Source: Prevotella sp. (GTDB taxonomy: Bacteria; Bacteroidota; Bacteroidia; Bacteroidales; Bacteroidaceae). From it: a stretch of DNA of 64,000 nucleotides. Positions 1 through 64,000 of the stretch are shown here, one piece after another (positions within the stretch are counted from its first letter, which is position 1; every line of letters begins with the position of its first letter). The stretch covers positions 1 through 64,000 of the forward strand of contig JAFYJN010000099.1 in the NCBI GenBank assembly GCA_017538105.1, given 5' to 3'. The notes beneath the pieces are model-generated. The model did not search any database, was not told the origin of the DNA, and saw nothing but the letters and a program-made list of their open reading frames with translations. The translations under genes were made by a program, and so were the position numbers.

Positions 1-157
1 GTCCGAGAAAATGTGTACCTTTGTTCATGTTATTAATGTTTTGTCGCAAAAACAAAGGTAACAAAAAAGGTCGGGTTCCAAGCGAGGAACTCGGCCTTAA
101 TTCGTATTTCGCTCAAAAAGTTTTAGCGGACACCAATAATTTTTTTACATTTTTCGT

Positions 158-165
158 TATCTTTG
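158..165 (+). promoter_or_regulatory. Bacteroidetes -7 promoter box (TATCTTTG)
   Basis: TATCTTTG matches the Bacteroidetes -7 consensus TAnnTTTG and lies 29 nt before the ATG chosen for the AraC-type regulator. It argues against the longer reading that opens at a TTG near base 21, because that start would lie upstream of the promoter. No clear -33 TTTG is visible. Confidence 0.65.
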
Positions 166-194
166 CAACGCTGAATCTGCTGAATAATTCATCT

Positions 195-1373
195 ATGCCT
201 CTGTACGACCATTATTATAGCCTTGCGGCTTTAGCCTTTATCCTCTCCGGCCTTTTTTTCGCGGCGGTGAGGTGGTTTCATGTGTGTCGTCCTTATCAGC
301 AGGATCCCAGTTATTATTTCCCAGCCAGACCATTGCTCACGGTGTTCTTTATTCTTCCGGCCATCACGTTCCCTTATGTGTTGTGGCCCGGCGATCCTGA
401 TGCATGGCTGTTGATGAAGAGTTATTTCCCGTTGACCCACATGTATATCTGCGCGGTGCTGATGTTCAACTATTTCGGTTCGGTCAAACATTGGAACAAA
501 TGGAAACGCTCGGCCATACTCATGGCGGTGCCGCTCATCCTTTTGTTGGCGTTCTTGCTCTTCAACGCGCTGTCATCGCAATATTCATGGGGTGGAAGAT
601 CACAAAAGGCACTTCTCATCGTAACTATCGGCATGGGCATCATCGCTTCTGTCTTCAGTTTCGTGTCCTTGTGGAAAGTGATGTCTTGGCTACGACAGTT
701 AAAATCGGCAGACTTCTTCTCCAATCCTGATGATTTTCCCTCGGCCTATGCACAGAAAATACTCTTTGCCCCTGTTTTCGAGTTCTTCGTGGTGTGGGCG
801 GTCTTTTTCGCCGACAGCAAGAAGGCTATGGCGCTGATGCACCTTGTGTTCATGGTGTTCAACATTTGGTTCCTTTTGACGGTCTTGCATTCAAAACGGG
901 AAAAAACACCTACTTCTATGATGTTGGAAATGGATTCTTCTTCCTCGGAACCGTCCCCGGAACTATCGTCAGAAAAGGAACGGATGGAACCTTCGGAGCT
1001 TCTAGATGAAAAACAAGAACAGCAACAGGAGTCATCCACTGTGGTGGATCAGGGCGGAACAGGGTTATCCGGTAAAAAGGTGGCTTCCATCATCAGGGAA
1101 ATTCGGGCGTTCGTAGAAGAAGAGCATCAGTACCTCAATCCCCATCTCACCATCAACGACGTGGCTGGCCATTGCGGCTACGGCCGCACCTATGTGTCGC
1201 GTGTTTTGTCCAACGAGATGGGGGGATTCTTCCAATATGTCAACACACTCCGTTTGCAACACGCTCAAAAATACCGTGAAGAGCATCCTAACGCCACACA
1301 AGACGAAGTGGCTGCAGCATCGGGTTTCTCTTCGCGCCAAGCTTTCTACGCTGTCCGCCGCCGCATGAACTAA
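195..1373 (+). CDS. Membrane-anchored AraC-family transcriptional regulator
   Basis: The 392-aa product has about six or seven hydrophobic segments in its first ~240 residues, an acidic Ser/Glu/Gln-rich linker, and a C-terminal AraC-type helix-turn-helix of ~90 residues (the LTINDVAGHCGYGRTYVSR stretch is the first HTH). The family in general binds DNA through this C-terminal domain. The membrane N-terminus suggests sensing at the inner membrane, but the ligand is unknown. The frame stays open upstream to a TTG near base 21. I chose the ATG at 195 because a good -7 promoter box lies at 158-165 and the protein then begins just before the first hydrophobic stretch. Two hairpins with T-runs follow the stop, so it looks monocistronic. 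It may control the downstream secreted protein genes, but no operator is visible. Confidence 0.85.
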   Translation: MPLYDHYYSLAALAFILSGLFFAAVRWFHVCRPYQQDPSYYFPARPLLTVFFILPAITFPYVLWPGDPDAWLLMKSYFPLTHMYICAVLMFNYFGSVKHWNKWKRSAILMAVPLILLLAFLLFNALSSQYSWGGRSQKALLIVTIGMGIIASVFSFVSLWKVMSWLRQLKSADFFSNPDDFPSAYAQKILFAPVFEFFVVWAVFFADSKKAMALMHLVFMVFNIWFLLTVLHSKREKTPTSMMLEMDSSSSEPSPELSSEKERMEPSELLDEKQEQQQESSTVVDQGGTGLSGKKVASIIREIRAFVEEEHQYLNPHLTINDVAGHCGYGRTYVSRVLSNEMGGFFQYVNTLRLQHAQKYREEHPNATQDEVAAASGFSSRQAFYAVRRRMN

Positions 1374-1394
1374 CATTGCAATCACCTTCTCCTT

Positions 1395-1420
1395 GCCTCC
1401 CAAAGGGAGGCGTTTTCGCT
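1395..1420 (+). terminator. Intrinsic terminator after AraC-type regulator
   Basis: A 7-bp perfect stem GCCTCCC/GGGAGGC with an AAA loop is followed by a T-rich stretch. The stem is a shortened form of the CCCTCCC-TTT-GGGAGGG hairpin dispersed elsewhere in the window. Confidence 0.7.
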
Positions 1421-1489
1421 TTTTTCGCCTATTCGCCCTTTTCGCATTCTCAAACTCTTAATTCCTGGCAATTCTGGATTCTTCTTGGC

Positions 1490-1517
1490 AATTCATGTAA
1501 ACATGAATTTTTTTTGA
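1490..1517 (+). terminator. Second intrinsic terminator
   Basis: AATTCATGT pairs perfectly with ACATGAATT across a 2-nt gap and runs into a long T tract. It lies in the 384-nt gap between the regulator and the LRR-like gene. The rest of that gap shows only the promoter at 1598 and degenerate TTAACTCTTTAACTCC repeats. Confidence 0.65.
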
Positions 1518-1597
1518 TTTCTATCAATTTTGTGTTTTTTTGTACTGTTTTTGTCACATTTGAACGTATTATTGCTTGTAAAATGAAAAAAATGTTG

Positions 1598-1605
1598 TAT
1601 TTTTG
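1598..1605 (+). promoter_or_regulatory. Bacteroidetes -7 promoter box (TATTTTTG)
   Basis: TATTTTTG matches TAnnTTTG about 150 nt before the secreted LRR-like gene, implying a long 5' leader of unknown function. A TTG-containing stretch near 1572 is correctly placed for a -33 element. Confidence 0.6.
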
Positions 1606-1757
1606 CCCCGATTTTGAGAGATGTTGTATTATTTAAGGTGAGATAATAGCCTTTCAATTGCTCTTTTGAACCGAGGGCATACGACTTAACTCTTTAACTC
1701 CTCTCAATGTGAAAGTAGAAAATAATAATATTCAACCATAAAAATATTTTAAGAATT

Positions 1758-3584
1758 ATGAAGAAATTATTACTTATGATGATCGCCTTCGTCGCATGCA
1801 TGAGTGCGAAGGCGGGTTCCATTTCTAATGGTGTACTTACCATTAACGGATCTAATGATCCCGATTTGATGAATCATCCATCTGGTAGCTTTCACACAGT
1901 TAAGTTGGTTGGTGATTTTTCAGATGGTTGGTCTGGTGGTTGGTTAATTAATGATGGAGCTGATTCCAAGAGTTCTATCACCACGATTGATTTAAGCGAG
2001 GCTGACTTTACGAAGAGTTATTGGAGTTATCCTTCCACATCAGCACAAAATCATGCTAGTTACCAGTATGCCTCATGGAGTTTTAAACAATTCAATGCCC
2101 TGCAAACTGTGATATGGCCGACAGATCCCGCAAACTTGGCAGTCATTCCTGGCCATGCTCTTGAACATCTTGGAGCTGAAACTATCAGCATTCCTGGATA
2201 CATCAAATTAATCAAACGGGATGCTTTTTGTGGCGTTTCTGGAACCGATGCTCTCCATAATATCATATTTGAAGAATACAAAGTAAATGGCGTAAGTGCT
2301 GTAGATATGTATATTGAAGAATATGCTTTTAATGAGACGGCTAAGATGACTGATGTCTATATCAATACGATGGGAACCATTCATGCGGAAAATATTGCTT
2401 TCCCATTGGATAATACTTATGGACATGCAGATCCCGAGGCACAGTTGGCTACCCTGCACTTCCCCAAAGAAAAGGCGAGAGATTATGCCAACTTAGAGCA
2501 TGAATTGACTGAGGCGGTTGCCAATGATAATGATGCATTCCATCTGTGGCTTGTAGAGCATTTCACTAGAGCGGGACAAGCGTCCAACGGCTTTTATGAG
2601 TTTGTATCGAGTGGTATCTCACATGAAGACGATCCTCCTATTCGCACGGGTAAGTTCTTAAAAACTTTCAGTGACGCTGAGTATAGTTACATCGTGCCGA
2701 ATGGTGTGAAGGCTTATATCGTGAATGATATTACAGCTGGTGATGTTGAGGGACAGTATAAACTCACCCTGCGTCGTGTGAATGTGATACCTAAAGGTAC
2801 GGGTGTCATTCTCTATGGTGAGGCCAATTCTAAGAATTCCAAGGGTGAGCCGACGCTTTCGATGACCATAGTCAACTATACAGGAGGTGCATACAACGAA
2901 AATTCAACTATCAAGAATTACCTTGTGGGTACAGCCTCGGCTGCAGGAACAGCTGTTCATGTGAAACCCTATGATTCGGGCGATGACGGTAAAGTTGCCT
3001 ATCGTAATTTCTTCTTAGGTCCGTTCAGCAATAGTTCATTAGGTAAAAAATACGCTAAAGAGCATGGTGGAAAATACGGTGACTATCCTTGCACGGGACA
3101 TGATAGTTCTAAAGGCGAACGTACAAAAGGTGACTTTGTTGGTTTCTGGCGCGCTATTGAAAGTGATATTGCAGCAGGTAAAGCTTATCTGAAAGCACCA
3201 GCATCTTTATACAAATATGGAAAAGGAGCCGAGGCTATTGTTGTTCCTCAGACAGAGATTGATATGAGCATGGGTTCCGTTGCTTTATACAGAGCGGAGT
3301 ATTGGCTGGCAGATAAAAAATACCTGAATGACAGTGGCCTTGAAGAGCATGGTTTCTGGCAATTGGCAGTTTGGGAGAAAGATTGGGGTGTACGCCAGTT
3401 TAATTCTACCAATCCTGTATTCGCAGATTCCTTCGGTGAAGCTGAATTTGAGGTTGATGGCATAGAGACCATTTCAGTAGAAAACAATGGTGAGAATGTG
3501 TATTACAACCTACAAGGTGTACGCGTTAACCAGCCGACGAAGGGTGTGTATATCTGCAACGGTAAAAAATATATCTTTAAATAA
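1758..3584 (+). CDS. Secreted LRR-like (BspA-type) surface protein
   Basis: The 608-aa protein has an N-terminal signal peptide (MKKLLLMMIAFVACMSAKA). Residues ~60-230 hold irregular leucine/isoleucine-rich units (the IDLSEADF and ETISIPGYIKLIKRDAF types) that resemble BspA-like LRR_5 repeats. The last ~30 residues form the Prevotella-style C-terminal module, with YNLQGVRV, then GVY, then NGKKY. By family analogy it is exported and surface-exposed or secreted; its ligand is unknown. A 65-codon gene follows after 21 nt and is probably co-transcribed. Base composition looks more AT-rich than the neighbouring GC-rich genes. The LRR call rests on pattern reading only; export is more certain than fold. 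Confidence 0.75.
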   Translation: MKKLLLMMIAFVACMSAKAGSISNGVLTINGSNDPDLMNHPSGSFHTVKLVGDFSDGWSGGWLINDGADSKSSITTIDLSEADFTKSYWSYPSTSAQNHASYQYASWSFKQFNALQTVIWPTDPANLAVIPGHALEHLGAETISIPGYIKLIKRDAFCGVSGTDALHNIIFEEYKVNGVSAVDMYIEEYAFNETAKMTDVYINTMGTIHAENIAFPLDNTYGHADPEAQLATLHFPKEKARDYANLEHELTEAVANDNDAFHLWLVEHFTRAGQASNGFYEFVSSGISHEDDPPIRTGKFLKTFSDAEYSYIVPNGVKAYIVNDITAGDVEGQYKLTLRRVNVIPKGTGVILYGEANSKNSKGEPTLSMTIVNYTGGAYNENSTIKNYLVGTASAAGTAVHVKPYDSGDDGKVAYRNFFLGPFSNSSLGKKYAKEHGGKYGDYPCTGHDSSKGERTKGDFVGFWRAIESDIAAGKAYLKAPASLYKYGKGAEAIVVPQTEIDMSMGSVALYRAEYWLADKKYLNDSGLEEHGFWQLAVWEKDWGVRQFNSTNPVFADSFGEAEFEVDGIETISVENNGENVYYNLQGVRVNQPTKGVYICNGKKYIFK

Positions 3585-3605
3585 ATAAATTAGGAGAATT
3601 ATACG

Positions 3606-3803
3606 ATGAAAGCAAAATATATTTCCCCCAAAACAGAAATCGTTGAGGGTGTTCAACTCCATAGTGTGATGGATGAAGAAGCTTCCGGTACTTACGGCGG
3701 AGGTGACGCTTGGGGTAACAAAGCTCTCTTCGAGGAAGAGAATGAAGATGGTGATAACAATCAGGGAAATACCGAGAGTGTCGACTTTACTCTTTGGGAT
3801 TGA
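3606..3803 (+). CDS. Small acidic peptide with ALFEEE motif
   Basis: This 65-aa acidic peptide follows the secreted LRR-like gene by 21 nt, with a purine-rich GGAGAA ribosome-binding site, and precedes a strong terminator. It begins MKAKYISPKTEIV, has a Gly-rich middle, carries KALFEEE and ends FTLWD. It has no signal peptide or membrane segment. The minus-strand gene at 6072-6266 shares the layout MKxxxYxSP, an acidic GxG-containing middle, ALFEEE and a terminal WE, and also sits directly behind a large secreted-protein gene. I recognise no characterised function. A secreted peptide, a ribosomally made precursor peptide and a chaperone for the upstream protein are all open. That it is a gene is supported by the operon position and the paralogue. 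Confidence 0.75.
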   Translation: MKAKYISPKTEIVEGVQLHSVMDEEASGTYGGGDAWGNKALFEEENEDGDNNQGNTESVDFTLWD

Positions 3804-3918
3804 TTCCCAAATAGTCGAAAATACATAGGTAGAAAATAGTCATCCCGACAATCCATTTATATATCGGTATAAACACTCTTAGCATTTAATATTTTCTCTT
3901 GAAATATTTAATGGTTGA

Positions 3919-3955
3919 AACAGGGGAGGCCCAAGAAGCCTCCCCTGTTCTTTGT
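3919..3955 (+). terminator. Intrinsic terminator of LRR-like / small peptide operon
   Basis: A 12-bp perfect stem (3919-3930 with 3938-3949, AACAGGGGAGGC pairing GCCTCCCCTGTT) and a 7-nt loop are followed by TCTTTGTTCCTT. It closes the two-gene unit. Confidence 0.85.
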
Positions 3956-4034
3956 TCCTTGAATTCCATAAAAGTAAATAGAAGCCATCTTTACTAAAAA
4001 ATATTAAACACGAGGCCAAATGACAAAAAAAGCG

Positions 4035-4042
4035 TATCTTTG
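4035..4042 (+). promoter_or_regulatory. Bacteroidetes -7 promoter box (TATCTTTG)
   Basis: TATCTTTG lies 36 nt before the ATG at 4079 of the amber-interrupted lipoprotein gene. An intact promoter suggests the locus is still transcribed. Confidence 0.65.
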
Positions 4043-4078
4043 TGCCGATTCGATTTTTACCTTAAAACTGTTGAAACA

Positions 4079-4573
4079 ATGAAGAAATTATTTTTGGGAT
4101 TATGTGTCATGGCCGCAGGACTCGTGCTGGCTTCATGCAACAAGAAACAAGACGTGAAAGTGGATGGTGACGCCGGTACCGAAGCTCCGGCTCCCGCACA
4201 GGTCATCGACATCAACAAAGTGCTTGAATAGGCAAAGGCTGAGGGTGCCACATGGAACGTGGACCAGTGGAAAGAGGCATTCACCAACTTCCTGAAAGGT
4301 ACCAAACCGGCTATGGAAAAACTCGCCGGTATCATGGAGAAAGCGAAAGCCGCTGAGAATGGGTCGGAAGCCGATCAGGCTGCCGCTGCCCTTGAGGTGG
4401 CCAGCGCTCAGGAGGAATTCCAAGGGGTAATGACGGCGCAAGAGGCGTTTGAGGCTGCCGCCAAGGCTACTGAAGCGGGAAAACAAGTGCTCGCAGATGA
4501 GGAATGGGGTAACAAACTGTTACAGGAACTGGGACTCGACAAACTCCTCGAGACTATCCAAAGCGCCCAATAA
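4079..4573 (+). pseudogene. Lipoprotein gene interrupted by one in-frame TAG
   Basis: The ATG at 4079 opens a lipoprotein: the signal peptide ends in the lipobox LASC and a Pro/Ala-rich segment follows. The frame meets TAG at 4229-4231 after 50 codons. The same frame then runs open without shift to a TAA at 4571-4573, and the residues after the TAG (AKAEGATWNVDQW) join smoothly to an Ala/Glu-rich helical domain. One C-to-T change in a CAG (Gln) codon would explain the break. The full product would be ~164 aa. TAG ends other genes here, for example the one at 31364-34264, so it is an ordinary stop. The downstream part could restart at the in-frame GTG (4259), but would then lack a signal peptide. 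Promoter and terminator are intact. Likely a recent nonsense mutation or a sequencing error. Confidence 0.75.
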
Positions 4574-4599
4574 GCGTTTTCCCAATAATCATTTTACAG

Positions 4600-4632
4600 C
4601 GAGAGACACCAAAATGGTGTCTCTCGTTTGTA
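4600..4632 (+). terminator. Intrinsic terminator
   Basis: A 12-bp perfect stem (CGAGAGACACCA with TGGTGTCTCTCG), 3-nt loop, followed by TTTGTATAT. It ends the amber-interrupted lipoprotein unit. Confidence 0.8.
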
Positions 4633-4677
4633 TATAATAGCCCCAGGTCAAAACTATGTCAAAACGGCTTTTTATGT

Positions 4678-4716
4678 TTTTTTAATCTTTTAATCTTATA
4701 ATCTTTTAATTTTTCT
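4678..4716 (+). repeat. AT-rich TTTTAATC octamer array
   Basis: Repeated TTTTAATC/TTATAATC units end directly at the -7 box of the next gene. The same repeat recurs near 10665-10712, 28703-28740, 39710-39757, 40380-40444, 52963-53005 and 53290-53325. Confidence 0.75.
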
Positions 4717-4719
4717 GTA

Positions 4720-4727
4720 TATATTTG
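4720..4727 (+). promoter_or_regulatory. Bacteroidetes -7 promoter box (TATATTTG)
   Basis: TATATTTG, 34 nt before the ATG of the 366-aa lipoprotein gene. The TTTTAATC array sits immediately upstream, where an UP-like element would lie. Confidence 0.65.
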
Positions 4728-4760
4728 CATTTCAATAACTAAGCAATCATTTTTACATCT

Positions 4761-5861
4761 ATGAAGAGATTCTCTTTCCTTCTTACGCTGGCCGTCGCCA
4801 TGCTGATGGTCGCCTGTGGCAAGTCATCTAAGAACGAGGCGCGGTTCCTCGACAACCTCGGCATCGATGTCGACCAAGTGCAGATGCTCAAAGACACTAT
4901 CGACGTGAAAATCGACACTACGCTTTTCCACCTCAACAACGAACAGGGGAAGGCGCTGCTCGGCGGCATCGTGCCCGAATGGGCGGAAGACACCATCGAC
5001 GTGGAGGGTGTGGCCAGCATCGTGGCTTTCAAGACACTCGACAATGGTGTCTCCATAGCATTCCTTTGGCAAGAATGGGGCGACGGAGGGTCGATGTATA
5101 TCTGCTCCTACGACAAGGACGGGAAGTTTGCCGATGGCATGGAATTCATCAACTGGCAGGCGCTCAACCAAAGCTCGATGGAAGAGGAGAGCTCATTCTT
5201 CCTGAATTGGGAAGAGCGGTGTGGCGGAAATTTCACCAATGATGGTTTCACCATACATCGTATTTACAAAGGCATGCGCACCGATAGCGAAATGACGGAT
5301 TTTGTGCCGCAGTGGACCATCGATAAGACCTATACGTACAAGGTGGATGACAAGGGCATGATGACCCTCGGCGACGTGCAACTCACACAGGTGGGAAAGG
5401 TGCCGGCGGACGTGCTCACCCTCGATGACCTGCGCGACTTAGCGAAGATACCGGCCTCAGACAAAACGGTCATCGACAAACTCAACCAAAAGGCGGGAGC
5501 AAAAGAGGTGATTCATGCTGATGAGGACTCAAAAATCTTCTCTGAGGTGGAAAACGCCATCGGGACAATATTCGAACGCAATCCGCTCGGGATGTTGCAG
5601 TGGATGATCAACCACCCAGGTGAGCAAAGTTCTCTCAACCGATTCATTGAGAAAGCGGATGGCTTCGGTGTGATGGACCGTGAACGCTTCGACAAAGCAG
5701 TTGAAAAACTTTCCGATGAGGCTGGGCGCGCATACCTACGCAACCTCACCAAAGATTGGTTCAAATCGGAGCGAATGACCGAAGACGGCTTTATGGATGA
5801 GAGCTATTACGACGATGCCATCTCCGACGTTGTCTACGACGAAGAAGGAAACCCCGTTTGA
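4761..5861 (+). CDS. Hypothetical lipoprotein
   Basis: The 366-aa protein begins with a lipoprotein signal peptide ending at MVAC-GKSSK, so it is probably lipid-anchored in the envelope. The mature part is acidic and rich in short alternating hydrophobic stretches; its second half (residues ~245-350) looks helical, with SLNRFIEKADGFG and RFDKAVEKLSDEAGRAYLRNL. No family is recognised. It has its own promoter and is followed by about 210 nt of low-complexity sequence, then the terminator of the opposite-strand operon. Start choice is clear from the lipobox and promoter spacing. Confidence 0.8.
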   Translation: MKRFSFLLTLAVAMLMVACGKSSKNEARFLDNLGIDVDQVQMLKDTIDVKIDTTLFHLNNEQGKALLGGIVPEWAEDTIDVEGVASIVAFKTLDNGVSIAFLWQEWGDGGSMYICSYDKDGKFADGMEFINWQALNQSSMEEESSFFLNWEERCGGNFTNDGFTIHRIYKGMRTDSEMTDFVPQWTIDKTYTYKVDDKGMMTLGDVQLTQVGKVPADVLTLDDLRDLAKIPASDKTVIDKLNQKAGAKEVIHADEDSKIFSEVENAIGTIFERNPLGMLQWMINHPGEQSSLNRFIEKADGFGVMDRERFDKAVEKLSDEAGRAYLRNLTKDWFKSERMTEDGFMDESYYDDAISDVVYDEEGNPV

Positions 5862-6018
5862 TGTTCCATCCTTATTGAAGTTTCGCTTTCGCCACCGTAT
5901 ACCCACTGTTCAGAAGAACGATAGAAATGGTTAATTGCCAGGTGATGGCTTAACTACCGAGCGAAGCGATAGCTTCTTAACTCCTTAACTACAAAGAAAT
6001 TGAACTGAATAAGAACAA

Positions 6019-6044
6019 CGAGGCGAGCCAACAGGCTCGCCTCG
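6019..6044 (-). terminator. Terminator of the 1419-aa protein / small peptide operon
   Basis: An 11-bp perfect stem CGAGGCGAGCC/GGCTCGCCTCG with a 4-nt loop. Read on the minus strand it is followed by the moderately T-rich TTGTTCTTATTC, matching the end of the minus-strand operon. It may also act on the converging lipoprotein gene. Confidence 0.7.
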
Positions 6045-6071
6045 TCTCATCTTGAAGTACAACGTCTGGAG

Positions 6072-6266
6072 CTATTCCCAGACATTCTTGTGCGCCCAGT
6101 GTAAGTCTTCTTCTTCAAACAGGGCCTCGTTGGCCGCTTCTTCACTGGGTTCATCCTCCGGGATGGAGGTCTCAATCAACCCACCGTCGCCTTCACCATC
6201 CAACAACGGTTCGGTACACAGATTGAGTGCTTTTACGCTCGGACTATTATAGATTGCTTTTTTCAT
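6072..6266 (-). CDS. Small acidic peptide with ALFEEE motif (second copy)
   Basis: This 64-aa peptide begins MKKAIYNSPSVKALNL, has an acidic Gly-containing middle, carries EALFEEED and ends HKNVWE. It starts 10 nt after the stop of the 1419-aa secreted protein gene and is followed by a terminator, so it is the second gene of that operon. Its layout matches the peptide at 3606-3803. The pairing of each peptide gene with a large exported protein gene suggests a linked role, but the function is unknown. It contains one Cys; no leader cleavage site is obvious. Confidence 0.75.
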   Translation of the reverse strand: MKKAIYNSPSVKALNLCTEPLLDGEGDGGLIETSIPEDEPSEEAANEALFEEEDLHWAHKNVWE

Positions 6267-6276
6267 TGTCGTTTTT

Positions 6277-9200
6277 TTATTTCCTCACATATTTCTTTCC
6301 TTGTTTAATCACGATACCGCGATAGTTGTCGCCAACACGCTGACCGGAGGTGTTCCATACGGCACCTTCGCCATTATGATTCTCCTGGGTGATACTATCG
6401 ATACCAGTGGTCTCGTCAACGTAGAGCACATCGTTGGCATTGGGGGTGGCCAGGCGCAGGTAGGCCTTGCCCACACTCACCGTCTGACCGGCCTTGGCCT
6501 TCTGGAAACCGGTCTTGCCTGTCGAGGTCTTCACATAACGGTACACATAGCCGTAGTCGGCAGCGGTCACGGTGTATACCTCGTCGAGGTTAGCCACCAA
6601 CAGGTTGTCGCTGTAATCGTCGGCACTCTCTGTCGTTGCCAGAGGAATATGGTAGGTGCCGGGTGTTCCCTTTACCACGATGCCCGTCTCGGCGGGTACG
6701 ATGGTCACAGGCGTCAGCCGCACACCGCCTGTCTCTACCTTCTCCACGGCCTTGTAGGCTTTCACCTCAGCAGCACTGAAGTTGAGGGCGTACGGTCCGC
6801 TGTAGGATGTGCCGGTGGCACCTGTTGCGATGGTGATATCGATACCGTTGTCCAGCACATAGTTGTTTCCTTCGGAGTCGCCCGACGAGAGGTCGACGGT
6901 TCCTTCGGGAGTCAGGGTGATATAGCCCTCGGCCTCAACGGTCACGGTGTAGGTCTTATCGGTTTGCACCACCTCCACGTCGAACGTGCCGTCCTCGCCC
7001 GTGGTCGCGGAGTATTCTACATCGTTGGCATCGTTGCGTAGCGTTACCTTTGCACCGGCCACAGCCTCTTCACTGGCATTCTTCACGCTGCCGGTGAAAT
7101 GGCTGGCAGCAGCCAGGGTGAAGTATGCCACAGGTGTACCGCTGTCTTGTGTCCAAGAGGAAGCTGATGCTTTCTTGTAGTAGGCTCTCAGACCGCCGCT
7201 GGTGTTGTCGTAGTCGTAGGTGGTGAATGCGTAAGAGCCATGACCATTGTTCTCAACATACAGACGAATGCGCGAGGTGCCGTCGTACACGATGGGGGCT
7301 GCGGACATGTCAAGAACAACGTCGTCTGCGCTGTTGGCTGCTACACCGTTGTAAATGACATATTCCTGCATCTCGCTCTTGTTGATGGCACCGGCAGTGA
7401 ATGTAGTAGTGGCATCTTCCATGCCAACCCATACCGTAAGGTTCACTTGGCTGAAGTTCTTGTCGGAACCGCCCGATTTCTTGAACGTAATCTTTGTAAT
7501 CTTGCTGTTGGCATTGACACCAAAGGTTGCCAGCATTTCAGGCGTATAGGCGAAGTCAGTCATCACACCGCCGTCAGCATCTGCATCAAACCAGTAGAAC
7601 GGGGTCTTGTTGCTGGTGCCGTTCTTGTTTCCCACCTGTACTTCGCCACCTGCGCTCTCGGCTGCTACCGTTAGCGTATAGGCATCGGTTTGTACCGTCG
7701 TGGTGGGAGCGGCCAGGGCAATATAGCAGTTGTTGAAGGTGCCGGCCTCGTGCGGCGTGAAGGTGAAGGTGAGTGTAACGCTTTCCATCGATGCTACGTC
7801 AACACTCTCCGCCTCAGCCACGGCCTTGCCGTCAACATACAGCGTAGCGGTGTAGTCGGCGGCGGTAAGCGTCGTCGCATTGTAGTTAGTTGCCGTCACC
7901 GTGGCGGTGTACACATTGTTCGTGGTGGCGGTGGTAGGAGCATCGAAACTCTCAATCTTGAAGTCGACACCTTCCACGAGTTGGATGTCTTTCTCAAGGC
8001 TTGTGCCCTGGAAGGTCACTGTCAAGTCGTCCTCGCTCATCGGGAAGCAGTTCTTCTCTGTGTAGTCATGGCTCAAGGTGTAGGTCTTGGTGTCCTGCAT
8101 CACCTCGAAGTCGAACTGACCCTCGCTGTCGGTAGTGCCACTGTAGGTAACACCGTCTTCTGAGGTCAGCGTGATGGTGGTGCCGGCGATGGGCGTCACC
8201 GTCTGGTCGGCATTCTTGATGGTCAGAGTACCGGTGAAGTGGCTCGCCTCCTTGTCGTAGAGCAGGGCAATCCACGGCAGTCGTGAACTGTCGTTGCCAT
8301 AGTAACTGTCGCTCCATGTGCTCTTTGCCTTGTAAGCGGCGGTATAGAGGTTGGATTGTGCAAAATTGACACCAGTCTGCGTGGCCTCCTGAACGCACTG
8401 GGCATGGATGCGCAGGTTCGTACCGTCGTACTCAAACGGTTCCGCAAGGGTGATGGTCATGATGTCCACCATGTTGGCTTCGCCATAGCTGCCGCCTTTC
8501 TTGAAGGTATAGCTGCCATCGAACACCTTGGTCATGCCCGTAGTGTTGCTCAGGTCATCTGTGGGGTCGCTGCCCACGACGGGTGACGTGGCTTCGGTGC
8601 TGCCTATCCATACCTGGACGGGAGCGGACACCTCACTGCTGCTGTAACCCTTGAACACGATGCCTTTAATCATCGTGCCAGCCGTGATGCCATAACTCTG
8701 CAAGTCGGAGGCCGTCCATATCATGTCGGAATAGCTGCCGGTGGAAGAGGTCTGTACGGGGATGGAAGTGCCATACGAATAATAGTTGCCGATGAGGGCC
8801 TCACCCTTCGGCTCTTCCTCGCTGAAGGTAATCTCCACTTCGGAACTGCGCACGGTGGAACCGTCGGCCAGCGTCAGTTCGATATAGCTGTTGAATGTTC
8901 CCGTCTCATGCGGCATGAATGTGAACGAGAAGGTCTTCTCTGTGCGTGTGGTGAGACTCTGTGATGCTGCCTCGGCCACTGCCGTGCCGTTGATGTAGTA
9001 TTTGGCGGTGGCGGTCTCCGTGGCGTCCTTCAGGTTTTTCACCGTCCATGTGGCGGTCACCTCGTTATTGACCATACCCTCCGTGGGAAGGTTCTCTTCC
9101 ACGCTGATGATATCGTGGGCCTTCTCAACGAGTGCGAAACCGTAGAAATTATCAAGTCGCGCACCACCGTTGAACATGATATAGTAGTCGCCACCCTCGG

Positions 9201-10536
9201 CTATGGTGAAGTTGAATTCGGAGAAGTCGTAGTCACTCGATGAGCTGCCGCCCACCTGGGCACCGGTATAGTCTTCTTCCTCGATGGTCTTCACGGTGGT
9301 CCATGTCTTGCGGTCTTTCGACACACTCACGGTCAATGTATAACCGAAGAAACTCGCTCCGTATTTGGCGGCTTCGAAATAGAAGGTTTCACCGTCTTCG
9401 GCATGGAGCAGCGGGGTGATGAAGATGGGGTTGGTGCCCGGTGAGTAGTCGGTGGGACTGAGGTAGTAGCCGTTGGCGGCGAGATGGACGTAACTGTCAA
9501 TCTTATACTGACTGTAGTCGCTGCCCTCAGGCCAGGTCTGGTCCTCGAAGTCCCACGACCAGCGCGGGTTGGCCTCTTCCACTTTCATGGATACCTTCGA
9601 GGTCTTCACGCTCGCACCGTCGGGGAACACGATTTCGGCGTAGCTGGTGTGGCGACCAAGGGCGGTCGGGGTGTAGGTGAAGGTGAATGTCTGTGTGGCA
9701 TTCACGTCAACAGCTACAGCCTCGGCTGTGGCCACTTCCACATCGTCGAAATAATATTTCACGGTATAGCCGCCGGCTTCCTCGTCGATTCCTTGGTTCA
9801 CAATAGTAAAGCTCGCTTCGAACGGCTCGTTGATGGTGGCCTGTGTCGGCAGGTTCGTCTCCGTAATCTTGAAGTTGTGCTCACTGGCCACACCCGTCTC
9901 AATCCAGAGGAAGGGAGAGGAAACCAATGAGAAAATACCTGTGTTCTGGCGGAACATGGTGTTCTTGAAGTCGGTAAAGGTTGATTTCGCGCAATAAGCA
10001 TTCAACGGTCTGTTCAACTTGGCATCGCTTTCGGGCTTGACAACCATCACGCGCAGGTTGTTGCCGGCATAACGGAAACTGTTGGGCACGGCAAATTCCA
10101 TGATGATACCATCATCACCAGGGGCACTCACGGTGTAATCGCCATCGTAAATCAGCGTCATCCCCAACTCGTCAGGGTCGGCTATGTCGTAGTTGTACTC
10201 TGTGGTGCTGCCTTCTACGTATTGGGTGGTAGCGGGAGCATCATCGGTGGTATTGCCTATCCAAACCATCACGGGAATGGTACCCGTATCGCCTGTGTAG
10301 ATGCCTTTATAGACGATACGTTTGATGCCTGTTCCTTCTTCCAATCCGGCTGCTGTGAGGTCTGCCTTCTTGTAGATGGTCTCAGAATAACTTTGTGTCT
10401 GGTTGGCGGCAATCAGACGATTGCCGTAAGTCGTCTGTTGGTCGGCGTCACCCACAAAAAGTAAATCCTGCGCCCACACCTGTCCGTATCCGAACAGCGT
10501 GAGCATCATGAGTAACAATAAACTGAGTTTTTTCAT
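6277..10536 (-). CDS. Large secreted multidomain protein in a cobalamin-riboswitch unit
   Basis: The 1419-aa protein has a signal peptide ending near VWAQ. It then alternates ~130-residue domains starting FVGDADQ or IGNYYSYG with CARDB-like beta domains (the LPTxxxxNE...FTFTPHExGTFNSY pattern recurs three times). A choice-of-anchor-J-like segment follows the first of these (WSWDFEDQTWP). Two carboxypeptidase-regulatory-like domains (HFTGTLTIK...GTTDSEGQFDFEV and HFTGSVKN...TGEDGTFDVEV) lie in the middle and late parts. The C-terminus is the Prevotella-style module (WNTSGQRV, RGIVIKQGKKYVRK). It is likely exported and adhesive or carbohydrate-binding, with no catalytic motif seen. Only a cobalamin riboswitch with its own promoter lies upstream, so the gene is probably repressed by B12. 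A link to B12 capture is inference from that position. Confidence 0.85.
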   Translation of the reverse strand: MKKLSLLLLMMLTLFGYGQVWAQDLLFVGDADQQTTYGNRLIAANQTQSYSETIYKKADLTAAGLEEGTGIKRIVYKGIYTGDTGTIPVMVWIGNTTDDAPATTQYVEGSTTEYNYDIADPDELGMTLIYDGDYTVSAPGDDGIIMEFAVPNSFRYAGNNLRVMVVKPESDAKLNRPLNAYCAKSTFTDFKNTMFRQNTGIFSLVSSPFLWIETGVASEHNFKITETNLPTQATINEPFEASFTIVNQGIDEEAGGYTVKYYFDDVEVATAEAVAVDVNATQTFTFTYTPTALGRHTSYAEIVFPDGASVKTSKVSMKVEEANPRWSWDFEDQTWPEGSDYSQYKIDSYVHLAANGYYLSPTDYSPGTNPIFITPLLHAEDGETFYFEAAKYGASFFGYTLTVSVSKDRKTWTTVKTIEEEDYTGAQVGGSSSSDYDFSEFNFTIAEGGDYYIMFNGGARLDNFYGFALVEKAHDIISVEENLPTEGMVNNEVTATWTVKNLKDATETATAKYYINGTAVAEAASQSLTTRTEKTFSFTFMPHETGTFNSYIELTLADGSTVRSSEVEITFSEEEPKGEALIGNYYSYGTSIPVQTSSTGSYSDMIWTASDLQSYGITAGTMIKGIVFKGYSSSEVSAPVQVWIGSTEATSPVVGSDPTDDLSNTTGMTKVFDGSYTFKKGGSYGEANMVDIMTITLAEPFEYDGTNLRIHAQCVQEATQTGVNFAQSNLYTAAYKAKSTWSDSYYGNDSSRLPWIALLYDKEASHFTGTLTIKNADQTVTPIAGTTITLTSEDGVTYSGTTDSEGQFDFEVMQDTKTYTLSHDYTEKNCFPMSEDDLTVTFQGTSLEKDIQLVEGVDFKIESFDAPTTATTNNVYTATVTATNYNATTLTAADYTATLYVDGKAVAEAESVDVASMESVTLTFTFTPHEAGTFNNCYIALAAPTTTVQTDAYTLTVAAESAGGEVQVGNKNGTSNKTPFYWFDADADGGVMTDFAYTPEMLATFGVNANSKITKITFKKSGGSDKNFSQVNLTVWVGMEDATTTFTAGAINKSEMQEYVIYNGVAANSADDVVLDMSAAPIVYDGTSRIRLYVENNGHGSYAFTTYDYDNTSGGLRAYYKKASASSWTQDSGTPVAYFTLAAASHFTGSVKNASEEAVAGAKVTLRNDANDVEYSATTGEDGTFDVEVVQTDKTYTVTVEAEGYITLTPEGTVDLSSGDSEGNNYVLDNGIDITIATGATGTSYSGPYALNFSAAEVKAYKAVEKVETGGVRLTPVTIVPAETGIVVKGTPGTYHIPLATTESADDYSDNLLVANLDEVYTVTAADYGYVYRYVKTSTGKTGFQKAKAGQTVSVGKAYLRLATPNANDVLYVDETTGIDSITQENHNGEGAVWNTSGQRVGDNYRGIVIKQGKKYVRK

Positions 10537-10862
10537 ATAAGGTTATATTTAGAAATTTGATATAGGTCGAATTTTACAGAAATCTAACTTTTCCTCTCCA
10601 GCACTCTTTTCCCCTCCTTTTCCAAAGGAGTGGCAGGGGTGGTTTGTCAAACACAGTCCCAACCTCTTTTAATCTTTTAATTTTTTAATCTTTCTAATCT
10701 TTTAATCTTCCAAATCACCATTCCCCCTCCCTTTGGGAGGGCCAGGGTGGGTGTCAGGTAGGGGTGGCTTGTCAAAAACGGTCCTAGCCGCTTAAAATTT
10801 TGAAATCTTTTAATTTTGAAATTTCCCCAAAACCCTCCGCGGGGCCATGTAGGGGAGTAGGA
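10537..10862 (-). other. Long leader between cobalamin riboswitch 1 and the 1419-aa gene
   Basis: About 325 nt with no gene and no TAnnTTTG box on the minus strand. It holds TTTTAATC arrays (10665-10712 and ~10795-10825) and two versions of the CCCTCCC/GGGAGGG hairpin element (near 10610-10640 and 10723-10765). If transcription starts at the promoter near 11075, all of this is leader RNA, and the hairpins could serve as the expression platform. Confidence 0.6.
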
Positions 10863-11006
10863 GCGATGGCAGGTCTTCTGACTCGCCGCCCGGTGGTGAA
10901 CGCCTTCCCGACTCATCGTCAGTGGCTCTTCTGTTCACACCGCAGAAGGACGGCTCACAGCAGCGGGACTGTCCGGGATTCTCACCCGTGTTCCCTTTTT
11001 AATCGC
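10863..11006 (-). promoter_or_regulatory. Cobalamin riboswitch 1
   Basis: On the minus strand the element shows the cobalamin aptamer core in order: GGGAACACGGGTGAGAATC, GGACAGTCCCGCTGCTGTGA, AGCCACTGA (complement at 10920-10926), GGGAAGGC, and AGTCAGAAGACCTGCC. The ends close as ATCGC/GCGAT. Such riboswitches lower expression when adenosyl- or related cobalamins bind. Downstream lies only the 1419-aa secreted protein gene and its small partner peptide. This is unusual because the import genes have their own copy at 21.2 kb. Confidence 0.93.
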
Positions 11007-11074
11007 ATGGCCAAAACAGCCAAAGCGAACCATTTCCTGTGAGGAGCGCAACAATACGCGCATTTTTTATACTG

Positions 11075-11082
11075 CAAAAGTA
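11075..11082 (-). promoter_or_regulatory. Promoter box for riboswitch 1 transcript (TACTTTTG)
   Basis: On the minus strand TACTTTTG matches TAnnTTTG and sits ~70 nt upstream of the cobalamin aptamer. It shows that this riboswitch unit can be transcribed separately from the btuB operon. Confidence 0.7.
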
Positions 11083-11136
11083 CTCCTTTTTTCTTTCCGC
11101 ACCAAAAATTTCTGCACTTATTTACTCTTACATAAG

Positions 11137-14100
11137 TCAACGTTCAACCTTTCTCCAGTGCCCATCTTTCGTCTTCACGACATAAAGACCATGCTGAACG
11201 AAACGTTCCAATTTCTTGCCGTCAAGTGTATAGATGCTTTCGATGTCATCGTCAGTGAGCGTGACATCGACGATGCCTTCGGGAATACTCACCTCCACAT
11301 GCACCTTGGCAAACTGTATCCTGCCGCGCTGGGTGGCTTGTATGACCAAGTCGAAAGGCTCGGTGTAGCCACTTACGTAAAGCGTGCCTTCTGGTGTCAA
11401 CTCCAAGGCATCAAGTACGTCTTGCTCGGGTTGATCGGCGAAGTCATATACGATGCGGCCTACGCAGTCTGTGGGGTCGAACAGGGTCGACAAATCCAAT
11501 TCATCTTCGATGACCACGGTGCCCGCATCGTTCACATCACGCTCGCCGTTGAAGTCGTCAATGCAGAAATAGGTGGGGGTGGTCAGGCCGTATTGATTGC
11601 TACGGCTGCCTTCCAGTTTGAAACTGATAGTGCTCACTTCACCCAACGGACGCAGGTCCACCCACTGCCAAGTGTCGAGGTAGTAATGCTCCACTTCGTC
11701 ATCGTCGCGGTAGTCGGCCAGGTAATAGGTTGTCTGGCTGGTAGTGCCGTCGGCATGGGTGCCGGTGATGACCATGCGCAGGTAGTCGCCCTTGTGGAAG
11801 GCACCGGGAGTCATTCCGTCACCGTTATGGATGGCATCGACGGTCCATGCCTCGTTGGTCACGTAGAAACCGTCAATCACATCGGCCTCTTTGTTCAGCA
11901 CGTGGATGCTGCCGCTGTAAGGATAAGCCACTACATAGTTCTCGCTGCCGTTATGGCCGCAGCCCACAGCATTATTGAACTGATCGGGATATAGTTGAAC
12001 GAAGTTAGTAGCGGTGCGGTTGGCATAGGCAAACTCACTCCAATAATTGTATTCAGGCATATAGGTGTTCTCGAACAGGTAACTGCCGCTCACAAAGGAG
12101 CCGCTGAGTTGGTTACCGCACCAATAGCTTTCCTCATCTAAATAGAGGTTCTCGAAGGTGGCTGTTACGGCTTTGCCTGTAACAATCAACCGAACGGTGT
12201 CGCGGCCCTCGATGCCGTTAGCATCGATGACGATGGCCTGCCAGTCATCGCACTCCTGCGGCGTGGCATCGACGGTACATGTGAACGTACCAGATTCAAG
12301 GTCGTTCTCGCTCATCACTTCACGACGGCCGTTGAGCCATGTCACATGATAGGGAGCCTCACCATCGACAATGGTAGCGGTGAGCGTAGTCGTAGATCCT
12401 AATTTCATGGTGGTGGTACCGCTGATGGTTATCTGGGGTACCGTCAGTTCCGTCAGTTCATGACCTTCGGCAACGAATGCTTCGGTGCTGTAGAGAATGC
12501 TCTCCGTGCCTCGCAGACTGCGCAGCACGATGAAGGCACGGTAGGTCTTGCCCGTTTCCAGTTCCGTGGCTGTGAGAGAGCCCTCGCTGCCCTTGTGCAG
12601 TGCCACACGCTGGCCGCTGGCCAGCACCTCGGCGGCAGTGGGTGTCGTGCTGTCTTCCACCAAGAGTACGAAGGCCTCGCTGTTCATGTCGGCAGCAAAC
12701 AGAATACGGGCGGTGGTGTCGGTGTTGTCTGTCACGCTGGGATAGCCGTCGTTCATCGCAGGAGCACGGTCATCGGCATTGTATTCGTAAGCACCGAGGG
12801 TAGGTTGCTCAGCACGTGTCGTGCCGCTGATGTCGTCATTGACCCACGACAGCTGTTCACCACTGACCAAGCCTCCGGCATCGGCAGGTTCCAGAATCTC
12901 ATCGTCGAGGAAGGTGACCTCTTCATCAAGACCATCGGTCTCGCCCGATTGTTTCACCCAGAGGGTATGAGTGGCATAACCTGTGTCGCCAATCAATGCG
13001 AACAGGTTACCATTGGTGTGCCCTGCCTGATGGCGCCACGACACAGGACTGAGGTAACTGTCATTGCTTATGCGGTACACATAACCGTGACTGCTGTTCT
13101 GCAGTATGTTGTTTACCATTTCCACACCGGCTCCCATCTTGTCGTTCAGGAAGAAGATGGCACCGCTATTCGTGCCTCGGGCAATGAGGGTGTTGTGGGC
13201 AATGCGCAGATAACTCGAGCTGCTGTTTATAACCATGGTGTAGTCGGTGTTGCTGATACCGTTGACCACCACTTCGTTGTTGACCACGTTGACGGGACAA
13301 TTCTCGCTGCCGTTGACCAAACGGATATGTATGCCGGTGGTCTCGCCGCTGCTGCCAAGATATAGGTGGTTGCCCTCTATCACGGCACTCTCGTCGTAGG
13401 TGTCACGCACCTGGAAATCGATGCCACGGAAGTTGCTGCCGGTCTTTTGCGAACGGATGGTGTTGTGGATGACTTTTACACCGCTCTCTTCCATCACGTA
13501 GATGCCTTTGCTGCCTTGGTCGACGAAGGTGTTGTTCTCAATAACACCGCCACGTTCCTTGGGTAATACCACATAGCCGGTACCGCCCATACGGATGCCG
13601 ATGTAGCCGCCTTCCAGCAGACAGTTCGTTACTGTCAGGTAGTCGTTGTTCTTGTTGGCGACGTTCGCAGCATAGGTGTTGATGAGCTTGATGTCGCCAT
13701 TGTTGTAGTTTTGGCTCGTGGCACAGTGGATATAGCAGTGGTCGATGGTGATATGGCGGCTCTCATTGGAAATATGCACCACGCCGGGGAATGACAAGTC
13801 CTGAGTGGTGATGTCCAAACCGCGTAGTGTCACGTAATCACAATGGTCGATGGTGAACACACCGAATTCCTTCGACATCTTGTCGTCGCTGTATGGGGGT
13901 TCATCATAGTGGTCGAAATAGATTTTCACGTCTTCCCAACTGCCTGTCTGGCTCTCAATCACCAACGGGTTGTTCTTCGAGGTGCCAGGGATGGCGGGCA
14001 CCTTCACCACCTCGTTGTAGATGTCAGGAAGGATGCTGATGGTCACGGGACCGCTGACACCGCTACTAACGGCATCGACGGCGGCTTGAATGGTGCCGTA

Positions 14101-16716
14101 ATTACCGCCACGACCCACGGTAAGCTTTCCCTTGAATCCTTCAGAGACGGTCATTACTGCAGGCGTCACTTCGCTCAATGTGAATGTTGTACGGTCGGTG
14201 ACAAGCAGGGTGGGGGTGATACTCAGCGTACTGCCAGTGGGTGCGTCTGCCCTCACATCAATGACAACATGGAAATAATAGGTGCCGTCTTTCCCGAAGG
14301 TATAGCTGCCTGTGACAGCTGATAGGTCGCCGGTGGACTCTCCGAAGAGGGCGGTGGGTGAGAAACCGCTTTCACCGTCGGTAGCATAGACGGCCACACG
14401 GTCGATAGGCTCGCTGCTTTCGTTGTTGAACGTGAACTGCTCAAGAGTCATCTTACTGCCTTCACCGGCCACACTGATGCCGATAGTGTACATCAATACA
14501 TCGGAGGCTCCTTGCATCACTGTGGCAGACGGTGCACTTACGACACTCACTTCGGTAATCTCCTGTCGTTCTTCGGCATAAGAACTCACGTTGATGGCGA
14601 AACCATCGGGTTGGTTGAATGTGCTCTTCACCACGAAACGGGCGGTGAGCTTGCCGTCGGGAGCACTACTTACGAAATAGTCGGCCTGGGCCGTGGCTCC
14701 ACTCAGGGCGGCTAACAATTGCGCTTCGGCTACTTCGCCACCATTATATATATATAAGGTGTCCTTGGTGCCCAAGGAGAGTTGCTGGAAATCAAAACGT
14801 ATCTGTTCGCCTGAAGTAAGCGGATAGAAGGTCACGGTGCCGTCGAACTTCTTCGTGGCTTTGCCGTCCTCACCACCATCATCGTAGAAGAGGATATGCT
14901 GGCCATGGGCTACACCAATCTCGCCGTTATCGCCGGACGCCAGCAGATAGATGTCTTTTACCGTACGTGAACCGTCGGGGTCGCCATTGACGACTGCAAT
15001 GTCGTTGCCACCGGCATTGATGCTTACCACACGGGCATCAATCTCGTCCTCGCCCTCAGCATCGTCGCTCACATTACCACGAAGTCGGAAATAATTGTTG
15101 CCCTCCTGCAACTGAAGCGGAGTGGGAAGGGTTATCACGGTGGTCTCGCCCTCTACGATGGCGGTGCCTATGCTGGGGTTGGTCACCTCACCATCGCTGC
15201 GACCAAGGTAGTAAAGCGACAATTGCGACAACGGACTGCCCTTGGTATCGATGGTGATGCTGTTCAGGCTGATGACGCTCTGGTCGCCCATGGCGGTGAT
15301 GTTCAGCGTGAGCAGGTCGATGTTCATGGCGTGGTTGGGAACGATATCGGTACTTGCTTGTGTCACCTCCACCTTATCGACGGCCATGGGCTGCGACAGG
15401 TATTCACTCACTTCGGCCTGCCATCCGGTGCTGTTGTAGTTCCAGTCGTTGGGACAGAACAGAATGGTCAGCGAGCCGTCGTCGGCGGTGCTGCGGACGA
15501 TATGGCCGGGACCGATGTCCTTGTCTTCTACGTTGTTCAACTCCCACAACAGAGAGCCGGTGGTGCCCGAACCGCTGTAAATCTTGAACTTCGACTTCAC
15601 ACCACCATAGTAACTGTTGGTGTACTGCAAACCGAACTCGGTGAAGTCAATCTGGCAGACCATCCCCTCATGCTTGGGATGGAAAATGGTGATACGGTCG
15701 TCATTGCCCGGTTCGTAGCGGTGCTGGTATTCGCTCACGTCACGTGTGCGGAAATGCAGACTCCCGTTCACGGTGCGTTCCTGTGTGCCTTGGTTGGCGT
15801 AGCAATAGACAATGTTGTCCACGGGACGGCTACCTTCAGGATTACCGCCGCTGATGGCTGTCGTGTTGCCACTGAGGGTGATGGCGGTGAGGCCGCCATC
15901 GACGGTCGTTCCTTCCTCGGCACCGTCGCTGATGTCATAGACGAGGAAGAAATAGTTGTCACCCTCATATAGGGTGATGGCTTCATCGCTATCAATGGTA
16001 AACTCATCCGATGTAATAACGGTGCTGCCTACAAGCCGTGAACCGCCCATGCTGTCGCTGATGCCGCCATAGTATAACTTGGCCGAGGCCAGATTGGCAA
16101 AGGTGCCGGCAGTAGTGAAGGTGAACAGGTCGGCGGTCAGTGCCGGTTCGGTATCGCGGGTGATGAGGTTGAAATAGAGGATGGGTTGGTTCTTGTCGTC
16201 AGCACATACAGGTTCGAGGGTGGGGTGGTTGGCCTCCACATGGTCGAAACTCATGGGTTGTGGCGTGTATTGGGTAACCAGGGCTTCTATACCGTCGGCG
16301 GTCTGCTTCGTTCCGTTGGTGCCGAGGAAGATAGTTATCGACCCGTCGTCGGCTGTGGAATGGATGATGCAGGTTTCCCCGTGGCGCAGGGTCTTCAACA
16401 ATTGGCTGGGGTCCTGGCTGTGACCGTTGTACACAGCGATGTATTGGTAGTAGATGGAGCCGTTGGCCAGGGCAACTTTCTGGAAGTCTACCTGTATCTT
16501 CTTCGTCGCATCTGCGGGAACAAAGGTGATGAGACCGTTGTATTCGGAGGTGATTTCTCCATCCTTGCCGCCATCATCGTAGAGCATGATGGGGGTGTCG
16601 CCTACGGTAATCTCTTGATGCTCATTGTTCATGAGCACTTCAATAGACTCGTCGGCTGTGGCATTTCCTGCTATCAGCAGCAGGAGTCCGGTAATGAATA
16701 GTATGTGTTTTTTCAT
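11137..16716 (-). CDS. Giant secreted protein: CUB-like, beta-helix and DUF4465-like domains
   Basis: The 1859-aa protein has a signal peptide (ending ~NATA). Three CUB-like segments, marked by YDDGGxDG and VYNGHS or IYNGGE, lie near residues 40-150, 320-430 and 640-750. They alternate with domains of the YLSQPMAVDKVEV...LYYLGRSD type, which resemble BNR-associated N-terminal domains. A right-handed parallel beta-helix region (TVGRGGNYGTIQAAVDAV, then many VxNN and IxNNTF turns) spans ~880-1260. An Ig-like segment and a domain from about residue 1520 resembling DUF4465 (TATFENLYLDEESYW, TYFCIDDFN) follow. The end is a Prevotella-type module (YTLDGKKL). It is the last gene of a unit behind btuB and btuG; DUF4465 proteins occur in Bacteroides B12 loci (BtuH-like), so a cobalamin-related surface role is likely but unproven. 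Confidence 0.85.
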   Translation of the reverse strand: MKKHILFITGLLLLIAGNATADESIEVLMNNEHQEITVGDTPIMLYDDGGKDGEITSEYNGLITFVPADATKKIQVDFQKVALANGSIYYQYIAVYNGHSQDPSQLLKTLRHGETCIIHSTADDGSITIFLGTNGTKQTADGIEALVTQYTPQPMSFDHVEANHPTLEPVCADDKNQPILYFNLITRDTEPALTADLFTFTTAGTFANLASAKLYYGGISDSMGGSRLVGSTVITSDEFTIDSDEAITLYEGDNYFFLVYDISDGAEEGTTVDGGLTAITLSGNTTAISGGNPEGSRPVDNIVYCYANQGTQERTVNGSLHFRTRDVSEYQHRYEPGNDDRITIFHPKHEGMVCQIDFTEFGLQYTNSYYGGVKSKFKIYSGSGTTGSLLWELNNVEDKDIGPGHIVRSTADDGSLTILFCPNDWNYNSTGWQAEVSEYLSQPMAVDKVEVTQASTDIVPNHAMNIDLLTLNITAMGDQSVISLNSITIDTKGSPLSQLSLYYLGRSDGEVTNPSIGTAIVEGETTVITLPTPLQLQEGNNYFRLRGNVSDDAEGEDEIDARVVSINAGGNDIAVVNGDPDGSRTVKDIYLLASGDNGEIGVAHGQHILFYDDGGEDGKATKKFDGTVTFYPLTSGEQIRFDFQQLSLGTKDTLYIYNGGEVAEAQLLAALSGATAQADYFVSSAPDGKLTARFVVKSTFNQPDGFAINVSSYAEERQEITEVSVVSAPSATVMQGASDVLMYTIGISVAGEGSKMTLEQFTFNNESSEPIDRVAVYATDGESGFSPTALFGESTGDLSAVTGSYTFGKDGTYYFHVVIDVRADAPTGSTLSITPTLLVTDRTTFTLSEVTPAVMTVSEGFKGKLTVGRGGNYGTIQAAVDAVSSGVSGPVTISILPDIYNEVVKVPAIPGTSKNNPLVIESQTGSWEDVKIYFDHYDEPPYSDDKMSKEFGVFTIDHCDYVTLRGLDITTQDLSFPGVVHISNESRHITIDHCYIHCATSQNYNNGDIKLINTYAANVANKNNDYLTVTNCLLEGGYIGIRMGGTGYVVLPKERGGVIENNTFVDQGSKGIYVMEESGVKVIHNTIRSQKTGSNFRGIDFQVRDTYDESAVIEGNHLYLGSSGETTGIHIRLVNGSENCPVNVVNNEVVVNGISNTDYTMVINSSSSYLRIAHNTLIARGTNSGAIFFLNDKMGAGVEMVNNILQNSSHGYVYRISNDSYLSPVSWRHQAGHTNGNLFALIGDTGYATHTLWVKQSGETDGLDEEVTFLDDEILEPADAGGLVSGEQLSWVNDDISGTTRAEQPTLGAYEYNADDRAPAMNDGYPSVTDNTDTTARILFAADMNSEAFVLLVEDSTTPTAAEVLASGQRVALHKGSEGSLTATELETGKTYRAFIVLRSLRGTESILYSTEAFVAEGHELTELTVPQITISGTTTMKLGSTTTLTATIVDGEAPYHVTWLNGRREVMSENDLESGTFTCTVDATPQECDDWQAIVIDANGIEGRDTVRLIVTGKAVTATFENLYLDEESYWCGNQLSGSFVSGSYLFENTYMPEYNYWSEFAYANRTATNFVQLYPDQFNNAVGCGHNGSENYVVAYPYSGSIHVLNKEADVIDGFYVTNEAWTVDAIHNGDGMTPGAFHKGDYLRMVITGTHADGTTSQTTYYLADYRDDDEVEHYYLDTWQWVDLRPLGEVSTISFKLEGSRSNQYGLTTPTYFCIDDFNGERDVNDAGTVVIEDELDLSTLFDPTDCVGRIVYDFADQPEQDVLDALELTPEGTLYVSGYTEPFDLVIQATQRGRIQFAKVHVEVSIPEGIVDVTLTDDDIESIYTLDGKKLERFVQHGLYVVKTKDGHWRKVER

Positions 16717-16724
16717 ATTTAATT

Positions 16725-16772
16725 GGTCGTTTGGTCGTTTGGTTGTTTGGTTGTTTGGTGGTTTGGTGGTTT
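16725..16772 (-). repeat. 8-nt tandem array (GGTnGTTT x6)
   Basis: Six consecutive 8-nt units in pairs: GGTCGTTT x2, GGTTGTTT x2, GGTGGTTT x2. The array fills the 80-nt spacer between two genes of the cobalamin unit and lies in the ribosome-binding region upstream of the 1859-aa gene. Confidence 0.9.
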
Positions 16773-16796
16773 CTTTCCTGAGTTCCCAAAGTTATA

Positions 16797-17879
16797 CTAT
16801 GGCTTCCAAATAACCTTCGCTTTACCGTTCTGAAGAATAATGTTCAGGCCGTGCTGGGGCGCGGACAACCGGCGTCCGCTGAGGTCGTAATACTCAACCG
16901 TTTCTTTCCCTATCGCTTCATCGCCCGATATTTCGCTGATACCCGTCAAAGCCTTGACGGAAGCTTCCAAATGCAGGTCTTTGGCTCCCATCACCTCAGT
17001 CGATGTCTCGCCTATCCAGCCGCATTGCTGGTTTTCCGCGGTATAGACGCGCACGAAGTCGATGCCGTCAAGATGTACCGGCTGGCGGTTGTCATCCACG
17101 GCCCAACCGATGTCGAAACCATTGGCCTGCCAGTCGTAGTCGCCATTGCTGCCAAGGTTGGCTTGGTTATCGACATATCCCCAGTCGAAGGCTGTCAATT
17201 CCCATTTCTCGGGGCTCACGCTCACCTGGGTACCATTTTTTGGTAATAAGGTACCGCAGTAGGTCTGCTCGCCGTCCATCCATAGCGGGAAATATTCTTG
17301 GTCGTGGAAATCGTCTAAGCGCTGGATGAATCCTTCGCCGCCTTGGTTGTCGGTCCAGGGGATAACACCCATGGGGTTGGGCTGGTAGGTCACCTCATAG
17401 CCATATACTACGTCGGTGCAGCTGCCTGCCAACTCATACCACGGGTCGTCGGGAAGACCGTTGCCGTTCTCATCGACACTCACCATCACGATGCCGGGTT
17501 CGCTGCTCAGCACCAACAGGGTGCCGTCGCTCTGCTTGGTGGCGAAGGTGTTGCCCAACACGCTGAAGTCGCGCTGGCCGGCCTCGTTGCTCACACGATG
17601 GTCGAAATGAAAGGTGACGGAACCGCCAAAGCTTCCCAAACTAATCATGCTGTGGCCACTTTGGTACACGTCGCCTGCGATGGCCGATGTGCATTTTGAC
17701 GCCATGGCAGCGGCGTCATCGCCCGGTGAATACATGGGCATGTCGTTGATGAACTGACCGGGTGCAGGGCGGTATTCGTCAACAGTCTGCAGCCACGCGC
17801 TGAAACCTTCGTAGCTGTCCTGACCAAAAGCAACGCCTCCCATCGCCATCACTGCAATATAAAGTAATATCTTTCTCAT
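16797..17879 (-). CDS. Secreted protein of the cobalamin uptake unit
   Basis: The 360-aa protein has a signal peptide ending at VAFGQ and a beta-rich mature region with acidic Gly/Asp/Asn loops (VDENGNGLPDDPWYELAG). Its C-terminus is the Prevotella-type module (YYDLSGRRL, GLNIILQNGKAKV). No lipobox is present, so export may rely on the C-terminal module. It starts 55 nt after the BtuG-like gene, and the 1859-aa gene follows 80 nt downstream, so it is probably transcribed from the btuB riboswitch promoter. I recognise it as the kind of cell-surface protein found beside BtuB/BtuG in Bacteroidetes, but cannot name a family. Direct cobalamin binding is inference from context. Confidence 0.78.
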   Translation of the reverse strand: MRKILLYIAVMAMGGVAFGQDSYEGFSAWLQTVDEYRPAPGQFINDMPMYSPGDDAAAMASKCTSAIAGDVYQSGHSMISLGSFGGSVTFHFDHRVSNEAGQRDFSVLGNTFATKQSDGTLLVLSSEPGIVMVSVDENGNGLPDDPWYELAGSCTDVVYGYEVTYQPNPMGVIPWTDNQGGEGFIQRLDDFHDQEYFPLWMDGEQTYCGTLLPKNGTQVSVSPEKWELTAFDWGYVDNQANLGSNGDYDWQANGFDIGWAVDDNRQPVHLDGIDFVRVYTAENQQCGWIGETSTEVMGAKDLHLEASVKALTGISEISGDEAIGKETVEYYDLSGRRLSAPQHGLNIILQNGKAKVIWKP

Positions 17880-17894
17880 ATTTTGCTTTTTTGT

Positions 17895-17926
17895 CGTTAT
17901 TTCGTTATTACGTTATTTCGTTTTCA
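17895..17926 (-). repeat. 8-nt tandem array (CGTTATTT type)
   Basis: Four 8-nt units, CGTTATTT, CGTTATTA, CGTTATTT and CGTTTTCA, fill the 55-nt spacer between the btuG-like gene and the next gene of the unit. Confidence 0.8.
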
Positions 17927-17934
17927 CGAAACGT

Positions 17935-19095
17935 TCAATGTTCAATTTTCGATGTTAAAAAAGCTGCATGTCCGGGAATGTCGCCTGTGGCGGTGTCCCA
18001 TTTGTAGTTGCCGTCCTTGTCGAAACAGAATAGCAGACCGCTCGACACATAGTTGGTGGCATCCATGATGTACAAGTCGCGTGTCTGGGGGTGTACCTTG
18101 ATGCCGTATGGTGTGCGTATCTTGCGACCTTCGGGCAGGGTGATATGACTCTTCGTCTGTACCTCCAATGTCTTCAGGTGCAGGATGCCGTAGTTGTTCT
18201 GTTTCTTTCCGTTCATGGTCTCGCTGCCGTAGAAATACAGACTGTCGCCGCAGATGTCGAGGTCGGCAACGGGTGTGTCTATCTCGCGCGTCAACAGCAT
18301 GTCGCCATTCACGTCGGGCTCCAACAGGTACAGGCGCGAGGGATTGTTCTCATAGTCGCCGCGCGATGCCACCCACAGACGGCCATAACGGTCGGCGCGG
18401 ATGCGGAATAGGTTGGGTGCCACATTGATATGCCGCTCCACGGTGAATGTGGAGAGGTCAACCACGCTCACTCTGTTGTCGTATCCCAACCCCTCGGTGG
18501 CATTGTAGCCGCCACTGTTGGCTACGTAGAGTTTGCCGCCGACAATGGCCAACTCATCGGGCTGATAACCCACGCTCACCGTGCCTACCACCTGAAGACT
18601 GGTGGTGTCAACCTTGTACACGCTGCCTAAGACTGACTGGCCATTCACCGCACCAACGTAACTGCTCACATAGGCATAACCGTCGGCAAAGGCCATATAA
18701 CGGCAGTTGGGAATATCCACATGGCCAATGCTCACGGCGGTGAAAGCGTCGGCCACTTCCACCTTGTTGCTACAGTTGATGACCATCCACAGACGGTGGC
18801 CATAGATGCCGATGTCGTTGCCCACGTCGCCCAGGTTCATCGTCACCGACGGGTTGCGAGAGGGGTAGATGTTGCGGTGGTATTCACCGGTGGTCAGGTC
18901 GAGGTAGTCGAGCGTGGCTTTGTTTGAACCCATGTTGCCCTCGTTGAGTACATATAGGCCGAGGTATTCGGAATTGTCATCTGCCGTCACATCACCGGTG
19001 TTGTCGGTCATGGGATAATAAATCAGCTCCTCGTCGCGGCAGCCAACGAGCAGCAGCATGAATAGCAGCAGGTATGTCAGGTTCCTCTTCTTCAT
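17935..19095 (-). CDS. btuG: BtuG-like cobalamin-binding surface lipoprotein (beta-propeller)
   Basis: The 386-aa protein starts with a lipoprotein signal peptide ending LLLVGC, followed by RDEE, an acidic run like the surface-export signal of Bacteroidetes lipoproteins. The rest is a YncE/DUF5074-type seven-bladed propeller with repeated phrases such as GLYVLNEGNMGSNKATLDYLD, GYQPDELAIVGGKLYVANSG and VSVVDLSTFTVERHI. In Bacteroides, BtuG is the surface lipoprotein that captures B12 with very high affinity and hands it to BtuB. The ATG overlaps the btuB stop by 4 nt (ATGA), so the two are translationally coupled. Operon position behind a cobalamin riboswitch and btuB supports the call strongly; substrate range cannot be told from sequence. 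Confidence 0.88.
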   Translation of the reverse strand: MKKRNLTYLLLFMLLLVGCRDEELIYYPMTDNTGDVTADDNSEYLGLYVLNEGNMGSNKATLDYLDLTTGEYHRNIYPSRNPSVTMNLGDVGNDIGIYGHRLWMVINCSNKVEVADAFTAVSIGHVDIPNCRYMAFADGYAYVSSYVGAVNGQSVLGSVYKVDTTSLQVVGTVSVGYQPDELAIVGGKLYVANSGGYNATEGLGYDNRVSVVDLSTFTVERHINVAPNLFRIRADRYGRLWVASRGDYENNPSRLYLLEPDVNGDMLLTREIDTPVADLDICGDSLYFYGSETMNGKKQNNYGILHLKTLEVQTKSHITLPEGRKIRTPYGIKVHPQTRDLYIMDATNYVSSGLLFCFDKDGNYKWDTATGDIPGHAAFLTSKIEH

Positions 19096-21104
19096 AACGT
19101 CAGTTCTAAACTAATGGCATAGTTACGTTTGGGCATGGGGTAGTTCACGATGACATCGTAATCCTGACTGAGCAGGTTATTCACCTCCAATGTCGCTTTC
19201 CAGTGCATCTTCCCCATCTGTCGCTCGTAGGTCAGTCCCAAGTCGCTGGTGTACCATGGTTCCATGTGGTTGTAGATGATGTTCTCAGGCTCGTTGTAAC
19301 GCTCGCCGGCGTAGATGAAACTATAGTTCACACTCCAACTTTTCCACGTGGCTCCCAAGATGAGCGAACCGCTATGCCAGGGTATATAGGGCAGTTGGTC
19401 ATTATAATAAGGTGTATCGCGGTCGGTCACGTCGCGCGCGTCTTGGTAGGTATATTGCACACGACCCGTAAACAATAGGTCGGGTAGGGGGGCTAGCGTG
19501 GCTGAGGCTCCCACATCAACGCCGTGAATCTTTACCTTGCCCATGTTGAGCATTGTCCAACGGAACTGCTGTCCCTTGGGGTAGGCCACAATCTTGTCGG
19601 TAACGTGGTTGTAGTAACCGTCAATCTGGAACGACAACTGTCGAAGCATGCCGCGCCGCCAACTTTTGTCGTACATCATACCTATATCATATTGAGTGGC
19701 ACGTTCGGGACGCAACGAGGCGTTGCCTAAATCGGTGTAGTAGAGGTCGTTGAACGTGGGCATGCGGAAACTCTCTTTCACATAGGCACGCAACGACAGG
19801 GCATGGTCGCTGAAGGGAAAGACGTTGACGAATAAGGCGGGAGTGAAACGTCCGCGGTCGTTGGTGCTATTGTCCAGACGGGTGCGGTCGTGGATAAAAC
19901 TGTAGAGGATGCTGGCCTGCGCTTTGACACGCCAGAAATCGATGCCCGTGGCCAGTGACACGAGGTGCGACCAACGCGTGGGACGGGCAAAGCGGTATGT
20001 CGTGGCGTTCAACTTGTTGTATCGGGCGTCGTAACTCATGGACACGCTCCATCCGCGCATCACTTCATACACGTGCGAGGTGGTGAGGTAGAACTCTTGC
20101 TGGAAATATTTGTTGTCGACAGGCAAGAGGGTAGGGTCGTTGTTCTCATAATGGGTACGGTAGTAGGCCCACTTGCCCATCACGCGGGTGCTGTAACGGT
20201 CACCGAAACTCTTCTGCCATGCGCCTTGCACAAAGGTGTTCAGGTCACCCTGACGTTCGCCGCGCCGCCACACATTGTTGACGATGGCACCGGGGATGCC
20301 GCGGGCACTGTTATACAGGTAGCCTTTCACATGCCAATAGCCTTGGTCAATCACGCCGTGGAGGTTGGCTTCCACACGCTCGGCATGGATATCACCATTC
20401 TGTCGTGTCGCCGTGGTGTCCCAAGCAACACTGTGGTCGATATTGAAACGGCGGTAACGGAACTTATACTTGCCGCTGGCGGTAAGGAAACCAGCGGAAA
20501 ACGAAGCGCTGACATCGTTGCTCACTCTCTGCTCCCATAGGGCGGTACTGCGGAACATGTCGCTGGAGCCGTATGTGGCCTTGAAACGTAGATGGCGTTG
20601 TTCGCCAGGTTGAAAACGGGGGCGCCGAGTACGTATATATACGCTGCCGGCGTTGCCGAAGTCGCTGGCTGTCTGGAAGATGGCACTCTTCTGACCATTG
20701 TAGAGCGTCACCTCTTCCACATTGTCCAACGAGAACTGCCCGAGGTCGATCTGTCCGTTCTGGGCGTTGCCCAACTCGATACCGTCATAGTATATGCCCA
20801 AATGGTGGGTACCCATGGAACGGATGTTCACAGTTTTGATGCCGCCAACACCACCGTAGTCTTTCAACTGGATGCCAGAGAAATAGCGCAGTGCATCGGC
20901 GATGCTGTGACTGCTCATGCGCTCCAATTCCTTGCCGCCCAGTTTCTGCGAGGGCACCACCTCGCGAAAAATGAGTTTGCCACGGACCACCACCTCGCCG
21001 ATGCTGCCAATGGTGTCGGCTGGGGTGGAAGTCACATCTGTATCTTGGGCAAACAACATGTCCGTCCAGAAGACAATAGCCAAAAGAAAAGCGAGACGCT
21101 TCAT
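19092..21104 (-). CDS. btuB: TonB-dependent cobalamin receptor BtuB
   Basis: The 670-aa outer-membrane receptor has a signal peptide ending MLFAQ, a TonB-box-like IGEVVVRG, and a plug domain (SIADALRYFSGIQLKDYGGVGGIKTVNIRSMGTHH, here cited only as the region ~75-110). Barrel repeats follow and it ends in the hydrophobic ISLELTL typical of TonB receptors. It would import cobalamin across the outer membrane using TonB energy. I chose the ATG at 21102-21104; the frame stays open to 21158, but that stretch belongs to the riboswitch. A cobalamin riboswitch lies just upstream and a BtuG-like gene overlaps the stop. The receptor is at the short end for Bacteroidetes, with no extra N-terminal regulatory domain. 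Confidence 0.92.
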   Translation of the reverse strand: MKRLAFLLAIVFWTDMLFAQDTDVTSTPADTIGSIGEVVVRGKLIFREVVPSQKLGGKELERMSSHSIADALRYFSGIQLKDYGGVGGIKTVNIRSMGTHHLGIYYDGIELGNAQNGQIDLGQFSLDNVEEVTLYNGQKSAIFQTASDFGNAGSVYIRTRRPRFQPGEQRHLRFKATYGSSDMFRSTALWEQRVSNDVSASFSAGFLTASGKYKFRYRRFNIDHSVAWDTTATRQNGDIHAERVEANLHGVIDQGYWHVKGYLYNSARGIPGAIVNNVWRRGERQGDLNTFVQGAWQKSFGDRYSTRVMGKWAYYRTHYENNDPTLLPVDNKYFQQEFYLTTSHVYEVMRGWSVSMSYDARYNKLNATTYRFARPTRWSHLVSLATGIDFWRVKAQASILYSFIHDRTRLDNSTNDRGRFTPALFVNVFPFSDHALSLRAYVKESFRMPTFNDLYYTDLGNASLRPERATQYDIGMMYDKSWRRGMLRQLSFQIDGYYNHVTDKIVAYPKGQQFRWTMLNMGKVKIHGVDVGASATLAPLPDLLFTGRVQYTYQDARDVTDRDTPYYNDQLPYIPWHSGSLILGATWKSWSVNYSFIYAGERYNEPENIIYNHMEPWYTSDLGLTYERQMGKMHWKATLEVNNLLSQDYDVIVNYPMPKRNYAISLELTL

Positions 21105-21152
21105 CCAAAAATCGTTTATATGCCACGCTAACCCAAGAGCACGACATGTGTC

Positions 21153-21315
21153 TGGCAAAGGCAGGTCTTCTGACTTCGTTGACCGTCGGCGAACGCCTTC
21201 CCGAAATATTCAGTGGCTCGTTGTTTGCGGCGATAATGTCAACTCACAGCAGCTGGACTGTCCGGGATTTGCACCCGTGTTCCCTTGTTCATCACGTATA
21301 GTGAACCAATTGCCA
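21153..21315 (-). promoter_or_regulatory. Cobalamin riboswitch 2 (btuB leader)
   Basis: The minus strand carries GGGAACACGGGTGCAAATCC, GGACAGTCCAGCTGCTGTGA, AGCCACTGAA (complement at 21211-21217), GGGAAGGCG and AAGTCAGAAGACCTGCC. The ends close as TTGCCA/TGGCAA. It lies 49 nt upstream of the btuB ATG and would shut the uptake operon down when cobalamin is plentiful. Confidence 0.95.
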
Positions 21316-21326
21316 TGTTGATGCTG

Positions 21327-21334
21327 CAAAGATA
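21327..21334 (-). promoter_or_regulatory. Promoter box of btuB operon (TATCTTTG)
   Basis: Minus-strand TATCTTTG matches the -7 consensus 11 nt upstream of the btuB riboswitch, so the aptamer begins almost at the transcription start. Confidence 0.7.
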
Positions 21335-21419
21335 ACCTTTTTTTGTGACATAGGTACATAATGGTCCTTTTTTTCGACACATGAACATAATGACTCAAGT
21401 TTCACTTTTAGAAGATATA

Positions 21420-21710
21420 GGAAGATTAATGAAGGTAGTCGCTTTGCAGCGGCGGAAGATAAAGGACAATACTCCGTTTATAGTAAATCAGTATTAGAAC
21501 AAATGTCTTTTATCTCCCTTTATCTTCTTCTAACTCCCTTTTACTCCTTTTCGCTTATAACTTCCTTTAACTTCTTCAATCTTCTCCTCCCTTCCTTTAA
21601 CTCCTTCTTGTTTCCTCAAGTTTCAGGGCTATTGTCTTTTAACTTCTTGAGCAGTCGGAGACTGCGGTAACTTCCTTTAACTCCATTTGACTTCTTCTGT
21701 CCAAAAATAC
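21420..21710. repeat. Degenerate CTTTAACTTC / CTCCTTTTA spacer repeats
   Basis: No gene is supported here. The stretch is a string of imperfect 7-9 nt pyrimidine units (CTTTAACTTC, CTTCTAACTCC, CTCCTTC types), with one short hairpin GCAGTC-GGAG-ACTGC near 21650. It resembles the other low-complexity spacers of the window. Confidence 0.55.
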
Positions 21711-21750
21711 GTTCTTCTTTCCCTCTGTCTGAAAATTAAATTGCTGTTTA

Positions 21751-21782
21751 TTTGGCAAATTACGGAAAATGAAGTAATTTTG
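21751..21782 (+). promoter_or_regulatory. tRNA-Arg promoter (TTTG-20-TAATTTTG)
   Basis: TTTG at 21751 and TAATTTTG at 21775-21782 are separated by 20 nt, a near-consensus Bacteroidetes promoter 41 nt before the tRNA. Confidence 0.75.
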
Positions 21783-21822
21783 CACCCGATTTTGAAAACC
21801 GTTGGTTGGGAAATCAAAGGAT

Positions 21823-21896
21823 GGTTCCGTAGCTCAGCTGGATAGAGCAACAGCCTTCTAAGCTGTGGGTCTTGGGTTCGAGTCCCAACGGAATCA
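21823..21896 (+). tRNA. tRNA-Arg (anticodon TCT)
   Basis: The 74-nt gene folds as a standard cloverleaf. The acceptor GGTTCCG pairs with CGGAATC (one G-T), the D-arm is AGCTCAGCTGGATAGAGC, the anticodon loop CTTCTAA has TCT, and the T-arm is TGGGTTCGAGTCCCA. CCA is not encoded. It reads AGA (and AGG) arginine codons. Confidence 0.96.
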
Positions 21897-22044
21897 CAAC
21901 CAATAATCGCTAACTGTCTTCCAGATGGTTGGCGATTTCGTTTTTTCTCCACTGACACTCCGACAGAACCGGACATCGATGGCACGCGACTTCTGAAAAA
22001 TACCAGGCTCATATCTCTTCAATTATTGTTCATGATGTACATGA

Positions 22045-24078
<2,034 letters not shown>

Positions 24079-24126
24079 CTTAGAAATCGCATACAAGATT
24101 TATGTGAAAATAGTCACATGACAATA

Positions 24127-24163
24127 GAAAGCCGCACGTCCCCTCTCGGGGAGTGCGGCTTTC
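24127..24163 (+). terminator. Terminator after esterase gene
   Basis: GAAAGCCGCAC pairs with GTGCGGCTTTC around an inner TCCCC/GGGGA stem; T-rich sequence follows. Confidence 0.85.
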
Positions 24164-24190
24164 CTTATATCCTTCCTATAGGTAATGAGC

Positions 24191-24224
24191 ACCCTCCCTT
24201 TGGGAGGGCCGGGGTGGGTGTCAT
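24191..24224 (+). repeat. CCCTCCC-TTT-GGGAGGG dispersed hairpin element
   Basis: CCCTCCCTTTGGGAGGG followed by CCGGGGTGGGTGTC. Close copies lie near 10727-10760, 59903-59936 and 63163-63195, with looser ones near 10607, 46610 and 49560. All are intergenic. Here it abuts the end of the M3 peptidase gene and may act as its terminator hairpin. Confidence 0.8.
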
Positions 24225-24229
24225 CTTCC

Positions 24230-26398
24230 TCACAACCCTCTCGCTTTCAGCAATGCAGCAGCGTCGGGCTGCGCCAGTCCAGTGAAGTTGCTGAACATCT
24301 CCATCAGGTCACCGGTATTGCCACGGCTCAACACTTGGTCGCGGAAGGCTTGTCCCACCTCTCTGCGCAGGGCACCACGGTTCACGAAACAGTCGGCCAC
24401 ATTCACGGCAAGGACTTCCGTCCAGAGATAGCTGTAGTACCCCGCAGCGTAACCGCCGCCCCAGACGTGGTTGAAATAGCTGGTGGAGTAGCGCGGTGGT
24501 ACCTGATGGTCGAGCAGCCCCACACGTTGCAGGGCCTCGGTCTCGAATTGGCTCGCTTGCTCGGCTGTGGGTATGTCCGAAATGTTGAGGGTGTGCCAAG
24601 CCAAGTCCAGACAGGTGGCAGCCAGGTTCTCACCCAATGCGTAGGCGGAATGGAAATTGATTGATTCCAGCATCTTCGCCTTCAGGTCAGCAGGCATCGG
24701 TTGTCCTGTCTCCGCATGGCGGGCGTAATGGTCGAAAATCTCGGGGATGGTGGCGAACGACTCGTTGAACTGCGACGGCATCTCCACAAAGTCGCGAGCC
24801 ACACTGGTGCCGGCTAACTTGGAGTATCGGCAGTCCGACAACATGCCGTGCAGGGCATGGCCGAACTCATGGAACATTGTGGTCACCTCATCCCACGTGA
24901 GCAACGACGGTTGGCCATCGGGTGCCTTGGCATTGTTGCACACATTGTAGATGATGGGGTGCTGGTGGCGCAGGTGACTCTGCTGGGCAAACTCGCTCAT
25001 CCATGCTCCGCCACGCTTCGTGGGACGGCGGAAATAGTCGCAGTAGAACAGCGCACGCGACTGCCCGTCCTTGTCCAATACCTCAAACACTTTCATGTCG
25101 GGATGATAGGTGGGTATGTCCTTGCGCTCTTTGAACGTCAGGCCGTATGCACGCTCAGCGGCATAGAACACTCCGTTGATGAGCACGCTGTCAACATTGA
25201 AATAAGGCTTCACCTCGTCGTCGGATAGGTTATATGTCTCTTGCTTCATCTTGGCGGAGTAATAGAAACGGTCGTAGGGCTCCAATTGGAAATCGTTACC
25301 CATCGTCTTGCGGGCATAGGCCTCGATGGCCTGCGTCTCGGCATCAGCTTTTGGCCGGTAGGCCTCGATGAGTTGGCGGAGGAAGGCATACACCCTGTCG
25401 GTGGTCTTGGCCATGGTCTTCTCCAACGAATACGAGGCATAGTTGCCGTAACCCATCAGCTGGGCTTTCTCGGCACGCAGACGGGCCATCTCACTCACGA
25501 TGGGGAAGGTGTTGTACGACCCGCTACCATCGGCACGGTGGATAGATGCCTCATATACACGACGGCGCAAATCGCGGTTGTCGAGACTTGACAATAGGGG
25601 CTGTTGCGTGGTGTTGATAATGACGATGCAATAGGGGGCCTGACCGCCACGGCTCTCGGCGTCTTTCTTGCATTGGGCGATGTCGGCCTCGCTTAAGCCC
25701 GAAAGCTCCTCACGGTTGTTCACCCATACCACGGCATGGTTGGTGGCGGCGGGCAACAGGTCGCCCCATTGCTGTTGCAGGTCGGAGATACGTAGGTTGA
25801 TGGCTTTCATCCGCTCCATCTTCTCGTCCGACAGCAGGGCACCGCTGCGCACAAAATCTTTGTACACTTCTTCCAACAGTTTCTTGTCTTCGCCCTGCAA
25901 TGTCGACAACTCATGGTCGTAAACATATTTGATACGCTGGAACAGCAATTTGTCGAAAATAATGTCGTTCTCCAAATCAGTGAGCAGGGGGATGGCTGCT
26001 TTTTCCGTCTCGGCTATCTCTGGCGTCTTGTCGGCACTCGTCAGACCAAAGAAAATACTCGTCACACGCTCCAACAACACACCGCTCTCCTCAAAGGCCA
26101 CAATGGTATTCTGGAAAGTGGGTGTAGCGGAGCTGAGGACAATACGTCCTATGTTCTCACGCTGTTGACGGATGCCCTCCTGGATGGCGGGCAGGTAGTC
26201 CGATGCTTCAATCTTACTGAAGTCGGGAGCACCGAAGAGCAGGCCACTCTCCACCAGCAATGGGTTCTCTCTTCCGACAGACGGACCTTGTCCGTTGCCT
26301 CCTCTGTCGTTCATGCCATTGCCGTCATACGGCATGGCGGCGGAATGCATCATCGCGGATGCCAATCCGATGGTCAAAAGTGTTTTCGTAATATTCAT
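24230..26398 (-). CDS. dcp: M3 family metallopeptidase (peptidyl-dipeptidase Dcp)
   Basis: The 722-aa protein has an N-terminal signal-like sequence (MNITKTLLTIGLASAMMHSA), so it is probably exported, unlike cytoplasmic enteric Dcp. The zinc site HEFGHALHG lies near residue 508 with a glutamate ligand shortly after (FVEMPSQFNES). Conserved M3 blocks (YNVCNNAKAPDGQPSLLTWDEV region; SYFNHVWGGGYAAGYYSYLW region) are present. Dcp enzymes release dipeptides from the C-termini of oligopeptides. Its start lies 15 nt after the SDR gene, so the two are probably co-transcribed. Length is typical of the family. Confidence 0.92.
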   Translation of the reverse strand: MNITKTLLTIGLASAMMHSAAMPYDGNGMNDRGGNGQGPSVGRENPLLVESGLLFGAPDFSKIEASDYLPAIQEGIRQQRENIGRIVLSSATPTFQNTIVAFEESGVLLERVTSIFFGLTSADKTPEIAETEKAAIPLLTDLENDIIFDKLLFQRIKYVYDHELSTLQGEDKKLLEEVYKDFVRSGALLSDEKMERMKAINLRISDLQQQWGDLLPAATNHAVVWVNNREELSGLSEADIAQCKKDAESRGGQAPYCIVIINTTQQPLLSSLDNRDLRRRVYEASIHRADGSGSYNTFPIVSEMARLRAEKAQLMGYGNYASYSLEKTMAKTTDRVYAFLRQLIEAYRPKADAETQAIEAYARKTMGNDFQLEPYDRFYYSAKMKQETYNLSDDEVKPYFNVDSVLINGVFYAAERAYGLTFKERKDIPTYHPDMKVFEVLDKDGQSRALFYCDYFRRPTKRGGAWMSEFAQQSHLRHQHPIIYNVCNNAKAPDGQPSLLTWDEVTTMFHEFGHALHGMLSDCRYSKLAGTSVARDFVEMPSQFNESFATIPEIFDHYARHAETGQPMPADLKAKMLESINFHSAYALGENLAATCLDLAWHTLNISDIPTAEQASQFETEALQRVGLLDHQVPPRYSTSYFNHVWGGGYAAGYYSYLWTEVLAVNVADCFVNRGALRREVGQAFRDQVLSRGNTGDLMEMFSNFTGLAQPDAAALLKARGL

Positions 26399-26413
26399 AT
26401 TATTATTTAAGGG

Positions 26414-27448
26414 TTATTCATCACTCGTCACTCGTAACTCTCCCTTTGCCTTCTCTATCGCGTCAATCACCCTGTCGCACCATTGGTCGAACTCGGGATC
26501 TTCAACTTGACATTCGGGATGGCTCAAGAGGTATTCCACGCAACGGCGCGCGCCCTCCTCGAACCGCACGCGGGCTTGGAATCCGGGAACGGCTCGTTTC
26601 AGTTTCGAGCAGTCGAACACCACTGTCACGGATTTGTCGCCCAACAGATTGCCCTCCACGTCATATTCTTTCGGAGCCACGGCATTCAGGAAGTCGGATG
26701 ATACATGATAGGGCTTGAGTGTCACACCGAGGGCTGCCGCCACGGCCTCGTAAATCTGGTCCCAAGAGAGCGACTCGTCCGACATAATCTGGAAAGCCTC
26801 GCCGATGGCGTGTGGGTTGCCCAACAGACCGATAAATCCTTGGGCGAAGTCTTCGTTCCAGGTCATCGTCCACAGCGAACTGCCGTCACCATGCACCAAC
26901 ACGGGCTTGCCTTCCATCATACGCTTTAATACCTGCCAACTGCCTTTCGGACCATGGAATCCCACTGGCACGCTGCGCTCGCAATAGGTATGGCTCGGAC
27001 GGACGATGGTCACAGGAAAACCAATCTCACGGTACCATTTCATCAACATCTCCTCACAGGCTATCTTGTTGCGTGAATACTGCCAGTGGGGGTTGGCCAG
27101 CGTTGTACCTTCGGTGATGACGTAATTACGGGCGGGTTTATGATATGCTGACGCACTGCTGATGAACACATATTGTCGTGTGCGGTTCTTGAATAGACGG
27201 TAATCGCGCTCCAATTGGTCTGTTGTGAACACGATGAAGTCGCACACCACGTCAAAACGGGTGTCACCCAATTCACGAAGCACAGCCGCCTCATCGTTGA
27301 TGTCGACAATCACCTGTCTTACGCCTTCGGGCACTTCGTTCCGACGGTTGCCTCGATTCAACAACCACAATTCATGTTCGCTCTTCGCCAATTGTCTTGT
27401 GATGGCCGAGCTAATGGTACCAGTGCCACCGATAAAAAGAATTCTCAT
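26414..27448 (-). CDS. NAD-dependent epimerase/dehydratase (atypical SDR)
   Basis: The 344-aa protein begins with a Rossmann nucleotide-binding motif (MRILFIGGTGTISSAI), the atypical SDR form with GxxGxxS. It carries a likely active-site YSRNKIACEE (YxxxK) and an SSASAY stretch. Such enzymes act on nucleotide sugars or related substrates; the substrate is unknown. It is the first gene of a two-gene unit with dcp. The last six codons (RVTSDE) are encoded by TCATCAC/TCGTCAC/TCGTAAC heptamers, the same repeat that forms a large array upstream of the gene. The protein end has therefore probably been remodelled by repeat sequence. Confidence 0.85.
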   Translation of the reverse strand: MRILFIGGTGTISSAITRQLAKSEHELWLLNRGNRRNEVPEGVRQVIVDINDEAAVLRELGDTRFDVVCDFIVFTTDQLERDYRLFKNRTRQYVFISSASAYHKPARNYVITEGTTLANPHWQYSRNKIACEEMLMKWYREIGFPVTIVRPSHTYCERSVPVGFHGPKGSWQVLKRMMEGKPVLVHGDGSSLWTMTWNEDFAQGFIGLLGNPHAIGEAFQIMSDESLSWDQIYEAVAAALGVTLKPYHVSSDFLNAVAPKEYDVEGNLLGDKSVTVVFDCSKLKRAVPGFQARVRFEEGARRCVEYLLSHPECQVEDPEFDQWCDRVIDAIEKAKGELRVTSDE

Positions 27449-27593
27449 TTTGTAATAGTTTAGGGTTCAGTAATTAGTTCTCCAAAATATGATGTGCAAA
27501 TATACTACTTTTTTCGCAATCTTTGCAACACGGCTCTTTTTTCCTTCTTTTTTCTTAATTCTTCAGAATTTTCATTACCTTTACACTCATAAT

Positions 27594-27733
27594 TCATCAC
27601 TCATCACTCATCACTCATCACTCGTCGCTCATCACTCGTCGCTCATCACTCGTCGCTCATCACTAGTCGCTCATCACTCGTCTCTCATCACTCTTCTCTC
27701 ATCACTCATCACTCATCACTCATCACTCGTCAC
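27594..27733 (+). repeat. 7-nt tandem array, 20 units (TCATCAC/TCGTCGC)
   Basis: Twenty units stay in exact 7-nt phase. In the middle they alternate TCATCAC with TCGTCGC-type variants, giving a 14-nt higher-order unit. The array lies in the 503-nt gap between the SDR gene and the DUF4919 gene; the rest of that gap shows only AT-rich sequence and a promoter at 27860-27890. Confidence 0.95.
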
Positions 27734-27859
27734 CATCCAAGTGGTGGGCTGACCTTTCCAAAGTATAAAAACCAGTGTCAAAAACAATCCCTAATATTTT
27801 ATAACAAGCTCTTCCTTAATCGGTTACGATTTTCAAGTGTGTCAATAACAGTGAAGGTA

Positions 27860-27890
27860 TTGCAATAACCTGATTTTTGTTTTATCTTTG
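27860..27890 (+). promoter_or_regulatory. Promoter of DUF4919 gene (TTG-20-TATCTTTG)
   Basis: TATCTTTG at 27883-27890 with a TTG-containing -33 region 20 nt before it. Confidence 0.65.
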
Positions 27891-27951
27891 CAACAAGAGG
27901 TAAGGACCATAGAAACCCTATAGTATAGTATTTTTCAAAAAGAAACAGAAG

Positions 27952-28650
27952 ATGAGACAGTTATTCAGTATTTTCGTTTTTCTTCTTTTGATGCCATTGA
28001 CAGTAAATGCTCAGGAAGAAGGCCGTATGATTATTCCGGTTGATTGGAAAAAGATAAAAGATGTGGCCGACAAAGACCCTGAGAGAATAAGGGCTTTAGT
28101 GGCAAGAATGGCTGCCAGCGAACTTGACACTACCATAACGTGGAATGAGAGAATACTGGCATATTATGGACAGTCATTCCTCACGCCATTTACAGAATCA
28201 GATGATGGAAGGAATCTGGATGTCCTGATGAAAGATGGGAAGTATGAGGAATGTCTTGAGGGAGCAAGAGAACTGCTTAAGAAGAACCCTGTGAGTTTGA
28301 AAGCCTTGTTCAATGCAGCGTTTGCAATAGCTTACATCTTAAAAGACTCAACTGCTCAACATTGCGTATCCCGCAATGAGGGACAGGTCTACTACTACCG
28401 CATGCAAAGAATATTCAATACAATTGCTATCACAGGCGATGGGACGGAGGAACAACCTTTTTATGTGACGGCCGTCTCCGATGAATATTTGTTCATGCAT
28501 TACTATCTTGAAATCTGGGAGTTTGAACGTCAATTCATGACAAGCCATTGTGATGGCTTCGATTTGAAAGAGTCAAGCCAATATTATTCTCGTCCACAGT
28601 TATTCTTTGAAATAACCCGTGTATTGGAGATTGAGCGAGGTATAAATTGA
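27952..28650 (+). CDS. DUF4919-like secreted protein
   Basis: The 232-aa protein has a signal peptide ending VNAQ. The mature helical sequence has a TPR-like patch (LDVLMKDGKYEECLEGARELLKKNPVSLKALF region) and an aromatic YYYRMQRIF segment with GDGTEEQPFYVTAVSDEY. This pattern matches the DUF4919 family of Bacteroidetes, whose function is unknown. It has its own promoter and no obvious operon partner: the next gene starts 135 nt later with its own promoter box. Confidence 0.8.
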   Translation: MRQLFSIFVFLLLMPLTVNAQEEGRMIIPVDWKKIKDVADKDPERIRALVARMAASELDTTITWNERILAYYGQSFLTPFTESDDGRNLDVLMKDGKYEECLEGARELLKKNPVSLKALFNAAFAIAYILKDSTAQHCVSRNEGQVYYYRMQRIFNTIAITGDGTEEQPFYVTAVSDEYLFMHYYLEIWEFERQFMTSHCDGFDLKESSQYYSRPQLFFEITRVLEIERGIN

Positions 28651-28702
28651 AAACGATAATTAAAAAACAGCTATTCTAGGGAAGAAGTAGGACATTTTCC
28701 TC

Positions 28703-28751
28703 ATCTTTTAATCTTTTAATTTTCTAATCTTTCAATTTTTCCGTACTTTTG
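28703..28751 (+). promoter_or_regulatory. TTTTAATC array joined to -7 box TACTTTTG
   Basis: Repeats of TTTTAATC/TTCTAATC/TTTCAATT run into TACTTTTG (28744-28751), 35 nt before the YfhO-like gene. The arrangement is the same as at 4678-4727. Confidence 0.7.
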
Positions 28752-28785
28752 CAGGTTGTAACAATTCGAATTAAACAACCCTACT

Positions 28786-31305
28786 ATGGATACATTGAAA
28801 AAATGCCTGCCCGACGTGTTGGCAGTGCTCCTCTTCGCGGTCATCGCCTTCGCCTATTTCTTCCCGGCCGACACCGAAGGCCGCATACTCTACCAGCACG
28901 ACACATCGGCGGGTAGGGGAGCGGGACAGGAAGCCACGGAGTATTACCAACGACATGACGGCGAACGCACGCGCTGGACAAACTCAACATTCTCGGGTAT
29001 GCCCACCTACCAGACATCACCTTCCTACAGCAGCACCGACAAGTTGCAGACGGCGGTGAAGGCATACCACCTGTGGTTGCCCGAAAACGTGTGGTACGTG
29101 TTCGTCTACCTCCTCGGCTTCTACATCCTGCTGAGGACGTTCAACTTCCGTCAGGCATTGGCGGTACTTGGCTCCATCATCTGGGCTTTCTCGTCCTATT
29201 TCTTCATCATCATAGCGGCGGGACACATCTGGAAGGTGTGGGCATTGGCATACCTGCCACCGTTGATAGCGGGTATGGTGCTCGCCTATCGGGGCAAATA
29301 CCTCTGGGGCATGGCAGTGCTGGCACTCTTTACGGCATTCGAAATTAATGCCAACCATGTGCAGATGACCTATTACTACCTCTTCCCCATCTTCTTCATG
29401 CTTATTGCCTTCTTCGTGCAAGCATTGCGCGAGAAACGGCTGGCTCACTTCGCAAAAGCCACAGCGGTATGTGTCGTAGGGGCGCTCATCGGCATCTGCA
29501 TGAACCTGTCCAACCTGTACCATACGTGGCAGTACTCGCAAGAGTCGATGCGCGGAAAGAGCGAATTGGTGAAGGCGGATGCTGCTAACCAAAGTGCAAG
29601 CGGTCTCGACCGCGACTACATCACGCAGTGGAGCTATGGCATCAGCGAGACATGGACGCTCCTTGTGCCCAATGCCAAGGGCGGCACATCGCAGGCGGCA
29701 CTGGCAATGAACGAGACGGGCATGAAAAAGGCGAACCCCGAATTCTATCCCATTTATCAACAGATTGGTCAGTATTGGGGTGAACAGCCGGGAACGAGCG
29801 GCCCTGTATATGTGGGGGCGTTTGTGCTCACGCTCTTCTTCCTCGGCCTGTTCATCGTCAAGGGACCGATGAAGTGGGCACTCCTTGCTGCGACCATCTT
29901 ATCCATCATGCTCGCATGGGGAAAGAACTTTATGGGGCTGACAGACTTCTTCATCGACCATTTCCCGATGTATGCTAAATTCCGAACGGTGGCATCCATA
30001 CTCGTCATCGCCGAGTTTACCATACCATTGTTGGCGATGATGGCGTTGAAAGAGGTGTTCGACCGTCCCGAGTTGTTGAAGGAGAAAGCGAAAGCTCTCT
30101 ATCTGAGCGTGGCGCTTACGGGGGGCATCGCACTGCTTTTCGCACTGGCACCGGGACTGTTCTTCTCCGACTTCGTATCTTCGGCGGAGATGAATGCGCT
30201 GTCGCAGTTCCCCCCCGATCAGCTGAACCCGCTGCTCTCCAACCTCACCGAGGTGCGTCAGGCCATCTTCTCGGCCGATTGTTGGCGGACGGTCATCGTT
30301 ATCGCCATAGGTACGGCTTTGCTTCTGCTCTATCGTGCACAGAAACTGAAGGCACTGCCTACCATCGGTGGCATCGCATTGCTCTGCTTGGTCGATATGT
30401 GGATGGTGAACAAACGCTATCTCAACGACGATATGTTCGTGGGTAAGAGCGTGCGCGAGCAACCGCAGCCCATGACGGACACAGACCGTATGATTCTGGA
30501 AGACAAAACACTCGACTATCGTGTGCTCAACTTCGCCACGAACACATTCAACGAAAACGAGACATCGTTCTACCACAAGAGCATCGGCGGCTACCATGCG
30601 GCCAAGCTGCGTCGTTACCAAGACCTCATCGAACGCTATATCGCGCCGGAGATGGAAAAGGCCATGCCGGCGGTGGCTGAGGCACAGGGCGACATGACAC
30701 AGGTGAAGGGCGACAGTATCTTCCCGATTATCAACATGCTCAACGCACGTTACTTCATCTTCCCCTTGCAGGGAGGACAGACCGTGCCGCTTCAGAATAC
30801 GCAGGCCATGGGTAATGCGTGGATGGTTGACAGCCTGGTATATGTGAACAATGCCAACGAAGAAATGGATGCCTTGGGCACTATCGACCTACATCGTGTG
30901 GCGGTGGCGGACAACCGCTTCAAGGAGACACTTGGCGAGGCGGTCAAGCAAGACAGCACATCGTCAGTGACGCTCTCTTCCTATGAGCCGAATGACCTGA
31001 AATATGAGGTGAAGACGGGCAAGGGCGGTATCGTGGTCTTCTCGGAAATCTATTACCCGGGATGGAAGGCAGAGGTGGACGGAAAGCCGGTCGACGTGGC
31101 CCGTGTCAACTATGTGCTCCGTGCCATCCGCGTGGAACCGGGAACGCACCAGGTACGCCTGTCATTCTTCCCAGAGAGTGTCAACCGCACTGAGACGGTG
31201 GCTTACATCGCCATGGCACTATTCCTTCTCGCACTTCTCGCCTGCCTCTTTTTTGCATTCAAGAAAAAAGGAGCTAATGACAAGGAGCAAGACACTCAAC
31301 AGTAA
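28786..31305 (+). CDS. YfhO-like multispanning membrane protein
   Basis: The 839-aa protein has about twelve membrane segments in its first ~540 residues and a few at the C-terminal end. A large extracytoplasmic domain lies between (RYLNDDMFVG...KDKTLDYRVLNF style). It ends with a YPGWKAEVDGKPV motif that is characteristic of YfhO-family proteins. YfhO proteins are linked to glycosylation of envelope polymers, for example in lipoteichoic acid modification in Bacillus. The substrate here is unknown. It is the first gene of a probable operon with fkp, GSCFA and murF-alr (gaps 58, 49 and 43 nt), which fits an envelope role. Confidence 0.85.
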   Translation: MDTLKKCLPDVLAVLLFAVIAFAYFFPADTEGRILYQHDTSAGRGAGQEATEYYQRHDGERTRWTNSTFSGMPTYQTSPSYSSTDKLQTAVKAYHLWLPENVWYVFVYLLGFYILLRTFNFRQALAVLGSIIWAFSSYFFIIIAAGHIWKVWALAYLPPLIAGMVLAYRGKYLWGMAVLALFTAFEINANHVQMTYYYLFPIFFMLIAFFVQALREKRLAHFAKATAVCVVGALIGICMNLSNLYHTWQYSQESMRGKSELVKADAANQSASGLDRDYITQWSYGISETWTLLVPNAKGGTSQAALAMNETGMKKANPEFYPIYQQIGQYWGEQPGTSGPVYVGAFVLTLFFLGLFIVKGPMKWALLAATILSIMLAWGKNFMGLTDFFIDHFPMYAKFRTVASILVIAEFTIPLLAMMALKEVFDRPELLKEKAKALYLSVALTGGIALLFALAPGLFFSDFVSSAEMNALSQFPPDQLNPLLSNLTEVRQAIFSADCWRTVIVIAIGTALLLLYRAQKLKALPTIGGIALLCLVDMWMVNKRYLNDDMFVGKSVREQPQPMTDTDRMILEDKTLDYRVLNFATNTFNENETSFYHKSIGGYHAAKLRRYQDLIERYIAPEMEKAMPAVAEAQGDMTQVKGDSIFPIINMLNARYFIFPLQGGQTVPLQNTQAMGNAWMVDSLVYVNNANEEMDALGTIDLHRVAVADNRFKETLGEAVKQDSTSSVTLSSYEPNDLKYEVKTGKGGIVVFSEIYYPGWKAEVDGKPVDVARVNYVLRAIRVEPGTHQVRLSFFPESVNRTETVAYIAMALFLLALLACLFFAFKKKGANDKEQDTQQ

Positions 31306-31363
31306 CCTGTAGGGGCTTATAGTTTGTCCTAAAGTTTAATACAACCTGTGATATGAACTAATA

Positions 31364-34264
31364 ATGCAGCAACGGGCATTTCTCTCACCTCTCACCCCTT
31401 ACCCCTCACCTCTTAAAGGGGTAGGGGCTTTCCTCCTCTCCCTCCCTCCCAACCTCGTCGACTGCTTCCACGAGATAACGGGACTTCCCCGTGAGCGGTG
31501 GTTCTGCACCAACGACCCCGTGGGTCATAAACTGGGCAGCGGCGGCGGTACGGCACATTTGCTGCTGGAGGCGCACAAAGCCATGGCTCCTGACATGGAC
31601 TTCTATGGGTGGCTGGCTTCGGAAAAGCGTATTCTCCTCCATGCAGGGGGACAGGGAAGACGACTGCCCGCATACGCTCCGTCGGGGAAAATCCTCACGC
31701 CCATACCGGTGTTCCGATGGGAGAGGGGACAGCGACTGTCACAGAACCTGCTCGATATTCAGGTGCCGCTCTACCAGGAAATCATGGCAGCGGCTCCCGA
31801 CTGTCTGCATACGATGATTGTCAGCGGTGATGTGTTCATACGTACCACCGAACCGCTGCAACCCATACCCGAGGCAGATGTGGTGTGCTACGGACTGTGC
31901 CTCGGACCGGAGATAGCCAAGGACCACGGGGTGTTCGTGGCCGAGCGCACGACTCCGGACATGCTCAAATACATGATGCAGAAACCGTCGGTGGAGATAC
32001 TGGACGCATTGCTCAAAGACCATACTTACCTTACCGACATAGGTATCTGGCTGCTCTCCGACAAAGCGGTGGAACGACTGATGCAAAAAGCATCGAAAGA
32101 GGGAACAGCACAGTACTATGACCTTTATTCCGACTTCGGCAGGGCACTGGGTACACATCCGGAAATCAACGACCCGCTACTTGCCGACCTCTCGGTGGCC
32201 ATACTGCCGCTGCCGGGGGGCGAGTTTTACCATTTTGGCACATCGCACGAACTGTTGTCGTCGATGCTCGACATTCAAAACCTCGAGTCAGACCAACGGT
32301 ACATCATGCCCCGTGATAGCCAACCTCTTCCGTCGGTGTTCGTACAGAACGCACAGGTGTGGATAGAAACCAAGGCTGAAAACCAAAACCTGTGGATTGA
32401 AAACAGCTGTGTGAGCGAGCAGTGGTCCATCGAAAGCAACCATATCATCACGGGGGTGCCGGAGAATGCATGGAAAATAGAATTGCGCCATGGACAATGC
32501 GTGGACATCGTGCCCATAGGCGATAAGGCTTTCGCCGTGCGACCCTATGGTTACAATGACTTGTTCCGGGGCGACCTGAACGACCCTTCGACAGAGTTCA
32601 TCGGACAGCCGTTCATGCAATGGGCAGTGGAACGACGCATCGACATCAATGCCATCGAAGGAACCGATGACTTGCAACGGGCTCGTATCTTCCCCGTGGT
32701 TGAGACTCTCAACGATGTGCAACTGGTACTGCGGTGGATGCTCAACGAACCCTATCAAGAAGGTGGACGGATGCTCTGGTACATGTCGCGACGCATCAGC
32801 GCGGAGGAGATAGCCGATGAAGCGAACCTGCTACGGCTTTGTGAACAGCGGAAGGAATATCGGCTTTTCAGCTGGCCTTTCTTGGCAAAGAACTACAAGC
32901 AAAGCGTGTTCTACCAAGTCGATCTCGAAGAGGCGGCTCATGAATTTGTGGAGGGGAACATCGCCTTGCCGCATCCTATCGACATCGAGACACCACTGCT
33001 CACACGCATCCACGACGCAATGTTCCGAAGCGAGGTACTGCGCCAAAAGGGTGGTGATGGCTCCGAATACGACCGACAGGCGTTCAGCCTCCTTCGTGAG
33101 GGACTGACGGCGGCGGCCATGAGGGTGAAACAACATCCGCATATGATGGTGCCCGACGAACAAATGGTATGTGGACAATCGCCCGTGCGCATCGACTTAG
33201 CGGGGGGATGGACAGACACGCCCCCCTATTGTCTCATGGAGGGTGGTGATGTCATCAATATCGCCATTGACCTCAATGGACAACAGCCCATACGGGCATA
33301 CGTCAAATCATGCCAACAGCATCAACTGGTGCTGCGAAGCATTGATCTGGGAGCGGAAGAAGTGGTGACAACATATGAACAATTGGCCGATTACCACCAT
33401 GTGGGAAGCCCGTTCTCCATACCCAAGGCGGCATTGGCACTGGCGGGCTTCTTGCCGGAATTCAGTGATACATCCTACACTTCGCTCGATGAACAACTGC
33501 AGGCGTTTGGTGGTGGCATCGAGGTGACATTACACTCTGCCATTCCTGCAGGCAGTGGCATGGGCACGAGCAGCATACTGGCGGCCACGGTGCTTGGGGC
33601 ACTCAACGACTTCTGCGGACTCTCTTGGGACAAATATGAACTGGGTATACGTACGTTGGTGCTCGAACAACTGCTCACCACGGGCGGCGGCTGGCAGGAC
33701 CAATATGGTGGTCTTTTGCCAGGAGCGAAATGGTTGCACACAAATCCAGGCTTTGAACAGAATCCCGAGGTACAATGGCAGCCCGACACCCTGTTCACAC
33801 AACCTGAATACAGCCCTTGTCATCTGCTCTACTATACGGGTATCACTCGCACGGCGAAAGACATCTTGGCGGAGATAGTCCGTCGGATGTTCCTCAACCA
33901 ACATGATGAACTGATGCTGCTCCGACAGATGAAACAACATGCGCGGGAGATGGCGGAGACCATACAACAATGCGACTTCCTGCAATTTGGACGACTCGTT
34001 AGAAAGACCTGGATGCAAAACCAGTCCATTGATAGAGGAACGAATCCTCCCGAGGTGCAAAAGATTACGGAACTAATTGATGACCTATGCCTAGGATACA
34101 AACTCCCGGGTGCCGGCGGTGGAGGTTTCCTCTACATGGTGGCCAAAGACCCTGACGCGGCGGCTCGCATCAAACAGATACTCACCACAAACCCACCCAA
34201 TGCCAACGCCTGCTTCGTAGACATGACACTCTCCGACCAAGGCCTCCAAATAAACCGCTCATAG
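31364..34264 (+). CDS. fkp: Bifunctional fucokinase / fucose-1-phosphate guanylyltransferase Fkp
   Basis: The 966-aa enzyme converts free L-fucose to GDP-fucose for surface glycosylation in Bacteroidetes. The N-terminal pyrophosphorylase half shows DPVGHKLGSGGGTAHLL near residue 50. The C-terminal GHMP kinase half shows PVRIDLAGGWTDTPP (~610), AIPAGSGMGTSS (~725) and LPGAGGGGFL near the end. Length fits Fkp. The first ~24 residues (MQQRAFLSPLTPYPSPLKGVGAF) precede the LLSLPPNLV that aligns with normal Fkp N-termini. They are encoded by five TCTCACC-type heptamers and neighbouring repeat sequence. The next gene starts 49 nt on. TAG is the stop. Confidence 0.95.
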   Translation: MQQRAFLSPLTPYPSPLKGVGAFLLSLPPNLVDCFHEITGLPRERWFCTNDPVGHKLGSGGGTAHLLLEAHKAMAPDMDFYGWLASEKRILLHAGGQGRRLPAYAPSGKILTPIPVFRWERGQRLSQNLLDIQVPLYQEIMAAAPDCLHTMIVSGDVFIRTTEPLQPIPEADVVCYGLCLGPEIAKDHGVFVAERTTPDMLKYMMQKPSVEILDALLKDHTYLTDIGIWLLSDKAVERLMQKASKEGTAQYYDLYSDFGRALGTHPEINDPLLADLSVAILPLPGGEFYHFGTSHELLSSMLDIQNLESDQRYIMPRDSQPLPSVFVQNAQVWIETKAENQNLWIENSCVSEQWSIESNHIITGVPENAWKIELRHGQCVDIVPIGDKAFAVRPYGYNDLFRGDLNDPSTEFIGQPFMQWAVERRIDINAIEGTDDLQRARIFPVVETLNDVQLVLRWMLNEPYQEGGRMLWYMSRRISAEEIADEANLLRLCEQRKEYRLFSWPFLAKNYKQSVFYQVDLEEAAHEFVEGNIALPHPIDIETPLLTRIHDAMFRSEVLRQKGGDGSEYDRQAFSLLREGLTAAAMRVKQHPHMMVPDEQMVCGQSPVRIDLAGGWTDTPPYCLMEGGDVINIAIDLNGQQPIRAYVKSCQQHQLVLRSIDLGAEEVVTTYEQLADYHHVGSPFSIPKAALALAGFLPEFSDTSYTSLDEQLQAFGGGIEVTLHSAIPAGSGMGTSSILAATVLGALNDFCGLSWDKYELGIRTLVLEQLLTTGGGWQDQYGGLLPGAKWLHTNPGFEQNPEVQWQPDTLFTQPEYSPCHLLYYTGITRTAKDILAEIVRRMFLNQHDELMLLRQMKQHAREMAETIQQCDFLQFGRLVRKTWMQNQSIDRGTNPPEVQKITELIDDLCLGYKLPGAGGGGFLYMVAKDPDAAARIKQILTTNPPNANACFVDMTLSDQGLQINRS
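31383..31417 (+). repeat. 7-nt array inside the start of fkp
   Basis: Five heptamers, TCTCACC, TCTCACC, CCTTACC, CCTCACC and TCTTAAA, lie inside the reading frame just after the ATG. They give FLSPLTPYPSPLK. Confidence 0.85.
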
Positions 34265-34313
34265 AATCCTCTATCTTGCCCCTTGTCCCCTGCTCCTTGT
34301 CCCCTTAAAAACA

Positions 34314-35249
34314 ATGAAATTCTCCACTACAGTCAACATTCCAGCCCCGTCATTCTCCATACAACCTATGGAGGAGATGCTTTTCGTGGGTTCTTGTTTC
34401 GCTGATGGCATAGGGCGGCGTTTCGAAGAGGAGAAATTCAAGGTTACCGTGAACCCCTTCGGCACGATGTACAATCCTGCAAGTGTGCTTCATACGCTCC
34501 AACGGCTGGATACCATCCCGCGCATCGTCTTCCTTACCCTCGGCACCAACCATGTGTATATTCTCAAGGAAACGGGTGAGATAGTCGACAACTGCCAGAA
34601 ACGACCGGCACGACTCTTTGAGGAAAGGGAACTGTCTGTGGACGAATGTGCCGATTACCTCTTACAATGTGTCGCGACGCTCCAAGCAAAACGTCCCGAT
34701 GTGCAGGTGGTCTTCACCGTCAGTCCCATTCGCTACGCCAAATATGGTTTCCATGGTAGCCAACTGTCAAAAGCCACTCTCCTCCTCGCCATTGATAAAA
34801 TACTCCAACAGGACATCAATACCTCAAAAACGACACCAGAGACTATTGTCCAAACTCCCAAACTCCCAAGCTCCCAAACCAATACCTCTAAAACGACACC
34901 AGAGACTATTGTCCAAACTCCCAAACTCCCAAACTCCCAGACTCCTCTTTCTTACTTTCCCGCTTACGAGATAGTGCTCGATGAACTGCGCGATTACCGC
35001 TTCTATTCGCCCGACATGCTCCATCCTTCGTCACAGACGGTGGAATATATCTTTGAACGGCTCACCGAATTTTATCTCTCTCCTGAGGCGCGTCATTTCA
35101 TAGAGGAATGGCATCCCATAAAAGAGGCCCTGGCACATCGTCCCATCCACCCGGAATCGGACGAATACCAACAGTTCCTTGCCAAAACAAAAGAAAAAAT
35201 CCAGCAACTCACCCTCAAATACCCCGGGTTATCAGTTGCATCGCCATAA
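34314..35249 (+). CDS. GSCFA-domain protein
   Basis: The 311-aa protein shows the family signature GSCFADGIGRRFEE near residue 25, NPFGTMYNP, a TLGTNHVY block and TVSPIRY. These mark the GSCFA family (SGNH-like fold, enzymatic role unproven). It lies between fkp and murF-alr in an envelope-biosynthesis operon. Residues ~169-210 are a tandem duplication of a 21-residue unit starting NTSKTTPETIVQTPKLP. The unit contains CCAAACTC octamers of intergenic type and breaks the conserved domain at a likely surface loop. The gene stays in frame. Confidence 0.88.
   Translation: MKFSTTVNIPAPSFSIQPMEEMLFVGSCFADGIGRRFEEEKFKVTVNPFGTMYNPASVLHTLQRLDTIPRIVFLTLGTNHVYILKETGEIVDNCQKRPARLFEERELSVDECADYLLQCVATLQAKRPDVQVVFTVSPIRYAKYGFHGSQLSKATLLLAIDKILQQDINTSKTTPETIVQTPKLPSSQTNTSKTTPETIVQTPKLPNSQTPLSYFPAYEIVLDELRDYRFYSPDMLHPSSQTVEYIFERLTEFYLSPEARHFIEEWHPIKEALAHRPIHPESDEYQQFLAKTKEKIQQLTLKYPGLSVASP
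34818..34943 (+). repeat. 63-nt tandem duplication with octamer arrays inside the GSCFA gene
   Basis: Copy 1 is 34818-34880 and copy 2 34881-34943, nearly identical. Each ends in three or four 8-nt CCAAACTC/CCAAGCTC units. The 63-nt length keeps the frame. Confidence 0.92.
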
Positions 35250-35292
35250 CCCTTAACTTCTCACCCCTCACCTCTTAACACTCAACCATAAT

Positions 35293-37764
35293 ATGACATA
35301 CTCAATCGAAAAGATTACAACACTCATCGGAGCACATCGTTATGGCTCCGCCGATGCGAACATAGGATGGATGCTCACTGACAGCCGCTCACTCTGCTTC
35401 CCGGAGGAGACGCTGTTTTTCGCACTCAAGTCGGAACGCAACGACGGCATGCGGTATATCCCCGACCTTTACCACCGGGGGGTGCGCAATTTCGTGGTGA
35501 CAACGTTGCCTGACAATGTTGACAATCTATATCCCAACGCCAACTTCCTCAAAGTGGCCGATACGCTCGTCGCACTGCAACGACTGGCGGAACGTCACCG
35601 CGAGGCATTTTCCATTCCCGTCGTGGGCATCACGGGAAGCAATGGAAAGACCATCGTCAAGGAATGGCTCTACCAACTGCTGTCACCGGAAAGGGTGGTC
35701 ACACGCTCGCCGCGTAGCTATAACTCGCAGGTTGGTGTGCCTCTGTCGGTGTGGCTGCTCGACAAACGCTCTGAAGTGGGTCTTTTCGAGGCGGGCATCA
35801 GCCAGAAAGGTGAGATGGGACGGCTGCGCAGCATCATCCAGCCTACCATTGGCGTGCTCACCTCGTTGGGCTCAGCGCATCAGGAGAACTTCACGTCGCT
35901 CGAAGAGAAATGTCGGGAAAAATGTCGACTGTTCCATGATACGAAGGCTTTGGTATTTTGTGCCGACGATGACACGGCACGCAAAACCATCGACGAGGCG
36001 CATTATCCGGGCGAGCGAGTCGACTGGTCAATGGTCAACCCCAAAGCGGCGCTATTCATCAAGGACGTGAAGAAAGCGGAAGACCATACCGACGTGGAAT
36101 ATGTGTTCCGGGGAGAAAAAGGACAATACCGTCTGCCGTTCATCGACGAGGCATCGGTCGTCAACTCCATCACGTGCGTGGCGGTGGCACGACTGTTAGG
36201 TCTGACGGCACAACAACTGGAGGAAAAGATGCCGACACTCGAACAAGTGGCCATGCGCTTGGAGGTAAAGGTGGGACGAGATGGGTGTACACTCATCAAC
36301 GACTCCTACAACTCCGATATCAATTCTCTCGATATTGCGCTCGACTTCATGAACCGACGTCCCGACCACAAAGGACGTAAACACACGCTCATCCTCAGCG
36401 ACATATTCCAAAGCGGACTGCCGGATGACCAATTGTATCAAGAGGTGGCGTCGCAACTGGAAAAACGGGCGGTGGACAAACTCATTGGCATTGGAAAGGC
36501 AATCTCCGCACAGAAACAATTGTTCCATGTGAAAGAACAGCATTTCTTCCCTGACACCAACGAGTTCATTGCCAGCAACATCTTCGAAACGCTACACGAT
36601 GAGGTGATTCTCATCAAGGGAGCACGACTTTTCAACTTCGACCAACTCACCGACCTGTTGGTGGAAAAGGTACACGAGACAACGCTCGAGGTGAACCTCA
36701 ATGCGCTGGTCGACAACGTGAACCACTTCCGATCGATGATGCGTCCCGGAACGAAGATGACGTGTATGATCAAGGCCGACGGTTATGGCTCGGGAGCGGT
36801 AGAGATAGCAAAGACGTTGCAGGAACACCGCGTGGAATACATGGCGGTGGCGGTGGCCGACGAGGGGGTGACGCTGCGACGCAACGGGGTGACGTCGAAC
36901 ATCATGGTCATGAACCCGGAGATGACGTCGTTCAAGACGCTCTTCGACTTCGAACTGGAACCGGAGGTGTATAACTTCCGTCTGCTTGACGCGCTCATAC
37001 GGGCGGCTCAGAAAGAGGGTATCACCGACTATCCTGTTCATGTGAAGATAGACACGGGTATGCACCGGTTGGGATTCGACATCAACGACATGCCGTTGCT
37101 CATACAACGGCTCCACCAACAGAATGCCATCATACCGAAATCAATATTCTCACATTTTGTGGGATCGGACAGCGACGATTTCGACCGATTCTCCGCCATA
37201 CAGTTCAACCGTTTCGAAAAGGCGGCCAACATGCTACAAGCGGCGTTCCCACATCATATACTCCGACATATCTGCAACAGCGCGGGTATCGAACACTTCC
37301 CGGAACGTCAGCTCGACATGTGCCGCTTGGGACTGGGACTCTACGGCATCAGTAGCCGCGACAACCACATCATCCACAATGTGGCGACGTTGAAGACGAC
37401 CATCCTGCAAATCAGGAATGTGCCCAAAGAAGATACGGTGGGTTACAGTCGCAAGGGGGTACTCCAACGCGACAGCAGGATAGCGGCTATACCTATCGGT
37501 TATGCCGATGGACTGGACCGACACCTCGGACGGGGTAGGGGATACTGTCTCGTTAACGGCAAACCGGCACCCTACGTGGGAAACATCTGCATGGATGTGA
37601 CAATGATTGATGTCACGGACATTCCTTGTCAGGAGGGTGACAGCGTGGAAATCTTCGGCGACAACCTCCCGCCGACGACATTGGCAGAGTGGCTCGATAC
37701 CATACCCTACGAAATTCTCACCTCGGTAAGCAACCGTGTGAAACGGGTGTATTACCAAGATTGA
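35293..37764 (+). CDS. Bifunctional MurF / alanine racemase
   Basis: The 823-aa fusion joins UDP-MurNAc-tripeptide:D-Ala-D-Ala ligase to alanine racemase, a fusion common in Bacteroidetes. MurF shows the ATP loop GITGSNGKT near residue 112 and a Mur middle-domain NDSYNSD. The racemase half carries the PLP lysine in CMIKADGYGSG (~residue 494), the partner motif HIDTGMHRLGF-like (KIDTGMHRLGF) and the C-terminal catalytic region GNICMDVTMIDVT. It supplies D-Ala and attaches D-Ala-D-Ala during peptidoglycan precursor synthesis in the cytoplasm. It is the last gene of the yfhO-like/fkp/GSCFA operon and is followed by a terminator. Confidence 0.95.
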   Translation: MTYSIEKITTLIGAHRYGSADANIGWMLTDSRSLCFPEETLFFALKSERNDGMRYIPDLYHRGVRNFVVTTLPDNVDNLYPNANFLKVADTLVALQRLAERHREAFSIPVVGITGSNGKTIVKEWLYQLLSPERVVTRSPRSYNSQVGVPLSVWLLDKRSEVGLFEAGISQKGEMGRLRSIIQPTIGVLTSLGSAHQENFTSLEEKCREKCRLFHDTKALVFCADDDTARKTIDEAHYPGERVDWSMVNPKAALFIKDVKKAEDHTDVEYVFRGEKGQYRLPFIDEASVVNSITCVAVARLLGLTAQQLEEKMPTLEQVAMRLEVKVGRDGCTLINDSYNSDINSLDIALDFMNRRPDHKGRKHTLILSDIFQSGLPDDQLYQEVASQLEKRAVDKLIGIGKAISAQKQLFHVKEQHFFPDTNEFIASNIFETLHDEVILIKGARLFNFDQLTDLLVEKVHETTLEVNLNALVDNVNHFRSMMRPGTKMTCMIKADGYGSGAVEIAKTLQEHRVEYMAVAVADEGVTLRRNGVTSNIMVMNPEMTSFKTLFDFELEPEVYNFRLLDALIRAAQKEGITDYPVHVKIDTGMHRLGFDINDMPLLIQRLHQQNAIIPKSIFSHFVGSDSDDFDRFSAIQFNRFEKAANMLQAAFPHHILRHICNSAGIEHFPERQLDMCRLGLGLYGISSRDNHIIHNVATLKTTILQIRNVPKEDTVGYSRKGVLQRDSRIAAIPIGYADGLDRHLGRGRGYCLVNGKPAPYVGNICMDVTMIDVTDIPCQEGDSVEIFGDNLPPTTLAEWLDTIPYEILTSVSNRVKRVYYQD

Positions 37765-37796
37765 ACATCATTGAACGCATTTGAAACATAATTGAC

Positions 37797-37825
37797 AAAA
37801 AAAGCGCGAGTAATTGCGCTTTTTT
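37797..37825 (+). terminator. Terminator after murF-alr
   Basis: AAAAAAAGCGC pairs with GCGCTTTTTT across an 8-nt loop and ends in a T-run. Confidence 0.85.
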
Positions 37826-37838
37826 CGTCATGATTCAT

Positions 37839-37846
37839 TAACTTTG
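37839..37846 (+). promoter_or_regulatory. Bacteroidetes -7 promoter box (TAACTTTG)
   Basis: TAACTTTG lies 97 nt before the MFS transporter ATG. Confidence 0.65.
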
Positions 37847-37942
37847 CACCAAATTGTGAGGTTTTAACCCGTTTTCAAGGGCCGTACAAACTACTCCCAT
37901 ACGACAAAAACAATATCATAAATACTATCAAACGAACAAGAA

Positions 37943-39541
37943 ATGAGTCCTGTAAAAACAACAAAAATGACCAACTATCGTTGGATTATCTGCTCAATGT
38001 TGTTCTTCGCGACAACGGTCAACTATATGGACCGACAGGTGCTTTCCCTGACGTGGAAGGACTTTATCGCTCCTGAGTTCCACTGGACAGATGACGACTA
38101 CGGCACTATCACCTCGGCTTTCTCCATCCTCTATGCCGTGTTCTGTCTCTTCGCAGGAAAATTCATCGACTGGATGGGCACGAAGAAAGGTTATCTGTGG
38201 GCTATCTTCGTATGGTCTGTGGGTGCATGTATGCACGCTGCCTGCGGATGGGCAACCTTGCAGATAAAGGGTTTCGACTCCATTGCTGCTCTCAAAGCCG
38301 TGGAGGCTGGGTCGATGACGGCACTGAGCATAGCCTCCGTTAGCGTTTGGCTCTTCCTATTCTGTCGCGCCGTCCTCGCCCTCGGTGAGAGCGGTAACTT
38401 CCCGGCGGCCATCAAGGTGACGGCGGAATATTTCCCGAAGAAAGACCGTGCTTTCGCTACGTCGATTTTCAATGCGGGAGCTTCGGTGGGTGCCCTGGTG
38501 GCTCCTCTCAGCATACCGCCTCTGGCAGAGGCCTTTGGATGGGAGATGGCGTTTATCATCATTGGTGGATTGGGATTCATTTGGATGGCGCTCTGGGTAT
38601 TTGTCTATGACAAACCGAACAAGAGCAAGCATGTGAATGCGGCGGAACTGACCTATATAAATCAGGATGAAATTGAGGATCATGTTAAAAATACAGAAGA
38701 TGTAGAAAACGAAAAGTCACCTATCAAATTGCTACCTTATTCATGGGTATTTTTTTCTATTGGAATTGTTTTTATAATTTTAGCGTTACTCCAAAAAGAA
38801 ATTACCCCCCTATTACTACGATTGTTTATAGGAGTAATCTTCTTGAATGTTCCTTTTTATCATTATTATAAGTTACGTCAGACGTGGTCGTTCTTTGTGG
38901 GTAAGTTTATGACCGACGGTGTATGGTGGTTTTACCTCTTCTGGGCACCGGCGTATTTCTCCGACCAGTTCGGGTATAAGTCGAGCTCGGTTATGGGACA
39001 ACTGCTCATCTTCACCCTTTATGCCATTGTGACCATCATATCCATCTTCGGTGGATACCTGCCAAAACTATTCGTGGAGAAGCGAGGCATGAACCCATAT
39101 GCGGGACGTATGTTGGCGATGCTCATATTCGCCTTCTTCCCGTTGTTTGCACTCTTCGCACAGCCGCTGGCCATGTGGGACAATTCACCCATCGACCCGG
39201 CGTGGTGGCCGGCCATCATCATCGGTCTGGCGGGTGCAGGACACCAGGCTTGGTCGGCAAACATCTTTTCTACCGTAGGCGATATGTTCCCAAAGTCCAC
39301 TATTGCTACTGTTACGGGCATCGGTGCCATGGCTGGTGGATTGGGCTCCATGCTCATCAACAAAGGTTCGGGTAAGCTCTTTACCTATGCTGAGGGACTA
39401 GGTTCGTCATTCACTTTCTTGGGATATGAGGGCAAACCGGCGGCATACATGATTGTGTTCTGCTTCTGTGCCGTGGCTTACCTCATTGGATGGGTCATCA
39501 TGAAAACTCTCGTGCCGAAGTACAAACCGGTAGTGCCTTGA
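37943..39541 (+). CDS. MFS transporter, ExuT/ACS-like, with unusual AT-rich insert
   Basis: The 532-aa protein shows anion:cation symporter family features: WIICSMLFFATTVNYMDRQ at the start, FCRAVLALGESGNFPAAIK, KKDRAFATSIFNAG and RQTWSFFVGKFMTDGVWWFYLFW. By homology it would import hexuronates such as galacturonate or glucuronate. Residues ~233-312 (38640-38880) are encoded by much more AT-rich DNA than the flanks. They add two extra hydrophobic segments between the normal central loop and the conserved RQTW motif. The family usually joins these directly, so the insert changes topology or is a folded-in loop. A run of six C lies in it. Start could also be the ATG at 37967. Confidence 0.88.
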   Translation: MSPVKTTKMTNYRWIICSMLFFATTVNYMDRQVLSLTWKDFIAPEFHWTDDDYGTITSAFSILYAVFCLFAGKFIDWMGTKKGYLWAIFVWSVGACMHAACGWATLQIKGFDSIAALKAVEAGSMTALSIASVSVWLFLFCRAVLALGESGNFPAAIKVTAEYFPKKDRAFATSIFNAGASVGALVAPLSIPPLAEAFGWEMAFIIIGGLGFIWMALWVFVYDKPNKSKHVNAAELTYINQDEIEDHVKNTEDVENEKSPIKLLPYSWVFFSIGIVFIILALLQKEITPLLLRLFIGVIFLNVPFYHYYKLRQTWSFFVGKFMTDGVWWFYLFWAPAYFSDQFGYKSSSVMGQLLIFTLYAIVTIISIFGGYLPKLFVEKRGMNPYAGRMLAMLIFAFFPLFALFAQPLAMWDNSPIDPAWWPAIIIGLAGAGHQAWSANIFSTVGDMFPKSTIATVTGIGAMAGGLGSMLINKGSGKLFTYAEGLGSSFTFLGYEGKPAAYMIVFCFCAVAYLIGWVIMKTLVPKYKPVVP

Positions 39542-39546
39542 TGAAA

Positions 39547-39650
39547 GGTAAAAGGGTAAAAAGGTAAAAGGGTAAAAAGGTAAAAGGGTAAAAAGGTAAA
39601 AAAGTAAAAAGGTAAAAAGGTAAAAAAGTAAAAAGGTAAAAAGGTAATCC
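39547..39650 (+). repeat. 8-nt tandem array (GGTAAAAA/GGTAAAAG x12-13)
   Basis: Twelve consecutive 8-nt units (GGTAAAAG alternating with GGTAAAAA, then GGTAAAAA/AGTAAAAA) begin directly after the MFS stop codon; a partial thirteenth unit ends the array. Confidence 0.95.
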
Positions 39651-39668
39651 CTTCCTAATGAAAGAAAA

Positions 39669-39703
39669 GCGGTCCGCAAAAGCACCAAGCTTTTGCGGAC
39701 CGC
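39669..39703. terminator. Bidirectional terminator hairpin
   Basis: A 15-bp perfect stem (GCGGTCCGCAAAAGC with GCTTTTGCGGACCGC), 5-nt loop, lies between convergent genes; A/T-rich sequence flanks both sides. Confidence 0.85.
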
Positions 39704-39759
39704 ATTTTCTAATCATTTAATCTTTTAATTTTCTAATCTTTTAATTTTTCTAATCTTTC

Positions 39760-40332
39760 TCATCCCTTGGGTTCTGAACCGTACTTGCCGGGATTGGTAT
39801 TTTCTTCAGTAATCTTGATGGTGTTGCCGTCATCCACGTCCACACCTAGAAGCATAGAATATGCGTTCTCCTTGTCACCAAAGGTACTGATCATCTGTGC
39901 TTTTGTCTTGGGGTTGCCATTGAGTGGGTTGCTGCACATGATGTCTCTTGTCTTAATCACAGCGCCATTGGCGTCTCTGGTGGTCACCTTGCAACTGAGA
40001 ACGAACGAGGGCGAATAAGTCTTGTCTTCCAATTTCGAAGCGTCCTTCAACTCAACAGTGATGCTGACATTCATCATCGTCTGTTCTTTGCCAACGAACT
40101 TACCACTGTTGGGAAGGTCATTGCTGTCCTCGATTTCCCACTTGAGAATAGTCATCGTGGTGCCCCAACCAGCAGACTGCCAATTAAACTTCAGTGCATC
40201 CTTGGCATCGGCATTCATAGAGGCTTTAAATTCAAAATCAGTACGTGCTTCACCCTCTGCGGGGTCGTCGTCGCACGCGCTGAAACTAAGCAGTGCTCCT
40301 ACAAGAAGCATGAAAGGAAAAATCTTTTTCAT
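39760..40332 (-). CDS. Hypothetical lipoprotein
   Basis: The 190-aa protein has a lipoprotein signal peptide ending SFSAC followed by DDDPAEGE, an acidic run like the surface-export signal of Bacteroidetes lipoproteins. The mature part is beta-rich and has no recognised family. A TTTTAATC-type array borders it at the 3' side and a similar one lies in its 5' gap. Its start lies 104 nt past the nitroreductase stop, so the two may be co-transcribed. Confidence 0.8.
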   Translation of the reverse strand: MKKIFPFMLLVGALLSFSACDDDPAEGEARTDFEFKASMNADAKDALKFNWQSAGWGTTMTILKWEIEDSNDLPNSGKFVGKEQTMMNVSITVELKDASKLEDKTYSPSFVLSCKVTTRDANGAVIKTRDIMCSNPLNGNPKTKAQMISTFGDKENAYSMLLGVDVDDGNTIKITEENTNPGKYGSEPKG

Positions 40333-40379
40333 TGTTTTGTTTTTTAGGTGATTGAATAAGTATGGATAGCTAAAAATTT

Positions 40380-40444
40380 TTTATTTTTCTAATCTTATAA
40401 TTTTATAATCTTTTAATCTTTTAATTTTCTAATCTTTTAATCTT
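40380..40444 (-). repeat. TTTTAATC-type array reaching the nitroreductase stop
   Basis: Units of TTTTAATC, TTATAATT and TTCTAATC run from 40380 into the end of the nitroreductase gene. The TAA stop of that gene (40437-40439) and part of its last codons fall within a repeat unit. Confidence 0.8.
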
Positions 40445-41180
40445 CCAAGAATCCCTGCCTCTTCAACGCTTTCAACAGCGTGGCCGACATGGCCTCGTTG
40501 TCTTTCTTCGTATAACGGCAGTCGGTGAACACCTGGGCCAGCGTTTGTTTGCCATTCTCTTTGACAAAAGCTTGGTTCTCCGCCAACTGTTCCTTATCGT
40601 GATAGAAAGCGTCGATCAGCTCCGCAGAATAGTCGCGGTAGGTCTCTTCATGCACAAAGGACTCCACATCCAGACGGTCGCTCAATGCTGGCTCCTCGGC
40701 GGGCCATCCCACGGTGAGCGTGGCTACGGGCATCACCAACTGTGGCAATCGCAACACATCGATAATTGTATCGGGCATGTAGACGGTGGTGCCAAGATAG
40801 CAATAGCCCAACCCCTCCTCATCGGCCAGGTTGCAAAAAGTCTGGGTGAACAGCAAAGCGTCAGTGGCGGCGTTGATGAAACTGAGGAAATTGCCGTAGC
40901 CGGGATTGGCCTCGCGTTCTTCGCACCAGCGGGTGGTGCGACGGAAGTCGGCGCAAATGGTGAGCACCACGGGCGCACCCTCTACCATAGGCTGGTGGAA
41001 ATGGGCGGGAGCCAAGGCGGCTTTCTGCTCTTTTGAACGGGTAACAACCACGCTGTACAACTGTAGGTTGCCCATGGTCTGCGTGCGCGAAGCCAAAGCA
41101 AACAGGCGGTGCAGCAAGTCGTCGCTCACCTCACGGTCGGAATAACGACGGATAGTCCGGCGGGTCTCAAGGTTCTTCAT
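40437..41180 (-). CDS. Nitroreductase-family flavoprotein
   Basis: The 247-aa protein has the nitroreductase opening RRTIRRYSDREVSDD, a SRTQTMGNLQLY segment for FMN contact, and a GYGN..INAATDALLFTQTF stretch. GLGYCYLGT and the late CRYTKKDN resemble the NfsA/FRP branch. It would reduce quinones or nitro compounds with NAD(P)H. No substrate can be assigned. It starts ~69 nt from the divergent lipoprotein promoter. Confidence 0.88.
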   Translation of the reverse strand: MKNLETRRTIRRYSDREVSDDLLHRLFALASRTQTMGNLQLYSVVVTRSKEQKAALAPAHFHQPMVEGAPVVLTICADFRRTTRWCEEREANPGYGNFLSFINAATDALLFTQTFCNLADEEGLGYCYLGTTVYMPDTIIDVLRLPQLVMPVATLTVGWPAEEPALSDRLDVESFVHEETYRDYSAELIDAFYHDKEQLAENQAFVKENGKQTLAQVFTDCRYTKKDNEAMSATLLKALKRQGFLED

Positions 41181-41225
41181 CTGTTGGCTAATTAAGTTTT
41201 AAAAGGTTAAAAAACCACTCTTTTC

Positions 41226-41256
41226 TTGGCCATGCAAGCGAAATGGTGTATTTTTG
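41226..41256 (+). promoter_or_regulatory. Promoter (TTGG-19-TATTTTTG)
   Basis: TATTTTTG at 41249-41256 with a TTGG -33-like element 19 nt upstream, 28 nt before the lipoprotein ATG. Confidence 0.65.
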
Positions 41257-41284
41257 TGCAAATATAATAAATAATTAGATAAGA

Positions 41285-41851
41285 ATGAAAAAAATCTTCT
41301 CTTTTGTGCTCATGGCGCTGCTCTCGATGTTTACCATTGCTTGTGGCGATGATGACCCAACAGGCAACCCTGATGATTATGGTATGTCGTTTCCCAAATC
41401 CTATGTGGTGGACTACCATGTCAAGGCAAACGATTTCGACAATACTTCAGATGTGGCTGGGCTGCGCGTGAAATATTATGATGCCAACGGCAACATCCAG
41501 CAAGAAGACCTTACCACCGGGGAATGGACAAAACAGGTGGCGTTCACTATCGGCGAAGAAACAAAAATCGGAATGCGTGCGGAATGGGTGCTCAAATCGC
41601 ACGAAGAGATAAATGCGGCAGAGAAAGATGAATACGACCTCACCCTCGACATCACTTCACTCTATGTATGCGAGAAACGCAACGGTACTACCGTCACATC
41701 GACGTTCTTCAGCAAACAAAACGTATTTACCAACGGAAAGGTGTCAAAAGATAAACTTCTCGAACTGACGGGCAATCCTCATTCTTCTTTCCTCTTCGTA
41801 TTTAAAACACTCGACAACGGAGCCGTCATCTCATCCGAAGAATCTTTCTAA
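41285..41851 (+). CDS. Hypothetical lipoprotein
   Basis: The 188-aa protein has a lipoprotein signal peptide ending FTIAC followed by GDDDPTG, a surface-export-like acidic run. The mature region is predicted beta-rich, with no recognised family. It has its own promoter. The next 300 nt carry GACACATGAAC repeats and an inverted repeat, not a gene. Confidence 0.8.
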   Translation: MKKIFSFVLMALLSMFTIACGDDDPTGNPDDYGMSFPKSYVVDYHVKANDFDNTSDVAGLRVKYYDANGNIQQEDLTTGEWTKQVAFTIGEETKIGMRAEWVLKSHEEINAAEKDEYDLTLDITSLYVCEKRNGTTVTSTFFSKQNVFTNGKVSKDKLLELTGNPHSSFLFVFKTLDNGAVISSEESF

Positions 41852-41856
41852 GACAC

Positions 41857-42020
41857 AAGAACAAATATTCCGACACATGGACACATGAACTTTTTTCGAC
41901 ACATGGACACATGAACTTTTTTCCCGACACATGAATACATGAACATATATGTTCTTTTGTTCCTTTGTCTAAATGATATATGTCCCTTTGTTCTTATGTC
42001 TAAATCTTTTGTCCCTTTGT
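41857..42020 (+). repeat. GACACATGAACTTTTTTC and TTTGTCCC repeats
   Basis: GACACATG(G/A)ACACATGAAC units separated by T-runs are followed by degenerate ATGTTCCTTTGTCTAAAT-like units that are roughly their inverse complement. A related GACACATGAACAT occurs near 21379-21391. No gene is seen. Confidence 0.7.
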
Positions 42021-42065
42021 CAAATTCAATCAACTGAAAATTAAGGACAAAGAATAAAGTTCTCC

Positions 42066-42113
42066 TTTTTGGAAAACTTTTCCATAAAAAATCACGGAAA
42101 AGTTTTCCAAAAA
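42066..42113. repeat. 18-bp perfect inverted repeat upstream of class II RNR
   Basis: TTTTTGGAAAACTTTTCC (42066-42083) is the exact reverse complement of 42096-42113, with a 12-nt loop. It ends 26 nt before the -7 box of the reductase gene. It may be a transcription factor operator or a terminator hairpin for the upstream lipoprotein gene. Confidence 0.8.
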
Positions 42114-42139
42114 AATTTTTTTATCCCATCATAAGTTCG

Positions 42140-42147
42140 TAACTTTG
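42140..42147 (+). promoter_or_regulatory. Bacteroidetes -7 promoter box (TAACTTTG)
   Basis: TAACTTTG lies 23 nt before the reductase ATG. Confidence 0.7.
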
Positions 42148-42170
42148 TAACCTATTTTCATTACTACATC

Positions 42171-44729
42171 ATGGAAAATCTACAGACATATACTTATGAT
42201 GAGGCTACGAAAGCCTCTCTCGACTATTTCGCTGGCGACGAATTGGCGGCACGCGTGTGGGTCAACAAATATGCGATGAAAGACTGCTTCGGGAAAATCT
42301 ATGAAAAGTCACCCGAAGACATGCATCGCCGTATTGCTAACGAGATAGCAAGGATCGAGAAGAAATACAAAAATCCCCTTTCCTATGACGAGATTTTCGC
42401 GCTGCTCGACCATTTCCGTTACATCATCCCGGCAGGAAGCCCGATGACGGGCATTGGCAACGACTTCCAGGTGGCGTCGCTGTCCAACTGCTTCGTCATA
42501 GGTCTTGACGGTAATGCCGACTCCTACGGAGCTATCTTGCGCATCGACGAGGAACAGGTGCAGTTGATGAAACGTCGTGGCGGGGTGGGGCACGACCTTT
42601 CGCATATCCGTCCCAAAGGGTCGCCGGTGAACAACTCGGCACTCACCAGCACGGGACTGGTGCCCTTCATGGAACGCTACAGCAATTCCACGCGCGAAGT
42701 GGCGCAGGATGGTCGCCGCGGGGCGCTCATGCTCTCCGTGAGCATCAAGCATCCCGACAGCGAGGCGTTTATCGATGCGAAGATGACGGAAGGTAAGGTG
42801 ACGGGAGCTAACGTATCGGTGAAAATCGACGACGAGTTCATGCAGGCGGCCATCGACGACAAGGAATACCTGCAGTCGTTCCCCATCACACCTGGAAAAC
42901 ACGAGGTGGAAAAGACCATCAGCGCACGACAGCTATGGGAGAAAATCGTTCACAATGCATGGAAAAGTGCTGAACCGGGCGTCCTCTTTTGGGATACCAT
43001 ACTCAGGGAGAGCATTCCCGACTGTTACGCAGACTTAGGATTCCGGACGGTGTCGACAAACCCGTGTGGGGAGATACCGCTGTGCCCCTATGACTCATGC
43101 CGGTTGCTGTGCGTCAACCTTTATTCGTATGTGGCCAATCCCTTCACCAAAGAGGCTTATTTCGATTATGATCTGTTCCGTAAGCATGTGGCCATGGCGC
43201 AGCGCATCATGGACGACATCGTTGACCTTGAACTCGAGAAAATCGAGAAGATCATGGAGAAAGTCAAGGTTGACCCGCAAAACGAAGAGGTGAAAGAGGC
43301 GGAATACCACCTGTGGGAGAAAATACTCGATAAGAGTGGCAAAGGAAGGCGTACGGGTGTGGGTATCACTGCCGAGGGCGACATGATAGCGGCCATGGGA
43401 TTACGCTATGGCACACAGGAGGCGACGGATTTCTCTGTCAATGTTCACCGCACGCTGGCTTTGGCGGCCTATGGCTCTTCAGTGCAGATGGCGAAGGAAA
43501 GAGGGGCGTTCGCTATCTATGATGCCAAACGTGAGGAGAAGAACCCGTTCATCCTCAGGCTGAAAGAGGCGAGTCCGCAACTCTATGATGATATGGTGAA
43601 ATACGGACGCCGCAACATCGCATGCCTCACCATAGCGCCCACGGGAACGACAAGCCTAATGACACAGACCACTAGTGGCATTGAACCGGTGTTCATGCCG
43701 GTGTATAAGCGCAGGAGAAAGGTGAACCCGGGCGACACGAACGTGCACGTCGACTTTGTCGACGAGGTGGGCGATTCCTTCGAGGAATACATCGTTTACC
43801 ATCCCAAATTCCTGGAATGGATGAAAATCAACCACATTGATACGGAAAAACGGTATTCACAGGAAGAAATCGATGAACTGGTGGCCAACTCACCGTATAA
43901 TAAAGCCACGGCAAACGATGTCGATTGGCTCATGAAGGTGCGCATGCAAGGAGCCATCCAGAAGTGGGTTGACCATTCCATCAGCGTCACGGTCAATCTG
44001 CCCAACGATGTCGACGAGGAACTGGTGAACAGACTGTATGTCGAGGCATGGCGCTCGGGATGCAAGGGATGTACCATCTATCGCGATGGAAGCCGTGCAG
44101 GTGTGATGGTGGCAGTCGATGAGAGAAAAAAGGAGAAGAAGGAAGAAGAACTGCCTTCGCCGCCTTGCCAACAGCCGGAGGTGACGGAGAAAAGACCGCA
44201 GACGTTGGAGTGCGACGTGGTACGCTTCCAGAACAACAAGGAGAAATGGGTGGCTTTCGTGGGACTGCTCAACGGCTACCCCTACGAGATATTTACGGGT
44301 CTGCAGGATGACGAGGAGGGCATCGTGCTCCCCAAGACGGTGACGAAAGGCAAAATCATCAAACAAACGAACGAGGATGGAACGCACCGTTATGACTTCC
44401 AGTTCGAAAACCGACGGGGATACAAAACAACCGTTGAGGGGTTGAGCGAGAAATTCAATCCGGAATATTGGAACTATGCCAAACTTATCTCGGGGGTGTT
44501 ACGCTATCGCATGCCCATCGACCATGTCATCAAACTGGTGAGCTCGCTCCAACTCAAGAATGAGAGCATCAACACCTGGAAAAACGGTGTGGAGAGGGCT
44601 CTGAAGAAATATGTCGTTGACGGAACCGTGGCTAAGGGCATGGTCTGCCCTAACTGTGGACAGGAGTCGCTCGTCTATCAGGAGGGATGCCTCATCTGCA
44701 AAAACTGCGGTGCCTCACGCTGCGGGTAA
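42171..44729 (+). CDS. nrdJ: Adenosylcobalamin-dependent (class II) ribonucleotide reductase
   Basis: The 852-aa enzyme reduces ribonucleotides to deoxyribonucleotides using a radical made from adenosylcobalamin. Visible features: the substrate-side SLSNCFVIG, the active-site loop NPCGEIPLCPYDSC, an APTGTTSLM motif and a C-terminal zinc-ribbon-like pair CPNCGQE/CKNCGAS, with a thiol-rich tail SRCG. A Lys/Glu-rich linker near residue 650 precedes a C-terminal segment. It ties deoxynucleotide supply to cobalamin, and cobalamin uptake genes lie 20 kb away. A perfect 18-bp inverted repeat lies upstream of the promoter. folB follows 49 nt on and is probably co-transcribed. Confidence 0.95.
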   Translation: MENLQTYTYDEATKASLDYFAGDELAARVWVNKYAMKDCFGKIYEKSPEDMHRRIANEIARIEKKYKNPLSYDEIFALLDHFRYIIPAGSPMTGIGNDFQVASLSNCFVIGLDGNADSYGAILRIDEEQVQLMKRRGGVGHDLSHIRPKGSPVNNSALTSTGLVPFMERYSNSTREVAQDGRRGALMLSVSIKHPDSEAFIDAKMTEGKVTGANVSVKIDDEFMQAAIDDKEYLQSFPITPGKHEVEKTISARQLWEKIVHNAWKSAEPGVLFWDTILRESIPDCYADLGFRTVSTNPCGEIPLCPYDSCRLLCVNLYSYVANPFTKEAYFDYDLFRKHVAMAQRIMDDIVDLELEKIEKIMEKVKVDPQNEEVKEAEYHLWEKILDKSGKGRRTGVGITAEGDMIAAMGLRYGTQEATDFSVNVHRTLALAAYGSSVQMAKERGAFAIYDAKREEKNPFILRLKEASPQLYDDMVKYGRRNIACLTIAPTGTTSLMTQTTSGIEPVFMPVYKRRRKVNPGDTNVHVDFVDEVGDSFEEYIVYHPKFLEWMKINHIDTEKRYSQEEIDELVANSPYNKATANDVDWLMKVRMQGAIQKWVDHSISVTVNLPNDVDEELVNRLYVEAWRSGCKGCTIYRDGSRAGVMVAVDERKKEKKEEELPSPPCQQPEVTEKRPQTLECDVVRFQNNKEKWVAFVGLLNGYPYEIFTGLQDDEEGIVLPKTVTKGKIIKQTNEDGTHRYDFQFENRRGYKTTVEGLSEKFNPEYWNYAKLISGVLRYRMPIDHVIKLVSSLQLKNESINTWKNGVERALKKYVVDGTVAKGMVCPNCGQESLVYQEGCLICKNCGASRCG

Positions 44730-44778
44730 AAGCGAAATCCCCCTGGAATCTCCTAGATTTCCCTAGAATCCCCTAAAA

Positions 44779-45165
44779 ATGAAAATACTCTCCAGCCATA
44801 TCTCCCTGAAAAACGTGCGCTTCCACGCACGCCATGGTGTGATGTCCCTGGAGCGCACCGTCGGTGCCGACTTCACCGTCAACCTGACCGTCAGCACCGA
44901 CCTGTCAAAAGCGGCCGACAGCGACAATGTTGACGATACGGTCAACTACGCCATTCTTTACGATATCCTGCACGAGGAGATGAACATCCCCTCACAACTG
45001 CTCGAACATGTGGCGGCACGCGTGGCACGGCGCATCTTGGAGAGGTTCTCTCACGTGAAGACCGTCGACATCGAAATCACCAAATGCAACCCGCCTATGC
45101 AGGCTGACTGTGATGGCGCGGCGGTGAGAATGGTGTTTGAACAATCTTCTCTTGGTAAAGCGTGA
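44779..45165 (+). CDS. folB: Dihydroneopterin aldolase FolB
   Basis: The 128-aa enzyme converts dihydroneopterin to a hydroxymethyl-dihydropterin in folate synthesis. It shows the compact family pattern ISLKNVRFHARHGVMSLERTVGADF and VNYAILYDIL, with the lysine-bearing end ITKCNPPMQADCDGAAV. Length fits. It follows the reductase gene by 49 nt without a visible promoter between, so the two probably form an operon linking nucleotide and folate metabolism. Confidence 0.93.
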   Translation: MKILSSHISLKNVRFHARHGVMSLERTVGADFTVNLTVSTDLSKAADSDNVDDTVNYAILYDILHEEMNIPSQLLEHVAARVARRILERFSHVKTVDIEITKCNPPMQADCDGAAVRMVFEQSSLGKA

Positions 45166-45209
45166 TTCTTAAAAATCGCTAATCATAAGGCTTTTGGGAA
45201 AAGATTCGC

Positions 45210-45217
45210 TATTTTTG
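45210..45217 (+). promoter_or_regulatory. Bacteroidetes -7 promoter box (TATTTTTG)
   Basis: TATTTTTG lies 22 nt before the amidase ATG. Confidence 0.65.
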
Positions 45218-45239
45218 CAAAATAATAATAAATAAGGTA

Positions 45240-46577
45240 ATGGGTAAACGCCTACTAACCATTCTGGTGATTTGTTTCTCCGTCATGGCCGTCGCCGTGG
45301 CAGGGGACAAAAAGTTCGTACTCGTCATCGACGCGGGACATGGTGGCCATGACCCAGGGGCGAAAGGGGCGGTGGCCTATGAGAAGAACATCAACCTCAA
45401 GGTGGCGCTGGCATTCGGACAATACGTCGAGCGCAACTGCCCAGACGTGAAGGTAATCTACACCCGTAAGACGGATGTGTTCATACCGCTGAACGAAAGG
45501 GCGGCCATCGCAAACCGCAACAAGGCTGACCTGTTCATCTCCATACACTCCAACGCGTTACCGGCTGGGAAAATATCCCGAGGGTTCGAGACATATACAT
45601 TGGGTATGCACCGCGCCGCCGACAACCTGGAGGTGGCAAAACGCGAAAACTCTGTCATCCTCATCGAACAGAACTATAAACAGCGATATGCTGGCTTCGA
45701 CCCAAGGTCATCGGAAAGCTATATCATGTTCGAACTGATGCAAGACAAGAACATGGCCAACAGCGTGGAACTGGCGAAAATGATACAACGGGAGGCTTGT
45801 GCCCTCTCAGGACGTCAGAACAAAGGGGTGCACCAGGCGGGATTCCTCGTGCTCAGGGCGACGTCGATGCCCAGCTGCCTCATCGAACTGGGGTTCATCT
45901 CCACGCCCGACGAGGAGCAGTACCTCAATTCGGCCACAGGACAGGACCAACTGGCGCACGGTATCTTCAACGCTTTCGTGAAATATAAAAACAAGTATGG
46001 CAGTGGACAGGCAGTGGCGATGACAAGTCAGACAGCAACACCGGCACCTGAGTCGTCATCGACAAAAACTTCGCGGTCGTCACGCTCGTCGAAACGGAAA
46101 GGTGAACAGTCTGAACAACAACCTGCGCAACAACAATCAACCCCACAACAAACAACTCCCCAAACCTCACAGCGTTCTACGAGGCAACAATCAACGCCAC
46201 AACCTTCACAGCGCTCTACGAGGCAACAAACAACGCAGCAGCAGTCTCTTGCCTCTTCTGTTGAACCACTCACACCCTCGACAAATCAGCCTTCTTCCTC
46301 CAGCGCTGGTCTGCCGGTGTTCAAAGTGCAGATACTGTCAAGCAATCGGTCGCTCCGTCCGGGTAGCGCCCAATTCCAAGGTGTGGAAAATGTGGAGGCG
46401 TATGCTGAAGGGGGAAGCATCAAATATACTGTGGGGGCGTCTACCGACTATAACGAGATGGCGCGACTGCGCCGCTCTCTGCTCGACAAATTCCCTGAAG
46501 CCTTCGTCGTCGCCTTCTTGAATGGAGAGAAAATAGATGTCAATGAGGCGATACGCCTCTTCCGAGAAAAAAGATAA
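45240..46577 (+). CDS. N-acetylmuramoyl-L-alanine amidase (Amidase_3) with Gln-rich linker
   Basis: The 445-aa protein has a signal peptide and an Amidase_3 domain that cuts between MurNAc and L-Ala. Zinc and catalytic residues lie in VIDAGHGGHDPG, YEKNIN, SIHSNA and CLIELGFIS. A ~90-residue linker rich in Gln, Ser and Thr follows (residues ~260-355), with repeats of the STPQPSQRSTRQQ type. The last ~85 residues form a SPOR-like domain (FKVQILSSN..., KYTVGASTDYNEM), which in related proteins binds denuded glycan at division sites. The linker is low-complexity and probably variable in length between strains. Confidence 0.9.
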   Translation: MGKRLLTILVICFSVMAVAVAGDKKFVLVIDAGHGGHDPGAKGAVAYEKNINLKVALAFGQYVERNCPDVKVIYTRKTDVFIPLNERAAIANRNKADLFISIHSNALPAGKISRGFETYTLGMHRAADNLEVAKRENSVILIEQNYKQRYAGFDPRSSESYIMFELMQDKNMANSVELAKMIQREACALSGRQNKGVHQAGFLVLRATSMPSCLIELGFISTPDEEQYLNSATGQDQLAHGIFNAFVKYKNKYGSGQAVAMTSQTATPAPESSSTKTSRSSRSSKRKGEQSEQQPAQQQSTPQQTTPQTSQRSTRQQSTPQPSQRSTRQQTTQQQSLASSVEPLTPSTNQPSSSSAGLPVFKVQILSSNRSLRPGSAQFQGVENVEAYAEGGSIKYTVGASTDYNEMARLRRSLLDKFPEAFVVAFLNGEKIDVNEAIRLFREKR

Positions 46578-46664
46578 CAATTCAAATACAGAATTCACAA
46601 TTGCCTGCAAGATGGTTCCCTTCCCTTGGGGAGGGGAGAGGGGTGGGTAAAACTTCCAATCTAA

Positions 46665-47585
46665 ATGAACAAAATAAGCAACGAAATAAAAATCGCATTG
46701 GTGGCCATCGTGGGAATCATTGTGCTCTTCTTCGGCATGAATTTCCTCAAGGGAATCCACCTGTTTTCCAACAATAATTCTTACTTCGTGGAGTTCGACA
46801 AAATTGATGGATTGTCAAATTCCAGTCCCGTTATGGCCAACGGATTTAAGGTGGGTGTTGTGAGAAGCATCAATTTCGACTATTCGGGAGAAAAGGGAAT
46901 CGTGGCGGAACTCGACATCGACAAAGAACTGAAGATTCCCAAGGGATCCACCGCGGCCATATCCAGCGATCTGCTCGGAAATGTGAAACTCAACCTCATC
47001 ATGTCAAAGGAAAAGACGTACCTCAAACCGGGAGATATGTTGCAGGGACATTATGATGACGGAGCCCTCGGCGAAGTGAAGAAAATGGTCCCTACACTGC
47101 AACAGATGATGCCGAAGGTGGACTCTATACTAGCCAGTGTCAACAATATTCTGGCCGATCCGCATATCCAGGGCATATTGAACAACGCATACGACGTGAC
47201 GGGCAACCTGCGCTCTTCAACTGCTGAACTCACATCGCTCATGGGGGATGTGAAGACGCGTATGCCAGCGCTCTTCGACAAGGCTGGGGGAGTGCTCGAC
47301 AATACTTCCCAAATGATGACCAACGCGGGTAAAGTGACTGACCAATTGGCTCAGTCCGACTTCCAGGGAACGCTGGCCAAACTCGACGCCACAGTGGGAC
47401 AGATGCAGGAACTGGCGCAGAAACTGAATTCCAACCAAGGGTCGCTGGGAAAACTCATGAATGATAACGGACTCTACGAAAACCTTAACGCTACCATGCA
47501 ACAGGCTGACTCGCTGCTTATGGACCTCCGACAGCACCCCAAACGCTACGTCCACTTCTCTCTTTTCGGCAGAAAAGACAAATGA
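46665..47585 (+). CDS. MlaD-family (MCE domain) protein
   Basis: The 306-aa protein has one N-terminal membrane anchor (IKIALVAIVGIIVLFFGMNFL) and an MCE domain (YFVEFDKIDGLSNSSPVMANGFKVGVV...). MCE proteins act as periplasmic substrate-binding parts of lipid transport systems. A long helical C-terminal tail follows (SILASVNNIL, QMQELAQKLNSNQGSLGKLMND). No ABC partner genes are adjacent. It starts 87 nt after the amidase stop; a hairpin element lies in that gap. Confidence 0.88.
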   Translation: MNKISNEIKIALVAIVGIIVLFFGMNFLKGIHLFSNNNSYFVEFDKIDGLSNSSPVMANGFKVGVVRSINFDYSGEKGIVAELDIDKELKIPKGSTAAISSDLLGNVKLNLIMSKEKTYLKPGDMLQGHYDDGALGEVKKMVPTLQQMMPKVDSILASVNNILADPHIQGILNNAYDVTGNLRSSTAELTSLMGDVKTRMPALFDKAGGVLDNTSQMMTNAGKVTDQLAQSDFQGTLAKLDATVGQMQELAQKLNSNQGSLGKLMNDNGLYENLNATMQQADSLLMDLRQHPKRYVHFSLFGRKDK

Positions 47586-48106
47586 TGGTTCACCATGATT
47601 TGCCCCCAAAGGCCACCTTCTCGAGCTCCTCGGAAGGGGTAGAAATGGACAAAAAGCACCCAACATCCTCGAATTCAACAGGATATATAAAAGGTAAAAA
47701 TCCTTTACAAAATTTGATTTAAAAAAATATTCAAAAGTGGACGTAATTTAGAATTGTTCTAAATAATAAAAAATGTGTTTTCCACTTTATCAATTCGTTG
47801 CAAATTGTTGATAATAAAAAAGATAAAGCAATTGAAATTAGGTTGAACAAGGCTTTTACCAAAAATTGAAAATATTGATGTAAATTTTTGATTTTCAGGA
47901 GGTTGTAAAAATGCAAATCGTAGTGTCGTGGCTTGTTTGTCCTATCTTTCATAAAGTACCATCAACGTGTGATTTACGAGTTTCTGCTGATTGAATACTA
48001 AAAAGCGGATTTTGTCCTCTGAGAAAAAAAAACGAAATTTGCACTCGTTAAACTAACAACAGTTCTGATACCGTCTCTTTAGACCTTCTATTTAACTACT
48101 AGGTGA
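47586..48106. other. AT-rich intergenic region upstream of dnaA, weak oriC candidate
   Basis: This 521-nt gap is strongly AT-rich from ~47690 to 48060 and holds no gene. Two loose DnaA-box-like 9-mers are seen: TTTTCCACT (47778-47786) and TGTTGATAA (47806-47814), each one or two mismatches from TTATCCACA or its complement. There is no clear box cluster. Position upstream of dnaA makes an origin possible, but the evidence is weak. Confidence 0.3.
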
Positions 48107-49513
48107 ATGAATGTAAGTCCTGACATGCTTTGGAAACGTTGTCTGCAGATCATACGCGACAACACCACGGAGCAAACATACCAAACATGGTTCATGCCGC
48201 TGGCTTTCGAGTCGTATAACCCGTCGACGAAAGCGGTGGTTCTGCGTGTCCCCAGCCAGTATTATTATGAATACCTGGAGGAGCATTTCGTGGGCTTACT
48301 CGGAAAAGTTCTCAACAAGGTATATGGGAACGGTGTAAAACTGCTTTATAAGGTGGCGGCCGTGAGCACACAGGGTACCGACGTGTGCTTGAAGTCTGAC
48401 AACACCCCCGAGGGTATCACTCCGCAACGGCAGACGAAAGGAAATATGCCGCCTACCATCCTCGACGTGGCGGGACAACAGCTCGATCCACAGCTCAACC
48501 CACACCAGACTTTCGATAATTTCATTGAAGGCGTGAGCAACAGACTGCCACGAACCATTGGCATCAATATCTCGAAAAACCCCAACAGCACTCAGTTCAA
48601 CCCGATGTTTGTGTTCGGGCCGTCGGGATGCGGAAAGACTCACCTCGTCAATGCGGTGGGCGTGATGACCAAACAACTGTTCCCGGCAAAAAGGGTGCTT
48701 TACATCAGCGCACGACTCTTTCAGGTGCAATATACCAACGCCGTCAGACAAAACACCGTTAACGACTTCATCGGTTTTTACCAAACCATCGATTTGCTGA
48801 TCGTCGACGATATACAGGAGTGGATGACGGGAAAAGCCACGCAAGACACGTTCTTCCATATCTTCGACCACCTGTTCCGTAACGGCAAACGCATCATCTT
48901 GGCGTGTGACAGGCCACCGGTAGACCTCAAGGGGATGAACGAAAGACTCGTCACGCGATTCTGCTGTGGGTTGATCGCCGAACTGCAAAGGCCCGACAAA
49001 CAACTGTGCGCCGATATCCTTAACGATAGGATTGCGCGTGACGGATTGGCCATCCCCGAAGATGTGATTGCCTATATCGCCAATACAGCCAACGGAAGCG
49101 TGAGAGACCTCGAAGGCGTCATCAACTCGCTCCTCGCTTACTCGGTCGTCGACAACTGCAAAATTGATATGCGACTGGCTGAACGTATCATCAAACGGGC
49201 GGTGAAAATCGATGACAAACCGCTCACCATCGATGATATACTGGAATGTGTGTGCAACCATTTCCATGTGGATGCCGAAGCGGTGAACAGCAAGAGCCGT
49301 AAACGTGAACTGGTCATACCACGACAGGTGTCAATGTACCTTGCACAAAAACATATCAAGATGCCGGCGGCAAGGATAGGAAAACTGGTGGGAGGAAGGG
49401 ACCATTCTACGGTGCTCCACTCTTGTTCACAGGTGGAAAACAGGATGAAAATGGATAAACAATTCTCCGAAGAGATCCACTCTATCGAAACCTCCTTTAA
49501 ACTGAAAGACTAA
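48107..49513 (+). CDS. dnaA: Chromosomal replication initiator DnaA
   Basis: The 468-aa protein has an N-terminal domain (TTEQTYQTWFMPL), a linker, an AAA+ ATPase with Walker A GPSGCGKTH (~residue 170) and Walker B LLIVDDIQ, and a C-terminal DNA-binding domain with RDHSTVLHSC. DnaA binds DnaA boxes to open the replication origin. An AT-rich gap lies upstream; a terminator-like hairpin follows. Length and motifs are normal. No dnaN follows, as is often so in Bacteroidetes. Confidence 0.97.
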   Translation: MNVSPDMLWKRCLQIIRDNTTEQTYQTWFMPLAFESYNPSTKAVVLRVPSQYYYEYLEEHFVGLLGKVLNKVYGNGVKLLYKVAAVSTQGTDVCLKSDNTPEGITPQRQTKGNMPPTILDVAGQQLDPQLNPHQTFDNFIEGVSNRLPRTIGINISKNPNSTQFNPMFVFGPSGCGKTHLVNAVGVMTKQLFPAKRVLYISARLFQVQYTNAVRQNTVNDFIGFYQTIDLLIVDDIQEWMTGKATQDTFFHIFDHLFRNGKRIILACDRPPVDLKGMNERLVTRFCCGLIAELQRPDKQLCADILNDRIARDGLAIPEDVIAYIANTANGSVRDLEGVINSLLAYSVVDNCKIDMRLAERIIKRAVKIDDKPLTIDDILECVCNHFHVDAEAVNSKSRKRELVIPRQVSMYLAQKHIKMPAARIGKLVGGRDHSTVLHSCSQVENRMKMDKQFSEEIHSIETSFKLKD

Positions 49514-49598
49514 CCTTTCAGTTTGAAAGCGTAATCCTTTTTCCTTTTCGGACTATCGTTCCCCCTCCTTGGGAGGGGGTTAGGGGGAGGCTAAAAAA

Positions 49599-49630
49599 AC
49601 CGCCATGTCTCACGACGTGGCGGTACTTAT
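49599..49630 (+). terminator. Terminator after dnaA
   Basis: ACCGCCATGTC pairs with GACGTGGCGGT (one G-T) across a 4-nt loop, followed by A/T-rich sequence. A dispersed CTCC/GGAG hairpin lies just upstream at ~49562-49590. The rest of the gap to 49958 is A/T-rich sequence and the heptamer array at 49847; no gene is seen. Confidence 0.75.
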
Positions 49631-49846
49631 ATTTTAAAAAAAACTAACTCAAAGTATCTACTCTCTCGAGCTGATTTTTCTTTGTTTATGAGAATATAGC
49701 GAAAAATATTTAATAAAGGCAATATTAGTTCTTTTTACACTGATTTTTATAGCGCAAAAATATATCGTTTTTGGCCATTTTGCAAATTATTTCGGACAAA
49801 AAATATGCTGTATAACATAAAATAACATTGTGCTCGCACACATTTC

Positions 49847-49979
49847 TCATCCTTCATCACTCGTCCCTCATCACTCGTAACTCGTAACTCATCACTCGTA
49901 ACTCATCGCTCGTCGTTCATAACTCATAACTCGTCACTCATAACTCGTCACTCATCACTCATCCCTCATCCTTCATCAT
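49847..49979 (-). repeat. 7-nt tandem array, 19 units, overlapping the pnuT 3' end
   Basis: Units TCATCAC, TCGTAAC, TCATAAC, TCGTCAC, TCATCCT and others keep exact 7-nt phase. The stop codon (49959-49961) and the last six codons of the PnuT gene lie inside the array. Confidence 0.95.
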
Positions 49980-50573
49980 CCTGCACCACTTGAAATACCC
50001 CAGGATGGCAATCACCACATACAGTCCATACAGGCTGGCTTTGAAAGGGATGCCTTTGTAAGTGTAAAGGGCACAGCAGAGCGCGTCCACCACAAGCCAT
50101 ATCAACCACTGTTCAACATATTTCCTCGACAGTGCCCACAGGGCGATAATGCTCAGTGCGTTGATGAAACTGTCACTCACGGGAACGGTGCTGTTGGTGA
50201 AACGGGCCAGAATCTCATATACTGCCAACCAAAACAGCAAGAAGACGAGTGTGGCCCATAAAGCCTGCTTACGGGGGATATGGCTGATGCGTGGCGGTTC
50301 TTTCTCCTTGCTGCCTTTGCGCCTCAACCCCCATTTCCATACGGCATAACCGTAAATGGCGGCGAGGGCGTAGTAGATGGCCATGCCGAAGTCGGCGTAC
50401 AACCCGGCGGAGAGATATAGCCACATGTCCACCAAGGGCATGATGATGCTCACCAGCCAGAGGTAGATGCTGGCGCGGTATTCCAGCAGGATATAGATGA
50501 TACCTAACACTGCCCCCGCCACATCGAGGATGCGGAGGTGGTGGGCAGTGAGGAAATCAATAATCTGGTCCAT
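49959..50573 (-). CDS. pnuT: PnuT, PnuC-family thiamine transporter
   Basis: The 204-aa membrane protein has about six or seven hydrophobic helices and the PnuC-family region NALSIIALWALSRKYVEQWL...VVDALC. I chose the ATG at 50571-50573; the longer reading would start inside the receptor gene. It starts 5 nt after the TonB receptor stop, and both sit behind a TPP riboswitch, so it is the inner-membrane thiamine carrier rather than a nicotinamide riboside carrier. Bacteroides encodes a similar outer-receptor/PnuT pair, usually with a thiamine pyrophosphokinase; no such gene is seen here. The C-terminal MMKDEG is read from the heptamer array. Confidence 0.88.
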   Translation of the reverse strand: MDQIIDFLTAHHLRILDVAGAVLGIIYILLEYRASIYLWLVSIIMPLVDMWLYLSAGLYADFGMAIYYALAAIYGYAVWKWGLRRKGSKEKEPPRISHIPRKQALWATLVFLLFWLAVYEILARFTNSTVPVSDSFINALSIIALWALSRKYVEQWLIWLVVDALCCALYTYKGIPFKASLYGLYVVIAILGYFKWCRMMKDEG

Positions 50574-50578
50574 ACGTG

Positions 50579-52954
50579 TCAGAACCTGAGGGTGAGGAAG
50601 CCCATGGCGGTGAATCCGGCACTGGGAACAAAACCTATCTGGTAGTAACGGTTGTCGTTGCCATGGCCGTAGCTGTCGCAGATGGCGGAATACACCCATC
50701 CGTTGGCTGCGTAACGACGTGCGAACACATTGTTCACGTTCATGCCGATGACCACCTCCTTCAACGGACAGACTTTCGCCACCTTCGAAGTGTAACTCAC
50801 GCTGAAGTCACTCACGCTGAAGCAGGGCAGCGAACGTTGGCTGTTTTCGCTGTTGTCTAAGTACTGACGACCCACGAAGTTGGTGTGCCACACGGCTTGC
50901 CAACCATTTTTGTGCAACGTGATGAATCCGTTGAGGATGGTCGAGGGGGAGAAGGCCAGAGTCGACTCGTCATAATGGATGGTGCGGCTGCCGTTGTCCC
51001 AGTCTTCCACCACTTCGTCGAAATCCTTGATCTTGTTCATGCTCAGTGCGGCATTGCCTTCGATGGTCAGCCACGGAGTGATATCCCATCCTGCGGTCAA
51101 TTCAATGCCGGCACGGTAGGAGTCGTCGATGTTGGTGGTCAGCGGCTCGCCGATGTCGCTCACCAGACCGGTTTGCACCAACTGGTCGATGTATTTCATC
51201 CAATAGAGGTTGATGCCGCCGCGCAGGGTGTTGCCGCTGTAGTTGTAGCCCAACTCATAGTCAATCATCTTCTCGGCTTTCGGGGCGGGAAGACTGCCGT
51301 TGTCGGTGAAATTGTTGCGCTCTGGCTCGCGATGGCTGTTGCCCACGGAGGCAAACACATGATGTCCACCTGTCTTGTAACTCACGCCGCCGCGCAGGTT
51401 CACGAAATCATATTTCTTGTCGATGTCCAAAGGCTGGTTGCTATAGGTGCCGTCGTCGTTGGAGTAGAACTTGTCGTTGTAGCCGTCGGTCTTATAGTTG
51501 ACATGGCGGTACTGGGCGTCGCCGAAGATGCTCAGTTGGGGGGTGAATTTGTACGAGGCCTTCAAATAACCCGTGTAGTCGTCTTTTTCAGCATCGGAGT
51601 CATAGTACTGGTACTTGCCTCCCTTCATAATCTGGTTGCGCAACGTTTCATTGGCCACGTAAGTGAGGTAGCCGAAATGGTTGCCCCTGAATTGTTGTAG
51701 CGACAGACCGCCAATGGCGTCCCAATGCGAATCCTTGAAATTGATGTTCCACACCAGACCATAGGTGTCTTGTTCCAACCCCTTTTTACGGATGAAGTCG
51801 GTGCGTTTCAACTTGCTGCCATCGCTGAGGGCGATGGTCGACAGACCGAACTTGCTCAGTTTGTTGTTTGGACGGAACTCATTGTAATAGCCGTAGCCGT
51901 GGGTGTAGTGCAACGCGCCGCGCATCTTCCACCAAGGATTGATGTCCCATGTGGCGGAGAGGATATTATGGTTCTGCCAGAAATTGTCGGTGGCCTGGCG
52001 CCACAGACTGCCGTCAGCCATGCGGTAGCGGACGGTTTGGTAGCTGCCGTTCACGAACGACATGTTGCCATCGGCATCGTAGGCGATGGTTTCATACAGG
52101 GTGTTGTAACGACCCAAGCCCACTTCATACATGTCTTTATAACTGTGGATGCCCGTTGCCATACCGTAGGTGCCGTCCATGATCGACAGGTCGTTGTCGC
52201 CGGCAGTCACGCCGTTCCACGCCTGACCGGTTTTCTCGAAATTGCCGATGTTCTTGTAACTCACCAGCCAATGGTCATTGGCATAGCTGATGCCTCCGTA
52301 GTAGCTGCCCGAACGTCCTGCCGTGCCGTGAACGTAACCGTCGGTATTGGTCTCGTGGTAGGCACCGTCAATCACCACGTGGTTCCACAATAGACCACTG
52401 GAGAACGACCCGCCGACGTTGAACGTGTTGTACGAACCGTACGAACCGGTCAACTCAAACGAGGGGGTGGGGGAGGCGGCGCGGGTCGACAGGATGACAT
52501 TGGCGCCGAAGGCACCGTCACCATGTGTGGAGTTGCCTACGCCGCGCTGTATCTGAACGCTGCCCAACAGCGAGGAGTAGCTGTTCATGTTCGCCCAGAA
52601 CACGCACTGGTCCTCAGGGGAGTTCAGCGGCACTCCGTCTATCGTCACGTTGATGCGGGCGTCCCTCACGCCACGGATTCGCATGTAGCTGGTTCCTGTG
52701 CCCATGCCGTTCTCGCTCCATGCCATGATGCTGGGCGACTGGGCAAAGAGGAGGGGCATCTCCTGGCCGGTCTTGGAAAACGCCTGCAACTCGGCCTTGC
52801 TGAAATTTGAGATGGCGTAGGGCGCGTCTTTCTGGGCACGGATGCCGCTCACTACCACCTCTTGCAACTCTTCCAAACGCAACGAGTCGATTTCCTGGGC
52901 ATTCATGCCCAAGCATAAACACATGCTCACGCAAACAAAAAACTTTCTCTTCAT
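50579..52954 (-). CDS. TonB-dependent receptor, putative thiamine receptor
   Basis: The 791-aa outer-membrane protein has a signal peptide (ending near NAQ), a TonB-box-like LEELQEVVVSG and a plug with GTSYMRIRGVRDARINVTIDG and SVQIQRGVGNSTHGDGAFGAN (residues ~95-155). A barrel follows and ends in a terminal aromatic LTLRF. The ATG at 52952-52954 is preferred over an upstream in-frame codon because the signal peptide then starts normally. It lies behind a TPP riboswitch and 5 nt before pnuT, so thiamine or thiamine phosphate import across the outer membrane is the likely role. Confidence 0.9.
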   Translation of the reverse strand: MKRKFFVCVSMCLCLGMNAQEIDSLRLEELQEVVVSGIRAQKDAPYAISNFSKAELQAFSKTGQEMPLLFAQSPSIMAWSENGMGTGTSYMRIRGVRDARINVTIDGVPLNSPEDQCVFWANMNSYSSLLGSVQIQRGVGNSTHGDGAFGANVILSTRAASPTPSFELTGSYGSYNTFNVGGSFSSGLLWNHVVIDGAYHETNTDGYVHGTAGRSGSYYGGISYANDHWLVSYKNIGNFEKTGQAWNGVTAGDNDLSIMDGTYGMATGIHSYKDMYEVGLGRYNTLYETIAYDADGNMSFVNGSYQTVRYRMADGSLWRQATDNFWQNHNILSATWDINPWWKMRGALHYTHGYGYYNEFRPNNKLSKFGLSTIALSDGSKLKRTDFIRKKGLEQDTYGLVWNINFKDSHWDAIGGLSLQQFRGNHFGYLTYVANETLRNQIMKGGKYQYYDSDAEKDDYTGYLKASYKFTPQLSIFGDAQYRHVNYKTDGYNDKFYSNDDGTYSNQPLDIDKKYDFVNLRGGVSYKTGGHHVFASVGNSHREPERNNFTDNGSLPAPKAEKMIDYELGYNYSGNTLRGGINLYWMKYIDQLVQTGLVSDIGEPLTTNIDDSYRAGIELTAGWDITPWLTIEGNAALSMNKIKDFDEVVEDWDNGSRTIHYDESTLAFSPSTILNGFITLHKNGWQAVWHTNFVGRQYLDNSENSQRSLPCFSVSDFSVSYTSKVAKVCPLKEVVIGMNVNNVFARRYAANGWVYSAICDSYGHGNDNRYYQIGFVPSAGFTAMGFLTLRF

Positions 52955-53033
52955 TGTCCTTATTGTTAATTTTTTAATCATTTAATTTTATAATCTTTTA
53001 ATCTTACACAATAAGGGGCATATAAGATAAAAC

Positions 53034-53108
53034 AATTTCCTCCGCCGGCATTACCCGGATCAGGTTCGAGGGTGTAATCTCAGCCCAAACGGTAGGGCAC
53101 CCCTTGAC
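53034..53108 (-). promoter_or_regulatory. TPP (THI-box) riboswitch
   Basis: On the minus strand the core reads AGGGGTGCC, GGGCTGAGATTACACC (TCTCAG complement at 53078-53083), GAACCTGATCCGGGTAATGCC (region 53042-53065) and GGCGGAGGAAATTG. This is a typical thiamine-pyrophosphate aptamer about 80 nt upstream of the receptor ATG; it should lower the operon when TPP is high. Confidence 0.96.
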
Positions 53109-53129
53109 TTACTCTCTGTAAATCGCCTG

Positions 53130-53161
53130 CAAAGTTAGTGCAAGGCGAGCGAAAAACCAAA
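53130..53161 (-). promoter_or_regulatory. Promoter of thiamine operon (TTTG-20-TAACTTTG)
   Basis: Minus-strand TTTG (53158-53161) and TAACTTTG (53130-53137) are 20 nt apart, a near-consensus Bacteroidetes promoter just upstream of the TPP riboswitch. Confidence 0.75.
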
Positions 53162-53407
53162 TAAATTTGAATTTTTCCGAGCCGACGCCTAACTTATCAA
53201 AAGGTAGTTTTTTCTTGAAATGACAAAATTTGGAGCGGCTTATGCGTGTTTTTGATTTATAAGAAATAGCGTTAAACCGGCTCAGCAAGCTTCCTTTAAT
53301 CTTTAATTCTTTAATCTTCCATGTCCCAACCTCTTCTTATTTTCATTGTTCATTTTCATTCAGTCCCTTTTTTTGTCTCTTTTTTCTTTTCTTTCCCAAA
53401 TTCTTCG

Positions 53408-53415
53408 TATATTTG
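53408..53415 (+). promoter_or_regulatory. Bacteroidetes -7 promoter box (TATATTTG)
   Basis: TATATTTG lies ~45 nt before the first paired segment of the candidate structured RNA at 53460-53745. Confidence 0.6.
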
Positions 53416-53459
53416 CAAATGCATCTGCTCGTTGGCTATGAGGTTTATTGAGATAAGCC

Positions 53460-53745
53460 GAGCCGCTGGGTGGGGCACTACATATTAAAAGGCGTTACTT
53501 TACGCTTTGTTTTTGGTCATTCTGAAACTACCACTTTCCGAGTCACGGTCAAGAACAATGCAGGGGTAGCTGCCACGGGGTGTGTTATAGCATCTCCGTA
53601 GTGTGCAGGGGGTACTCGTACCTCCGAGCACACTTTACGGTGTATCTATACTCCAACGTGGGTGTTTCTCTGTCTGTTTACCGTGATGGGCTGTGGTAGG
53701 CCTCAGAATGTCGAACAGGCTGTAGTTAAGCACCCGCGTTTTTTA
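53460..53745 (+). ncRNA. Candidate structured noncoding RNA
   Basis: No ORF longer than ~40 codons with a start is supported, yet the stretch is GC-rich against AT-rich flanks and strongly structured. A 45-nt extended hairpin spans 53596-53640 (CCGTAGTGTGC with GCACACTTTACGG, inner GGGGTA/TACCTC). CGTGGGTG (53657-53664) can pair with CACCCGCG (53730-53737), directly before TTTTTTATA. CGC-GGGTG near 53464 could instead pair with the same 3' strand, closing the whole molecule. A promoter box precedes it. The conserved cores of RNase P RNA, tmRNA and SRP RNA are not visible; a Bacteroidetes 6S-like RNA is one guess. The frame of the plus strand 53461-53768 has one TAG and may give spurious ORF calls. 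Confidence 0.5.
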
Positions 53746-53987
53746 TATGTAGTCATCAGTAAATTCTAACAAACTGGCTTTAGGGTGCTTGTCAGAGTAG
53801 TGTATAAAGACAAGGCAATAAAGAAGAACTGACAATCTTACGAGAATCATTTCACTTCTGGTGACATAGAACTGGAAAACAAAACAAACGCAGAAGCAGA
53901 AACGATAATGACCTCACTAAATTGCGTGGGGGAATACGTTATGCTTTTTTCTGCAGCGTTTCCAGTCGCTTATGTCACAAGCATGAC

Positions 53988-54020
53988 CCCCTGCGCTTTT
54001 TGGAAGACGCAGGGGTTTAT
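53988..54020 (+). terminator. Hairpin before the MTase gene
   Basis: CCCCTGCG pairs with CGCAGGGG, 12-nt loop, followed by TTTATTG, ending 23 nt before the MTase ATG. It could end an upstream RNA or attenuate the R-M operon. The 240 nt before it show nothing else I can support. Confidence 0.6.
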
Positions 54021-54037
54021 TGTGTCCTAAAGATGAA

Positions 54038-55357
54038 ATGAAGAATAACGACATTAAGCTGTCTGAATTTCCCGAAGAAATAACTGAGGATGGGTTGAGA
54101 TTGTACGGTGAGACATCATATGAGAACCAGATGGCGGTTTTAAGCCACTATCTGCATAACCACTGCGAAGAAGTTACCGATGAAAAGAAGAAAGAAATCA
54201 TTCTCGCCATTCGAGAATTCCTTTCGCGAAAACAATTTCGTCAGGGCAAAGATAAAGTCGGATTGAGTGATGAAGAACTTTGGATGGTTGCAGAGTCACC
54301 CTTGGAATATAATCTCTTTAAGGACTTTTTCGATGTTCCATTTCCCGCTCCCGAACATCCGAAGTTTACGTTTATCGATTTGTTCGCAGGAATCGGTGGC
54401 TTTCGCATTGCTTTCCAAAATTTGGGTGGAAAATGTGTCTATTCGTCTGAGTTCGATGCTAAGGCACAGGAATCATACCTTGCCAATTATGGTGAAATGC
54501 CATTCGGAGACATTACAAAGGAATCCACAAAAAGTTATATTCCCCAAGAATTCGACATATTGTGTGGTGGCTTCCCTTGCCAAGCCTTCTCACTAGCTGG
54601 ACGTCGCCTAGGCTTCAAGGATGAAACACGCGGAACGCTGTTCTTTGAAATTGAAGCCATTCTACGTAAGCACCAGCCTAAAGCTTTCTTCCTCGAAAAC
54701 GTTAAAGGTCTCGCTATACATGATAGAGGGCGTACTCTGAAAACAATTCTTGAACACTTGGATGATGCAGGCTATGATGTTGTGCCGCCTCAGATTCTTA
54801 ATGCAATGGACTATGGTGTACCACAACATCGTGAGCGCATATACATTATAGGATTTCGTAAAGATCTCGGCATCAATGTCGCCAATTTCCATTATCCTGA
54901 CCCTACAACTCCTGGCGACCGTCGCCCAAAGTTTCGTGATGTTATGGAAGAAAACGAGGTTTCTGTCAAATACTACCTATCGACAACCTATGTTGAAACA
55001 CTTATCCGCCATAAGGCAAGACATGAGGCTGCAGGTCATGGTTTCGGTTACAAGATAATCGATATTGATGGGGTAGCTAATGCTATTGTCGTTGGAGGTA
55101 TGGGGCGAGAATGCAATCTGCTTATCGACAAGCGATTGACAAATTTTACGCCAATCACAAGAATCAAAGGAGAAGTTAACCGTGAAGGAATAAGAAAAAT
55201 GACACCTCGTGAATGGGCGCGACTGCAAGGATTCCCAGACTCTTTCAAAATTGTTGTCGCTGATGCATCTGCTTATAAACAATTCGGCAATTCCGTGGCC
55301 ATTCCTGCAATCCAAGCTACTGCTGAAAAAGAATTACAGATGTTAGGACTAATCTAA
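54038..55357 (+). CDS. DNA (cytosine-5) methyltransferase, HpaII-type R-M system
   Basis: The 439-aa protein carries all main C5-methyltransferase motifs in order: FIDLFAGIGGFR (I), GGFPCQAFS with catalytic Cys (IV), ENVKGL (VI), QHRERIYIIGF (VIII), RLQGFP (IX) and GNSVAIP (X). An extra ~100 residues precede motif I. I chose the ATG at 54038; an upstream TTG is possible. It lies 9 nt before a HpaII-like endonuclease gene, which predicts CCGG as the shared site. The gene is more AT-rich than its neighbours, suggesting acquisition by transfer. Confidence 0.93.
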   Translation: MKNNDIKLSEFPEEITEDGLRLYGETSYENQMAVLSHYLHNHCEEVTDEKKKEIILAIREFLSRKQFRQGKDKVGLSDEELWMVAESPLEYNLFKDFFDVPFPAPEHPKFTFIDLFAGIGGFRIAFQNLGGKCVYSSEFDAKAQESYLANYGEMPFGDITKESTKSYIPQEFDILCGGFPCQAFSLAGRRLGFKDETRGTLFFEIEAILRKHQPKAFFLENVKGLAIHDRGRTLKTILEHLDDAGYDVVPPQILNAMDYGVPQHRERIYIIGFRKDLGINVANFHYPDPTTPGDRRPKFRDVMEENEVSVKYYLSTTYVETLIRHKARHEAAGHGFGYKIIDIDGVANAIVVGGMGRECNLLIDKRLTNFTPITRIKGEVNREGIRKMTPREWARLQGFPDSFKIVVADASAYKQFGNSVAIPAIQATAEKELQMLGLI

Positions 55358-55366
55358 AATGAGTAT

Positions 55367-56449
55367 ATGGCACTATCTGGAAATAAAGGAGAATGGAGCG
55401 AAATATATACACTGTTTCGTCTGCTAGGCGAGGGCAAAGTCTATGCAGGAGATGCAAATATGAACAAACTTGATTTGTATTATCCAATTCTCAATGTTAT
55501 TCGCGAAGAAAGTAAACGGTATGAGTTTAAGCCCAATGTACAGCAGAATATTGTGGTCATTGATGAGGGGGGCTGTGAATATGCGCGTATTTCAATGGAT
55601 AGGTTCATGAAAGAATCAAAATCGCTATTATATGCCATAAAGAGTACCAAAAAGCGTGCTTTCGAAATACCAAGTACTGAATCTTTTATGGATGAGATTG
55701 GTTGTTCAAAATTGAAAGCTCCGTCTAAAGACAAAGCAGATATTCACGTTGTTATTCATGACTTACGCACTAACATGACTCCTGAATTGGGTTTCAGTAT
55801 TAAATCGCAGTTAGGTAGTGCATCTACTTTGCTTAATGCGGGTGAAACAACAAACATCTGTTATCATGTTTTGGGAGGGTATATGTCAGATTCAGAGTTG
55901 AATGAAATCAACGATATAGAAGAACACTTACCTAGAATGTCAAAACTTGTAGAACGTGGCTATTCGTTAGAATACTCAGACATAGAACATCCTACGTTCA
56001 AAAATAATCTTATATTCCTTGATACATGTATGCCAGAATTCATTGCAGCTTGCTTGGTTTGTGATAGTATGCCAAATGCTACTTCATCCATTAAAGAAGC
56101 CGTGAAAATCGTAGCTTCTCAAAATCCTTTTGGTTTTACAGGAAAAGATGTTGAGGCTTTTTATGAACACAAGATGAAAGTTCTTCTTCTTGACTCTGCT
56201 TTAGGTATGACACCAGCAAAGGAATGGAAGGGAAGATATGATGCAAACGGCGGTTATCTCGTGGTTAAGAAAGACGGGGATATCGTCTGCTATCATTTCT
56301 ATAATCGTAACGACGTTGAAGACTATCTTTATAATAATACGCGTTTTGAACGAGCAAGCCGTAGTCGTTATCATTTTGGTTCTCTCTATCGTAAAAGTGA
56401 TGGTGGGGTCTATATTAATCTCAATTTACAGATTAGGTTTGTTAAATAA
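55367..56449 (+). CDS. HpaII-family type II restriction endonuclease
   Basis: The 360-aa protein opens MALSGNKGEWSEIYTLFRLL, matching the HpaII endonuclease family, and its length is close to that of R.HpaII. Family members cut CCGG. It follows the C5-methyltransferase gene by 9 nt, so the two form a protective pair. The DNA is AT-rich, consistent with transfer. A palindromic structure lies downstream. No Vsr-type repair gene is seen. Confidence 0.88.
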   Translation: MALSGNKGEWSEIYTLFRLLGEGKVYAGDANMNKLDLYYPILNVIREESKRYEFKPNVQQNIVVIDEGGCEYARISMDRFMKESKSLLYAIKSTKKRAFEIPSTESFMDEIGCSKLKAPSKDKADIHVVIHDLRTNMTPELGFSIKSQLGSASTLLNAGETTNICYHVLGGYMSDSELNEINDIEEHLPRMSKLVERGYSLEYSDIEHPTFKNNLIFLDTCMPEFIAACLVCDSMPNATSSIKEAVKIVASQNPFGFTGKDVEAFYEHKMKVLLLDSALGMTPAKEWKGRYDANGGYLVVKKDGDIVCYHFYNRNDVEDYLYNNTRFERASRSRYHFGSLYRKSDGGVYINLNLQIRFVK

Positions 56450-56609
56450 AGTCATTCGCCGTTACCATAGATACCAATAACGTTGAAAATAGCATTTTTT
56501 GCGCTATTGGATTAAAATTGCCCACCAAAAAACTTTAAAATCTTTGAGCAAACCGGGCGAAAAGCAAAGAGAGCTTTTCCAAGTTGCCGCCTACATTCTA
56601 TATAAAAAC

Positions 56610-56678
56610 ACCATTATTGCGTATCTGGATTGGCTTTTAGGGGATTGACAATGATTCTTCCTTATACGCAATAATGGT
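56610..56678. repeat. 15-bp perfect inverted repeat with 39-nt spacer
   Basis: ACCATTATTGCGTAT (56610-56624) and its exact complement at 56664-56678. It lies between the restriction gene and a convergent gene, so it may terminate both, but the long spacer is unusual for a terminator. Confidence 0.8.
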
Positions 56679-56714
56679 ATTCAGTAAATAATCTTGAAAA
56701 AAGGTTTCACCACG

Positions 56715-57170
56715 CTATTCGGTGAAGATGAAATCCGTGGTGGCTCCGTTCACATTGTGGAATGTGCCTTCGAAGATGTATCCGGCTTCGCAAACATCAC
56801 CCTCGCCCACAAAAGTGCCTTTTTTCTTGCCGTGGGCATCATAGGAGTTGACCACTAAATAACCGAAACCATCGTTGTCAAGTCTCGATTGCTTGGTGTC
56901 TACCTTGAGCGTGCTGCGTACCGTCTTGCCTCCCATGCGGTAGGTCAAGGTGCCGCTGGTGCCTCGTAGGTTCATCTTGGCATTGTTCACGTTTCCTATG
57001 CGTCCGGTCAAGCGCAATCTGAAGTATACTGTCAGCGCCTTGGCTTCTGACGGGGCTTCACGTGGGGTGGGGTCTTCGGTGAGGTGCCCCGATGCAATGG
57101 CTGGTGTAAGCAGCGCTGTGGCCACCAAGATGGTAGAGACCATGATGAGATTTGTCTTTTTCATGTTCAT
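56715..57170 (-). CDS. Hypothetical secreted protein
   Basis: The 151-aa protein has a signal peptide ending around ALLTPAIASG. The mature beta-rich region has no recognised family; it includes YRMGGKTVRSTLKVDTKQSRLD and FEGTFHNVNGATTDF. MKKTN two codons in is an equally possible start. It is convergent with the restriction gene and 42 nt downstream of the patatin-like gene on the same strand. Confidence 0.7.
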   Translation of the reverse strand: MNMKKTNLIMVSTILVATALLTPAIASGHLTEDPTPREAPSEAKALTVYFRLRLTGRIGNVNNAKMNLRGTSGTLTYRMGGKTVRSTLKVDTKQSRLDNDGFGYLVVNSYDAHGKKKGTFVGEGDVCEAGYIFEGTFHNVNGATTDFIFTE

Positions 57171-57212
57171 TTTTTGAGGTTTATAGTTTTGATATGTACT
57201 GAAAAGTAGACT

Positions 57213-58058
57213 TTAGGTCGAGAGGAAGGTGCGAACGGCGGCTACCATTTCTTCGCCTTTTTTCCTGCCAATGTCGTACACGCGCTGCATCTTTTCGGCA
57301 TCGTGCTCCACATGGCCGATGACCAATGGCTCGTCAGGACAGATGACCAGAATGGCTCCCTCGCGCTCTCGCAGCGCCACGTAGGCCAGCTGCTCGTTGT
57401 ACATCTCATGGCGACGCGCCAATGCCTCCACGGCCTTGGGGTATTTGCGCAGGTTCCAACGCATCAACGGCATGAAACGGGTGGGGCGCTTCACAAACCC
57501 CTCAGGCTGAGTCAGGATGACCACATTACGCTCAAAACCAAACCGCTCCATAGCGGCCAGGGGGATACTGTCGGTGATGCCGCCATCGAGCAACTTCTTT
57601 CCTTCCAGCTCTACAACACGCGACACGACGGGCATAGATGCGGAGGCGCGTATCCAGTCGTAACAGTCGTCATCGGCCACTGTCAACTCCTTATAGACAG
57701 CCTCGCCCGTCTCCACGTCGGTGCAGACAACATAAAACGCCATGGGATTGGCCTCGAAGGCGTCACCATCGAAGGGGTCGTATTTCGTGGGCATCTCATG
57801 GTAGGCAAACTGGGCATTGAAGATGTCGCCACTCTTTAACCATGACCGCACGCTGCAATAGCGGGGGTCTTTGCTGAACCGTTTATTGTAACGGATGGCG
57901 CGACCTGGCTGACGTGACTTATAGTTACAACCGAAAGCGGCACCGGCCGACACGCCGATAACGCCGTCGAACTCGATGCCGTTTTCCATCCATACGTCCA
58001 TGATGCCGGCGCTGAACAGCCCGCGCATGGCACCACCTTCCAATACCAGTCCGGTCAT
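57213..58058 (-). CDS. Patatin-like phospholipase
   Basis: The 281-aa protein shows the patatin pattern: oxyanion-loop GGAMRG, catalytic Ser in GVSAGA (~residue 39) and the dyad Asp in DGGITDS (~167). Such enzymes hydrolyse acyl esters of phospholipids. I chose the ATG at 58056-58058, since the longer frame runs into TCTCACC-type repeats. It lies 122 nt after the fumarase gene on the same strand. Confidence 0.9.
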   Translation of the reverse strand: MTGLVLEGGAMRGLFSAGIMDVWMENGIEFDGVIGVSAGAAFGCNYKSRQPGRAIRYNKRFSKDPRYCSVRSWLKSGDIFNAQFAYHEMPTKYDPFDGDAFEANPMAFYVVCTDVETGEAVYKELTVADDDCYDWIRASASMPVVSRVVELEGKKLLDGGITDSIPLAAMERFGFERNVVILTQPEGFVKRPTRFMPLMRWNLRKYPKAVEALARRHEMYNEQLAYVALREREGAILVICPDEPLVIGHVEHDAEKMQRVYDIGRKKGEEMVAAVRTFLST

Positions 58059-58065
58059 AGTTCTA

Positions 58066-58180
58066 GAGGTGAGGGGTAAGAGGTGAGGGGTAAGAAGCAA
58101 GCGACTTGCAGTTGAACATCAATGAAATAGTCCGCAGCAGGGTGATCTCTCACCTCTTACCCCTCACAACTCACCACTCC
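58066..58180 (-). repeat. TCTCACC/CCTTACC heptamer spacers
   Basis: Two short runs of TCTCACC, TCTTACC and CCTCACC heptamers (inverted at 58066-58090, direct at 58147-58180) flank a non-repeat core between the fumarase and patatin genes. Confidence 0.75.
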
Positions 58181-59806
58181 TTACAACGTCTTAAAGAAAT
58201 CGTTACCCTTGTCGTCAACGAGGATGAAGGCGGGGAAGTCTTCCACGCGAATCTTCCAGATGGCTTCCATCCCCAACTCGGGATATTCCACACACTCAAT
58301 CGACTTGATGCTCTCCTGCGACAGCACGGCGGCAACACCACCGATGGTGCCGAGGTAGAAACCACCATGTTTCTGGCAGGCGTCGGTGACCACCTGACTG
58401 CGGTTGCCTTTGGCAATCATCACCAACGAAGCACCATGGTCCTGGAACTCGTCCACATAGGGATCCATGCGGTTGGCCGTGGTCGGTCCCATGGAGCCGC
58501 AGGGATAGCCTTCGGGAGTCTTGGCAGGTCCGGCATAGAGCACGGGGTGTTCCTTGAAATAGGCAGGTATGTCCTCGCCAGCGTCCAGACGGGCCTTCAG
58601 CTTGGCATGGGCGATATCGCGGGCGACGATGATGGTACCGTTCAGGTTCACACGTGTCGACACGGGATATTTGGTCAACTCCTTACGGACGGCATCGATG
58701 CCTTCGTCAAGATTGATGGTGATGCCTTTGCCACCCTCACCGGGACGGCAGAGCTCCTCGGGAATCAGTTCGCAGGGGTTGCTGTCCATCTTCTCCAACC
58801 ACACGCCGTCGGCATTAATCTTGGCCTTGATGTTGCGGTCGGCGCTACACGAAACACCCATGCCGATGGGGCAGGAGGCTCCGTGGCGCGGCAGACGAAT
58901 AACGCGGATGTCATGAGCCAGGGCCTTACCGCCGAACTGGGCACCCAGACCAATCTTTGCTGCTTCCTTGAGTAATTTCTCCTCCAGGTCGATGTCGCGG
59001 AAAGCACGACCGGTCTCGTCGCCAGTGGTGGGCAGACTGTCGTAATACTTGATGGAGGCGAGCTTCACGGTCAAGAGGTTCTTTTCTGCGGACGTGCCAC
59101 CGATGACAAAGGCGATGTGGTAGGGCGGACAGGCGGCAGTGCCCAACGACTTCATCTTCTCCACCAGGAAGGGGAGTAGCGTGCCTTCGTTCTGGATGGT
59201 GGCCTTGGTCATGGGGTAGAAATAGGTCTTGTTGGCGGAACCGCCACCCTTGGCGACCATCACGAAGCGGTATTCGCAACCTTCCACGGCTTCGATGTCA
59301 ATCTGGGCGGGCAGGTTGCAACGGGTGTTCACCTCGTCGTACATGTTCAACGGGGCGTTCTGCGAATACCGCAGGTTCTCCTGGGTAAACGTGTTATACA
59401 CGCCCAGGCTCAAGGCTTCTTCATCCTCGAAACCAGTCCATACCTGCTGACCTTTCTCACCGTGGATGATGGCGGTGCCAGTGTCCTGACAGAAGGGGAG
59501 GATGCCCTTGCAGGCCACATCGGCATTGCGCAGGAACTGCAGAGCCACGTATTTGTCGTTTTCACTGGCTTCGGGGTCGCTCAGGATGGCGGCCACCTGC
59601 TCGTTATGGCTCCGGCGAAGCATGAACTCCACATCGTGGAAAGCTTCCTGGGCCAACAGGGTGAGGGCTTCCTTGCTCACCTTCAGAATGGGATGTCCTT
59701 CAAACTCGCCCATGCTGACGCCTTCTTTCGTCAACAGGCGGTATTCTGTGTCGTCTTGCCCCAACTGAAACATGGGGGCGTACTTGAATGCTGGTGTTGT
59801 TGCCAT
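58181..59806 (-). CDS. Class I fumarate hydratase
   Basis: The 541-aa enzyme interconverts fumarate and malate and belongs to the iron-sulfur class I (FumA/FumB) family. It shows the [12 protein letters not shown] motif near residue 100, [34 protein letters not shown] and a C-terminal [15 protein letters not shown] region. Conserved cysteines for the cluster are present (in PFCQDTG, ACPPYH and SCPIG). It runs from the same strand as the patatin gene. Confidence 0.94.
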
Positions 59807-59861
59807 AATGATTATAATGTTTAGTGTATACTGTTATTCTCTGTTGAATACTCCTCAGGCT

Positions 59862-59945
59862 ATTCTCTCACCTCTCACCTCTCACCCCTCACCTCTTCCT
59901 TACCCTCCCTTTGGGAGGGCCAGGGTGGGTTATAGGGCCAGGGAG
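59862..59945 (-). repeat. Heptamers plus CCCTCCC/GGGAGGG hairpin element
   Basis: TCTCACC, TCTCACC, TCTCACC, CCTCACC units run to 59893; a CCCTCCC-TTT-GGGAGGG hairpin with GGGTGGGTT follows at 59903-59930, just downstream of the M16 protease stop. Confidence 0.75.
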
Positions 59946-59949
59946 GGGG

Positions 59950-62856
59950 CTAATACCCAAATATCTCCTCCGTGCTCAGCCTGCGTATCTGACCAATCTT
60001 CTCCAATGCCTCCATGTCGAGTTCTTTCTCGTCACCGAGGATGACATAACGATACGGTTTCCGGGCTATCATCTGCTGCTCAAACTTCACGATGTCTTGC
60101 AGCGTCAGATCGGGCAGGGCTTCGTAGATACGCTCGTCTATATCATAGTCGATACCGAGACGCTGGGCCGACAGCCAAGCATTGATCAGACTGAACTTCG
60201 TGGTGCGCTCCGTGGCAAGACGTTTCGTCAAAGCGTCCTTGGCGATGCTGAAGGCGGCATCGCTCTGAGGGATGGTGTCGAGAATGGTGTTGAACTGTTG
60301 GACACAGTCCATCATCTTGTCGTTCTGGGTGATGATGTGGGTGAAGAAATACTCGGGATTGTCCTTCCAACTGGGCTCCACGTAGGCGGCGTAGGCATTG
60401 TAGGCCAGACCGCGGGCTTCGCGCAACTCCTGGAACACGATGGTGTTCATGCCTCCGCCGAAATACTCGTTGAACAGGGCTTTCACAGCGGCTTCCCTGG
60501 GCTGCCACATCCTGCGCTCGTTGTGAACCATGCGCATGTAGATGTTTTTGGCATCGTAGGGGGCGATGAACACTTCGTTTTGAGGAGTCTCCTCCATCGT
60601 GTAACGGCGTCCCTCGGGGGCGGGAAGGAAGGTCTTGCCCGTCTTGTGATGCTTAGTGACGGCTTTTGCCAATTCCTGCTCACTCATCGGACCGTAATAC
60701 AATAGGGTGTGCTCATATTGCGACAGGTTCTTCAAGAGGTCGAGCAACTCCTGCGGGTCTTGCTGGCGCATCTGCTCTATCGACAGCATATTGCGATAGG
60801 GATTGTAAGGACCGTAGATACTGTATTGCACCAAATAGGAGAAATTGCTCTGCTGGTTGAGCTTGGCATCGGCACGCTCCTTCTCGGTCAACTGAATATA
60901 TTGCTCCCACGCGTCTTTGTCAACCTTGGCATTCTGCAGGACATCTTCCAACAGGGCAAGGGCCTGGGGCATGTTCTCACTGAGACCACGCAGGGTGACG
61001 TTGATGGTGCGCGTGCCTACGTTGATGCTGTAGCTGCACGCCAGCTTGTAGAACTGCTGCTTAATCTGCTCGTTCGTCAGTTTGTTGGTTCCCAGGTATT
61101 CCAGATAGGGCGCGGCATAGCTGTATTTCAGGTTCGACTCCTCACCGAACTTGTATTCAAACGACATCTGGAAACGACCGTTTTCGGTGTTCTTCACATA
61201 GATGTAGGGGATGTTCTTCGAGGTCTTGCCGAAGGTGAGGTCGCGCTGGAAATCGACGAAACGGGGTTGGATAGGCTCCACCTGGGTCGACTGGATGTCT
61301 TGCACAAACTGGCTCATCATGTCGCGGTTGGTGGGGATGGCGGTGATGGCGGGCTTGTCAATCTTCTTCAGGTTGGGGTCTTCACCCTGCCGTTTGTACA
61401 CCACCACGTAGTTGTCGCGGAAATGACGGGCCACGAAGTCCATCACCTGCTGCTTCGTCATCTTCGAGATACGGTCGAGATAACCCACCTGCTGCTGCCA
61501 GGGTATTTCGTTGATGTAGGTCTGCACAAACTGGTTGGCACGATAGCGGTTGTTCTCCAATGCGTTGTAGTAATCCAACTTGGCATTGTTGATGACGGAT
61601 GGCAATAGGTCGTCGGAGAAATCGCCACGCTTCAGTTTGTCAATCTCGCCCAACAACAGGTTCTTCACTTCATCAAGTGTCTGACCGTCCTTTGGTGTGC
61701 CGGCAAGGATAAAGGCGCAGTAGTCGCGAAGGGCTTCGCTGCCGCCCCAGGCCTGCAACATCTTCATCTGTTGGTTGATGTTCAGGTCAATCAAACCAGC
61801 GGTGCCGTTGCTCAACATGTTCTCTACCACCCGTAGGGTGTCTGCCTGCAAGGAGTTGCCACGGTCGAAACGCCAACCCATCCACAACGTCTCGGCCTCC
61901 AGACCATAGACGGTGGTGTCGCGCGGCGCGGTGATGGGAGCCATGGCGGGGAACACGGGCTGTCGAACGTCGGCACCGGGTTGCCAACTGCCGAAATACT
62001 TGTCAATGAGGGCTATCACCTGGTCGGGGTCGAAATCGCCGGCCATACAGATGGCGACGTTGTTCGGGCGGTACCACTTGTCAAAGTAATTCTTGATGTT
62101 CGTTATCGACGGATTCTTCAAGTGTTCCTGTGTGCCGATGGTGGTCTGTGTGCCATAGGGGTGGGTGGGGAAGAGCATCTTGCTCATCGACTCCCACAAC
62201 TTCCGCTGGTCTTGGGCGATGCCGATGTTATACTCCTCATACACGGCTTCCAACTCGGTGTGGAAACCGCGGATTACCATGTTCTGGAAACGGTCCGACT
62301 GTATCTTCGCCCAGTTCTCAACCTCGTTCGAGGGGATGTCCTCGGTGTAGCACGTCACGTCGTTCGACGTGTAGGCGTTGGTACCCTCGGCACCGATGGC
62401 CGACATCAATTTGTCGTATTCATTGGGGATGAAATATTGGGCGGCCAACTGCGACACGCTGTCTATCTCGTGGTATTTCTGACGGCGAAGGGCTGGGTCG
62501 GTAATCTGACGGTACTCCTCATAACGTGTCTGGATTTCATCCAGGAAAGGCTTCTCGGCCATGTGGTCACTGACACCGAACTTGTCGGTGCCCTTGAACA
62601 TCAGGTGCTCCAAATAATGGGCCAGACCGGTAGTCTCCGAGGGGTCGTTCTTCGAACCGGTGCGCACGGCGATGAAGGTCTGAATCCTCGGCTTCTCCTT
62701 GTTCACCGACAGATAAACAGTCAGACCATTATCCAACGTGTAGATGCGGGCCTGCATCAAGTCTCCTTGCACCGTTTCATACGGGTAGTCCTTCGCTTGC
62801 AGGGATGAAAGTCCCGTAGCAGCCAATAACAGCAATAAAAATTTCCTAAGTTTCAT
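59950..62856 (-). CDS. M16-family zinc metalloprotease (two-domain)
   Basis: The 968-aa protein has a signal peptide ending SLQA, an inverted zinc motif HYLEH near residue 77 with downstream glutamate, and a second inactive-looking M16 domain in the C-terminal half (GGGMNTIVFQELREARGLAY). It should be a periplasmic or envelope protease that degrades peptides. The ATG at 62854-62856 is preferred because the signal peptide begins there; the longer frame starts at the promoter. Upstream TCTCACC heptamers lie in the leader. Confidence 0.9.
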   Translation of the reverse strand: MKLRKFLLLLLAATGLSSLQAKDYPYETVQGDLMQARIYTLDNGLTVYLSVNKEKPRIQTFIAVRTGSKNDPSETTGLAHYLEHLMFKGTDKFGVSDHMAEKPFLDEIQTRYEEYRQITDPALRRQKYHEIDSVSQLAAQYFIPNEYDKLMSAIGAEGTNAYTSNDVTCYTEDIPSNEVENWAKIQSDRFQNMVIRGFHTELEAVYEEYNIGIAQDQRKLWESMSKMLFPTHPYGTQTTIGTQEHLKNPSITNIKNYFDKWYRPNNVAICMAGDFDPDQVIALIDKYFGSWQPGADVRQPVFPAMAPITAPRDTTVYGLEAETLWMGWRFDRGNSLQADTLRVVENMLSNGTAGLIDLNINQQMKMLQAWGGSEALRDYCAFILAGTPKDGQTLDEVKNLLLGEIDKLKRGDFSDDLLPSVINNAKLDYYNALENNRYRANQFVQTYINEIPWQQQVGYLDRISKMTKQQVMDFVARHFRDNYVVVYKRQGEDPNLKKIDKPAITAIPTNRDMMSQFVQDIQSTQVEPIQPRFVDFQRDLTFGKTSKNIPYIYVKNTENGRFQMSFEYKFGEESNLKYSYAAPYLEYLGTNKLTNEQIKQQFYKLACSYSINVGTRTINVTLRGLSENMPQALALLEDVLQNAKVDKDAWEQYIQLTEKERADAKLNQQSNFSYLVQYSIYGPYNPYRNMLSIEQMRQQDPQELLDLLKNLSQYEHTLLYYGPMSEQELAKAVTKHHKTGKTFLPAPEGRRYTMEETPQNEVFIAPYDAKNIYMRMVHNERRMWQPREAAVKALFNEYFGGGMNTIVFQELREARGLAYNAYAAYVEPSWKDNPEYFFTHIITQNDKMMDCVQQFNTILDTIPQSDAAFSIAKDALTKRLATERTTKFSLINAWLSAQRLGIDYDIDERIYEALPDLTLQDIVKFEQQMIARKPYRYVILGDEKELDMEALEKIGQIRRLSTEEIFGY

Positions 62857-62904
62857 ATTTATTTGGTTTTTCATTTTCACTTCACCTCTCACCTCTTTAT
62901 TCTG

Positions 62905-62912
62905 CAAAGTTA
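62905..62912 (-). promoter_or_regulatory. Bacteroidetes -7 promoter box of M16 gene (TAACTTTG)
   Basis: Minus-strand TAACTTTG, ~49 nt upstream of the chosen ATG. Confidence 0.65.
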
Positions 62913-63087
62913 ATGATAAAAAATAAAAAACATAGCCTTTTCATAGAATATAATTTGGGAAAACTTCTTTTCCAGGGAAAAAAGCCAGAAAGAGACGGAA
63001 TGGATGGTCACCATCCCAGTGTTCCATCTACGGCACTATAGGCGCCTTCTAATAGTTCTGAAAACAATACTAACCAATTAAAAATAT

Positions 63088-63130
63088 ATAATAGTGGAAA
63101 TGACACCCGTCATTTCCACTATTATTATCT
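63088..63130 (-). terminator. Terminator of asnB
   Basis: A 17-bp perfect stem around a 4-nt loop (63088-63104 with 63109-63125, core GTGGAAATGAC) is followed on the minus strand by ATATTTTTAATT. It ends the asparagine synthase gene. Confidence 0.8.
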
Positions 63131-63134
63131 CCTC

Positions 63135-63200
63135 CTCTTTCCCCTCCCTATGTGGGTTCTTTTCCCCTCCCTTTGGGAGGGATAGGGTGGGTTTTAGGGT
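63135..63200. repeat. CCCTCCC/GGGAGGG hairpin element
   Basis: CCCTCCCTATGTGGG and CCCTCCCTTTGGGAGGG with trailing GGGTGGG, in the gap between asnB and its terminator. Confidence 0.7.
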
Positions 63201-63212
63201 TTAGGTGGGTCT

Positions 63213-64000
63213 TCAATACGCCTGCTCATGCACACCCTTGACAGCACGACCACTCGGGTCGTTCATATTCTTGAAGGCCTCATCCCATTCCAGGGCGATA
63301 GCGGTGGAACAAGCCACGCTGGCCTCACTGGGCACGCTGCGTGCAGCGGAGTCTGAGGGGAAATGCTCAGCAAAGATGCTGCGGTAGTAATACTCTTCTT
63401 TGTTCTTCGGCGGGTTGATGGGGAAACGCTCGGCAGCATGCTCCATCTGCTCGTCGCTGACGGCCTCGGCAGTAATGCGTTTTAGCGTGTCTATCCATGA
63501 GTAACCGACACCGTCGCTGAACTGTTCTTTCTGGCGCCAAGCCACCTCGGATGGTAACATGTCGGCGAAAGCTTCGCGAACGATACGCTTCTCCATCGTG
63601 GTGCCAGGACACATCTTCGCCTCAGGGTTCGTGCGCATGGCGACATCTAAAAACTCCTTATCGAGGAAGGGCACACGACCTTCGACACCCCAGGCCGACA
63701 GACTCTTGTTGGCACGCAGACAGTCGTAGAGATAAAGCTTGCTGAGTTTGCGTACGGTCTCTTCGTGAAATGCCTTGGCATCGGGAGCCTTGTGGAAATA
63801 GAGATAACCGCCGAAAATCTCATCGGCACCCTCGCCGGAGAGTACCATCTTGATGCCCATCGATTTGATAACGCGAGCCAACAGGTACATCGGAGTGGAG
63901 GCACGGACAGTGGTGACATCGTAGGTCTCTATGAAATAGATGACATCGCGCAAGGCATCAAGACCTTCCTGGATGGTGTAGTTAATCTCATGATGTACGG
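63213..64000 (-). CDS. asnB: Asparagine synthase B, C-terminal part (partial)
   Basis: The visible 262 codons are the C-terminal synthetase domain of a glutamine-dependent asparagine synthase. Features are IRDVIY-like, RASTPMYLL, LSGEGADEIFGGY, GVEGRVPFLDKEF and a terminal YYYRSIFAEHFP. The N-terminal glutaminase domain lies beyond the window: the frame is open to base 64000 and reads VHHEINYTIQEGLDALRDV before the apparent start. The end PSGRAVKGVHEQAY is normal. A perfect hairpin terminator follows. Confidence 0.92.
   Translation of the reverse strand, partial: VHHEINYTIQEGLDALRDVIYFIETYDVTTVRASTPMYLLARVIKSMGIKMVLSGEGADEIFGGYLYFHKAPDAKAFHEETVRKLSKLYLYDCLRANKSLSAWGVEGRVPFLDKEFLDVAMRTNPEAKMCPGTTMEKRIVREAFADMLPSEVAWRQKEQFSDGVGYSWIDTLKRITAEAVSDEQMEHAAERFPINPPKNKEEYYYRSIFAEHFPSDSAARSVPSEASVACSTAIALEWDEAFKNMNDPSGRAVKGVHEQAY

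Follow-up and report, generated by a model that had tools for sequence, protein, structure and literature searches.

Introduction

Cobamide operon 1 of Bacteroides thetaiotaomicron is described as carrying a second, internal riboswitch, and the reporters presented in that study were repressed by B12 (PMC12751083). Binding of B12 is reported for BtuH (PMC8941943), for the BtuJ proteins of the DUF4465 family (PMC12751083) and also for eight distant DUF4465 members (PMC13398666). For Xylanibacter ruminicola KHP1, the published account lists four cobalamin riboswitches, of which two directly precede genes annotated for cobalamin transport or biosynthesis, and reports that mutA and mutB (methylmalonyl-CoA mutase) are raised by B12 through a mechanism that is not known; B12 is stated to enable propionate production in rumen Xylanibacter/Prevotella, and the host makes glucose from propionate (PMC11575231). 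Two cases of antisense-acting riboswitches are described, one of which is a cobalamin switch opposite Listeria pocR (PMC9943018). Among the entries listed in searches of the open-access literature, PMC7160235 included, no riboswitch-linked small RNA was found for Bacteroidota.

The window considered here is a stretch of 64,000 nucleotides from Prevotella sp. (GCA_017538105.1, contig JAFYJN010000099.1, positions 1 to 64,000). It contains a B12 locus with two riboswitch-led units, the second of which carries a giant secreted protein (P0001).

Results

The order of the P0001 unit is promoter, aptamer, protein, peptide and terminator (Table 1), and the genes for P0001 and a 64-aa peptide are the only ones ahead of a strong terminator-like hairpin. 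The genes for BtuB, BtuG, BtuH and a DUF4465 protein lie directly upstream, so that the P0001 unit is the second of two in a B12 locus. For btuB, the ATG at 21104 was preferred to the listed TTG, which falls inside the aptamer. The initial annotation had described a complete aptamer at 10863-11006 with its own promoter, followed by a secreted CARDB/CarboxypepD_reg protein and a small peptide, and had assigned the import genes a riboswitch of their own. Each of these features was recovered; only the proposed aptamer bounds were slightly short, the match covering the full model. The DUF4465 domain of the 1859-aa neighbour and the BtuH identity of the 360-aa gene had been overlooked.

Table 1. 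Positions of the features of the P0001 unit and of the neighbouring B12-uptake genes in the window.
Feature	Position	Strand	Evidence or description
Bacteroidota-type promoter	11075-11106	(-)	TTTG 11106-11103 and TACTTTTG 11082-11075
Cobalamin riboswitch aptamer	10851-11049	(-)	RF00174, 92.7 bits (gathering 31.5), model 1-189 complete
P13-like regulatory hairpin	10824-10856	(-)	outer stem TCCCC/GGGGA, inner stem GGCCC/GGGTT, loop CGCGGA
Long untranslated spacer	10537-10823	(-)	interspersed genomic repeats
1419-aa secreted modular beta-sandwich protein (P0001)	6277-10536	(-)	ORF; CARDB, CarboxypepD_reg
64-aa acidic peptide	6072-6266	(-)	ORF
Terminator-like hairpin, 13 bp	6017-6046	(-)	closes the unit
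First cobalamin riboswitch, btu operon leader	21143-21326	(-)	RF00174, 86 bits
btuB, TonB-dependent receptor	19092-21104	(-)	TIGR01779 E 6e-33 (below its cut-off), Plug domain
btuG-like propeller lipoprotein (DUF5074)	17935-19095	(-)	domain match
btuH homologue, 360 aa	16797-17879	(-)	7biz_A E 1e-43, 8blw_B E 1e-60
1859-aa secreted protein, C-terminal DUF4465 (BtuJ-type B12-binding domain)	11137-16716	(-)	Pfam E 4e-52, 9hmu_A E 1e-22

The TACTTTTG box lies ~25 nt ahead of the start of the aptamer model, with the TTTG box 20 nt further upstream, and both are exact in all four species compared. The window holds 19 TAnnTTTGC boxes where 6.9 were expected (TANNTTTGC scan), and one stands just upstream of each of the two window riboswitches. 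As had been claimed, no further exact TAnnTTTG occurs between the aptamer and the 1419-aa gene, in the window or in the other three species, whereas boxes with one mismatch are present in the spacers of three of the four (GACCTTTG and AACCTTTG in two relatives, two boxes in the window).

The loop of the P13-like hairpin recurs in relatives' riboswitches before btuB or btuH (L056, L086 and L105), and across species the hairpin is kept, with an outer pair changed in a compensatory way in RUG216 and a pair that is broken in RUG812. A kissing interaction between L5 and L13 is possible, with 3-4 pairs as judged by eye. In the window, ~290 nt separate the end of the hairpin from the start codon, and across the four species the spacer measures 209-456 nt; in the riboswitch survey described below, btuB mostly begins no more than ~80 nt from the aptamer. 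The spacer repeats gave 57 further matches in the own genome (DNA search). GC-rich hairpins in the spacer were rejected as a dedicated leader terminator, because they are genome-wide repeats. A search for terminator-like sites in 10500-11200 gave none, and the folding energy of the leader was not unusual against shuffles (z 0.12).

The aptamer may once have led another gene, with repeats filling the leader later, so that the P0001 gene would use a weak promoter of its own or hardly respond to B12. A spacer made of genomic repeats, a start codon distant from the P13 hairpin and the boxes with one mismatch are all consistent with such a history. We nevertheless consider it unlikely, since the aptamer is far better conserved than silent sites, and the hairpin too is kept, in four species that offer the switch no other gene to serve.

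The relatives were found by scanning genome contigs with P0001 residues 24-1219. Matches at E <= 1e-60 were obtained in 15 of 398 genomes of the genus, four of which, the own genome included, have close homologues (at least 77% identity), the other 11 lying at 30-43%; beside these distant homologues, no aptamer was found in the five of the 11 genomes that were scanned for RF00174. The three relatives with the locus are rumen Prevotella/Prevotellaceae MAGs (RGIG7570, RUG216 and RUG812). In all four close-homologue genomes, RF00174 lies upstream of the P0001 gene and btuG-btuH-DUF4465 lie ahead of the P0001 unit. An ATPase gene separates both units in RGIG7570, where promoter, aptamer and P0001 gene still stand together. 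The P0001 orthologues are 75-87% identical; that of RGIG7570 is a domain mosaic, and that of RUG216 has a different C-terminus. RGIG7570 and RUG812 also encode the peptide; the RUG216 contig ends ahead of its position. The separate unit of a non-transport surface protein and a peptide thus recurs in three other species (the peptide in the two whose contigs reach it). The arrangement, for which the initial annotation had suggested a search of Prevotella genomes, is present in relatives, yet narrow and confined to a small clade (4/398 genomes).

Between the window and RUG216, the most distant of these species, 143 of 174 alignment columns of the aptamer core are identical (82%), compared with 249 of 448 four-fold degenerate sites of the P0001 gene (56%) and 160 of 480 positions of the spacer (33%), whose identity between species ranges from 33 to 51%. 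The excess of aptamer identity over that of silent sites and spacer indicates that the aptamer is under selection there. This conservation is good evidence that the switch is in use, and it is not proof of a use for the P0001 gene itself. Of the earlier proposal that B12 controls a surface factor, the separate riboswitch-led unit is supported; control of the P0001 gene by B12 is likely rather than proven, because the leader is long and filled with repeats.

The domains of P0001 score above the Pfam cut-offs (CARDB, 49.7 vs 22.7 bits; CarboxypepD_reg, 59.8 vs 32.3 bits). A signal peptide was recognised by eye, and the C-terminus resembles Prevotella type-A-like ends and may be a T9SS C-terminal sorting domain. 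Pfam, NCBIfam and PDB sequence searches gave no match to DUF4465, BtuG or BtuH. For a model of residues 575-1139 (pLDDT 67), the matches listed were Ig/CARDB-type modules, with no B12-binding fold among them; these matches to a predicted structure say nothing for or against B12 binding. The model of residues 24-480 (pLDDT 52) was unusable. It is quite improbable that P0001 binds corrinoids itself, via an unassigned beta-sandwich domain: although it sits among BtuG, BtuH and DUF4465, families for which B12 binders are reported from measurements (PMC12751083, PMC8941943, PMC13398666), and DUF4465 is itself a jelly-roll, it matches none of the three, and paralogues of the same architecture on contig C82 have no riboswitch.

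The 64-aa peptide has no Pfam or NCBIfam match. Same-architecture paralogues of P0001 are encoded on C82 (own genome) and on contig C39 of genome G019, and no RF00174 was found on either contig. Small acidic peptides with similar ends stand behind both C82 genes, one of the two C39 genes and the homologues in G070 and G086, and are missing behind most other P0001 homologues read. Since these peptides also follow riboswitch-free paralogues, protein and peptide together are a surface module of wider occurrence; what is special here is the B12 switch. The proposed combination of riboswitch, protein and peptide accordingly exists as an arrangement, in which the peptide is not specific to B12. Alternatively, P0001 could be a variable adhesin of general function that takes no part in scavenging and responds to B12 only as a cue to the niche. 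Its modular CARDB/CarboxypepD_reg architecture, the mosaic in RGIG7570, the different C-terminus in RUG216 and a companion peptide common to riboswitch-free paralogues would fit such a role, which we still regard as somewhat unlikely in view of the stable position beside the btu operon in all four species.

The survey placed 102 cobalamin riboswitches, 95 from relatives, two from the RGIG7570 contig, three from elsewhere in the own genome, on different contigs, and two from the window. The genes btuB and btuG are led by many of them. A custom profile, applied to the loci other than the 17 assigned no sense gene, detected DUF4465 in the led operon of 18 of the 102. Three loci have a riboswitch before btuH and a giant DUF4465 protein (L062, L080 and L086), and four have one before a DUF4465 protein without btuB (L038, L054, L077 and L121). 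P0001 is led by two only, those of the window and RGIG7570. The rule used assigned no sense gene to 17 of the 102 loci, which is an overcount: four of those listed (L079, L081, L091 and L101), and probably L120 as well, do have a sense ORF, at +166 to +564. Two further loci stop at a contig end. The recurrence of further switches in B12 loci, where they lead B12 accessories, is the main reason for reading P0001 as one. The earlier statement that the surface factor has no recognised cobalamin role is borne out in that no B12-binding domain is seen, and needs correction in that the unit directly follows btuB-btuG-btuH-DUF4465; given this adjacency, P0001 is probably an uncharacterised accessory of this locus, not a factor unrelated to it.

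An alignment of riboswitches lacking a nearby gene showed a shared 3' element, in which a conserved stretch, either ACGTGTATTATTATATAAGT or a shortened form of it, leads into a hairpin and a T-run. This pattern stands behind 16 of 104 aptamers, including that of contig C53 in the own genome (variant form), and a gene follows in a few cases. Its 18-mer occurs 12 times in 11 of 40 genomes (control hits, 0). Nine of the 12 sites lie 36-136 nt downstream of a same-strand aptamer; the other three lie 31-43 nt past a stop codon and 1.6-4.2 kb downstream of a same-strand aptamer. A small RNA as part of the window finding was ruled out, as the motif is absent from the window (0 matches).

The mutA leader was tested as a target because of the B12 response of mutA and mutB in the KHP1 study. 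All 20 genomes in which the element had been recognised (the own and 19 relatives) contain mutA, whose start codons were chosen by the conserved N-terminus. In each, part of the leader is complementary to the element, and this part ends 9-23 nt ahead of the start codon. The longest exact complement measures 8-15 nt. In 17 of the 20 genomes, no more than 5% of dinucleotide-shuffled leaders reached this length (exceptions: G061, 6.5%; G028, 6%; G076, 24%), and for nine of ten genomes from the first 12, the pairing energy was matched by 5% or fewer of the plain shuffles (G094, 12%). When 248 other leaders were compared, only 0-13 paired as well as the mutA leader, a comparison that favours mutA through its A+T-richer leaders (73 vs 59%). 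In G052, a changed element base is matched by a complementary change in the leader; G078 has the same changed element base and keeps the old leader base, giving a G-U pair. The shortened element of the own genome fits its own mutA leader with a one-base bulge.

Some results count against such a small RNA. With an ungapped 16-nt score, native and swapped pairings differed little (14.15 vs 13.54), and in the own genome, where the bulge is needed, the swapped pairing scored better (native 12 vs 12.5). The native score was reached by no more than 5% of dinucleotide shuffles in 16 of the 20 genomes (exceptions: G094, 7%; G061, 65%; G076, 35%; G000, 35%). Seven genomes without the 18-mer, not chosen at random, comprised six without any mutAB match and one with (G004), whose mutA leader has an 11-nt match, yet no element was found there. 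The mutA leader of G080 contains the full 14-mer, and none of the four riboswitches of this genome is followed by the element pattern.

A blind search for the leader-side 14-mer in 199 genomes met 88 genomes. Ninety of the 139 listed places were read (30 loci, 20 picked on the forward strand and 40 in list order) and assigned by a strict pattern to 32 small-RNA elements (eight already known), 17 mutA leaders, all in genomes outside the original 20, and 41 other places. The latter include three element-like variants and four places before one gene type (L241, L270, L283 and L301), the rest being scattered. The gene after these four places is presumably a lactate permease and is a possible second target of the small RNA. 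Seventeen of the 24 new elements were checked: 15 lie in a same-strand stretch led by RF00174 (13 close, two at 3.4-4.3 kb), one has no aptamer within reach, and the contig of the last is too short.

Discussion

We favour, with moderate confidence, the explanation that the riboswitch-led P0001 is a surface accessory for B12 scarcity that was recruited into the Btu regulon. The cobalamin riboswitch would start a transcript of its own, carrying the giant secreted protein and its companion peptide, and would act as an OFF switch by analogy with measured Bacteroides riboswitches. With ample B12, the transcript would be cut short or silenced; the effect of the ligand on the distant gene may involve lost translation followed by Rho-type termination, or processing. 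Under B12 scarcity, P0001 would be made along with the neighbouring BtuB/BtuG/BtuH/DUF4465 system. Rather than a transporter, it would most likely be an extracellular accessory of B12 scavenging that serves as a scaffold, in capture or in attachment. The complete aptamer, the exact promoter boxes in four of four species and a gene order kept in all of them despite the RGIG7570 ATPase argue for this explanation, as do the riboswitches of relatives that lead btuH with DUF4465 giants, or DUF4465 without btuB. Against it stand the long spacer, the lack of a terminator-like site in the leader, the ordinary folding and the one-mismatch boxes, together with a P0001 that shows no B12-binding domain and is led by so few of the surveyed riboswitches.

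For the orphan riboswitch on C53, it is rather likely, judging from the sequence comparisons, that it drives a trans-acting antisense small RNA which silences mutA, and with it the B12-dependent methylmalonyl-CoA mutase, at low B12. At low B12, the small RNA would be made and would block mutAB by pairing at the mutA leader; at high B12, the riboswitch would stop the small RNA and mutAB would be on. On this reading, cobalamin riboswitches in the genus would drive non-transport outputs, namely P0001 in the window and the small RNA at C53.

With the P0001 unit, the B12 regulon of rumen Prevotella would reach further than uptake and include a large surface protein, and P0001 is a clear candidate for a B12-scavenging accessory. 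The small RNA, a by-product of the analysis, matters more and is more surprising; if true, it would explain the induction of mutAB by B12 and would make the link between B12 and the mutase directly testable.

Both antisense riboswitches described up to that study target the gene opposite (PMC9943018), whereas the small RNA proposed for mutA would act in trans. The account of KHP1, a related rumen bacterium compared here by its description, names no such surface protein in the passages compared (PMC11575231). BtuH and BtuJ/DUF4465 are described as accessory surface proteins of B12 loci. Each is represented once in the window, directly upstream of P0001, which differs from both in showing neither domain. 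As in operon 1 of B. thetaiotaomicron, as far as it is described, the B12 locus of the window comprises two riboswitch-led units and accessory surface proteins; the second switch leads btuB1 in B. thetaiotaomicron and a giant non-transport protein in the window.

Orphan cobalamin riboswitch and its putative targets

The orphan cobalamin riboswitch on contig C53 of the genome under study leads an apparent small RNA. The mutA leader immediately 5' of the start codon was complementary to the conserved stretch of this putative transcript in all 20 genomes compared (own genome and 19 further ones), and 17 mutA leaders carrying the complement were met in yet other genomes. One double change in G052 was present in matching form in the element and the mutA leader, and the small-RNA variant of the own genome likewise matched its own mutA leader. 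When genomes were searched with a 14-mer from the mutA-leader side of the pairing, this complement of the small RNA was also found immediately 5' of the start of one other gene type in four genomes (L241, L270, L283 and L301; G028, G044, G013 and G207). This gene, which we take to be lactate-permease-like, is a possible second target of the small RNA.

Other riboswitch-led genes

The arrangement at L040, with a transporter-like gene that is presumably of the SLC13 type, was common to four genomes (also L113, L124 and L129); the gene is not evidently a B12 gene. The 512-aa protein of L038 contains two DUF4465 domains, and a short, signal-peptide-like leader ORF lies between its gene and the riboswitch.

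1419-aa protein and its surroundings

Alignment of orthologues suggests that the secreted 1419-aa protein has been subject to domain exchange. The RGIG7570 orthologue diverges strongly across residues ~965-1135, and the RUG216 contig ends inside a repeat-like region, by appearance presumably a dockerin repeat, that replaces the usual C-terminus. The spacer between the riboswitch hairpin and the 1419-aa gene was matched at 57 other places of the own genome; intergenic interspersed repeats with the core CCTCCCAAAGGGAGG contribute five cores to the window. A family of small acidic peptides was encoded directly 3' of some giant modular surface-protein genes, both with and without a riboswitch.

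Positions of features (G000, own genome; other G, related genomes; C, contigs; L, fetched loci)
Feature	Position	Remark
Orphan cobalamin riboswitch, apparent small RNA	G000:C53:143247-143750 (L039 5248-5750)	
mutA leader	G000:C14 (L186)	
Cobalamin riboswitch	G000:C5:67840-68023 (L040)	transporter-like gene directly 3'
Cobalamin riboswitch	G000:C58:22911-23096 (L038)	leads 512-aa protein
TPP riboswitch	window 53019-53114 (-)	62.4 bits
1419-aa orthologues	L138 9932-14203; L139 9932-13765	compared
CCTCCCAAAGGGAGG repeats	window 10537-10830, 1396, 24193, 59904, 63166	
Small acidic peptide	window 6072-6266	
Small acidic peptides	G000:C82 (L041 8647-8826, 12738-12950)	
Small acidic peptides	G019:C39 (L042); L013; L014	other places
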